Source: a virus. From it: 28,104 nt of DNA. Below are positions 1 through 28,104 of this stretch, piece after piece. The stretch spans positions 1 through 28,104 of the IMG/VR virus record IMGVR_UViG_3300022540_001107; one strand, given 5' to 3'. How positions within the stretch are numbered: position 1 is the first letter of the stretch; each line of letters opens with the position of its first letter. The notes beneath the pieces are model-generated. The model was not told the origin of the DNA and made no database searches. It saw only the letters and a program-made list of their open reading frames with translations. The position numbers and the translations under genes are program-made.

Positions 1-72
1 GGCGGCGGGCAGGGACGGAAGGGCCGAAGCAAAGGGATTTCGGGCGGCGATCGGGGCGGGGTGAGGGATTAG
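1..72 (+). CDS. 3' end of an unidentified upstream gene (partial)
   Basis: The window opens inside GC-rich sequence that is open in frame 1 up to a TAG at 70-72, giving a Gly/Arg-rich tail. By position, just upstream of connector and portal genes, this could be the C-terminus of a terminase large subunit. The piece is too short to recognise, and the other two forward frames are also open for 60 or more bases, so the frame itself is uncertain. Confidence 0.25.
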   Translation, partial: GGGQGRKGRSKGISGGDRGGVRD

Positions 73-93
73 GAGCGGCCTGGATGGCTGAAA

Positions 94-129
94 GATAGAA
101 GGTGAGAAGATTAGAAGGTGGGAAGGTGA
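94..129. repeat. AGAAGGTG-type tandem repeat
   Basis: A purine-rich tract made of variants of the 8-mer AGAAGGTG lies directly in front of the ATG at 134, and its last unit can serve as the Shine-Dalgarno sequence. A second tract of the same family lies at 8761-8796, there inside a coding region. Confidence 0.6.
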
Positions 130-133
130 CACC

Positions 134-298
134 ATGAAAATAGAACAGAAGGATTTTGAAAGAGTAATTATGTTGGCATATAAGCGTGGTGTAGTTAGGA
201 AATCTGAACTTTTTATATCAGACGAAGAAGTTAAAGAGGTTATTAATGATCTTTATGATCTATTGAAATATGAACATCGAACATCCAACATCGAATGA
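134..298 (+). CDS. small hypothetical protein (54 aa)
   Basis: An unrecognised 54-residue ORF beginning MKIEQKDFERVIML and ending in a TGA at 296-298. A purine-rich GGAAGGTG sequence lies 5-12 nt upstream. The protein looks helical and charged. Its last residues (about EHRTSNIE) are encoded by a heptamer repeat tract at 272-299, so the original C-terminus may have been replaced by repeat sequence. It overlaps the next gene by 29 nt in another frame. By position it sits between the presumed terminase and the connector genes. It could be a real small phage gene or a remnant; I do not recognise a family. Confidence 0.4.
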   Translation: MKIEQKDFERVIMLAYKRGVVRKSELFISDEEVKEVINDLYDLLKYEHRTSNIE

Positions 299-539
299 TG
301 AATTAATGAAAAACATCCCGGCGAAAATCGAGTGTTTGAAAGGGGCGGATCAAATCTGCGGATTTGTTAAGGAAGATCCCAAGCAGATTCTTTTTTTGAT
401 CGAGCATGAGAATTTGCCGGCCTGGAAACGGAACGGGGAGAGGACCTGGCGGGCGTTGAATGTGGATTTGTATAACTGGATGGCGTATCAGCGGAATAAG
501 TATTTGAAAAATACGGCGAAATACATCAAGGAAGGTTAA
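270..539 (+). CDS. small winged-helix/excisionase-like DNA-binding protein
   Basis: An 89-aa protein. Residues ~25-75 resemble the MerR/excisionase-type winged helix: a predicted helix-turn-helix (DQICGFVKEDPKQILFLIE), then LPAWKRNGERTWRA like the wing that reads 'P..R.G..WRA', then DLYNWM. Such proteins act as small terminase subunits, excisionases or regulators. Upstream of gpW and portal genes, a packaging role is conceivable but not shown. The first ~12 residues come from a heptamer repeat, so the ATG at 306 (MKNIPAKIE) may be the true start. Neither start has a convincing Shine-Dalgarno sequence. The stop is followed directly by an inverted repeat. Confidence 0.55.
   Translation: MNIEHPTSNDELMKNIPAKIECLKGADQICGFVKEDPKQILFLIEHENLPAWKRNGERTWRALNVDLYNWMAYQRNKYLKNTAKYIKEG
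272..299 (+). repeat. GAACATC heptamer tandem repeat
   Basis: Four consecutive heptamers are visible: GAACATC (272-278), GAACATC (279-285), CAACATC (286-292) and GAATGAT (293-299). They overlap the end of the 54-aa ORF and the start of the 89-aa ORF, so both termini are partly written in repeat sequence. Confidence 0.65.
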
Positions 540-543
540 ATAT

Positions 544-614
544 CGCTACTAAGGCACAAAGGCACCAAAGTTTTTTTAAATAAATTTCCTTAGTGTCTTT
601 GTGTCTTGGTGGCG
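544..614. repeat. CACAAAG-type inverted repeat, copy 1
   Basis: Two 27-nt arms (544-570 and 588-614) are inverted copies matching at 21 of 27 positions, with all mismatches transitions. They are separated by a 17-nt A/T-rich loop. The units are 7-8 nt (GGCACAAA, GGCACCAAAG). In RNA this would form a long hairpin between the 89-aa gene and the connector gene. Related copies lie at 986-1055 and 6681-6801. Confidence 0.75.
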
Positions 615-669
615 ATAATTGCTTGTCAACATCTTTTTAGCCCCTTTTTTCATCTTTTTAAGCCCTTTT

Positions 670-750
670 ATCGTTGGATAACGATTTTTTAAAAAACCCC
701 ATGATATGGTGAACGCAAGACAAGCAAATACTAATCCCAAGGGGTTTTTT
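670..750 (+). promoter_or_regulatory. leader of the connector gene: weak terminator-like hairpin and SD-sequestering stem
   Basis: Two structures are visible. ATCGTT (670-675) pairs with AACGAT (680-685) and is followed by T686-690, a weak intrinsic-terminator shape. AAAAAACCCC (691-700) is perfectly complementary to GGGGTTTTTT (741-750), which contains part of the AAGGGG ribosome-binding site of the gene starting at 752. Folding would hide that site. No convincing promoter was found here. Confidence 0.4.
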
Positions 751-751
751 T

Positions 752-970
752 ATGGTTGTTCTCACCTATACTGAGCAGCTTGAGCAAATCGATACCGCCA
801 TCACCGCTATTCTCACGGGCGCGCAATCCTATTCCGTGGGGAGCCGATCCAAAACCAATCCGGAACTTAAAACATTAATGGATGAGCGAAAGCGCCTGCG
901 GGTATTGGCGGACCGGGAAACGGACGGCGGCGGGATTCGTGTGCGGGGAGTGACGCCGGTTACTGATTGA
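752..970 (+). CDS. gpW-like head-tail connector protein
   Basis: A 72-aa protein whose N-terminal helix and central region (QLEQIDTAITAILTGAQSYS then LKTLMDERKRLRVL) follow the gpW pattern: helix, 'GaqSYsvgsRS' hairpin, helix. gpW-family proteins attach beneath the portal after DNA packaging and form the site for tail joining. Length fits lambda gpW (68 aa). The position directly before the portal is the lambda order W-B. The ATG is preceded by AAGGGG, which can pair with an upstream C-rich segment. The C-terminus is Gly-rich and probably disordered. The family call rests on pattern and synteny. Confidence 0.75.
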   Translation: MVVLTYTEQLEQIDTAITAILTGAQSYSVGSRSKTNPELKTLMDERKRLRVLADRETDGGGIRVRGVTPVTD

Positions 971-985
971 TGAAAAGAAAGAATA

Positions 986-1055
986 GCCACAAAGACACGA
1001 AGACACCAGAGTTTTTATTAAAAAAATATTCTTAGTGCCTTAGTACCTTAGTGGC
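986..1055. repeat. CACAAAG-type inverted repeat, copy 2
   Basis: The left arm (about 986-1011, starting GCCACAAAGACACGAAG) and the right arm (1031-1055, ending CCTTAGTGGC) are imperfect inverted copies around an A/T-rich loop. The repeat fills the gap between the gpW-like gene and the portal gene, and the portal start follows 20 nt later without a clear Shine-Dalgarno sequence. Confidence 0.7.
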
Positions 1056-1075
1056 AACAAAAAGAATTTAAAAGT

Positions 1076-2701
1076 ATGCGGGAAATCAGGCACCAAAAAA
1101 TCGAGGTAAAACAGAATATCATTGACCGCGTGGTCAATTTTGTTTCGCCCGGGCGCGGGGCGCAGCGGATGCGGGCACGATATTTCATGGCTCTGGCAGG
1201 CGCATATCACGGGGCGTCCAAAAAGAGGCGGCCTCTTTCCGAATGGTCGCCCCGCGGGGGGGATGCGGATACGGACATTATTGGCGAGCTTCCCACATTG
1301 CGCGAGCGGTCCCGGGATCTGATCCGGAACAATCCTCTGGCGTGCGGCGCCATTAATACCAAAGTTACTTCCGTGGTGGGTACGGGATTGAAATTAAAAT
1401 CCCGGATTGACCGGAATATTTTAAACCTGGACGAAGATCAAGCCGATGCCTGGGAGTCTCACACCGAGGCGGAATGGCGGCTCTGGGCCGAGTCCAATGA
1501 TTGCGATGTCGCGGGCGCCCAAAACTTTACTGGTCTCCAGGATCTTGGATTTCGGTCCACGCTGGAAAACGGGGACGTGTTCGTGCTTACGCCGTCAAAA
1601 GCCGATAAGTTCCGCACGTATCTCCTGCAGCTCCAATTAATCGAAGCGGATCGGGTGTGCAATAAAGACAACGCCCAGGACACGGATACCCTGGCCGGCG
1701 GTATTTTAAAGGATTCCAACGGCCGTCCCAAAGAATACCAAATCCTCAAAGGACATCCCGGCAACATATATGCCAAATCAAATGAGTGGAGCACCGTGTC
1801 CGCGTACGGCGCCAAGACCGGCCGGCGCAATATGCTTCATCTATTCAGAAAGCTCCGGGTGGGACAATCCCGGGGAGTACCCGATCTGGCCCCGGTGATC
1901 GAAACCCTGAAACAATTGGGTCGCTATACCGGCGCGGAGGTGGATGCGGCGCTGATCAGCGCATTTTTTACCGTGTTCATCAAATCCGAATACCATGCGG
2001 GAATGTCTCCCATGCAGCCTACGACCGAGACCGGTGGAAAATCCACGGACAAGGATTATAAAATGGCACCGGGCGCTATTCTGGACTTGCTGCCCAGCGA
2101 AGATATTTCCACGGCCAACCCTGGCCGGCCTAATCAGTCCTTTGACGGCTTTGTTCTGGCTATATCCCGCCAGATCGGCGTGGCATTGGAGCTGCCCTTT
2201 GAAATCCTGGTCAAACATTTTACGGCCAGCTATTCGGCGGCCCGTGCCGCGCTTTTAGAGGCGTGGCGGTTTTACATGGGCCGGAGAAAATGGCTGGAAG
2301 ATGTGCTTTGCAAGCCGGTGTATGAATTATGGATGACCGAGGCTGTGGCCCTGGGCCGGATCGCGGCGCCGGGGTTTTTGAATGGGGATCCTTTGATCAA
2401 AATGGCGTACCTGGGATCCGAATGGACCGGGCCGTCAAAGGGCCAGATCGACGAGTTCAAGGAAGTCAACGCCGCCGAAAAACGCCTGGCCTTGACTCTG
2501 ACAACCCATTCCGAGGAAACAGCGGCTCTGACCGGCGGGGACTGGGAGCAGAAGTTTCCCCAGCGGGCTAAAGAGGAGCAGATGAAAAAAGATGCCGGCA
2601 TGGGCGCGGCCGCTGTTGTGGCGCCGGCGGAACCTCCCGAGCCCGAAGAAGATGATAACCAGGGCTCTGATTTGGAAGGTGAAACAAAAACCGAAGAATA
2701 A
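1076..2701 (+). CDS. portal protein, lambda gpB family
   Basis: A 541-aa portal, the dodecameric ring at the head vertex through which DNA is packaged and the tail attached. The N-terminus carries the family signature: a short amphipathic region, then AP-like 'GGDADTDIIGELPTLRERSR' and 'DLIRNNPLA' (residues 61-89), followed by 'VVGTGLKLKSR' (100-110). The helical stem region near 'ARAALLEAWRFYMGRRKWL' also fits. Length matches lambda gpB (533 aa). The last ~40 residues are acidic and low-complexity. It sits between the gpW-like gene and the S49 protease, as in lambda. The ATG has no good Shine-Dalgarno sequence. Confidence 0.93.
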   Translation: MREIRHQKIEVKQNIIDRVVNFVSPGRGAQRMRARYFMALAGAYHGASKKRRPLSEWSPRGGDADTDIIGELPTLRERSRDLIRNNPLACGAINTKVTSVVGTGLKLKSRIDRNILNLDEDQADAWESHTEAEWRLWAESNDCDVAGAQNFTGLQDLGFRSTLENGDVFVLTPSKADKFRTYLLQLQLIEADRVCNKDNAQDTDTLAGGILKDSNGRPKEYQILKGHPGNIYAKSNEWSTVSAYGAKTGRRNMLHLFRKLRVGQSRGVPDLAPVIETLKQLGRYTGAEVDAALISAFFTVFIKSEYHAGMSPMQPTTETGGKSTDKDYKMAPGAILDLLPSEDISTANPGRPNQSFDGFVLAISRQIGVALELPFEILVKHFTASYSAARAALLEAWRFYMGRRKWLEDVLCKPVYELWMTEAVALGRIAAPGFLNGDPLIKMAYLGSEWTGPSKGQIDEFKEVNAAEKRLALTLTTHSEETAALTGGDWEQKFPQRAKEEQMKKDAGMGAAAVVAPAEPPEPEEDDNQGSDLEGETKTEE

Positions 2702-2713
2702 AAAAAGAAGGAA

Positions 2714-2789
2714 ACCGCGAATGGACGCAAATACACGCTAATTTTTTTTAAAAAAAAAACATTTATGTCCATTTGCGTTTATTTGCGGT
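2714..2789. repeat. CGCAAAT-type inverted repeat
   Basis: The left arm at 2714-2742 (starts ACCGCGAATGGACGC) and the right arm at 2761-2789 (ends TTATTTGCGGT) are imperfect inverted copies separated by an A/T homopolymer loop. The repeat fills the gap between portal and protease genes. It is a family distinct from the CACAAAG type but shares its layout. Confidence 0.7.
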
Positions 2790-2798
2790 GAAAAAAAA

Positions 2799-3722
2799 AT
2801 GAAAATAATTGACGTGCTCACTAGCCCCTGGGCCATTGTGCCGGAAAAGCTATATGAAATCCAGGAGATCTATTCCACGCACTTGCGCGGGGAGAAGATT
2901 GATCTTGCGGCCATCGAGGCCAAGGTCGGAAAACCCCTGGAGAATGAAGTCAAAGATTATGACGTGATTAATAATATGGCAGTAATTCCCATCCACGGAG
3001 TCACGGCCAAGCGGGCCAATATGTTCATGCGAATTTCCGGGGGTGTGTCCACGGAATTAGCTGGCAGGGATATAACCGAGGCGCTCAATGATCCGGACAT
3101 CAAAGGCATTGTGCTGGATATCGATTCACCGGGCGGTACCGTGGACGGAACCCTGGAGTTAGCCAATATTATTTTCGAGGGCCGGGATAAAAAGCCCATC
3201 GTGGCGTATTCAGACGGGATCATGGCATCGGCGGCTTGCTGGATCGGGTCTGCTGCAAATGAAATTTATATTTCCGGAGAAACGGTACAGACCGGATCCA
3301 TCGGCGTGGTGGCCAACCACGTGGATTATTCTCAGTATGAAAAAAAAAGAGGCATCAAAACCACGGAGGTTTATGCGGGCAAGTACAAGCGGATAGTGTC
3401 CCAGTATAAACCGCTCTCCAAAGACGGGAAGCAAGAGCTTCAGGACCGGGTGAATTATATGTATTCGGTGTTTGTGGACACCATCGCCCGGCATCGGGGC
3501 GTATCCTCGGAAACGGTTTTAGAAAACATGGCGGACGGCAAAGTTTTTATCGGGAATCAAGGAATTACCGCTGGCCTGGTGGACGGTGTTTCCACCCTGG
3601 ACCGGCTTATACATACCACCATGCCGGTGTTGCATGAAAATAAACAAGTGGAGTCAAAGCTGTTAATCTTAAACGAGGAGATGAAAAATGAATTTAGAGG
3701 AATTCAAAACCAAATATCCTGA
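2799..3722 (+). CDS. S49 family (SppA/gpC-like) prohead maturation protease
   Basis: A 307-aa serine protease of the SppA/ClpP-fold S49 family. Phage members cleave scaffold and portal during head maturation. 'AVIPIHGVTA' (61-70) starts the fold, 'IVLDIDSPGGTVDG' (104-117) is the oxyanion segment, and 'GIMASAACW' contains the likely nucleophile S144. 'YAGKYKRI' contains the likely general base K195, 51 residues later; the spacing is like that in bacterial SppA. The C-terminus overlaps the next gene by 35 nt in another frame. In lambda the scaffold is encoded inside gpC, whereas here it is a separate overlapping gene. Confidence 0.92.
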   Translation: MKIIDVLTSPWAIVPEKLYEIQEIYSTHLRGEKIDLAAIEAKVGKPLENEVKDYDVINNMAVIPIHGVTAKRANMFMRISGGVSTELAGRDITEALNDPDIKGIVLDIDSPGGTVDGTLELANIIFEGRDKKPIVAYSDGIMASAACWIGSAANEIYISGETVQTGSIGVVANHVDYSQYEKKRGIKTTEVYAGKYKRIVSQYKPLSKDGKQELQDRVNYMYSVFVDTIARHRGVSSETVLENMADGKVFIGNQGITAGLVDGVSTLDRLIHTTMPVLHENKQVESKLLILNEEMKNEFRGIQNQIS

Positions 3723-4236
3723 TATCGCAAAGGCGCTGGTCGACGAAGGGGACAAGGCCGGATATGAAAAAGGATTTAATGACGGAGAAAAAACCGGCAT
3801 TGAAAAAGCCTCTCCGGAAAACCAGGATATCGCAAAAACAGAAGGGGCCACAGCCGAGCGCGAGCGCATTCAGTCCGTCCAGGATCAGCTTATTCCCGGG
3901 CATGAGGATCTCATCCAAACCCTGATGTTCGACGGTGAAACCACGGGTCCCGAAGCGGCGGTAAAAATTCTGGTTGCGGAAAAGAAGCTGCGTACGGACA
4001 CCCTTGAACAGCATCAAAAAGATGCGCCGGACGCCCTGCCCGATCCGTCCACGGACAAGGATACGAAAACTCCGGATAAAGATTCGGACCTGCCGGTGGA
4101 AGAGCGGGCCAAAGCGGCCTGGGACAAAGATCCTGTGATTCGCAAAGAATTTGACGGGGATTATGACGCGTACCTGGCAGCGGAAAGGGCTATATTAAAA
4201 GGCCAGGCTAAAGTTTTGGGGTCAAAAATCAAATAA
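3688..4236 (+). CDS. scaffold-like capsid assembly protein
   Basis: A 182-aa, highly charged protein with predicted long helices. The segment 'TEGATAERERIQSVQDQLIPG' (around residues 50-70) through 'AAVKILVAEKK' (~90-100) resembles the C-terminal scaffold-like portion that often follows phage S49/ClpP proteases. Residues ~105-140 are D/P/K-rich and probably disordered. The start is supported by GAGGAG about 8 nt upstream and lies inside the protease gene, giving a 35-nt overlap that echoes the lambda C/Nu3 nesting. Inferred role: internal scaffold, probably a substrate of the upstream protease. Confidence 0.65.
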   Translation: MNLEEFKTKYPDIAKALVDEGDKAGYEKGFNDGEKTGIEKASPENQDIAKTEGATAERERIQSVQDQLIPGHEDLIQTLMFDGETTGPEAAVKILVAEKKLRTDTLEQHQKDAPDALPDPSTDKDTKTPDKDSDLPVEERAKAAWDKDPVIRKEFDGDYDAYLAAERAILKGQAKVLGSKIK

Positions 4237-4270
4237 TAAGAAAAACACTTTAACATAGGAGATTTATAAA

Positions 4271-5029
4271 ATGACTACTTTAGCTGCTGATACTCCCAGG
4301 GACTATGAACTGGGGGAAAGAAATGAATACCCGGTCATTGCCGCTGACATTATTTATGAAGGGTCCGCTGCTGGCCTGGTGATTGCGTCCGGCCATGCAA
4401 GACCGTTGACATCTGTGGATAAGTTTGTGGGATTTGCCGAGGCCAAGGCGGACAATTCCGCCGGCGCGGCCGCGGCCATCAACGTGCGCACCATCAAACG
4501 GGGCGCGATCCAGTTGTCCGTGACCGGTGCGGTAATTACCGATGTGGGGCAGCCTGTTTATGCCCAGGACGATAATGCGTTTTCGTTCCTGAAAACATCC
4601 GGCGTGTTTATTGGATTTATGCGGCGGTATGTGAGCGCCGGCGTTGCCATCGTGGAGTTTGATGTGGACGTGCTCAGAGATCCCCACGACGGAATGGTAG
4701 CTGAAACCCTGTCCGGAACCAAAACCCTGGATGCATTGGATACCGGGAAAGTCTTTTTTGTGGATACCGACGCATTTGCTATCACTTTGCCTGCGGTTGC
4801 AAAAATGGGATTTCGGATTGTAAATGGTTTGGGTTATGGTTTGTCGATTATCACAATTTCACCTAATGCTGCCGACAATATCCAGCCCACGGACCTTACG
4901 GCGGTGGATGACAAGGATCTGATCAATACCAAAGCCACTGCAAATCGCGGGGATATGGTCGATCTTGCGTACGGCGATGCAACCGGATGGGTCGCCGACA
5001 ACATGATCGGTACCTGGGCGAAGGAATAA
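4271..5029 (+). CDS. capsid decoration-like protein with an extra C-terminal beta domain
   Basis: A 252-aa protein placed between scaffold and major capsid, the position of lambda gpD. Residues 1-135 look like the DUF2190/gpD-type beta-tulip of head decoration proteins: 'VIAADIIYEGSAAGLV', a Gly/Ala-rich middle and 'GVFIGFMRRYVSAGVAIVEF'. Residues ~140-252 form a second domain starting 'SGTKTLDALDTGKVFFVDT' that resembles small beta domains found on phage fibres and head fibres. The extra domain may project from the capsid surface. A purine-rich 'TAGGAG' lies upstream. The family call is by pattern and position, not by search. Confidence 0.65.
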   Translation: MTTLAADTPRDYELGERNEYPVIAADIIYEGSAAGLVIASGHARPLTSVDKFVGFAEAKADNSAGAAAAINVRTIKRGAIQLSVTGAVITDVGQPVYAQDDNAFSFLKTSGVFIGFMRRYVSAGVAIVEFDVDVLRDPHDGMVAETLSGTKTLDALDTGKVFFVDTDAFAITLPAVAKMGFRIVNGLGYGLSIITISPNAADNIQPTDLTAVDDKDLINTKATANRGDMVDLAYGDATGWVADNMIGTWAKE

Positions 5030-5076
5030 CCAATAACTAATAATTAACAACTAATTATTAACGATTAATTATTAGA
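5030..5076. repeat. TTAATAA-type repeat, copy 1
   Basis: An A/T-only tract with units such as ACTAATAATTAACAA and TTAATTATTAG arranged as inverted arms. It lies immediately after the decoration gene stop and is followed by the AAGGAG ribosome-binding site of the major capsid gene. Family members recur at 8341, 11825, 21879, 26816 and 27762. Confidence 0.7.
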
Positions 5077-5093
5077 AAATAAGGAGACACAAA

Positions 5094-6041
5094 ATGGACA
5101 AACTAACCGAAAGACAAGTTATCGGTACTTTTTATAAAACCCTGGAGCAGGATGAGGGTGTCGGTTGGGTCAACCTGGTGGCGAATCTTTTTACGTCGGA
5201 TCAGGCATCAGAAGAATATACCTGGTTAGGGCAGGCTCCGGCGTTGCGCGAATGGATCGGTGGCAGAAATGCCAAAGGACTGCGTGAGCAAAGCATGACG
5301 ATTCGCAATAAACATTATGAAGATACGCTGGAAATTCTTGTCAGGGATTTACGAAGGGATAAATCCGGGCAAGCGTTGATTCGCATTGCGGAAATGGCTC
5401 AAAGGGCAAATGCTCACTGGGCGAGTCTGCTGTCAACGCTCATAGTGGATGCCGAAGCAACCACATGTTATGACGGGCAGTATTTCTTTGACACGGATCA
5501 TTCCGAAGGTGATTCCGGTACCCAGAGTAATGATATCGATGTGGATATTTCGGCATTGCCGATTACAAAGTCAGGGACAACAACTGCCCCGAGTGTGGCC
5601 GATATACAGTTTGCAATCATGAAGGGTATTGAAACGATCGTCAATCTTGTGGATGATCAGGGGGAGCCAATGAATGAAACGGCCAATGCTTTTCTGGCCC
5701 TGGTTCCGCCCACCTTCATGCATGTCGCGCGTCAGGCTGTTGCAACGCCGTACCAGGTTGCGGCAGACCAAAGCGCTTTGTCGGAAATGCAAAAGGAATT
5801 TACCATCAAAGTGGTGCCAAATGTCAGATTAAGTGACTGGACCACAAAATTTGCAATGTTTCGAACCGATTCACGGCTCAAATCGTTTATTCGCCAGGAA
5901 GAAACAGGTGTAATGATGAAGGTCAAGGGTTATGGATCTGAATATGAGTTCGACAATGACGCTCATCAATACGGCATCGATACCTGGCGGAATGTGGGCT
6001 ACGGCATGTGGCAGCATTCATGTTTGGTGACGTTGACATAA
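5094..6041 (+). CDS. major capsid protein, Mu gpT family
   Basis: A 315-aa major head subunit. The diagnostic segment is 'CYDGQYFFDTDHSEGDSG' (125-142), typical of Mu gpT-like capsid proteins, with 'LREWIGGRNAKGL' (51-63) and a C-terminal 'YGIDTWRNVGYGMWQ' also characteristic. Length is usual for the family. The start has a strong AAGGAG eight nt upstream. With a lambda-type portal and connector this makes the head module a mosaic, a combination also known from other phages. The gene is followed by an inverted repeat with a GC-rich central hairpin. Confidence 0.9.
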   Translation: MDKLTERQVIGTFYKTLEQDEGVGWVNLVANLFTSDQASEEYTWLGQAPALREWIGGRNAKGLREQSMTIRNKHYEDTLEILVRDLRRDKSGQALIRIAEMAQRANAHWASLLSTLIVDAEATTCYDGQYFFDTDHSEGDSGTQSNDIDVDISALPITKSGTTTAPSVADIQFAIMKGIETIVNLVDDQGEPMNETANAFLALVPPTFMHVARQAVATPYQVAADQSALSEMQKEFTIKVVPNVRLSDWTTKFAMFRTDSRLKSFIRQEETGVMMKVKGYGSEYEFDNDAHQYGIDTWRNVGYGMWQHSCLVTLT

Positions 6042-6045
6042 AAGA

Positions 6046-6147
6046 AGTGCCTAAAGTGACTAAAGTTGAAAGTACTAAAGTTTAAAAAATGTGCCGCCTG
6101 CGGCGGCGACCTTAACTTTAGATCACTTCACACTTTAAACTTTGGAG
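6046..6147. repeat. CTAAAGT-type inverted repeat with GC-rich central hairpin
   Basis: Repeated CTAAAGT/TAAAGTT units on the left (6046-6083) face inverted units on the right (about 6111-6145). At the centre GCCGCC (6093-6098), loop TGC, GGCGGC (6102-6107) forms a perfect 6-bp GC stem. It lacks a T-tract, so it is not a canonical terminator. It could protect or punctuate the major capsid transcript. Confidence 0.6.
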
Positions 6148-6155
6148 TGATTTAA

Positions 6156-6395
6156 ATGAGAGAATACAAAACCTTGATAACCGTGGATCTTTGTTGCGGG
6201 CGAATCGGGCTTGCGGACGAGCAGGCCCGGTCCCGGGCAGGCAGGCTGAAAGAAGTCCGCAAGGGCGTCTATGAGATAGTTGCACCGGTGCAGTTCAAGG
6301 CCGGGGAGATTATCAGGATGGATGCTGTGCCAAAAGGCATTCGTTCGCGGTTTGAGATCGCAAGGGCTAAAGATGACGCTGAAAAACCAGCTTAG
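6156..6395 (+). CDS. small hypothetical head-region protein
   Basis: A 79-aa protein between the major capsid and the head-tail attachment gene. 'EQARSRAGRLKEVRKGVYEIV' and 'PVQFKAGEII' give it the look of a short basic phage protein seen in this position in other phages, but I do not recognise a defined function. Its ATG is preceded by GGAGTG. The last 23 nt overlap the next gene's start, suggesting translational coupling. Confidence 0.6.
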   Translation: MREYKTLITVDLCCGRIGLADEQARSRAGRLKEVRKGVYEIVAPVQFKAGEIIRMDAVPKGIRSRFEIARAKDDAEKPA

Positions 6396-6681
6396 TTCTG
6401 ATCTGCCGGTATTTTTCAATATCGACGATTTCGGCGAAACCGTGAGCTATAACAGCGTGGATATCGAGGCTGTTGTGGATCACGGTTTCGAGGAAGATGC
6501 GAATTCTTTATTCGATTTTGTCGATATCGAGGTCAAGGCGTCGGACGTTGCCACGGTCACGTATCGAACCGACACCCTGGTGTATGGCGGCCTGACATGG
6601 CGGTATCCGAAAATTGTCAGCCAGGACGTGCATACTAAGAAGATCCGGTTTATTCGGAATCAAAAGCCAAAAATAAGATAG
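6373..6681 (+). CDS. gpFII-like head-tail attachment protein
   Basis: A 102-aa protein starting MTLKNQLSSDLPVFFNIDDF. 'DLPVFFNIDDFGETVSY' followed by 'AVVDHGFEEDA' and a C-terminal 'GGLTWRYPKIVSQD' fits the small beta-barrel head-tail attachment family that joins connector and tail (lambda gpFII-like). The ORF is open further upstream to 6280, but that extension lies inside the previous gene in another frame. The ATG at 6373 gives the expected length (lambda FII is 117 aa) and a short coupled overlap. The stop is followed directly by a CACAAAG-type repeat. Confidence 0.65.
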   Translation: MTLKNQLSSDLPVFFNIDDFGETVSYNSVDIEAVVDHGFEEDANSLFDFVDIEVKASDVATVTYRTDTLVYGGLTWRYPKIVSQDVHTKKIRFIRNQKPKIR

Positions 6682-6801
6682 TCACAAAGGCACAAAGACA
6701 CCAAGGGTGTGTTTTTGAAAAAGAAAAAAAATAGCCACAAAGGCACAAAGACACCAAGTTTTTTTTAATAAAATCTTTTAGTGCCTTGGTGCCTTGGTGG
6801 C
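6681..6801. repeat. CACAAAG-type repeat, copy 3 with a duplicated left arm
   Basis: The left arm (GTCACAAAGGCACAAAG...) occurs twice, at about 6681-6704 and 6733-6758, and the right arm (GTGCCTTGGTGCCTTGGTGG) once at 6781-6800. It fills the gap before the tail terminator-like gene. An apparent upstream start at 6781 would read through this repeat. Confidence 0.7.
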
Positions 6802-6810
6802 AACAAAATA

Positions 6811-7281
6811 ATGAATATCTACACTCTCATAAATAACCTGGTCACGGCGGTGGCGCAGGATGCCGAATTGTCCGCCTGGACACTGGCCAATTACGGGCAA
6901 AAGCATAATGTGTATCTGGATCAGGATGAGCGGGATCCGCCCGGGGAATCGGACGCTCCGGACGTGCAGTTTCATTCGCCGTCAAAATCCGCGGATGAGG
7001 AGAACCGGATCGTGGAATACGGCGTGGGTGTTTATATCGTGATTTATGATGCGGCCGTCGAGACCCGGGCAGAGGACAACGTGGAAGAATTCACGGCTAC
7101 TCAAAAGCTGGTGGAATTTATCAATCGGATTCTGACCGTGATCCGGGCGGCCAAGCCTGTTGATTTCGTCATGGGGTTTGACTGGATGACGGATACCATT
7201 ACCAGTTTTCCGAATTTCGAGGCGGATGTGGCCATCGGGTTTCGGGAACGGATGCTGATCGGGGATGATCCCTTGGATTGA
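6811..7281 (+). CDS. tail terminator/tail completion-like protein
   Basis: A 156-aa protein beginning MNIYTLINNLVTAVAQDAEL. The layout (N-terminal helix, 'WTLANYGQKHNVYLDQDERD', a central beta strand 'RIVEYGVGVYIVIYDA', a helix 'EFTATQKLVEFINRILTVI' and a closing strand) is that of small alpha/beta tail terminator proteins, which cap the tail tube and join it to the head. It sits immediately before the tail tube gene, where lambda U lies. The ORF is open upstream to 6781, but those codons are repeat sequence, so 6811 is preferred. There is no clear Shine-Dalgarno sequence. Confidence 0.6.
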   Translation: MNIYTLINNLVTAVAQDAELSAWTLANYGQKHNVYLDQDERDPPGESDAPDVQFHSPSKSADEENRIVEYGVGVYIVIYDAAVETRAEDNVEEFTATQKLVEFINRILTVIRAAKPVDFVMGFDWMTDTITSFPNFEADVAIGFRERMLIGDDPLD

Positions 7282-7363
7282 CCTTGGATTGATGATTGAA
7301 AAGGGGATTGTTGACTGTTTTTATCAATCATAAATCAACAATCATAAATCGACAATCCAATAA
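7272..7363. repeat. CAATCAT-type inverted repeat, copy 1
   Basis: The left half holds TGATTG/GGATTG units (about 7272-7311), and the right half holds CAATCATAAAT and CAACAATCATAAATCGACAA heptad units (about 7324-7362). Part of the left half forms the end of the preceding gene. It is followed by GGAGG, the ribosome-binding site of the tail tube gene. Related copies lie at 14428 and 22151. Confidence 0.7.
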
Positions 7364-7382
7364 ATTTACGGAGGAAATTTAA

Positions 7383-8342
7383 ATGACACAGCAACGCGGC
7401 GTAAATGCCGAGATTTTATTAGGTTTTGAAAACGCGGCATATGGCACGGCGGCTACGACCGGGTTTGTTATGCCGCTCAATTCCTGCGGCGTGGTGGGGG
7501 TGAAGAATCGCCAGGTGCCGGCCACGTTAACCGGGACCCGGAACACGGTTGTGCCTTTTGCGGGCAACAAAGACGTGAACGGGCCTATTGTAATTCCGCT
7601 GGATTCGGATGCCATGCCCTACTGGCTTGTCGCCATGTTCGGGGACCCGAGCACCACGGGCACGGATCCCTATGAACACGAATTCAAAGTGGCATCTTCC
7701 ATGCCCAGCTTTACCCTGGAAGAGGTGTTCGAGGATCTGACGGCCAATGTGTACCAGCGGTTCGTGGGATGTAAGATCGCAAGCCTGGGCATGACCTTTG
7801 GCGGTGACGGAGAGCTGATCGGCAATATCGGAGTCCTGGGCGCGGACATGAGCCATGAAACATCTGCTTTTGACGCGGCGCCCACAACCGTATCCCTGGA
7901 CCGGGTCAATAATTTCGATGCGGCCATATTGGAAGGTGGCGGGTCTTTGTCCAACGCCACCGAGCTGTCCATAAACCTGGATTTCGGGCTGGACCCAAAT
8001 TCGTTTGTGATCGGCAGCGGCGGGATCCGGGGAGATATCCCCGAGGGATTCGTGGCGGTCACCGGCAACATCAAAACCCTGTTCGAGGACAAAACCCTGT
8101 TAGATAAAGCCACGGGTGACACGGAAACGTCTCTGAAAATCACTGTAACGGACAGCGTCAACTCGATTCTGGAATTCGAGATCCAGGAGCTGCTTTACTC
8201 GGTGAACGGTGTGCCCATCGAGGGTCCCCAGGGGCTTATCGTGTCTCTGGATTTCGTGGGGTATTACACGGCCGGGTCCGAGGCGAGTAATATCGTGGCG
8301 AGAGTTACTAATAATGTGGTGTCTTACGATTTGATAACATAA
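7383..8342 (+). CDS. tail tube (major tail) protein
   Basis: A 319-aa protein starting MTQQRGVNAEILLGFENAAYG, the usual opening of the Phage_tube_2-type tail tube proteins that stack as hexameric rings to form the tail. 'EVFEDLTANVYQRFVGCKIASL' and 'LEFEIQELLYSVNGVPIEGPQ' near the C-terminus also fit. A GGAGGAAATTTAA leader gives a strong start. Next downstream come the G/GT chaperone genes, the standard siphophage order tube - G/GT - tape measure. Confidence 0.88.
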   Translation: MTQQRGVNAEILLGFENAAYGTAATTGFVMPLNSCGVVGVKNRQVPATLTGTRNTVVPFAGNKDVNGPIVIPLDSDAMPYWLVAMFGDPSTTGTDPYEHEFKVASSMPSFTLEEVFEDLTANVYQRFVGCKIASLGMTFGGDGELIGNIGVLGADMSHETSAFDAAPTTVSLDRVNNFDAAILEGGGSLSNATELSINLDFGLDPNSFVIGSGGIRGDIPEGFVAVTGNIKTLFEDKTLLDKATGDTETSLKITVTDSVNSILEFEIQELLYSVNGVPIEGPQGLIVSLDFVGYYTAGSEASNIVARVTNNVVSYDLIT

Positions 8343-8396
8343 TAATTAATAATTAATAATTAACAATTAATTATTAACCATTGATTATCAATTATT
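8341..8396. repeat. TTAATAA-type repeat, copy 2
   Basis: An A/T-only tract (AATAATTAATAATTAA units with an inverted TTAATTATTAACC half) lies between the tail tube stop and the chaperone G gene. It even contributes the tail tube TAA. Confidence 0.65.
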
Positions 8397-8417
8397 GTTT
8401 TGGACAGGGAGAAATAT

Positions 8418-8726
8418 ATGCGAGAAGTGCATGGCGTGAAAGTGCGGAGCTTGACCCGGAAGGAAGTCAAATCTCTTAAAGCGTGCGGGTTTTATTTGAG
8501 TTTCTATTCGCCGCCCATTCATGATCCGGATCTGGTGGACGAGGGCATCGAGAAAGTGCTGGAATTGTGTGTGCTGGACATGGATGCATTTGCGGCCCTG
8601 GAAGAGTCCGACCACATCAAAACCATGGAAGTATTTTCCGGGATCACAAAGGAAACTTACGGGGCAAGGGATGAGGAAAAAAACTTGCCGGCGTCTGGGA
8701 CTGGCTCTCAGACAAACGGCGGATAG
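8418..8726 (+). CDS. tail assembly chaperone, G-like, zero-frame product
   Basis: A 102-aa protein starting at the ATG at 8418, which has AGGGAG 6 nt upstream; an upstream TTG at 8400 is in frame but lies against the repeat. Position between tail tube and tape measure, size and overlap with a second frame match lambda G and G-T. These chaperones bind the tape measure protein and recruit tail tube subunits, and are absent from the mature virion. The zero-frame protein ends at TAG 8724-8726. A fraction of ribosomes is predicted to slip at 8678-8684 and make the GT fusion. Confidence 0.78.
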   Translation: MREVHGVKVRSLTRKEVKSLKACGFYLSFYSPPIHDPDLVDEGIEKVLELCVLDMDAFAALEESDHIKTMEVFSGITKETYGARDEEKNLPASGTGSQTNGG

Positions 8727-9070
8727 ACTACTGTAAGGTGTGCCAAGCTTCGGCAAAAAAGAAGGTAAGAAAATCAGAAGGTGAGAAGGTTGGAAGTATG
8801 TCGCTTTGTGCGACGTGCGAATACGGCGCCCATAACATGCCGGAGATCATGCCTGAAAACGTCGAGGTTCTGGAATTATGGGGTGATGTAAATACCCAGT
8901 GGCGGGCCGGCGGCATGGGCGTGATCGGGCTGGATTACCGGGAAGTGCGCACAAGAGCTGATGAGCTGGACATCGATATGTCGCCCTGTGTGTGGCGGAA
9001 GATTAAAATTTTGGAAACCAAAACTCTTGAGAAGCAGTATAAAAGCCCCGGCGAACCGGGGCGAGAATGA
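8418..9070 (+). CDS. tail assembly chaperone GT fusion (by -1 frameshift)
   Basis: Predicted 217-aa product: 89 codons of G, slip at 8684, then 128 codons in the -1 frame. The T-specific part starts LAGVWDWLSDKRRIDYCKVC and continues with two CxxC pairs (CKVC, CATC). It then reads 'PENVEVLELWGDVNTQWRAG' and 'GVIGLDYREV', a pattern typical of the DUF1799-type T region of siphophage chaperones. An AGAAGGTG-family repeat (8761-8796) is inserted in frame between the CxxC pairs and encodes a Lys/Ser/Glu stretch. An independent start at ATG 8798 (MSLCATCEYG), behind that purine-rich repeat, is possible. The stop TGA abuts the convergent minus-strand gene. Confidence 0.75.
8678..8713 (+). promoter_or_regulatory. 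programmed -1 ribosomal frameshift signal
   Basis: The heptamer A AAA AAC (8678-8684) is in the correct zero-frame phase (codons AAA 8679-8681, AAC 8682-8684). Eight nt downstream, GTCTGGGA (8693-8700) pairs with TCTCAGAC (8706-8713) across a 5-nt loop, an 8-bp stem with one G-U. Slipping back one base enters the frame that runs to 9070. The -1 frame is open from 8675, just before the slip site. Confidence 0.8.
8761..8796 (+). repeat. AGAAGGTG-type repeat inside the chaperone T coding region
   Basis: The tract reads GAAGGTAAGAAAATC then AGAAGGTGAGAAGGTTGGAA and belongs to the same family as the tract at 94-129. It is translated in frame as a basic/acidic low-complexity linker between two CxxC motifs and places a strong purine-rich tract before ATG 8798. 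Confidence 0.6.
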
Positions 9071-9077
9071 ATGAAAT

Positions 9078-9479
9078 TTAAATCATCAGAAATTTACGAA
9101 TTAACTGTAGGGCTGAATAGGACATTGAACGCCCTTGTTCCCAACCCTCGACAGTGCGCGCGGAAACAGCGGCGATTTCAGCCAGATCTTTCACCGTCCA
9201 ACCGAGCAGTTTTCGTAGTGGCTGGATATCATCCTGTTCATCGAGGCATAATTGATCATAATAAAACCCAGCCCGATATCCAGACTGTAAATCGCGGCGA
9301 TATTCACCATCGCGGCAATTTAAAAATTGTTCATGTTCCTCAACACCACCAAAATTTTCACCGTGATACAGACGGCGGATACCACGTTGATATCCTTGCC
9401 AAAAATCGGCACGGTTGGAATCTACACACTGGAATGTTTTTGCCATGCCTAATAATGATTGGAATTTTTGTTTTTTCAT
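9078..9479 (-). CDS. helix-turn-helix protein, second gene of minus-strand cassette 1 (Aca/antitoxin-like)
   Basis: A 133-aa protein with a C-terminal Xre-type helix-turn-helix (residues ~88-130: 'LRKLLGWTVKDLAEIAAVS', then 'ARTVEGWEQGRSMS'). The N-terminal domain carries 'RADFWQGYQRGIRRLYHGEN' and 'SGYRAGF', which I cannot assign. Its ATG overlaps the stop of the preceding 170-aa gene by one base (TAATG), so the two are translationally coupled. A perfect palindrome in the cassette promoter is its likely operator. Such second-gene HTH proteins are typical of autorepressors in acr-aca and toxin-antitoxin operons. The gene ends 8 nt from the chaperone stop, tail to tail. Confidence 0.75.
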   Translation of the reverse strand: MKKQKFQSLLGMAKTFQCVDSNRADFWQGYQRGIRRLYHGENFGGVEEHEQFLNCRDGEYRRDLQSGYRAGFYYDQLCLDEQDDIQPLRKLLGWTVKDLAEIAAVSARTVEGWEQGRSMSYSALQLIRKFLMI

Positions 9480-9991
9480 TATCCATCCTCCGTTGGCCCA
9501 AACCCCTGACCTATCCCACGGCGATAGGGTTCATGGCATTGATGAACAGGGGATTCATTCTCGTCATCATCGAAATAATAACGATCCCTCAAAACCTCGT
9601 CGGCCAATGTGATTTTAGTCGTTTGAGCCATGCGAACATTTCTATACGGAAATCCATTATATTTCATGTCTGCATCTACAGATTGGACGTGGTTGCCGTG
9701 GTCGTCATACATAGACCCTATGCCGTCGTGTGCGTATTCTCCCGAACTAACAACCCAAACACCCTCTATATCAATCCATGTTCCTCCGGTCGATATGCCA
9801 TCCTCATCCTGATAACTACCCACACATTGTTCAATAATGATTTTATCTCCGTTTTCCAGCCAGGGAACATCGATCTCAATAATGTCGATTTCAGCATGTC
9901 CCATTCTGTCGGCAAATTTTCGCAACGATTCATAATTATCGCTGTCCGCCAGGTTGGTTCCGGGCACGCTGTACATTTTTTTCATTCTCAT
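9479..9991 (-). CDS. acidic hypothetical protein, first gene of minus-strand cassette 1
   Basis: A 170-aa, Asp/Glu-rich soluble protein with no family I recognise. It has no signal peptide or membrane segment. Segments such as 'TWIDIEGVWVVSSGEYAHDG' and 'YDDHGNHVQSVDADMKYNG' suggest beta structure, and the C-terminus is acidic then Gly-rich. The ATG at 9991 has an AGGGGGT upstream and a sigma70-like promoter at 10062-10033. It is inserted against the direction of the tail operon and followed by a coupled HTH regulator. That context is what is used to nominate anti-CRISPR or other anti-defence genes; the function itself is unproven. A superinfection-exclusion or toxin role is also possible. 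Confidence 0.65.
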   Translation of the reverse strand: MRMKKMYSVPGTNLADSDNYESLRKFADRMGHAEIDIIEIDVPWLENGDKIIIEQCVGSYQDEDGISTGGTWIDIEGVWVVSSGEYAHDGIGSMYDDHGNHVQSVDADMKYNGFPYRNVRMAQTTKITLADEVLRDRYYFDDDENESPVHQCHEPYRRGIGQGFGPTEDG

Positions 9992-10032
9992 GATTTTTAC
10001 CCCCTATTGTTTGTGGTTTTCATTGTCTTATT

Positions 10033-10062
10033 ATTATATACGCAAATTGCGTGCCAAGACAA
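10033..10062 (-). promoter_or_regulatory. promoter of cassette 1 with palindromic operator in its spacer
   Basis: On the minus strand, a -35 TTGTCT (10062-10057) and a -10 TATAAT (10038-10033) are separated by 18 nt. Inside that spacer lies the perfect 13-nt palindrome ACGCAAATTGCGT (10052-10040). A repressor dimer there would block RNA polymerase directly. The predicted transcript starts near 10026, giving a leader of about 35 nt. Confidence 0.65.
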
Positions 10063-10150
10063 GGGGTTTGTGAAATATTTATTACCCATTGATATTATTG
10101 ATAAAAATGATTTTAACGAAAAATAAAAAATGCAAAAAACAAGGCAAAAA

Positions 10151-10257
10151 TGACAATATTTGTCATGATTGACAAAAAATGTCAATAAATAATAATAATC
10201 CTTAAATAACAATAACTTAAGCCTGTCATAGTGATTTGCGACTGACAGTTGTTGTCA
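10151..10257. promoter_or_regulatory. three TGACA-N5-TGTCA operators around a possible + strand promoter
   Basis: Three 15-nt sites fit TGACA-N5-TGTCA exactly: 10151-10165 (N5 ATATT), 10170-10184 (AAAAA) and 10243-10257 (GTTGT). The first two have centres 19 bp apart. The second overlaps a perfect -35 TTGACA (10169-10174), which has an AATAAT -10 (10191-10196) after a 16-nt spacer. The third lies downstream of the expected start site. This could drive the tail-completion and later genes under repressor control. The bases 9992-10280 hold no gene. Confidence 0.6.
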
Positions 10258-10280
10258 ATGAAAAGAGGATAATTTTAAAA

Positions 10281-10865
10281 ATGCTGAATGTAATTACCAA
10301 AGGATTCACCGGGCTGGAGCGGACGCTGAAGACCGAAAGCCGGCGCCAGGAAAAAGCTCTTAATACTGCGATCAAAGTTGAGGGCTTTCGTCTTATGCGG
10401 CTTTTGAAAAAGCAGATCCGGGACGGGACTCCGGGCGGGAAGAAATTTGACCCTTTGACTTATTTGTCCCGGGCCCGGGGAAGTAAACGGCTGAGACCTA
10501 ATAAACCGCTGCGGCGGTTGGCCCTGGCCGTGCGGTATTTTGTGAAGGATCAATCACCGTTTGATATGCGGATCGGCTGGGTAGGACCGCGAGTCTCCAA
10601 ATCGTGGAAGAGAATCGCCGAGCTCCAGCAGAAAGGATTTACCCGCGGGATGAAATCCGAGCGCCGGGAGTTTTTCAGACTCAAAGGCGCGGCCATGTCC
10701 AAACGATCCGTGGCCAGGAAATATATGTTTATCCGGAGAACTACGAAACGGTTCACAACTCCGGCAAGGCCCATTATGGATCCGTTCTGGAGAGCGGAAA
10801 AAGATCGGGCATGGAGAAATATTCAGAAAAATTATCGAAGGAAAATGCGTGGAGAACGAATTTAA
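10281..10865 (+). CDS. tail completion/minor tail-like protein (virion morphogenesis family look)
   Basis: A 194-aa, strongly basic protein. 'DGTPGGKKFDPLTYLSRARGS', then 'KPLRRLALAVRYFV', 'ELQQKGFT' and a closing 'TTPARPIMDPFWRA' match the layout of phage virion-morphogenesis/gpZ- or gpS-like tail completion proteins ('G.P.G..F.PL', then 'qQ.Gft', then 'PaRp..dPf'). The ATG at 10281 has AGAGGA upstream; an in-frame TTG at 10236 is less likely. The stop codon overlaps the stop of the convergent minus-strand HTH gene (10862-10865). It is isolated from other tail genes by two inserted minus-strand cassettes. Confidence 0.65.
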   Translation: MLNVITKGFTGLERTLKTESRRQEKALNTAIKVEGFRLMRLLKKQIRDGTPGGKKFDPLTYLSRARGSKRLRPNKPLRRLALAVRYFVKDQSPFDMRIGWVGPRVSKSWKRIAELQQKGFTRGMKSERREFFRLKGAAMSKRSVARKYMFIRRTTKRFTTPARPIMDPFWRAEKDRAWRNIQKNYRRKMRGERI

Positions 10866-11065
10866 AGGAAATCTTCTATTATGTTGCAATCTTTAATCAG
10901 GGCCAAAATTGTAACCAGACGAATTGTGGCATTGTTCGGTTCTCTTTCGCCTGTTTCCCAATGGTTCCAGGTTTGCCAGTGGACTCCGCAAATATCAGCC
11001 ATCCGCTGTTTGTTCACCCCTAATTTCTTGCGTACCGACTCAAAATATTTTGATTTTTTTTTCAT
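10862..11065 (-). CDS. small Xre-type HTH regulator, second gene of minus-strand cassette 2
   Basis: A 67-aa protein that is essentially one helix-turn-helix: 'VRKKLGVNKQRMADICGVHW' (11-30), then 'QTWNHWETGEREPNNATIRL' with the W-E-x-G signature of Xre/Cro-type domains. The ATG at 11065 follows the ligase stop by one base (TAA A ATG), so translation is probably coupled. An upstream in-frame start at 11113 would overlap the ligase. Likely role: autorepressor of the ligase operon, acting at the palindrome in the cassette promoter. Its terminal TAA overlaps that of the convergent tail gene. Confidence 0.75.
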   Translation of the reverse strand: MKKKSKYFESVRKKLGVNKQRMADICGVHWQTWNHWETGEREPNNATIRLVTILALIKDCNIIEDFL

Positions 11066-11066
11066 T

Positions 11067-11717
11067 TTAAAAATTAAGCGATGTTTCCGCCCGGATACCG
11101 TAAAACGAAGCAAATCTCGGGAGACCTCCGGACGTGAATCCGCTGAACTTGAACCTTACTATGGTCCCGATTTCAGGGGGATTGTTTTTTCTTTTATTGT
11201 CAAGGCCCCCGAGACCCATTTTTTTTCCGTTGCGGAGCCTCAAAATCAACGCGCCGATCTTTCCGACATTTTTACCCCGGCCCTTTTTGTGTTCGATGAC
11301 AATGCCTTCACTATCCTGGAGGGGCTTTCTCTTGTATTGTTCTCCATCGGGCGACGTGATTACAACGCCTTCCCCGCCTTTTTCGATAATGTCATTATAA
11401 AATTGGTCGAATTGTTCCATGGATTTTATTTCGGTCTTGAGGATTTTATCGAAAATCATAAATCTGATATCTTCCCACCGGCTATCTTCCCGGCGGGACA
11501 TGACAACGCCCCGGGCATAATCGAATTTGCCGCGCCCGGCCCACAGCTCACCGATCAATTTTTTTTTGGGCAGACAAGTTGTCCACCATGCCGGAACGTG
11601 GATGGTGTTATTATTTCTGGTTTTCAGGATACGACCGTCCCATATGCCCTGGACGCCATCAAATTTTTCGGTCATTGTCCAGCCGGCGACATTGTCTGTA
11701 TTGTTGTATTTTTCCAT
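11067..11717 (-). CDS. ATP-dependent DNA ligase, Lig E-like, without signal peptide
   Basis: A 216-aa minimal ATP-dependent DNA ligase that seals nicks through a ligase-AMP intermediate. Visible motifs: I 'EKFDGVQG' with nucleophile K18, III 'GELWAGRG' with E57, IIIa 'FMIFDK', IV 'EGVVI' with E116, V 'YKRKP' with K129/K131. An OB domain follows, ending 'NNPPEIGTIVRFKFSGFT' and 'GLPRFASFYGIR'. The overall pattern is that of Lig E, but the usual periplasmic signal peptide is absent, so it should act in the cytoplasm. Motif I has Gln23 where Arg is usual (KxDGxR). An in-frame TTG at 11726 precedes the ATG. The gene is encoded against the tail operon and followed by an HTH gene. Confidence 0.85.
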   Translation of the reverse strand: MEKYNNTDNVAGWTMTEKFDGVQGIWDGRILKTRNNNTIHVPAWWTTCLPKKKLIGELWAGRGKFDYARGVVMSRREDSRWEDIRFMIFDKILKTEIKSMEQFDQFYNDIIEKGGEGVVITSPDGEQYKRKPLQDSEGIVIEHKKGRGKNVGKIGALILRLRNGKKMGLGGLDNKRKNNPPEIGTIVRFKFSGFTSGGLPRFASFYGIRAETSLNF

Positions 11718-11761
11718 TATTATCAATCCATTGAATATATTTTAATTTTGTTGTTAATTAC

Positions 11762-11790
11762 AATATATATCCGCTGGATATGTTTGTCAA
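11762..11790 (-). promoter_or_regulatory. promoter of cassette 2 with palindromic operator in its spacer
   Basis: On the minus strand, a consensus -35 TTGACA (11790-11785), a 17-nt spacer and a -10 TATATT (11767-11762). The spacer contains the perfect inverted repeat ATATCC-GCT-GGATAT (11767-11781 on +), whose edge touches the -10 box. The layout matches the promoter of cassette 1, with a different operator sequence. Confidence 0.7.
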
Positions 11791-11824
11791 GTAAAAAATG
11801 CAAAAAAAATGAAAAAAATGAATT

Positions 11825-11915
11825 TAATAACTAATAACTAATAATTAACAATTAATAATTAACTAAAAACCATCAATTAACAATTAATTATTAACAATTG
11901 ATTATTAATCATTAA
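11825..11915. repeat. TTAATAA-type repeat, copy 3 (longest)
   Basis: About 90 nt of A/T heptad-like units (ACTAATAATTAACAATTAA and inverted TTAATTATTAACAA forms) run up to the tape measure ATG at 11917. No Shine-Dalgarno sequence remains between repeat and start codon. Confidence 0.7.
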
Positions 11916-11916
11916 T

Positions 11917-14064
11917 ATGGATCAAAAACTTCAAATAATATTATCCGCAAAAGACGTTACAAAGTCGGCATTCATGTCCGCCCAGGGCAGGGTCGCGGCG
12001 TTTACCAAGTCTGTTTTCAGCCTGCGGGGGGCCATGGTGGCCACTGCCGGCGCGGCAGCCATGGGGGCCATGATAAAAAAGTCCCTGGAGACCGCCGACG
12101 CCATAGGCAAGGCTGCTGACGTGATCGGGATCTCCACGGATGCGCTCCAGGAATACCGGCACGCGGCGCGCATTGCCGGGGTGTCCACCGAGCTTATGGA
12201 CAATTCCTTCAAGGCGTTTTCCAAACGCGTGGGTGAAGCCCGGAACGAGACCGGCGCCCTGGTCACCTTTCTGAATAAATTCGATGAGCAACTTTTAAAA
12301 AATATCCAAAGTGCCGGGTCTACGGAAGAGGCGCTGGACCTGCTCATGGACCGCATGGGCCGCACCGCCAAACAGACCGATCGGGCGGCATTGGCAGCGG
12401 CGGCATTTTCCAGGTCCGGCCTTGTTTTAACCAACATGGTCAAAGACGGCGCCGCCGGCCTTGAAAAGATGCGTCAGGAGGCCCGGGATTTAGGCATCGT
12501 CATGGACGAGCAGCTCATCCGCCAGAGCGAAAAAGCCAATGACGAAATCGAAAAACTCACCCGGGTGATCAAGGTTCAGTTCATGTCCGCAGCCGTGGGT
12601 CTGGCCCCGGAGATCGCCAAAGTGGCCGAACATACCACCAATTGGTGGAAGGCCAATCAGGATCTGGTCAAGACCGATGTGGCCGCTTTTGCCGACAAGA
12701 TCAAAGGCACGATCATCGAGATCAAAGCTGTTTACGATGCCCTGCCCGACGGCGTGATCGGTCCTGCAGGCGCCGGTCTGGTGGGCACTATTATTCTGGG
12801 TCCGGTGGGCGGGGTTACCGTGGGATTGATTGTCGCAGCGGCACAGAATCTTTCCAGGCTCAAAAAAGAACTGTCCGACATTTATGGATCCACCAAACGA
12901 TATCTGACCGATGAGCGCCTGTTTCGCGGCGCCGGAGTGACCGGAACCTGGGCAGAACCTTCCGCACCTGCGCCGGAACCCACACTGCCGCCGACTATCG
13001 ATACGAGCGCCGCGGATGCTGCCAAGAAAGAATATGAAAGGTTGATGAAAGATCTGGCCAAAGCCCAGGCCGAATTTCAAAAATCCTTAATCATCCCATC
13101 CGGTACAGGCGCCCTGGTTGAGGAGCAGCTTCGCCGGGGTGTGGGCCAATATATTATCGGATATGACCGCACCAAAGAAGACATCGAGAAAACCAAACAG
13201 GCATTCCAGGAGATGTACTCGGACTTGCGATTTCAATCCGAGGATTACTACCAATACCGCCTGGAGCAACTTCAGCAGCAGGCTGAAGATTACGTAAAAT
13301 ACACCGGGGACGCGGCCCTGGCTCATGAATGGCTCACCGAAAGAATAAAAGAACTTGACCAGGAGCGGATTGACGCCATGGCTGACACCTATGGCATCCT
13401 GGGTGAAATGAGCCAGCGCACCGCCGAGGCCATGGAGCAGGCATTTTCCGATTTCTTTTTTGATGTTTTTATGAACGACCTGAAAATATGGCAGGATTAT
13501 ATCAGGGCTTTAGGGCGGATGACGGCTCGTATATTAGCGGATCTTACGGGTCAAATGGTAAAAGATTGGATTGTGGGCTGGGCTAAAAAGCGACCCGCGA
13601 TGATTGCGGAAGGTGTTCAAGTCCAGGCGCTTACTCTTTTATATTACCAGCTTGCGGCAGCCAAAGCATTAGCCGGAGCCGCAGCCGGAGCGGGAGGCGG
13701 AGCGGGAGGCGGTGGAGCCGCGGCCGGTGGCGGCGGCGGACCCACTGGCGGTGTAGACATAGGGTTCGTGATGCACAAAGGCGGCACCGTGGGAACGGAT
13801 ACGCCGCCCGCACGAATCATGCCAGCGTCCCTGTTCGCCCACGCGCCCAGACTGCATCAAGGATTAGCATCGGATGAATTTCCGGCCATATTGCAAAAAG
13901 GTGAAATCGTGATCCCGCGAGGACAAGCCGCATACCCGGTGAAAAACTTAACGGTCATCAGCAATCTAACCATCGAGGGCGATATGAATCGGCGGGCGGC
14001 ATCGCTGCATTTAGCGGATGTTGAGGAAAAAGTGCGAAGTGTAATGAGAGAGGAAATGAGATAA
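11917..14064 (+). CDS. tail tape measure protein
   Basis: A 715-aa tail length-determining protein that fills the tail tube and is later ejected. The opening 'MDQKLQIILSAKDVTKSAFM' then an Ala-rich hydrophobic segment 'LRGAMVATAGAAAMGAMI' (about 36-53) is typical, as are 'DAIGKAADVIGIST' and long predicted helices (~50-250 and ~340-520). Hydrophobic stretches lie near 265-315. A Gly/Ala-rich linker (~585-612) precedes a C-terminal globular part with 'EIVIPRGQAAYPV'. At about 0.15 nm per residue the tail would be roughly 100-110 nm. An in-frame TGA just upstream fixes the earliest start. The stop overlaps the next ATG (TAATG). Confidence 0.9.
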   Translation: MDQKLQIILSAKDVTKSAFMSAQGRVAAFTKSVFSLRGAMVATAGAAAMGAMIKKSLETADAIGKAADVIGISTDALQEYRHAARIAGVSTELMDNSFKAFSKRVGEARNETGALVTFLNKFDEQLLKNIQSAGSTEEALDLLMDRMGRTAKQTDRAALAAAAFSRSGLVLTNMVKDGAAGLEKMRQEARDLGIVMDEQLIRQSEKANDEIEKLTRVIKVQFMSAAVGLAPEIAKVAEHTTNWWKANQDLVKTDVAAFADKIKGTIIEIKAVYDALPDGVIGPAGAGLVGTIILGPVGGVTVGLIVAAAQNLSRLKKELSDIYGSTKRYLTDERLFRGAGVTGTWAEPSAPAPEPTLPPTIDTSAADAAKKEYERLMKDLAKAQAEFQKSLIIPSGTGALVEEQLRRGVGQYIIGYDRTKEDIEKTKQAFQEMYSDLRFQSEDYYQYRLEQLQQQAEDYVKYTGDAALAHEWLTERIKELDQERIDAMADTYGILGEMSQRTAEAMEQAFSDFFFDVFMNDLKIWQDYIRALGRMTARILADLTGQMVKDWIVGWAKKRPAMIAEGVQVQALTLLYYQLAAAKALAGAAAGAGGGAGGGGAAAGGGGGPTGGVDIGFVMHKGGTVGTDTPPARIMPASLFAHAPRLHQGLASDEFPAILQKGEIVIPRGQAAYPVKNLTVISNLTIEGDMNRRAASLHLADVEEKVRSVMREEMR

Positions 14065-14426
14065 TGGCCATGCAATTGGGATCATATACATTCACCCAGA
14101 ACCCCTGCGAACCCATGCCGGTGATCACCGAAGAACGGCGGGCCAAGTCAATTAAAACCCTGGGCGGCGTGGCGTTCTTTTCCTGGGGTACATTCATCCA
14201 GGGTCAGGAAGTGCCGCTCAATTGGACATCCATACCAACGGCTCAATATACGCAATTACTATCTCTGCTCAATGCCGATGCCGTGCTGGTCTGGGACCCG
14301 GAGAACGGCTCCACCTATAATGTGGAGATCCTGAGCCTGAACGGAGATTATCACCTGTCCACCGGCGCCGGTGCGTCATATCGCAAAAATGTGAAAATGG
14401 TCTTGCTGATTATGTCGGAAATATAG
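14064..14426 (+). CDS. small distal tail-like protein
   Basis: A 120-aa protein, translationally coupled to the tape measure gene by a TAATG overlap. It is beta-rich: 'LGSYTFTQNPCEPMPVITEE', then 'QYTQLLSLLNADAVLVWDPE' and 'YNVEILSLNGDYHLS'. Genes here, between tape measure and hub, encode distal tail or tail-tip adaptors that close the tube and carry the baseplate. The pattern fits a short Dit-like or minor tail protein, but I do not recognise a named family. Confidence 0.55.
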   Translation: MAMQLGSYTFTQNPCEPMPVITEERRAKSIKTLGGVAFFSWGTFIQGQEVPLNWTSIPTAQYTQLLSLLNADAVLVWDPENGSTYNVEILSLNGDYHLSTGAGASYRKNVKMVLLIMSEI

Positions 14427-14427
14427 T

Positions 14428-14550
14428 TGGACCCTGGATTTATGATTGTTGATTTATGATTGGCGATTGAAAAGCCCTTCAATCATCAATCCCTTTTCAA
14501 TCAACAATCATAAATCAAAGGATCGTCAATCATAAATCAACAATCATAAA
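14428..14550. repeat. CAATCAT-type inverted repeat, copy 2
   Basis: TGATTGTTGATTTATGATTG units (from about 14432) face CAATCATCAATCCC and CAATCATAAATCAA units up to 14550. It fills the whole gap between the distal tail gene and the hub gene and ends just before the hub's GGAGG. Confidence 0.7.
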
Positions 14551-14566
14551 CGCCGGAGGCTTTTCA

Positions 14567-17500
14567 TTGTCCATTACACTCAATTCTACACTTAAAACTG
14601 CCCAAGATGGAGTTAACCATCGTCCCATTGTTGAAATTGTCAGCTCTCCAATGGGTAATATCATTCCTGTTTCCGGAAATTATTTTAATTCTTTAACATC
14701 AAACGAGGTTGAACCCCATATCATATCATTATCCACGGGACGGTTGGCTGTCGTAATGCAGCGCATAAATCCGGGTACCGGCAATCCTGTTATATACTAT
14801 CAATATACCCCAACAGATAAAAGCGAATGGATAGAAGTCCTTATCTCGCCAGATAACACCAGAGATCCATGCATATGCGAATTACCAAATGGAAACATCG
14901 GTATTATTGCCATTTTTTATAGTTCTAACAGTCTGTATTATAAAATCATCACTCAAACCGGTTCAACAGTTACCGGCTGGACACTGATTTACAATCCCGG
15001 TGGCAATTGGGTGGCTAATCCATATGTGTTTACATTAGCAAATGATAATTTTCTATTGATATATCCTGAAGGAACCGGGGATCCACCAAGTCTATCCAAT
15101 ACTTATTATCTGAAACAAAGGACTTCCAGTAATTTTACCTCCTGGGGTTCGGCAACTGATATCACTCCATCTGCATTTTCCTCGAATAAATACTGTAATA
15201 ATCCTCATATATCGCAAGTCACATCCGGACGATTATTTTTGCATCTGGATTACATGAATGAATATGTTAATCTAACTGAACTAAACAATATTTACATGAT
15301 GTATTCGGACAATAACGGATCATCATGGTCATCCGCTGAAAAAATTACTGATTATACTATTGGAAAATCAGGGATACATCCCGCCGCTGTTGAGGATAGT
15401 AGTGGAGATTTAACCTTTATGTATGCAGAAAAATCAGTTGTAAAATCTCTCGATGTCAATATGACCGGATATCCATATAGCGATATTCAACCGGCAGGTA
15501 AATTAAATATTAATCTTGATACTGATGAATTATATTGGGCACATGGTATCGGAACTGTAGTACATCCACTTAGGGGTTTAACCACAATAGATGCGGATGC
15601 GTGGGAATGGACAGAAACCATAACAGAGCTGACAATCCCGCCGCTGGATAGTGTTTATTGGAATATGTATCCATCAGATTGCGAATGGTCGGCAGCAAGA
15701 TGTGGAAATAGTGCTGAAGTTCAGGCATATAATCATATAAATCAAGCAACCAGAAATTACACGTGGGGGTATTCCGGTGGAGGCGACGTATCGTACATAT
15801 TGCCGACATACGGGAATAATATGTCAGTACGATCAGGATGCATTGTTACATATAACGGAGTTAAAAGATTATATTTAATGCATGTCGGGGGAAACACTTT
15901 TAACCTAGGGTGGATTGATTTAGAAGAAATTGCAGATCAAATTACCGGATTATACACCTATAACGAAATCTGGGATGGCGGCAGTATAAGTACAACTGTC
16001 AATAAATTTGTCTTGGGCGACGACGGTATGAAATGGGATTATGTTTTCAACCGTATATGTACACATACATGGTCGTATAGGTTTGGAGGATCTGGTGGAA
16101 TAGTAGCCTGGAATCCGATTACCGGAAACCCGGAATTCGAAATTTGCCATAATTTAAATTATGGATTTCCATACGATGGAGCAAGGGATTTTCAATTCAT
16201 GGCAAATGGAGATATCTATGCTGCTTTTCCATATAATTCGAGCCAGCCGGACAGGCGTGGTTTGGCACATTATGAGGCATCCAGCGGAACTGTTTCTTAC
16301 CACGAACCAACTTGGTCATCACAAAATGAATATCATTTAAATTATTTTAACGATATGGGAGATGGCAGGATTTTAATGGTCAGCAACAACACACTGGCCA
16401 ATGGCGGCGGGATCGTGATTTACGATACAAACACAGATTCATGGGAAATAATAAATGATGATACATATCCCGGATTCGGACATACAAATAATTTATGGAG
16501 CGGGCTTAAATATAATCCTTTAACGAAAACAATATATGCAATTTATGGTGACACAATCGTTGCATTTTCTGAATATGGTCCATATGGTATTTTAAAACAA
16601 GCAGTCATCGATAATGTGGATACAACCATCGATTACGGAAGCTATGTGGATTTCAGCTATGAATTTTTTGAATATCAGCCAAACATAGTGTATGACAGTG
16701 ATAATATATTATGGATAGTATGGAAACACATAGAAGTTGGATCCGAACATTCCGCAAAATGGGCAAACCTGATAGGTGATTTTGACATCACCAACGATCT
16801 ATCAATTACATCTTCGATATCCATTGAATGGGATATTGAAAAACCTGCAAAACTAACATTCTCTCTTGCTAAAGGTCATTTATATGACCCGCAAAATTTA
16901 ATGTCAACGCTCTCGCCATTTTTAAGAAAAGGTCGTGAAATAGTTGTAAGATTTGGAGAAGAAGTCAGCTCTACAAAATATTGGCAAGATCAAGGTGCTT
17001 ATTGTATTAAAACGGTATCATTGGAATATAAAACGAATAGCTACCCTGAAATAAAAATTATAGCAGAAGATTTTAGGATTCTTTGGGAAGACCATGAAGT
17101 TATTGCTACACCATATTACAATGGTCAATCCCCGCATAATGTGTTGGAAAATATATTATTGAATTATGCTAACCTTGAAGCTGGGGACATGGATATTCCC
17201 GCTACTTTTGAAAATGAACATCTTTTATACCATCAGTTTGTCGATATGACTTTTGACGATATTGTCAAAGAATTACTCGATCATTTTGGATATTATCCGT
17301 TTGTAAATGTCGATAATGAATTTCAGCCAAGACACATAGATTTAGCCAAAGCAACAGATCATGTTTATCCGGATACTATACAATTGATAGCATATTCTCC
17401 AAGCGATTCATATTCGACATTCATAAACAGAATCATTGTTAAGGGAATATCACACTCATATACCGAAATATTATATGAGGAAGAAAATATTACAAGCATA

Positions 17501-18241
17501 AACGGAACCACGGGATGGTGGGGTAAAAAAACCGATGAAGCTGTTTGGTATTCGGAAGATCACAACCGCACATGCCGGTATCCCCGATTAGAAATTATTC
17601 AATCGGTAACGGAATTCAAAATCTTCGGAATTAAAGGAGGAGGGGACGAACACATCTCATCTGTCGATCCGGATGAACACTATGTAGTAATTACAGTAGT
17701 CGCCCCAAACCTCATGGGGATTCTTTTCGCAACGGTGGCAACTATGATCGGCATCGGAGTTCCATGTTCACATTGTGATTCCAAAACCCCCGGCACTGGA
17801 TTCTGTGGTTGGTGCATATATATATTGATATCACTGTTGAATATAATGTTAATGATCCTCGGTGCAATTGCATCATATAATTATAATATTTGGGCGCGTC
17901 CTATCGGGCATGAAAAAAAGACATTTCAGGCTCAAGCTGATGACGAAGGATTACAACAAGAACTTGGCAATAAAATCATTACTACAACAATAGATGATCC
18001 GATGTGCTATATGATATCAAGCTGCCAAACCGTTGCAAACCAAGAAATGGATGTAGTCAAGGCACAACGAAAACGATTGAAATTCAAAAAAACAGCGCAT
18101 CTGCAGGATGAAGTAGGTGACGCATTAGAATTAACACATCCATATTCTGGCGAAACATTAAAAGTATTAGTACCAAATTTAAAACGAACAATGAGGATTG
18201 GTAAAGAATTTATTGACGAAATTCAAGGCTGGAGAATATGA
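14567..18241 (+). CDS. tail hub/tip protein fused to probable beta-propellers, with a membrane hairpin
   Basis: A 1224-aa protein starting at TTG, supported by GGAGG 7 nt upstream (14555-14559). Residues ~30-310 look like a sialidase-type beta-propeller with a near-consensus Asp box 'YSDNNGSSW' (~245-253). Residues ~320-740 look like a second propeller. From ~760 it resembles a gp27/hub-type tail protein ('ISIEWDIEKPAKLTFSLAKG', 'DDIVKELLDHFGYYPFVN', 'FINRIIVKGISHS'). Unusually, residues ~1040-1066 and ~1084-1107 are hydrophobic membrane-type helices separated by C1067-x2-C1070-x9-C1080-x2-C1083. The C-terminus returns to a baseplate fold. The gene is AT-richer than the upstream tail genes. 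It overlaps the next gene by ATGA. Likely roles: receptor contact and membrane engagement at the tail tip. Confidence 0.7.
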   Translation: MSITLNSTLKTAQDGVNHRPIVEIVSSPMGNIIPVSGNYFNSLTSNEVEPHIISLSTGRLAVVMQRINPGTGNPVIYYQYTPTDKSEWIEVLISPDNTRDPCICELPNGNIGIIAIFYSSNSLYYKIITQTGSTVTGWTLIYNPGGNWVANPYVFTLANDNFLLIYPEGTGDPPSLSNTYYLKQRTSSNFTSWGSATDITPSAFSSNKYCNNPHISQVTSGRLFLHLDYMNEYVNLTELNNIYMMYSDNNGSSWSSAEKITDYTIGKSGIHPAAVEDSSGDLTFMYAEKSVVKSLDVNMTGYPYSDIQPAGKLNINLDTDELYWAHGIGTVVHPLRGLTTIDADAWEWTETITELTIPPLDSVYWNMYPSDCEWSAARCGNSAEVQAYNHINQATRNYTWGYSGGGDVSYILPTYGNNMSVRSGCIVTYNGVKRLYLMHVGGNTFNLGWIDLEEIADQITGLYTYNEIWDGGSISTTVNKFVLGDDGMKWDYVFNRICTHTWSYRFGGSGGIVAWNPITGNPEFEICHNLNYGFPYDGARDFQFMANGDIYAAFPYNSSQPDRRGLAHYEASSGTVSYHEPTWSSQNEYHLNYFNDMGDGRILMVSNNTLANGGGIVIYDTNTDSWEIINDDTYPGFGHTNNLWSGLKYNPLTKTIYAIYGDTIVAFSEYGPYGILKQAVIDNVDTTIDYGSYVDFSYEFFEYQPNIVYDSDNILWIVWKHIEVGSEHSAKWANLIGDFDITNDLSITSSISIEWDIEKPAKLTFSLAKGHLYDPQNLMSTLSPFLRKGREIVVRFGEEVSSTKYWQDQGAYCIKTVSLEYKTNSYPEIKIIAEDFRILWEDHEVIATPYYNGQSPHNVLENILLNYANLEAGDMDIPATFENEHLLYHQFVDMTFDDIVKELLDHFGYYPFVNVDNEFQPRHIDLAKATDHVYPDTIQLIAYSPSDSYSTFINRIIVKGISHSYTEILYEEENITSINGTTGWWGKKTDEAVWYSEDHNRTCRYPRLEIIQSVTEFKIFGIKGGGDEHISSVDPDEHYVVITVVAPNLMGILFATVATMIGIGVPCSHCDSKTPGTGFCGWCIYILISLLNIMLMILGAIASYNYNIWARPIGHEKKTFQAQADDEGLQQELGNKIITTTIDDPMCYMISSCQTVANQEMDVVKAQRKRLKFKKTAHLQDEVGDALELTHPYSGETLKVLVPNLKRTMRIGKEFIDEIQGWRI

Positions 18242-19767
18242 GATTATACGGCAGAAAATTTGCAAGTCAGTTTATTCAGAAAAAACTTAAGCCAAAATCT
18301 GAAACAAGTGATGGAATCATATTCGAGGTTGATTGGAGTCAATACGTTTGCAAATGCAGAATTCAAGGATCAGATGAATATATAGATGCTCACTTTCCCC
18401 GCAATGAAGCCACTATTCCGTCATGGATGAAGCCCGGAAATGCGGTAAGATTGCTTCATCGAACCGGAATTAGAGGGCATATCGAAGTCATAGGACATGG
18501 TGGGGCAATTCCTACACCTCAACCAGGATCTCCGTCACATCCTACAACATCAAGCATTGCAGATGGAGTTATATCGGGACTTGAAATCACAGCGGCGGGT
18601 GGCATGACAGTTGCAATCAGCGCTGGAACATATAAAATCGATGGTGCTGAATATGAAATAACAGGTGGTGAAACCGGATATGCTGTAATGTCAGAATCAG
18701 ATCCGCCAATGACCATGAATGAAATCTGGCCACCGGCTGTTCTGGGAGATCCAAAAGGCGCTAATTTCATATTAATGTCGGAGTCGAACCCACCGATGAC
18801 CATGAGTGAATTATGGCCACAAGGGACAATGGGCATTGGAGAAAGTGTTTTTATTCTCGATCCAGCACCGGCTGTAGGGTGGTTTCGATACGATGCATTC
18901 CAGGTGGGTACTGATAAAGTTATAGATTATCTCAAAGGAACCGAAGCACAAAGCAATCCGGCAAAACCCACAATTAGTGCAAACCATGTGCAAATCGGAG
19001 AATACATACTCGTTGTCGGCGGGTACACGGAAATTACTGACGGGTATATCGGAAAAGAATGGACAGCACCATATGCATCAGAATTAACACTAAGTGGCAT
19101 TGATGATTTTTATTGGGACTCGGGAAATGACTATCCCGAAACAAATTTAACTGTGGCAATGAAAAATCAATATGGTTACAGTTATTCGGATCCACGTACA
19201 TTCACACTAACAATGGTCATCGGTTCCGGAAAAGTATGGTCGGCAGAAGATGGATACGATGACGTGTCTGTCAGCCAAAATGCAACTGGAACTTATACAT
19301 TCAAATACCAAAGAGATCAAACGGACGATGAAATATCACCATCTTTTATGGTTCAGGCTTCCGGGTCTGAAGAACTTGCAGGATTTCATAACATTACACT
19401 TTACGATGAATATGGCATTGAAATTAGAAGATCTGGTTCAAGCAATTTACAAACTGTAACATCTTCGGGCGGGGCTGCAACAATCGACTGGAGTGATGGA
19501 ATTAATGCTCAAATCACAATGACAGAGGATGTTACGTTTACTTTTTCAAATGCCCAAGATGGCAATAAATTAACATTACTTATCAGACAAGATGCAACAG
19601 GTGGGTGGGAACCAACATTCCCTGCAGGCGTGAAATACGGCGATCAAATTACGGCAGCCAATTTATCAATATCATCGGATGCAAATAGCAGGTCATACCT
19701 CGGATTTATTTATGATGCGCCAACATCGAGCTATGATCTTGTGGCTAATGTTTCCGGATATATATAA
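18238..19767 (+). CDS. tail spike/fibre protein with N-terminal OB-like domain
   Basis: A 509-aa protein coupled to the hub gene (ATGA overlap). Residues ~25-88 ('SDGIIFEVDWSQYVCKCRIQ' ... 'PGNAVRLLHRTGIRGHIEVI') look like an OB-fold baseplate-spike domain that would dock on the hub. A Pro/Ser linker (~89-106) follows, then beta domains. A 29-residue unit is duplicated in tandem: 'VMSESDPPMTMNEIWPP' (~150) and 'LMSESNPPMTMSELWPQ' (~179). The C-terminal ~100 residues ('ATIDWSDGINAQITMTEDVT' ... 'YDLVANVSGYI') form a beta domain common at phage fibre tips. Role inferred: spike or fibre attached to the tail tip. Confidence 0.65.
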   Translation: MRLYGRKFASQFIQKKLKPKSETSDGIIFEVDWSQYVCKCRIQGSDEYIDAHFPRNEATIPSWMKPGNAVRLLHRTGIRGHIEVIGHGGAIPTPQPGSPSHPTTSSIADGVISGLEITAAGGMTVAISAGTYKIDGAEYEITGGETGYAVMSESDPPMTMNEIWPPAVLGDPKGANFILMSESNPPMTMSELWPQGTMGIGESVFILDPAPAVGWFRYDAFQVGTDKVIDYLKGTEAQSNPAKPTISANHVQIGEYILVVGGYTEITDGYIGKEWTAPYASELTLSGIDDFYWDSGNDYPETNLTVAMKNQYGYSYSDPRTFTLTMVIGSGKVWSAEDGYDDVSVSQNATGTYTFKYQRDQTDDEISPSFMVQASGSEELAGFHNITLYDEYGIEIRRSGSSNLQTVTSSGGAATIDWSDGINAQITMTEDVTFTFSNAQDGNKLTLLIRQDATGGWEPTFPAGVKYGDQITAANLSISSDANSRSYLGFIYDAPTSSYDLVANVSGYI

Positions 19768-19778
19768 AGGAAAATATA

Positions 19779-20825
19779 ATGGCTTTATTGTGGGGAGAGG
19801 GATTTTCGACATATGGTTCTAATGCTGATGCCAACCGATTATCTAATCTTTTTTATTTATCAGATGGATTCCATGTAAATTATGCTCGTTTTGCTGGACA
19901 GGGAATAACTATGGTAGATGCGGCAAAATATTACAAAGAAGAAGTCCCTGGCACACCGGCAACCATCATTTTCGGCAGAGCAATATATTTATATGATCCG
20001 GAAACCCCCACTTATCATACAAGTTACCCATTGTTTTTGCTTTACGATGCATTTCCCACCGGAAATATCCATCTAAAATTTCATATAAATGCGTCAAGAC
20101 TCATTGAGGTTAGAGATGGCGCGGGATCGCTTATTGCCACAACATCAGGACATTCTATCGAGGCCAGCACATGGTATTATGTCGAGGTTAAAGCAATAAT
20201 AAGCAATACGGTAGGGCAAATTACAATAAGGGTAAATGAAATGCAAGTACTCGGCACATCAGCCGACGAGGATACTCAGAATGGATCAAATGTTTACGTT
20301 AAATGCATATATACAGCAGGGGTTCATGGTGCTATTCAAACTTTTTTTGATGACGGCTATATATGTGACACTTCTGGTAGCAAAAACAATGATTTTCTCG
20401 GTGATATAAGGGTTGATGAAGATGTCCCTGACGCTGCCGGTGCTCATACTGATTTTACACCAAGCGCCGGTTCTAACTATCAGAATGTAGATGAAACACC
20501 TGGTCCTGACAGCGACACCACATATAATGATGGATCTTCAGTTAATGATCAAGACAGTTATGGACTCCCGGCACTTCCTGCTCCTGCCGGTACAACGATT
20601 CATGCTGTTATAGACCAGATAACGGTTCGTAAAACCGATGCAGGATTAAGAAAATGCAAAATTCTCACCAGGCAAAGCGGAACGGATTATCTGGGCAGCG
20701 AAATTGTTCTGTCTGATTCGTTCACAACTGAAACAAGAGTAATGGAAAATAACCCTGCCGATAGCCTGGCATGGGAAGACGCCGATATTTCCGGGGGTGA
20801 AATCGGTGTCGAGGTAACTGCGTAA
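19779..20825 (+). CDS. tail fibre protein with lectin-like beta-sandwich
   Basis: A 348-aa protein beginning MALLWGEGFSTYGSNADANR, with an AAAGGAAAATATA leader. Residues 1-~210 have the strand pattern of a concanavalin A/LamG-like sandwich ('GNIHLKFHINASRLIEVRDG', then 'EASTWYYVEVKAIISNTVGQ'), a fold used to bind glycans. Residues ~215-348 form a second beta domain rich in Asp/Ser. It lies in the AT-rich receptor module. The stop overlaps the next ATG (TAATG). Likely role: receptor-binding fibre or accessory. Confidence 0.6.
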   Translation: MALLWGEGFSTYGSNADANRLSNLFYLSDGFHVNYARFAGQGITMVDAAKYYKEEVPGTPATIIFGRAIYLYDPETPTYHTSYPLFLLYDAFPTGNIHLKFHINASRLIEVRDGAGSLIATTSGHSIEASTWYYVEVKAIISNTVGQITIRVNEMQVLGTSADEDTQNGSNVYVKCIYTAGVHGAIQTFFDDGYICDTSGSKNNDFLGDIRVDEDVPDAAGAHTDFTPSAGSNYQNVDETPGPDSDTTYNDGSSVNDQDSYGLPALPAPAGTTIHAVIDQITVRKTDAGLRKCKILTRQSGTDYLGSEIVLSDSFTTETRVMENNPADSLAWEDADISGGEIGVEVTA

Positions 20826-21025
20826 TGGCAATACGAATCACTCATGCAGTACGGAAAATTATTAGAGATGGAGACCCGGATGCACGAATCACTCATGCAG
20901 TACGGAAAGTTATTAGAGACGGTGATCCAGATGTACGAATTACACATGCTGTACGGAAAGTTATTAGGAATGTTGAAATAGAAATAACATCACAAACAAG
21001 TTCGATGTTTTTGGTGTTCCCGTAA
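20825..21025 (+). CDS. 66-aa protein made of three 17-residue tandem repeats
   Basis: Three copies of the 17-residue unit RITHAVRKVIRDGDPDA (the third degenerate) occupy residues 4 to ~50, followed by a short hydrophobic tail ending MFLVFP. The unit is visible in DNA as a 51-bp tandem repeat from about 20834 to 20975. It is coupled to the fibre gene by TAATG. Similar basic/acidic repeat micro-proteins accompany fibre genes in other phages, but I know of no function. Confidence 0.6.
   Translation: MAIRITHAVRKIIRDGDPDARITHAVRKVIRDGDPDVRITHAVRKVIRNVEIEITSQTSSMFLVFP
20834..20975 (+). repeat. 51-bp direct tandem repeat, nearly three copies
   Basis: The unit CGAATCACTCATGCAGTACG recurs with a 51-bp period (starting near 20833, 20884 and 20935) within the 66-aa gene. 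The first two copies differ at few positions, while the third is degraded after its first half. Confidence 0.75.
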
Positions 21026-21036
21026 AGGAGAATAAA

Positions 21037-21261
21037 GTGCTAAATAAAATATTAGAACAATTAAAATATCAAACTAAATTACTGGAAGCCATATCGATGA
21101 ATACGGAAAAGCCAAAACAGGATAACAACATGAAGCATGCAATGGAAAATATTGTTTTATTGCAAAAACAAATATTGAATAATCCGGTTATGGACGCCAA
21201 TCCGGACATGAAAGAAATGATTAACAATATGCTAAATATAATTCCGAAAGGAGGTCACTAA
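21037..21261 (+). CDS. small coiled-coil protein of the fibre region
   Basis: A 74-aa protein with a GTG start, supported by AAAGGAG 6 nt upstream. It is helical and probably coiled coil at the N-terminus ('KILEQLKYQTKLLEAI'), and rich in Asn, Met and Lys. Its stop is immediately followed by the next ATG. It may trimerise or chaperone a fibre; no family recognised. Confidence 0.55.
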   Translation: MLNKILEQLKYQTKLLEAISMNTEKPKQDNNMKHAMENIVLLQKQILNNPVMDANPDMKEMINNMLNIIPKGGH

Positions 21262-21477
21262 ATGGCATTTTCAGAAGCAACAGATTACCATGATTCATAT
21301 GTGGATGAAGTAACAGATTTTAAACCATCACATATGAATTTACCAATCGACCAACTTGATTATCAGGTAGGAGTTAATGTAACTGCAATTGCTTCGCGGT
21401 TACAAGTTGGAGATTTTTTATGCATAAACAATGAACCTTTGTATATGAGCAATGAACCATTAACATTGTCGCTATAA
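21262..21477 (+). CDS. small fibre-region protein
   Basis: A 71-aa protein with a very strong leader (AAAGGAGGTCACTAA before the ATG), starting one base after the previous stop. The C-terminal part has a duplicated NEPL motif ('NNEPLYMSNEPLTLSL'), reminiscent of the duplicated PPMTM motif in the spike protein. It belongs to the AT-rich receptor module. Function unknown. Confidence 0.5.
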   Translation: MAFSEATDYHDSYVDEVTDFKPSHMNLPIDQLDYQVGVNVTAIASRLQVGDFLCINNEPLYMSNEPLTLSL

Positions 21478-21490
21478 AAGGAGGAAAACA

Positions 21491-21880
21491 ATGTCTGATG
21501 CAAGAAAACTCTTAATGACGAAATTGACGGAAGCCCCGGTAACGCTGGATCTGTCCGGCACTGGTAATACCACTCTTTACACCACACCCACTGGCAAAAT
21601 CATGATTCCCTTCGGGATTGGACTTGTGGCAGGTGCGGATTGCGGAGCCTCAATCATCACTGCGGGTAGAAGTACCGGGCTCGCTGATTTCCTGGGATCG
21701 CAAAATCTCGGCAATATCGATGCGTCAGGAGACATGGCCTGGCTCCAACCGATTCCCAACGCCACACCAGTAATACTTAAAACCTATGCGGCAGGCGTGA
21801 TTTTTCAAATTGCAGTGACCACGGCCCTGGGCGGCGCCACTAATTATGTGGATTTATTTGGGTGGCTTAAGGATGCATAA
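21491..21880 (+). CDS. hypothetical tail-associated beta protein
   Basis: A 129-aa protein starting MSDARKLLMTKLTEAPVTLD, preceded by AAGGAGG. It is beta-rich and hydrophobic in the middle ('GKIMIPFGIGLVAGADCGAS', 'LKTYAAGVIFQIAVTTALGG') but without a clear membrane helix. Base composition returns to the GC-richer style of the rest of the phage, so this gene marks the right edge of the AT-rich module. Function not recognised; possibly a fibre accessory or tip protein. Confidence 0.5.
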   Translation: MSDARKLLMTKLTEAPVTLDLSGTGNTTLYTTPTGKIMIPFGIGLVAGADCGASIITAGRSTGLADFLGSQNLGNIDASGDMAWLQPIPNATPVILKTYAAGVIFQIAVTTALGGATNYVDLFGWLKDA

Positions 21881-21921
21881 TTAATAATTAATAATCAATT
21901 GTTAATTGTTAATTATTAAAT
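21879..21921. repeat. TTAATAA-type repeat, copy 4
   Basis: AATTAATAATTAATAATC followed by the inverted AATTGTTAATTGTTAATTA half. It begins in the stop codon of the preceding gene and ends just before the cysteine-rich gene at 21931. Confidence 0.65.
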
Positions 21922-21930
21922 CGGGGTTTA

Positions 21931-22167
21931 ATGAAAAGTATTTGCAAGATATATGAAAATCGACCGAAGGTATGCAAAAACTTCCCAACCGGACCGGGAG
22001 AAATAAGGGAGTTTCCGTCCTGTACTTTTTGGTTTGATGAAAAGGGCGTGAGGCATGGAGAGTGCTCCGGCTGCGGGGAGTGCTGCCTGAGACCGTATAT
22101 ATATTTGCCCGAATTCGGAAGGAAATTTATGGAAGAGCAGTGCCCATACCTGATTGTTGATTTATGA
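21931..22167 (+). CDS. cysteine-rich metal-binding-like protein with permuted YkgJ motifs
   Basis: A 78-aa protein with eight cysteines. Residues 5-19 (CKIYENRPKVCKNFP) match the 'C.iY..RP..CR.fP' motif, and residues 45-52 (CSGCGECC) match the CxxCxxCC motif of the YkgJ/UPF0153 Zn/Fe-chelating family. In that family CxxCxxCC normally comes first; here the order is reversed. 'CPYL' (71-74) would normally follow the CxxCxxCC half. The last codons and stop lie in a CAATCAT-type repeat. It may be a genuine permuted phage family or the joint left by a tandem duplication. Role unknown; possibly metal-binding at the tail tip. Confidence 0.6.
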   Translation: MKSICKIYENRPKVCKNFPTGPGEIREFPSCTFWFDEKGVRHGECSGCGECCLRPYIYLPEFGRKFMEEQCPYLIVDL

Positions 22168-22252
22168 TTGTTGATTGTTGATTGAAGGGCTTGTTTTTTT
22201 CAATCAACAATCCCTTTTTCAATCAACAATAATAAATCCGAAGATAATAAAT
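22151..22252. repeat. CAATCAT-type inverted repeat, copy 3
   Basis: TGATTGTTGATTTATGATTG units (22151-22185) face CAATCAACAATCCC and CAATCAACAATAATAAATC units (about 22200-22238), with a degenerate tail to about 22252. It provides the stop codon of the cysteine-rich gene and fills the gap to the next gene. Confidence 0.7.
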
Positions 22253-22259
22253 CAAAATT

Positions 22260-22949
22260 ATGTCAATTGAGATTAAAAAACCTACTACTTTTACCGAAGG
22301 CGCGTTAGCTCTGTGGACCAATGAGTCCAACGCCTATGATCAATCCGGTACCGGCGGAGATGAGACCACCTATGCTTATCAATCGTTGGATACTGACGAG
22401 AGCCCGTCCATCCGGTTCCACACCTGGCAGGCTAAAGTAGAAACTTACACAGCCACTGTATTAAAGCTGAAGTGGGAAACATCAATTCAGACGGGCGATG
22501 ATGAAGTTCATATTGAATACACCAAGAACGGCGGCGGTGCTTGGGCTGATCTTTTAGCCAAAGCTGCCAATCGTTCCGTAGGATTTTCAACCGCTCAAAT
22601 TTCTCTGGATGCAAATCAAGACCTCACCCAGGTGGAAGTCAGGGTCAGCAGCGATAAGTTAAAAGGCGGCGATGGTGTTGAATTCATGGTCTCCGACATC
22701 TGGACCGAGGGGGAATATACCGGCGGCACCGAATATCAGCGAGCCGTTGACGGCTCCTTCCCGGCACAGTCCGGGGCATTGAATCGAAAAGCGGCATTTG
22801 AAAGAGATACGGAAGGGGCCATGCCGGGTCAATCCGGATACCTGGAGAGAAAGGCTTCCTTTTTACGTTCTGCAGAGGGAGATATTGATTGGACGCCTGG
22901 CTTGACCAGGAAGGCCGATTTTAAACGGCCCATAGAAGGTGACATATAA
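22260..22949 (+). CDS. tail fibre-like protein with C-terminal ~21-residue repeats
   Basis: A 229-aa protein. Residues 1-155 form a beta-rich domain ('YTATVLKLKWETSIQTGDDE', 'LTQVEVRVSSDKLKGGDGVE'). Residues ~165-229 are three repeats of about 21 residues of the type 'G.L.RKA.F.R..EG...' (GALNRKAAFERDTEG, GYLERKASFLRSAEG, GLTRKADFKRPIEG). The same repeat style fills the protein at 24792-25436. The gene starts directly after a repeat without a Shine-Dalgarno sequence and ends in a TAATG overlap with the next. Likely a structural fibre component. Confidence 0.55.
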   Translation: MSIEIKKPTTFTEGALALWTNESNAYDQSGTGGDETTYAYQSLDTDESPSIRFHTWQAKVETYTATVLKLKWETSIQTGDDEVHIEYTKNGGGAWADLLAKAANRSVGFSTAQISLDANQDLTQVEVRVSSDKLKGGDGVEFMVSDIWTEGEYTGGTEYQRAVDGSFPAQSGALNRKAAFERDTEGAMPGQSGYLERKASFLRSAEGDIDWTPGLTRKADFKRPIEGDI

Positions 22950-23182
22950 TGTTTTACAAATACCCGGTTTATCTTCTGCTTTCCATCTGGAATCCGTTTC
23001 CAAGAAAGTGGAAGCCGCGCTGGCCTGACGGCAGGCCGGTGCTTGATATACGATCAAGGAGAATTAATAACCAAAAAACAGAGGCGGAAATAAAGCGGCG
23101 CCTCGAAAATCAGGAGGATTTAAGGCAATGTTTCAAAATCAGATTAAAAAGTTCGTTAGATCTTTCAGGCAAAAGCGCATAG
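22949..23182 (+). CDS. small hypothetical protein overlapping the next gene
   Basis: A 77-aa ORF starting in a TAATG overlap, with GAAGGTG upstream. The N-terminus is hydrophobic/aromatic (MFYKYPVYLLLSIWNPFP), the rest basic and helical. The last 55 nt overlap the start of the following gene, whose ribosome-binding site lies inside it. It is probably real given the coupling, but I recognise no family. Confidence 0.45.
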   Translation: MFYKYPVYLLLSIWNPFPRKWKPRWPDGRPVLDIRSRRINNQKTEAEIKRRLENQEDLRQCFKIRLKSSLDLSGKSA

Positions 23183-23730
23183 CCGCACAGGTCAGAAACG
23201 GCATTGTTCCGCACGGGATCACCCAGGGCGAGATCATGGAGGCCCTCCAGGCCACCAAGCCCCACGGCGTGCTGGAGGTGTTCGGATTTCTCAGGATAAG
23301 GGTCCTGAGACATCTCACCGGCTTGTGGGAAGACTTTGGCCTAGTGTCCGTTAAATTGGTGACTACGGCATTTGCGGATTATGTGGTTGATGCGCTCCAG
23401 GACAGCACGACTTATCCTTTGGATGCGTTTACATGGCACGATATGGGCGACGACAATACCGCTGAATCCAATGCGCACACGGCCCTTCAGAATTCCAGGG
23501 AGACCCGAATAAACGACGCGTCTCCGGGAGAGAACGGCACCAATGTCTATCAGAGTATAGCCACGATCAATGCGTCGGCCGCCTATACGGTGGAAGAGCA
23601 CGGCATATTCAGCGCCGTTACCGCCGGCACTATGATGGACCGAAACCTGGTTCCCAACGCTCCGGATGTTATTGCCAACGATTCGGTCGAATTCACATAC
23701 GAGCTGACAGTCAATGCCGAATCGCCTTAA
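23128..23730 (+). CDS. phage structural (tail) protein
   Basis: A 200-aa protein with CAGGAGG upstream of the ATG. After a basic N-terminus (~1-70), residues ~75-200 carry the pattern of a widespread phage structural family: 'FTWHDMGDDNTAESNAHTAL', then 'ETRINDAS', 'NVYQSIATINASAAYTVEEHG' split as strand-turn-strand, 'MMDRNLV' and 'VEFTYELTVNAE'. Members are found near tail fibre genes in many phages. The end overlaps the methyltransferase start by 17 nt. The exact role in the virion is unknown. Confidence 0.6.
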   Translation: MFQNQIKKFVRSFRQKRIAAQVRNGIVPHGITQGEIMEALQATKPHGVLEVFGFLRIRVLRHLTGLWEDFGLVSVKLVTTAFADYVVDALQDSTTYPLDAFTWHDMGDDNTAESNAHTALQNSRETRINDASPGENGTNVYQSIATINASAAYTVEEHGIFSAVTAGTMMDRNLVPNAPDVIANDSVEFTYELTVNAESP

Positions 23731-24136
23731 TTTAGGATGCGGCCCGGATCGGCGGAACGGGTTCGTTAATTATGACATGCTTCCCATTGGAGATGTTTGC
23801 GGGGATTGCGAACAGGGAATGCCCTTTAAAGACGGCGTTTTTGATGACGTCCTGGCCTCGCACATCCTGGAGCATGTTCATGATCTGCGCAGTTTAAAAA
23901 AAGAACTGTTAAGGGTTATGAAACCGGGGGCGGACCTCACGGTCATCGTGCCGTATTATTTGAGCCAGGATGCCTGGGGAGACGATACCCATTGCAGGGC
24001 ATTTTCACGGCAAAGTTTTTTTGGCGATTTCTGGCCGGGCTTCGGGCTTATAAAACTGGCCAGCCAGGACCGGATCAAGAAGGCCAACAATGAAAAAGTG
24101 ACCTGGATCATCGCACATCTTAAAAAAGAGAAGTGA
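23714..24136 (+). CDS. SAM-dependent methyltransferase
   Basis: A 140-aa class I methyltransferase of the Methyltransf_11 type. It has 'LNLGCGPDRRNGFVNYDM' (motif I, SAM binding, ~5-22), 'MPFKDGVFDDVLASHILEHV' (~40-59) and 'LLRVMKPGADLTVIVPYY' (motifs following strand 5). It is short, lacking an added substrate domain. It overlaps the upstream structural gene and the downstream glycosyltransferase (TGATG), so the two enzymes are co-translated. Likely substrate is a glycan or a protein of the fibre region; DNA methylation is unlikely from these motifs. Confidence 0.82.
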   Translation: MPNRLNLGCGPDRRNGFVNYDMLPIGDVCGDCEQGMPFKDGVFDDVLASHILEHVHDLRSLKKELLRVMKPGADLTVIVPYYLSQDAWGDDTHCRAFSRQSFFGDFWPGFGLIKLASQDRIKKANNEKVTWIIAHLKKEK

Positions 24137-24789
24137 TGAAGAAAATCAAAAAAGTTTATATCAGCGCATGTTCGAGACGAGCTCCGGAATGGGGCATGAT
24201 CATCTGTTTGCAAAAAGCCATGCAGCATGCCGCATCAAAAGGGATAACCTGTACCATGTCCCCCAGGGTGGGCGAATCTCTGATATGTCGGGCCAGGCAA
24301 AACAGCCTTGTTGCCTTTATGGATACGGACTGTGATTATCTTCTCACCGTCGATGACGATGTGGAATTGCCGAAAAACGCCATATCCAAACTGGTTGAAG
24401 ATGACAAGGATATTGTGGGAGGCTTTTACCGGCTCAGGCAAGATGACAAGGCGGTGACGGCTGTGAGGATACCGGGCAAGCCCGACTTTCCGGAGATCTT
24501 CAAGAAAAACTTGTTGACGCTGGCCATATATGTGAGCACCGGAGCAAAGCTGGTGAAACGAAAGATCATCGAGACCATGATCGCCGCATACCCGGACCTG
24601 CACTATACACAGAACAGGACTAACAAACCGGCCTGGGCATTGTATCAGCCCTATATTTATAAGGATGAATACCTGTCCGAAGACTGGGCGTTTTGCCAGC
24701 GGGCCAAAGATATCGGGTTTGAAGTGTGGGCGGACGGATCGGTCCGCTGCGGACACTGGGGCCTGATTAAATATGATTTTGGAGAATAA
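24136..24789 (+). CDS. family 2-like (GT-A) glycosyltransferase
   Basis: A 217-aa GT-A fold enzyme. 'YLLTVDDDVELPKNA' carries the metal/nucleotide-sugar DDD motif (D73-D75), and the C-terminal 'SEDWAFCQRAKDIGFEVWAD' plus 'CGHWG' is the acceptor-side ED...GH motif. 'SLICRARQNSLVAFM' (~48-62) is typical of related phage and bacterial enzymes that start with 'R....a...l'. The ATG at 24136 overlaps the methyltransferase stop; a GTG one codon upstream is possible. With the methyltransferase it may decorate a fibre or alter host surface glycans. The acceptor is not known. Confidence 0.8.
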   Translation: MKKIKKVYISACSRRAPEWGMIICLQKAMQHAASKGITCTMSPRVGESLICRARQNSLVAFMDTDCDYLLTVDDDVELPKNAISKLVEDDKDIVGGFYRLRQDDKAVTAVRIPGKPDFPEIFKKNLLTLAIYVSTGAKLVKRKIIETMIAAYPDLHYTQNRTNKPAWALYQPYIYKDEYLSEDWAFCQRAKDIGFEVWADGSVRCGHWGLIKYDFGE

Positions 24790-24791
24790 CA

Positions 24792-25436
24792 TTGCCGTTT
24801 TCAGGATCAATTAACAGAACGGTTGCTTATCCGAGAATGCTGGAGGGCGAATCCGGCTTTTCCGGTGATGTCGGCGCCGTTAAAAAAATATTGAGGGCCG
24901 TGACCGGTGCCCTGGGCAGCCTGGGCGGATCGATTTCAAGGACCGTGGCATTTAAAAGAGAGGTTTTCGGAACCATTGAAACCCAAGGGGTATTGAAAAG
25001 GATTTTGTCGGCTGCAAGAAGCGTTGCCGGCGGGTTCGGTTTTGCGGGAAGTGTATCAGCCCTTAAAAAAATATTCCGCTCCCTGTCCGGCGCCCTGGGC
25101 AGTCTGGGCGGGTCATTATCGAGGGTCGTGGCTTTTAAAAGAAAGGCCGGCGGAGCTGTTGAATTCCAGGGGATTTTAAACCGGGTTTTGTCGGCGGGAA
25201 GAAACCTTGCCGGCAATATTGATGCTGCCGGAGATCTGTCAAGAAAGGCAGTATATTTCAGGAGCCTCGTCGGGGGAATTACCTGGAGCGGTATAATCAA
25301 AGCCGTCACCGGCGGCCTGGGCGTGATCATTGATCCGGCAATTAGTTCCATTACCGCCATTCATACTTTTGCGTCGAAAACCGTTGCGCGGGTTCTGAAA
25401 TCCATAACCACGGACCGGGACATCGAGGAGAAATAA
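24792..25436 (+). CDS. repeat-rich fibre protein
   Basis: A 214-aa protein starting at TTG, with TTTTGGAG upstream. It is almost entirely built from ~20-22-residue repeats 'G.(I/L)SR.VAFKR...G', hydrophobic/Gly-rich and basic. A larger 61-residue (183-bp) unit is duplicated: 'KKILRAVTGALGSLGGSISR' and 'KKIFRSLSGALGSLGGSLSR'. The same repeat type closes the protein at 22260-22949. Such repeats suggest an elongated beta-solenoid or beta-prism fibre shaft. The C-terminus (~165-214) is helical. Confidence 0.6.
   Translation: MPFSGSINRTVAYPRMLEGESGFSGDVGAVKKILRAVTGALGSLGGSISRTVAFKREVFGTIETQGVLKRILSAARSVAGGFGFAGSVSALKKIFRSLSGALGSLGGSLSRVVAFKRKAGGAVEFQGILNRVLSAGRNLAGNIDAAGDLSRKAVYFRSLVGGITWSGIIKAVTGGLGVIIDPAISSITAIHTFASKTVARVLKSITTDRDIEEK
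24880..25250 (+). repeat. 183-bp direct repeat inside the fibre gene
   Basis: TAAAAAAATATT (24881 and 25064) and GCCCTGGGCAG (24909 and 25092) recur with an exact 183-bp offset, and the flanking sequence stays similar over most of the unit. The period equals 61 codons, so copy number can change without a frameshift. Confidence 0.7.
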
Positions 25437-25437
25437 A

Positions 25438-26001
25438 ATGACCACCGAAATAGTATGGTTAGGCCATGACAACACCATCGATTTGTTGCTCAAAGCAGAC
25501 GGCGTTGCGACAGGAGCTACCTGGACGAACGGGGGCGCGACCGTTGATAATATCGTCGGCATCGTTCTGGCCGGGCATTACCATTTGAATGAATACATTA
25601 TCGGCCCGGACAGTCAGAGATATCAGATAATCGCTTGCCCTATATCCGGCAATCCAGACGCTTTTACCCTGGACAGGAATTATGAGGGCGGTACTGTGTC
25701 CGGATCCGACGGCGCGTTTCGCATAGACGTTAAAGCGCCGGTTGATCTGTCCGCCGTGACAAAGATCACGGCCAGCTTCGGGAGCAAGCTGATCAGCTCC
25801 TCGGACAAAGCCTCCGGCCTGATCACCTGGGATCAGGCCGGGTACGATACCGGCGAGATCCGTATCGATGCGGGCGGCGAAACCATCACACCCGAGGGAT
25901 ATGACGTGCCGATCATCACTTATGATCCGTCCAATTCGGACGGTGTGGTGTGGGGAGAGGTATCCATGCTGGTTAGGGCCGATGTGGAGGCGAGTTCATG
26001 A
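25438..26001 (+). CDS. phage tail/baseplate beta protein (BppU-like look)
   Basis: A 187-aa protein. Residues ~25-95 are a beta domain ('LAGHYHLNEYIIGPDSQRYQ'). Residues ~98-187 ('APVDLSAVTKITASFGSKLI', 'LITWDQAGYDTGEIRIDAGG', 'YDPSNSDGVVWGEVSMLV') follow a pattern common in siphophage proteins at the end of the fibre module, resembling the N-terminal attachment domain of upper baseplate proteins. GAGGAG precedes the ATG, which follows the previous stop by one base. It overlaps the next gene by 4 nt. Confidence 0.55.
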   Translation: MTTEIVWLGHDNTIDLLLKADGVATGATWTNGGATVDNIVGIVLAGHYHLNEYIIGPDSQRYQIIACPISGNPDAFTLDRNYEGGTVSGSDGAFRIDVKAPVDLSAVTKITASFGSKLISSSDKASGLITWDQAGYDTGEIRIDAGGETITPEGYDVPIITYDPSNSDGVVWGEVSMLVRADVEASS

Positions 26002-26408
26002 CCGACTGCCCGAATCTGGAATGTAAAAAAAACATCGAGGACTACATGGCTGGTATGCGGAAAACCTTATATGGCCCGGACGGCAAATCCGGGGTCACGG
26101 GCTGCATTCAAAAAAAAGTGTCATGGAAACATTTGGGCGCCATTGCGTCTATTGTAATCATGATCATAGTGGGGGCGACCTATCGGAATATGGATGCGGC
26201 GGAAAAATGCCTGCGAGAGCGGGCGGACAATAAACAACGGATCGAGGTGATCCATAAAGATTTGGAGCATATAAAGGCAACCAACCAGGAGCTCAAAAAC
26301 GGACAGCGCAAAATCAAGCAGGAAGTCAAGAATCTCAAGCAAACCCAGATGACCCCGGAAATGTTCCGGCAAATCATTAAAGATGAAATCAAAAAGGACG
26401 GGTCATAA
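25998..26408 (+). CDS. membrane-anchored coiled-coil protein of the lysis module
   Basis: A 136-aa protein. Residues 1-45 are cytoplasmic-looking, with Cys4 and Cys9 and 'MRKTLYGPDGKSGVTGCIQK'. Residues ~46-61 (LGAIASIVIMIIVGAT) form a single membrane helix. Residues ~65-125 form a Lys/Glu/Gln-rich coiled coil. It lies directly before the lysozyme with an ATGA-like overlap on each side. The topology recalls phage i-spanin or XhlA-type lysis accessories, but no lipoprotein o-spanin partner is visible, so the role is inferred from context. Confidence 0.55.
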   Translation: MTDCPNLECKKNIEDYMAGMRKTLYGPDGKSGVTGCIQKKVSWKHLGAIASIVIMIIVGATYRNMDAAEKCLRERADNKQRIEVIHKDLEHIKATNQELKNGQRKIKQEVKNLKQTQMTPEMFRQIIKDEIKKDGS

Positions 26409-26818
26409 TGAATGAATATGAAATCAAGGAAATGATCCATCGTCATGAAGGATTCCGGCCTTATGTGTATTACGACACCCTGGGGTTTCCAACGGGCGGA
26501 TATGGCCATGCTTTTTTGGATCGAAGCCCCATCTCTCATAATGTGGCTGTTTTGTTGTTTGATGAGGATTTTGATCGGGTCAAAAAAGATTATGAAAAGT
26601 TGCGATTTGATTTGGATCCGGTGCGCCGGGCAGTGATCATCGATATGTTGTTTAATCTGGGATTGACCAGGTTCAGGGCTTTTCGACGGATGATCTATGC
26701 GTTGGAACACAAACAATATGACACGGCTGCCGATGAGATGCTGGACAGTAAATGGGCGTTACAGGTCAAAAGCCGGGCGTTCCGCCTGGCACAAATGATG
26801 AAGACCGGCGAGAAATAA
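26408..26818 (+). CDS. endolysin, GH24 (T4-type) lysozyme
   Basis: A 136-aa muramidase. The catalytic arrangement E14 (RHEGFRP), D23 (YYDTLG) and T29 (FPTGGYGH) has the 8- and 5-residue spacing of T4 lysozyme. 'RRAVIIDMLFNLGLTRFRAF' matches the conserved central helix and 'SKWALQVKSRAFRLAQMM' the C-terminal helix pair ('W...vg.Ra.rla.mm.tG'). There is no signal peptide or SAR segment, so release needs a holin; two candidates follow downstream. The start overlaps the previous stop (TAATG), and the stop runs into a TTAATAA-type repeat. Confidence 0.93.
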   Translation: MNEYEIKEMIHRHEGFRPYVYYDTLGFPTGGYGHAFLDRSPISHNVAVLLFDEDFDRVKKDYEKLRFDLDPVRRAVIIDMLFNLGLTRFRAFRRMIYALEHKQYDTAADEMLDSKWALQVKSRAFRLAQMMKTGEK

Positions 26819-26856
26819 TTAATAATCAATTGCTAATTATTAACTGATAATTAAAA
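26816..26856. repeat. TTAATAA-type repeat, copy 5
   Basis: TAATTAATAATCAATTGC followed by inverted TAATTATTAACTGATAATTA. It includes the lysozyme stop codon and is followed by AAAAGGGG, the ribosome-binding site of the exported protein gene. Confidence 0.65.
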
Positions 26857-26865
26857 GGGGAAAAT

Positions 26866-27297
26866 ATGAAAAAGATACTGATAATAATAACAGTGTTATT
26901 TATGACAGCGGCCATGACCTGGGCGGATTCCAACATTACTTTGCAATGGAGTGCCAACACGGAGCAGGATCTGGCCGGTTATCGAATTTACAGGGGCACT
27001 CAGGCCGGCGGGCCTTATGCGCAGGTCGGGACGGATATAGCCTGCGGCCCAAACGATGCCGCCTGCTGTGAGTTTGTGGATCAGAGGGTCCCGGACGGAA
27101 CATATTTCTGGGTTGCAACCGCATTCGATACCGAGGGCAATGAGAGCGGTTATTCAAATGAGGCATCAATCATATTAGATTCAATTGCACCGGCCCCGCC
27201 CCAGGAGATGAATATTTTCAAAAAAATCATAGCTTATATCGAGCGATATTATAAAGGCTATACTGTTTCTATAACAAAAACCGAGCCAGCGGGGTGA
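26866..27297 (+). CDS. exported protein with a fibronectin type III domain
   Basis: A 143-aa protein. Residues 1-20 are a signal peptide (MKKILIIITVLFMTAAMTWA, likely cleaved before DS). Residues ~23-108 form an FnIII domain ('ITLQWSANTEQDLAGYRIYR', 'GTYFWVATAFDTEGNESGYS'). Three cysteines lie in one loop (CGPNDAACC). The C-terminus ('MNIFKKIIAYIERYYKGY') is amphipathic. It has no lipobox. Set between lysozyme and holin-like genes, it could be a moron secreted to the periplasm or surface, or a lysis accessory. Its presence in the host fraction rather than the virion is inferred from the signal peptide. Confidence 0.65.
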   Translation: MKKILIIITVLFMTAAMTWADSNITLQWSANTEQDLAGYRIYRGTQAGGPYAQVGTDIACGPNDAACCEFVDQRVPDGTYFWVATAFDTEGNESGYSNEASIILDSIAPAPPQEMNIFKKIIAYIERYYKGYTVSITKTEPAG

Positions 27298-27301
27298 AAT
27301 C

Positions 27302-27496
27302 ATGGACAAAATAACAGCATGTTTAGCCGGCCTTGCGATTGTATGCGCCACGGCAATTACGGTTTTGGCAATGTTGAAATTAACCGGTGAGAACTCAGCG
27401 GGAAAAGAGGTTGCTATTCTGGCAATTACAGCCATGTTCTCAGCCATAAGTGGTGGGGGCGTAGGGTACCTCGCCGGAAAAACGAAAGGAGAATGA
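27302..27496 (+). CDS. holin-like small membrane protein (two helices)
   Basis: A 64-aa protein with two predicted membrane helices (about 5-25 and 37-58) separated by a short polar loop (LTGENSAGKEV) and a charged C-terminus KTKGE. This is the size and topology of class II holins, which permeabilise the inner membrane to let endolysin out. GGGGTG lies upstream. It is followed after 3 nt by another small membrane-type gene. The call rests on topology and neighbourhood. Confidence 0.6.
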   Translation: MDKITACLAGLAIVCATAITVLAMLKLTGENSAGKEVAILAITAMFSAISGGGVGYLAGKTKGE

Positions 27497-27499
27497 AAA

Positions 27500-27763
27500 A
27501 TGAGTAGCTGGCTATTTGCATTACAATTAATACCGTTAATCATTAATCTGATGACCACGATTGAAAAACTATTGGGACCTGGGACCGGTGTTCAGAAGAA
27601 AGCATTCGTAAAAGACGGTGTCAAGGCCGTGGTCAAGGAAATGTCCGCTGTTTCCACTGGCGGCCAGAAACAAACATGGGAAACCATCGATCTGTTTATG
27701 ACACCGATTTCAAGACTGATCGATGTTTTTTCAACATTGCTGTTTCCGAACGAGAAAAATTAA
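27500..27763 (+). CDS. small membrane-associated protein, holin/antiholin candidate
   Basis: An 87-aa protein with one N-terminal hydrophobic helix (~3-20, WLFALQLIPLIINLM) and a longer amphipathic remainder ending in 'ISRLIDVFSTLLFPNEKN'. AAAGGAGAATGAAAA precedes the ATG. It could be a holin partner or antiholin, or a phage protein of the kind with an N-terminal anchor often seen next to lysis genes. No family recognised with certainty. Confidence 0.5.
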   Translation: MSSWLFALQLIPLIINLMTTIEKLLGPGTGVQKKAFVKDGVKAVVKEMSAVSTGGQKQTWETIDLFMTPISRLIDVFSTLLFPNEKN

Positions 27764-27806
27764 TAACTAATAATTAACAATTAATTATTAACAATTAATT
27801 ATTAGT
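27762..27806. repeat. TTAATAA-type repeat, copy 6, with perfect 12-bp terminal inversion
   Basis: ACTAATAATTAA at the left end and TTAATTATTAGT at the right end are perfect inverses, with further units between. It separates two convergent genes, so a hairpin here could act in both directions. Confidence 0.7.
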
Positions 27807-28042
27807 CACAGCCCCATAGCCTTGCCGCATTTTATGCATTTCGTATTTTTGCTTTTATTCGGGGCCCCGCAAAAGGGGCATGCCGTATTGTCTAACAGCT
27901 CGATAATGGTGCCCAGCTTTTTATCCATGGCAAGGGTCTTGTTTCGAATCTGATACACATATACGGGCATTAAAAGCGCCATGAGTGCCAAAATTATTCC
28001 CAGGATCCAAACAATAACCATCGCCGCGCCGTAACTTTCCAT
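27806..28042 (-). CDS. small membrane protein with C-terminal zinc ribbon
   Basis: A 78-aa protein with one membrane helix (about 7-30), a short linker, and a zinc ribbon C55-x2-C58-x10-C69-x2-C72 (CPFCGAP ... CIKCGK). AGGAGG lies upstream on the minus strand. It faces the phage operon and may mark the start of host or lysogeny-side DNA, or be a phage gene of unknown role. I recognise no specific family. Confidence 0.65.
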   Translation of the reverse strand: MESYGAAMVIVWILGIILALMALLMPVYVYQIRNKTLAMDKKLGTIIELLDNTACPFCGAPNKSKNTKCIKCGKAMGL

Positions 28043-28045
28043 TTT

Positions 28046-28104
28046 TTATTCCTCCTTTTTATCTTTTTCCATCCAGGGCCAGCATATTCTCATAAGACAA
28101 TCCA
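28046..28104 (-). CDS. possible 3' end of a further minus-strand gene (partial)
   Basis: A minus-strand frame open from the window edge ends in TAA at 28048-28046, three bases before the next ATG, giving a C-terminus CLMRICWPWMEKDKKEE. Its stop sits inside the ribosome-binding region of the zinc-ribbon gene, as in an operon. A second frame is also open to a nearby stop, so the call is weak. Confidence 0.25.
   Translation of the reverse strand, partial: DCLMRICWPWMEKDKKEE

Follow-up and report, generated by a model that had tools for sequence, protein, structure and literature searches.

The viral record IMGVR_UViG_3300022540_001107 of IMG/VR (28,104 nt; the whole stretch analysed, hereafter the window) carries two minus-strand bicistrons, one on either side of its tail-completion gene. 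These are probably two acquired moron operons with sigma70-type promoters, in which HTH proteins exert Aca-like autorepression at palindromes in the promoter spacers. Cassette C1 is composed of EFF1 and HTH1, and cassette C2 of a ligase-like gene and HTH2.

9991-9479, minus strand: EFF1, 170 aa acidic orphan, putative effector
9479-9078, minus strand: HTH1, 133 aa, conserved N-terminal domain and C-terminal HTH, putative autorepressor
10281-10865, plus strand: tail completion / neck protein (phrog_222), between C1 and C2
11717-11067, minus strand: ligase-like protein, first gene of C2, 216 aa, Lig E-like ATP-dependent ligase homologue
11065-10862, minus strand: HTH2, 67 aa, MqsA/Xre-type HTH, putative autorepressor

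The flanking arrangement, described in a first-pass annotation, was borne out by the ORF coordinates, the HTH matches and the couplings, with a TAATG junction between EFF1 and HTH1 and TAA-A-ATG between the ligase-like gene and HTH2. The convergent ends proved equally tight: the stop codon of HTH1 lies 7 bp from that of the convergent upstream gene, and that of HTH2 shares bases with the stop codon of the completion gene. It had also been assumed that the chaperone normally runs directly to the tape measure. In this lineage, a completion gene between them is usual; hence, the cassettes alone are extra. Their start had been placed at 9071, while the inserted DNA begins at 9045.

9045-10276: insert 1, C1 with its upstream regulatory region, GC 0.41
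10867-11912: insert 2, C2, GC 0.40
9045-9062, minus strand: predicted intrinsic terminator of C1, 7-bp GC stem, UUCG loop, TTTT

Nucleotide homology to the related record L003 stops at 9044 and restarts at 10277, and stops again at 10866 to restart at 11913. The GC content of the inserts is 0.40-0.41, compared with 0.52-0.55 in the flanks; AT-rich non-coding stretches (0.25 at 10063-10276) account for much of this low value, with 0.40-0.47 in the genes of the cassettes and 0.465 in the entire record. The predicted C1 terminator overlaps the 3' codons of the GT/DUF1799 frame (MFE -15.9, z -3.47; none of 200 shuffles folded equally well). When the junctions are aligned, it is missing from L002, L003 and L006. 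No terminator was found immediately after HTH2.

In related lineages, slot 1 is empty in all eight, and slot 2 is empty in five of the seven with a visible gap and holds other cargo, read on the plus strand, in the remaining two. The cassettes are missing from both gaps in every relative with a visible gap; they separate genes that are neighbours in relatives. Likewise, searches of 13 related records, which are fragments, gave no match to HTH1, EFF1 or the ligase homologue, the window itself being recovered as positive control in three of the runs. These comparisons support the reading of both cassettes as accessory insertions. Relatives of the completion protein were found neither in genome contigs by alignment nor in the phage collection by protein search. 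Like phage morons, the cassettes have their own promoter-like sites by consensus, a predicted terminator (C1 only) and no counterpart in relatives; they differ in their reverse orientation and in having a dedicated putative repressor per unit.

The idea of a general slot, in which effectors are exchanged and each has a private repressor, was not supported in that form. Apart from the vacancy of slot 1, an HTH_3 search of the records with other slot-2 cargo gave no match, and a fixed cargo slot for HTH cassettes found no support, with no second HTH cassette seen in either gap across eight lineages. Support for exchange at a fixed slot is at most partial, and the recurring unit appears to be the cassette rather than the slot. 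It could also be argued that the site is a mere hotspot, where both gaps tolerate any entrant and the shared design is a coincidence of two unrelated genes. The short inverted-repeat elements or other cargo found in the same gaps of relatives would fit, as would the different operators of the two HTH genes and their partners, which are unrelated by family search. This is nevertheless unlikely, as the two reverse-strand inserts agree in the order of their genes, in their coupling, in the palindrome at the spacer and in the convergent end, and the HTH1 design was found again, with its operator, in another phage.

10062-10033, minus strand: C1 promoter-like site, TTGTCT(10062)-18-TATAAT(10033), 10/12 consensus
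11790-11762, minus strand: C2 promoter-like site, TTGACA(11790)-17-TATATT(11762), 11/12 consensus
10040-10052: putative operator O1, ACGCAAATTGCGT, perfect palindrome in the C1 promoter spacer
11767-11781: putative operator O2, ATATCC-GCT-GGATAT, perfect palindrome at the C2 promoter spacer

A perfect palindrome between -35 and -10 had been noted for both promoters. O1 lies in the C1 spacer; O2 overlaps the first base of the C2 -10. O1 is the only perfect palindrome with 6-bp arms (loop 0-6) in 9992-10140, and O2 the only one in 11718-11830; comparable palindromes (loop of at most 3, at least two GC pairs per arm) occur in 0.7% of the 20-nt windows of the record. Among 91 other viral loci, three of 70 promoter-like sites (at least 10/12) had a 6-bp-arm palindrome at the spacer. 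The corresponding figure for the window was four of ten, comprising both cassette promoters and an AT-only repeat at 8331; because promoter calls overlap there, C1 contributes two of the four. O1 has no other match in the window at up to two mismatches, which is unremarkable by itself, the chance expectation being 1.48.

A separate, newly noticed feature is a group of three TGACA-N5-TGTCA sites (10151-10257) surrounding a plus-strand promoter-like site ahead of the completion gene.

10151-10165: TGACA-N5-TGTCA site 1
10169-10196, plus strand: promoter-like site before the completion gene, TTGACA-16-AATAAT, 11/12
10170-10184: TGACA-N5-TGTCA site 2, overlapping the -35 of that promoter-like site
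10243-10257: TGACA-N5-TGTCA site 3

The layout had been likened to that of acr-aca operons. Such operons (Aca2, Aca3, Aca10 and others) have an effector followed by an HTH gene, an inverted repeat in the core promoter and an association with mobile elements. In both C1 and C2, the HTH gene lies directly 3' of the first gene in one operon, and an inverted repeat lies within the core promoter. The cassettes differ in lacking a known Acr, in having a ligase homologue as one effector and in opposing late genes. The likeness is strengthened for C1, since its HTH gene and operator are found together again in a distant phage with other partners, and extends to C2 only by analogy. A homologue of HTH1 with 56% identity is present in the phage represented by L061 and L062, which is distant but retains some relationship to the window (28% identity between the portals), and different partner genes lie alongside. 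The N-terminal domain pattern (G..RG.RR...G..F....EH) is conserved and the presumed recognition helices are near-identical (SARTVEGWEQGR in HTH1, SHRTVEGWEQGR in the homologue). Upstream of the different operon, ACGCAAATAGCGT lies within TTGACA-17-TATTAT; this promoter-spacer site is O1 with one mismatch, the palindrome being imperfect there. Partly overlapping loci totalling 967,730 bases gave three matches to O1 at up to one mismatch, in L061, L062 and L101. L061 and L062 are near-identical records, and the operator comparison therefore represents one independent case. This homologue, with its O1-like site and different partners, is the strongest support for HTH1 as a private repressor.

A second homologue (L063) has 33% identity to HTH1. 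O1 is absent there; a palindrome, TAGCCC..GGGCTA, lies upstream of its 109-aa gene, with no promoter-like match around it. O1 was also absent at the plasmid homologues L008-L010. The operons of L061 and L063 oppose neighbouring portal, terminase and ParB-type genes in direction. Their partners, of 66 and 262 aa in L061 and 109 aa (charge -20) in L063, had no Pfam match at E 0.1; for those of 262 and 109 aa, there was also no PHROG match at E 0.001. Further searches gave two HTH-domain-only matches in genome contigs and another in L064; alignment of HTH1 against 398 genomes from the phylum of the Roseomonas genome behind L012 (G015) gave nothing, in a search run without positive control.

For the N-terminal part of HTH1, no Pfam or NCBIfam model was found; the HTH alone was matched, by general HTH models and by the HTH part of the MqsA-family model TIGR03830. 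Its best PDB match was Aca2, with an E value of only 0.035, and the L061 homologue scored 20.8 bits against Aca2_YdiL, below the cut-off of 23.8; Aca2, the only Aca family compared by name, thus did not take in HTH1. Aca2 carries its HTH at the N-terminus and dimerises through a C-terminal domain (PMC8434428), whereas the HTH of HTH1 is at the C-terminus, behind the domain with no Pfam match. C1 would appear to belong to a family of transferable cassettes under Aca-like autorepression.

HTH2 matched the HTH part of MqsA best in Pfam (29.3 bits, cut-off 30) and scored 31.6 bits against TIGR03830 (cut-off 61.8). A pattern scan of viral contigs gave no relatives; weak matches were present in three phage records and six Serratia plasmids, and no relative with a matching operator was found. 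By analogy with C1, it is a putative private repressor of C2.

In HigBA and MqsRA operons, the toxin gene comes first and the HTH antitoxin gene second, with a palindromic operator. The cassettes share this order and the promoter palindromes, autoregulation would be expected, and together with the HTH2 matches this raises the question of whether they are toxin-antitoxin modules serving to stabilise the phage or to protect it from competitors. Such a role seems improbable: searches of Pfam, PHROGs and NCBIfam gave no toxin family for either first gene, that of C2 encodes a ligase homologue and no known toxin, EFF1 is acidic (pI 4.5, charge -18) and has no family match, the N-terminal part of HTH1 has no Pfam or NCBIfam model, and the similarity of HTH2 to MqsA is confined to the HTH part. 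For EFF1, no known defence family and no relative came up in Pfam, PHROGs, NCBIfam, collections of phages and plasmids, 15 viral records or a pattern scan of viral contigs; PADLOC, which catalogues defence, not anti-defence, proteins, gave weak HTH matches only. Its single-sequence structure model (pLDDT 35) was useless.

The ligase-like protein contains the OB domain PF14743 (63.1 bits, cut-off 28). The catalytic domain PF01068 was matched at 17.6 bits (cut-off 26.2) over residues 94-125 only, though ligase motifs I, Ia, III, IIIa, IV and V are recognisable and align; NCBIfam PRK09125 scored 198.5 bits, just under its cut-off of 200. The protein has 37-39% identity to four bacterial Lig E homologues and, like Lig E (6gdr, 8u6x, 4d05), is predicted to have the nucleotidyltransferase and OB fold (pLDDT 91), with 6gdr giving the top query TM-score among the matches listed, 0.86. 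It differs from Lig E in having an HTH partner and in several losses. By alignment, the N-terminal leader is missing, the MEKYNNTD start sitting directly at the core. The motif-I Arg, conserved in 37 of 37 compared homologues (33 of 70 phage ORFs and four of 30 fetched bacterial loci), is Q23 here. Eight residues ahead of motif V, where one column holds Arg in 34 of the 37, are deleted, and 22-38 residues are missing between motifs IIIa and IV. The protein has 216 aa, or 219 when counted from the first start codon, compared with 244-424 aa for 70 phage homologues counted in the latter way. Bacterial homologues were matched in 39 of 299 genomes. Of 121 phage homologues found, 80 were kept; ten loci with no complete in-frame ORF were left out, and 63 of the other 70 had a downstream neighbour. 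Pfam scanning covered 36 of these (of the 27 left out, 23 were ORFs of 152-153 aa, presumed look-alikes by length) and found no HTH protein and ten terminase small subunits.

The C2 protein could simply be replication or repair cargo, an active compact DNA ligase sealing nicks, with the HTH proteins incidental and regulating unrelated targets. Retention of K18, D20, G21, E57, D90, E116, K129 and K131 agrees with this, as do the confident Lig E-like model and the homologues on other phage contigs. On balance this is unlikely, given the residues lost and the absence of HTH coupling among the scanned neighbours; the HTH1 operator result also speaks against incidental regulators in C1. As the leader, the motif-I Arg and the Arg-bearing loop are missing, ligase activity is doubtful. 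The pairing of a ligase with this architecture had been suggested to be new; the pairing was unseen among these downstream neighbours, and the protein may not be a working ligase. Among the titles and abstract openings listed, with few subscription journals covered, neither a ligase under Aca-like control nor a phage-encoded ligase acting as counter-defence came up, which is a weak negative.

The reading as acquired, autorepressed moron operons would have both cassettes enter gaps beside the tail-completion gene, where they oppose late transcription. Each would be transcribed from its sigma70-type promoter, early or in the prophage phase, until the HTH protein of the second gene, HTH1 or HTH2, probably binds the spacer palindrome and closes the operon after an early burst, as Aca does for acr. 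An anti-defence role is plausible for the effectors: EFF1 may act on DNA-based defences of the host by mimicry or inhibition, and the ligase-like protein by binding or sealing nicks. A bolder and tentative proposal is that HTH1 stands at the head of a new, Aca-like family of autorepressors (N-domain G..RG.RR-YHGE-FGT-EH, C-terminal HTH, operator ACGCAAAT[T/A]GCGT in the closest members), controlling interchangeable anti-defence genes in reverse-strand cassettes among the late genes of distantly related phages, and that C2 encodes a leaderless Lig E derivative lacking the motif-I Arg, which would counter DNA-nicking defences as a decoy that binds nicks or as a modified sealer of them. If the ligase-like protein is under Aca-like control, a repair enzyme stripped of conserved nucleotide- and DNA-contacting residues would have been turned into a regulated phage effector; and if HTH1 is a private repressor with changing partners, it would serve as bait for new host-interference genes.

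The window covers an entire virus record of 28,104 bases, and its genes form a tailed-phage set, comprising portal, head protease, major head protein, tail tube, DUF1799 frame, tail completion and tape measure. The two minus-strand bicistrons that the first-pass annotation had placed around the completion gene, cassette 1 (C1) and cassette 2 (C2), were both recovered with the following boundaries:

9991-9479, minus strand: EFF1, an acidic orphan of 170 aa, first gene of C1
9479-9078, minus strand: HTH1 (133 aa), second gene of C1
11717-11067, minus strand: ligase homologue of 216 aa, first gene of C2
11065-10862, minus strand: HTH2 (67 aa), second gene of C2

What that annotation had observed stood, but its interpretation, a general slot for exchangeable effectors each with its own repressor, was borne out only in part. 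The Pfam match of HTH1 to HTH_3 is weak (22.3 bits in one search, with a cut-off of 23, and 24.1 bits in another), and HTH2 was under the cut-off of the Pfam HTH models in both searches.

Both cassettes are almost certainly insertions. Three scans of viral contigs gave 11 other records showing slot 1, which separates the chaperone frames from the completion gene, and these were reduced to eight lineages by merging L005/L007 (identical at 1000/1000 bases), L019/L020 (12,922/12,923) and L022/L023 (14,947/14,951); L024 and L025 stop short of the slots. Slot 1 measures 3-155 bases in all eight lineages versus 1,210 in the window, and slot 2, between the completion gene and the tape measure, 2-88 bases in five of the seven lineages in which it is visible (L002, L003, L004, L016 and L019/L020) versus 1,051. 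The junctions are sharp; in a nucleotide comparison with L003, the closest relative, homology stops at 9044 and restarts at 10277 around insert 1, and stops at 10866 and restarts at 11913 around insert 2. The GC content of the inserts (0.41 and 0.40, versus 0.52-0.55 in the flanking genes) is low in part because of AT-rich non-coding DNA, the cassette genes themselves having 0.40-0.47 and the whole record 0.465. One further element lies at a junction:

start of insert 1, minus strand: predicted terminator with a 7-bp GC stem, UUCG loop and TTTT (z -3.47)

Its letters double as final codons of the frame upstream, and L002, L003 and L006 lack them. Insert 2 starts where the completion gene stops; the HTH2 stop codon there is built from bases common to the relatives. 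No terminator was found directly 3' of HTH2, so C2 transcription may continue into the completion gene as antisense.

The idea of exchangeable cargo in a general slot is only partly supported. Slot 2 carries 4,586 bases in L005 and 346 in L022/L023; the former (L005 6592-11177, ~4.6 kb) is mostly plus-strand and the latter is readable in L022 as one plus-strand ORF of 77 aa. The L005 cargo is collinear with the distal module of the window (~22.8-26.0 kb), including genes like its methyltransferase-like and, weakly, glycosyltransferase-like genes, and is hence a differently placed block. The ligase homologue, HTH1 and EFF1 had no match in the 13 related records, with the window matched as positive control; since these records are fragments, the genes could sit elsewhere in those phages. 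One of the 13, the L020 record, had a PF01381 match; it is a protein of 272 aa from the far end of that record and did not match HTH1.

Short repeat elements, many of them having inverted arms and ~7-base subunits, occupy gaps between the late genes of the window (542-618, 971-1063, 5027-5088, 6669-6813, 8340-8404, 11821-11935, 21871-21946, 26814-26850 and 27743-27818). Such elements also occur in slots 1 or 2 of L003 and L006 (CCACAAAGGCAC), L002 (GTAGGGCAGGC), L005 (GGTTCAAAGG or its complement), and L016 and L020 (CAAATAACAAAT). A 51-base repeat is present in three head-to-tail copies at 20833-20985, in or beside coding DNA. Upstream of slot 1, the heptamer A AAA AAC at 8678-8684 is likely a programmed -1 frameshift site, through which the tail chaperone frame would continue into the DUF1799 frame (open over 8678-9070). 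The heptamer has the same context in 9/9 sequences compared, and the layout is the lambda G/GT arrangement.

The palindrome claimed at each cassette promoter (10040-10052 for C1, 11767-11781 for C2) was confirmed, and each is the sole perfect 6-bp-arm palindrome of the upstream stretch examined. The promoter-like sites score 10/12 (C1) and 11/12 (C2) against the consensus; such matches are common in the cassette region, with 23 sites versus 7.6 expected from shuffles, and both rank within the five best of the 23. Palindromes with 6-bp arms were present at three of the 70 promoter-like spacers from 91 further viral loci, versus 4/10 in the window, the four being C1 (counted twice), C2 and one AT-only repeat.

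The strongest test of a private repressor came from the relatives of HTH1. A search of viral records with an alignment of HTH1 and its plasmid homologues matched four: L061 and L062, which share 7,374/7,384 bases and have a homologue with 56% identity, L063 (33%), and L064, which matches in the HTH only. Five aligned homologues have 15 invariant columns, all inside HTH1 residues 1-71, and the N-terminal part of HTH1 had no Pfam match. The L061 operon comprises genes for proteins of 66 aa and 262 aa ahead of that for the HTH1 homologue, and a radical-SAM gene comes next; of the genes of the window, only HTH1 and the portal (28%) have counterparts in this stretch. The operon's promoter, TTGACA-17-TATTAT, contains in the spacer ACGCAAATAGCGT, which differs by one mismatch from the putative C1 operator (10040-10052) and has the same promoter position. 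At up to one mismatch, the operator was matched three times (L061, L062 and L101) in the other loci fetched, 967,730 bases with some overlap, and its conservation with HTH1 is one independent case. The proposal of a private repressor per cassette is supported for C1 by L061 but not by L063, where the operator is absent; a different palindrome lies there upstream of the 109-aa first gene, with no promoter-like match at it. It is quite probable that HTH1 represses its own promoter, and we lean, less firmly, towards the same for HTH2.

EFF1 had no match in the L061 or L063 record. The HTH1 operons of both read opposite to portal, terminase or ParB-type neighbours, and the partner genes are orphans (L061 3040-4028, L063 3620-3949), that of L063 being strongly acidic (pI 4.1, charge -20). 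These orphans are candidates for host-interference proteins.

A further feature was found in the window:

10151, 10170 and 10243 (within 10151-10257): three exact TGACA-N5-TGTCA sites, within insert 1 and ahead of the completion gene

Across the whole window 0.02 sites are expected, and three were obtained in 0/100 shuffles. The sites were found in none of 141 other loci, the three matching loci being stretches of the window itself. They surround a plus-strand promoter-like TTGACA-16-AATAAT, and the cluster may be what is left of a divergent gene since lost, or else a regulated promoter from which the tail genes past the insert are again expressed.

The C2 effector has an OB domain (PF14743, 63 bits) and scored 198.5 bits against NCBIfam PRK09125 (cut-off 200). 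Its AlphaFold model (pLDDT 91, pTM 0.74) gave the best query TM-score, 0.86, with 6gdr, a Lig E (minimal ATP-dependent DNA ligase), and lower E-values for 8u6x and 4d05. By alignment, the catalytic lysine, acidic residues and motif-V lysine residues are kept, and the motif-I Arg, found in 33/33 phage and 4/4 bacterial homologues compared, is Gln. Also lacking are 22-38 residues between motifs IIIa and IV and eight before motif V, a stretch with Arg at one column in 30/33 phage and 4/4 bacterial homologues; absent residues were equated with those in the literature by reading the alignment. Counted from the first start codon, the ORF has 219 aa versus at least 244 aa in 70/70 complete phage homologue ORFs. 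Lig E is reported to have a predicted leader (PMC8455567), whereas the C2 effector begins directly at the core. By these features it is Lig E-like but outside Lig E, and its ligase activity is doubtful.

According to one study, acr-aca (anti-CRISPR) operons always had one inverted repeat within the core promoter as predicted, and those Aca proteins that were assayed acted as repressors of their own promoters (PMC9410906). Another describes Aca2 as binding a repeat that overlaps promoter elements and reports structural homologues in other contexts (PMC8434428). C1 has the same architecture as these operons, but with the libraries used its HTH is not a known Aca. For the cassette effectors, an anti-defence role is a possibility that we put forward tentatively.

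Follow-up and report, generated by a model that had tools for sequence, protein, structure and literature searches.

A compact Lig E-like DNA ligase and a helix-turn-helix protein encoded antisense within the tail module of a siphovirus-type phage

RESULTS AND DISCUSSION

In the DNA analyzed here (28,104 nucleotides of IMG/VR virus record IMGVR_UViG_3300022540_001107, referred to in full as the window), which belongs to a tailed, siphovirus-type bacterial virus, two small genes lie antisense between the tail-completion and tape-measure genes. They are best explained, with a probability of about 0.55, as a self-contained two-gene moron that would make a cytoplasmic, compact Lig E-like DNA ligase and a helix-turn-helix (HTH) protein.

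Identity and predicted fold of the ligase

The ligase gene occupies positions 11067 to 11717 of the minus strand, from an ATG at 11717 to a TAA ending at 11067, and its translation of 216 amino acids starts MEKYNNTDNVAGWTMTEKFDGVQGIW. The protein consists of an adenylation domain and an OB domain (Pfam PF14743, E = 2.4e-17) only, with no latch and no extra DNA-binding domain, and its PHROGs match is the ATP-dependent DNA ligase family. Against the NCBIfam Lig E equivalog PRK09125, whose cutoff is 200 bits, the protein scored just below (198.5 bits, E = 1.1e-58) and the six-frame search above (204.4 bits). The top three sequence matches among solved structures were all Lig E (8u6x, 6gdr, and 4d05). 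The fold is predicted with high confidence (AlphaFold2 pLDDT of 93.1, with 60 aligned relatives as input). Foldseek ranked Lig E structures first, and VIA-align matched the model to the DNA-bound Lig E 6gdr over 209 residues (Z of 20.7, 2.8 Å), showing no extra element; two further Lig E entries followed, and then the Prochlorococcus, T4, L3, and Chlorella virus ligases (Z of 15.4 to 15.7). The E-values and the confident fold exclude a chance origin. By profile, sequence, and fold, the protein is closest to Lig E, and the first-pass annotation, made from the sequence alone, was right both in the coordinates and in describing a Lig E-like nucleotidyltransferase with an OB domain in 216 amino acids.

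The same two-domain core and motif order are found in the best-matching enzymes, namely, the Lig E proteins Ame-Lig (6gdr), Psy-Lig (4d05), and that of Neisseria gonorrhoeae (8u6x) (PMC6144786, PMC8455567, PMC12221376). Unlike them, the window ligase has no leader, carries Gln in motif I, lacks about 40 alignment columns, and has a degraded second DNA-binding motif; unlike bacterial Lig E, it is phage encoded and sits in a tail-module insertion.

Active-site and DNA-binding residues

Motif I reads KFDGVQ, with the nucleophile K18, D20, and G21 in place and Gln23 at the Arg position of KxDGxR, a substitution already noticed in the first reading and confirmed in the translation. The other core residues are R34, E57 (motif III), F65, F89 (IIIa), E116 (IV), and K129 and K131 (V). 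In the alignment to Ame-Lig (6gdr), K18 corresponds to K34, Q23 to R39, R34 to R50, E57 to E73, F65 to F81, F89 to F133, K129 to K209, R147 to K227, K149 to K229, G168 to K248 (with T251 deleted), K190 to K271, T195 to T276, F202 to F283, and S204 to S285. Read against the roles of Lig E residues in holding, charging, and transferring AMP and in binding DNA (PMC6144786), this correspondence shows only one loss from the AMP-binding and catalytic set, that of the motif I Arg, which in Lig E (Arg39) contacts both AMP and DNA (PMC6144786), and a partial loss of the DNA-binding set. Of the two Lig E OB motifs, G-K-G-K-aromatic and F-basic-I-G-S-G-F-x-D (PMC6144786), the first is GRGKN in the window ligase, with the basic fork kept and the aromatic residue lost, and the second is degraded to KKMGLG-GLDN; neither this degradation nor the deletions described below figured in the first-pass annotation. 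Because Gln23 is combined with the loss of two DNA-binding OB residues (K248 replaced by G168, T251 deleted) and of the R203-bearing loop, the enzyme may have a low affinity for DNA or seal poorly, and there may be room for an altered role.

About 164 other relatives without exception have Arg at this position of motif I, and Gln was seen only in the window ligase and one viral relative (L009), in a sample in which compact Gln forms (KxDGxQ) may be underrepresented. The best 80 loci of each viral scan were kept, and since the search pattern permitted R or Q at this position, the contrast was not built in. In an alignment of 113 nonredundant ligases, 41 columns filled in more than 70% of the rows were empty in the window or the L009 protein, 40 of them in both; they fall mainly in the helix between motifs IIIa and IV and in an 8-residue loop between motifs IV and V, and nearly all Lig E proteins have both elements. 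Despite these deletions, the model predicts that a complete, closed two-domain core remains. The two compact proteins, only 41% identical, have in common the Gln and both deletions, which argues for a lineage, that is, an adapted form and not a decaying copy, and the earlier suggestion of a phage-adapted enzyme is strengthened accordingly by this diverged phage relative. The L009 ligase is also without the second motif V Lys; the remaining invariant Lig E columns are intact in the window and L009 proteins alike.

These residues bear on the possibility of a catalytically shifted enzyme that would take AMP, seal poorly, and serve in adenylyl transfer, end or nick binding, or regulation. Gln23 in both compact members against Arg in all other examined relatives would suit such an enzyme, as would the DNA-contact residues lost from the OB domain and the motif V Lys lost in L009, but the conservation of the remaining invariant columns at such low identity argues for retained chemistry, and we regard a shift of this kind as quite improbable. 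Nick sealing by this unusual ligase variant is plausible, and in the most likely reading the window ligase would be an active sealing enzyme that is supplied independently of the late genes.

Phylogenetic placement

The first-pass annotation had proposed a phylogeny of Lig E against other minimal ligases as a check. In the LG+G4 tree, the window ligase and L009 formed a pair (support of 99) nested among Lig E and viral Lig E-like ligases in a clade (99) to which the T7, ICP2, VP41s3, Rhizobium Y68, and ctIqW946 ligases do not belong. Under a mixture model, support was 98/97 for the Lig E clade and 85/77 for the pair. Another viral ligase (L071) was sister to the compact pair in one tree (96), a position that is not reliable under the mixture model, and JG068, whose branch is very long, was placed within the Lig E clade, probably falsely. 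In the approximately unbiased (AU) tests alternatives survived, with the pair joined either to replication ligases (P = 0.33) or to ICP2/VP41s3 (P = 0.12). The check thus came out on the Lig E side in the trees, although a replicative grouping survives; the Lig E placement is favored but not forced, and because the AU tests leave alternatives, the tree supports a Lig E affinity only in combination with the profile, fold, and pairwise evidence.

The surviving topologies would allow an ordinary phage replication ligase nearest the T7, ICP2, or T4 type, with a superficial likeness to Lig E. The Vibrio phage ICP2 gp64 and VP41s3 ligases do resemble the window ligase in having very short cores with similar segments missing, and ICP2-type ligases, which come from a replication region, are only 229 amino acids long. 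However, they keep the Arg, lie beside nucleases in an early or replication-type region, and are not the closest by profile or fold; the profile, PDB sequence, and fold searches all rank Lig E first, and the best trees place the window ligase inside the Lig E radiation (bootstrap of 98 to 99), so that we hold this origin to be extremely unlikely.

Absence of an export leader

The window ligase has no signal peptide: K18 is preceded by only 17 residues, with no hydrophobic stretch, and upstream of the ATG the frame stays open for just a few codons, which leaves no room for a leader. A periplasmic or exported enzyme was rejected on these grounds, and the cytoplasmic location first proposed is upheld. 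In bacteria, an N-terminal export leader has been predicted for 69% of Lig E nodes (PMC8455567), and in our set a crude hydrophobic leader was present in 58 of the 72 bacterial members. Among nonredundant viral Lig E-like members it was found in only 2 of 29, and 11 of the 29 had no room for one. The contrast with exported bacterial Lig E drawn at first is therefore correct as to the missing leader and weaker than thought as to its meaning, since viral Lig E-like ligases are mostly leaderless.

Viral relatives and their genomic neighborhoods

A scan of viral contigs with the window ligase alone gave no relative, and one with both compact members gave L009 only; the other viral relatives were reached through a mixed alignment. 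Like the window ligase, these viral Lig E-like ligases (IMG/VR, e.g., loci L010 to L088) are leaderless as a rule, and many lie in packaging or head regions. They differ from it in being usually about 250 amino acids long, with the Arg kept and no deletions, and in lying mostly on the same strand upstream of the terminase small-subunit gene (terS). A P27-type terminase small subunit was directly downstream of the ligase in 53 of the 80 best viral loci, a count based on a sequence pattern (Pfam PF05119 confirmed one representative) over loci that include many near-copies and so not one of 53 independent events. Judged by eye from translations, the ligase of L077 lies between the terminase large-subunit (TerL) and portal genes and that of L073 upstream of terS and terL. 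Across loci L010 to L088 there is an apparent association of Lig E-like ligases with packaging.

This association is what would favor a late, packaging-associated ligase that seals nicks in concatemers or ends of phage DNA, its gene in the window having merely moved within the late region. The window gene, however, is antisense to the late genes with its own promoter match, its absence from close relatives (see below) means that packaging in this group does not depend on it, and the near-copies keep the 53 loci from counting separately; we consider a packaging role unlikely here. With 2 of 29 leaders and 53 of 80 terS neighbors, phage Lig E-like ligases ordinarily lack a leader and lie in the late region. 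The earlier statement that the gene stands outside a replication module is accurate, in that it lies in the tail module, but describes a situation common to viral Lig E-like ligases. The window departs from the usual pattern in that the gene is inserted antisense with a promoter of its own, motif I carries Gln, and the protein is compact.

Two other viral loci pair a ligase with a small regulator. In L009, an HTH gene (PF13560, 4.1e-09) lies 8 bases downstream of the compact Gln ligase, and the accessory region around them also contains a glycosyltransferase-like gene and an integrase. In L071, a Lig E-like ligase that keeps the Arg lies antisense to a probable tail module, whose genes were judged by sequence appearance and order (PHROGs gave no match), and is followed by an RHH protein (PF01402, 4.9e-08). 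The three cases of ligase plus regulator (HTH, HTH, and RHH) suggest a repeated design, although small DNA-binding genes are common in phages. A side observation concerns positions 7082 to 7570 of L009, where an ORF with a BRCT domain and a duplicated N-terminal ligase fragment (KLDGVR) lie just upstream of the full KVDGVQ ligase.

Paraburkholderia phage 437 likewise encodes an ATP-dependent ligase of 216 amino acids (ORF55) opposite tail-fiber assembly genes (PMC5567305); likened here by description, it differs in being annotated as LigD, with 30% identity to the phi3T ligase, and in lying near a RecA/RadA-like gene. In the phylum of Desulforhopalus, Lig E was found in 11 of 395 genomes, always as open frames of at least 277 amino acids and never as a compact form, and the major capsid protein of the window had no strong match in the same 395 genomes. 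A nucleotide search of 25 kb of the window against known phages gave no match.

Insertion of the cassette in the tail module

The two-gene cassette is flanked on the left by a tail-completion (neck) protein gene (10281 to 10865, plus strand; PHROG 222) and on the right by the tape-measure protein gene (11917 to 14064, plus strand; PHROGs 8462 and others). These two genes are separated by 85 to 90 bp in the close relatives L282 and L281 (79% and 74% identity to the window in the tail-completion protein), by no more than a few bases in L195, and not at all in L193, where their ends share one base. No ligase was found in the records of L281, L282, L195, L194, or L176, and where only a short gap separates the flanking genes, the HTH gene is taken to be absent as well on that basis. 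In L176, a 4.6-kb block of other ORFs occupies the site. Since the flanks are nearly adjacent in relatives and other genes fill the site in L176, the site varies between phages and the cassette is optional cargo, a genuine insertion in the tail module; calling it a moron, as was done at first, agrees with this absence and with the match to a promoter of its own. The G+C content of the ligase gene (0.469) is close to that of the window (0.465), which leaves no mark of recent import, and below that of the flanking tail genes (0.515 and 0.554). The 28-kb contig is a fragment and contains no replication module and no integrase or master repressor, and the window gave no Rfam match.

Separately, methyltransferase-like, glycosyltransferase-like, and repeat-bearing ORFs at positions 11390 to 15813 of L176 resemble those at the right end of the window (22260 to 25436), which suggests that such a block may move between positions of the late region.

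The HTH gene and the putative control region

The second gene (10862 to 11065, minus strand) encodes a 67-amino-acid HTH protein similar to the C-terminal part of MqsA. Its ATG (11065) is one nucleotide past the ligase stop codon (11069 to 11067), and its end overlaps that of the tail-completion gene by 4 nucleotides, tail to tail. The protein matched PF15731 at 29.3 bits (1.1e-06), just under the Pfam cutoff of 30, as well as HTH_3, and had weak NCBIfam matches of the RstR, VC1465, and MqsA types; no relative of it was detected in viral contigs. It resembles the C-terminal DNA-binding domain of MqsA (PMC4803016), and in both systems the regulator is second in the operon, but it has no zinc-binding domain, and in place of the MqsR toxin there is a ligase. 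A ligase/HTH pair at an accessory site might suggest a toxin-antitoxin-like or defense module, with a ligase-fold effector and a downstream MqsA-type repressor. Of an MqsRA-type system, however, the window contains only the HTH part of MqsA, without its N-terminal zinc-binding domain, and no MqsR, and the partners of the ligase vary between phages; a module of this sort is very unlikely.

Upstream of the ligase gene, a match to 11 of the 12 consensus positions of a sigma-70-type promoter (TTGACA-17-TATATT; 11762 to 11790, minus strand) encloses, between its -35 and -10 elements, a perfect palindrome (ATATCC-N3-GGATAT; 11767 to 11781), the only exact copy in the window and a candidate operator of the HTH protein. 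From the gene order and this palindrome we infer, with good reason, repressor control of the cassette, probably as autorepression. For the separate repressor control proposed at the outset, the support is the gene order and the promoter palindrome. The scanned region (10800 to 11930) contained no terminator-like site downstream of the HTH gene.

An AT-rich array of 7/14-bp repeats (11824 to 11917) lies between the cassette promoter and the tape-measure gene. Similar arrays lie in other intergenic gaps of the window (5035 to 5074, 8340 to 8388, 21877 to 21919, 26818 to 26852, and 27758 to 27804), and the repeat core AATTAACAATTAATNATTAAC had 17 hits in the window against 0.03 expected; the corresponding gap of L281 and L282 carries different short inverted repeats. 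Tandem repeats were also seen in window ORFs of unknown function, at 24876 to 25214 (183 bp, about 1.9 copies) and 20833 to 20967 (51 bp, 2.6 copies).

Proposed function and implications

In the preferred reading of a self-contained moron, the ligase would take AMP onto K18 and pass it to the 5'-phosphate at a nick in duplex DNA, which would then be sealed, with the enzyme gripping the DNA as a C-shaped clamp without fully encircling it, as Lig E does. The HTH protein would bind the promoter palindrome and limit the expression of both genes. Because the cassette runs against the late genes behind what appears to be a strong host-type promoter, its expression could escape late control, taking place early or in a putative prophage, and would add sealing capacity to host or phage DNA. 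The repair of host-nuclease damage, put forward in the first-pass annotation, is one conceivable role, as are aid to a lysogenic host and work on the phage DNA itself.

More tentatively, and at best as a possibility, the loci could reflect a widespread leaderless phage Lig E-like lineage tied to packaging and late modules, of which the window ligase and L009 would be a compact Gln sublineage of altered catalysis, carried at accessory sites as units of ligase and regulator. A survey of minimal ligases of 250 to 370 amino acids by a network approach in 2021 reported no phage "missing link" for Lig E (PMC8455567), and with that size range a form of 216 amino acids was outside it. The viral loci examined here supply phage relatives of Lig E, and the lineage, if real, would be the phage equivalent of bacterial Lig E missing from that network study. 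The two diverged phage Gln enzymes offer a clean natural test of the role of the motif I Arg. Should the cassette be active in lysogens, the host would gain a phage-supplied capacity for sealing nicks.
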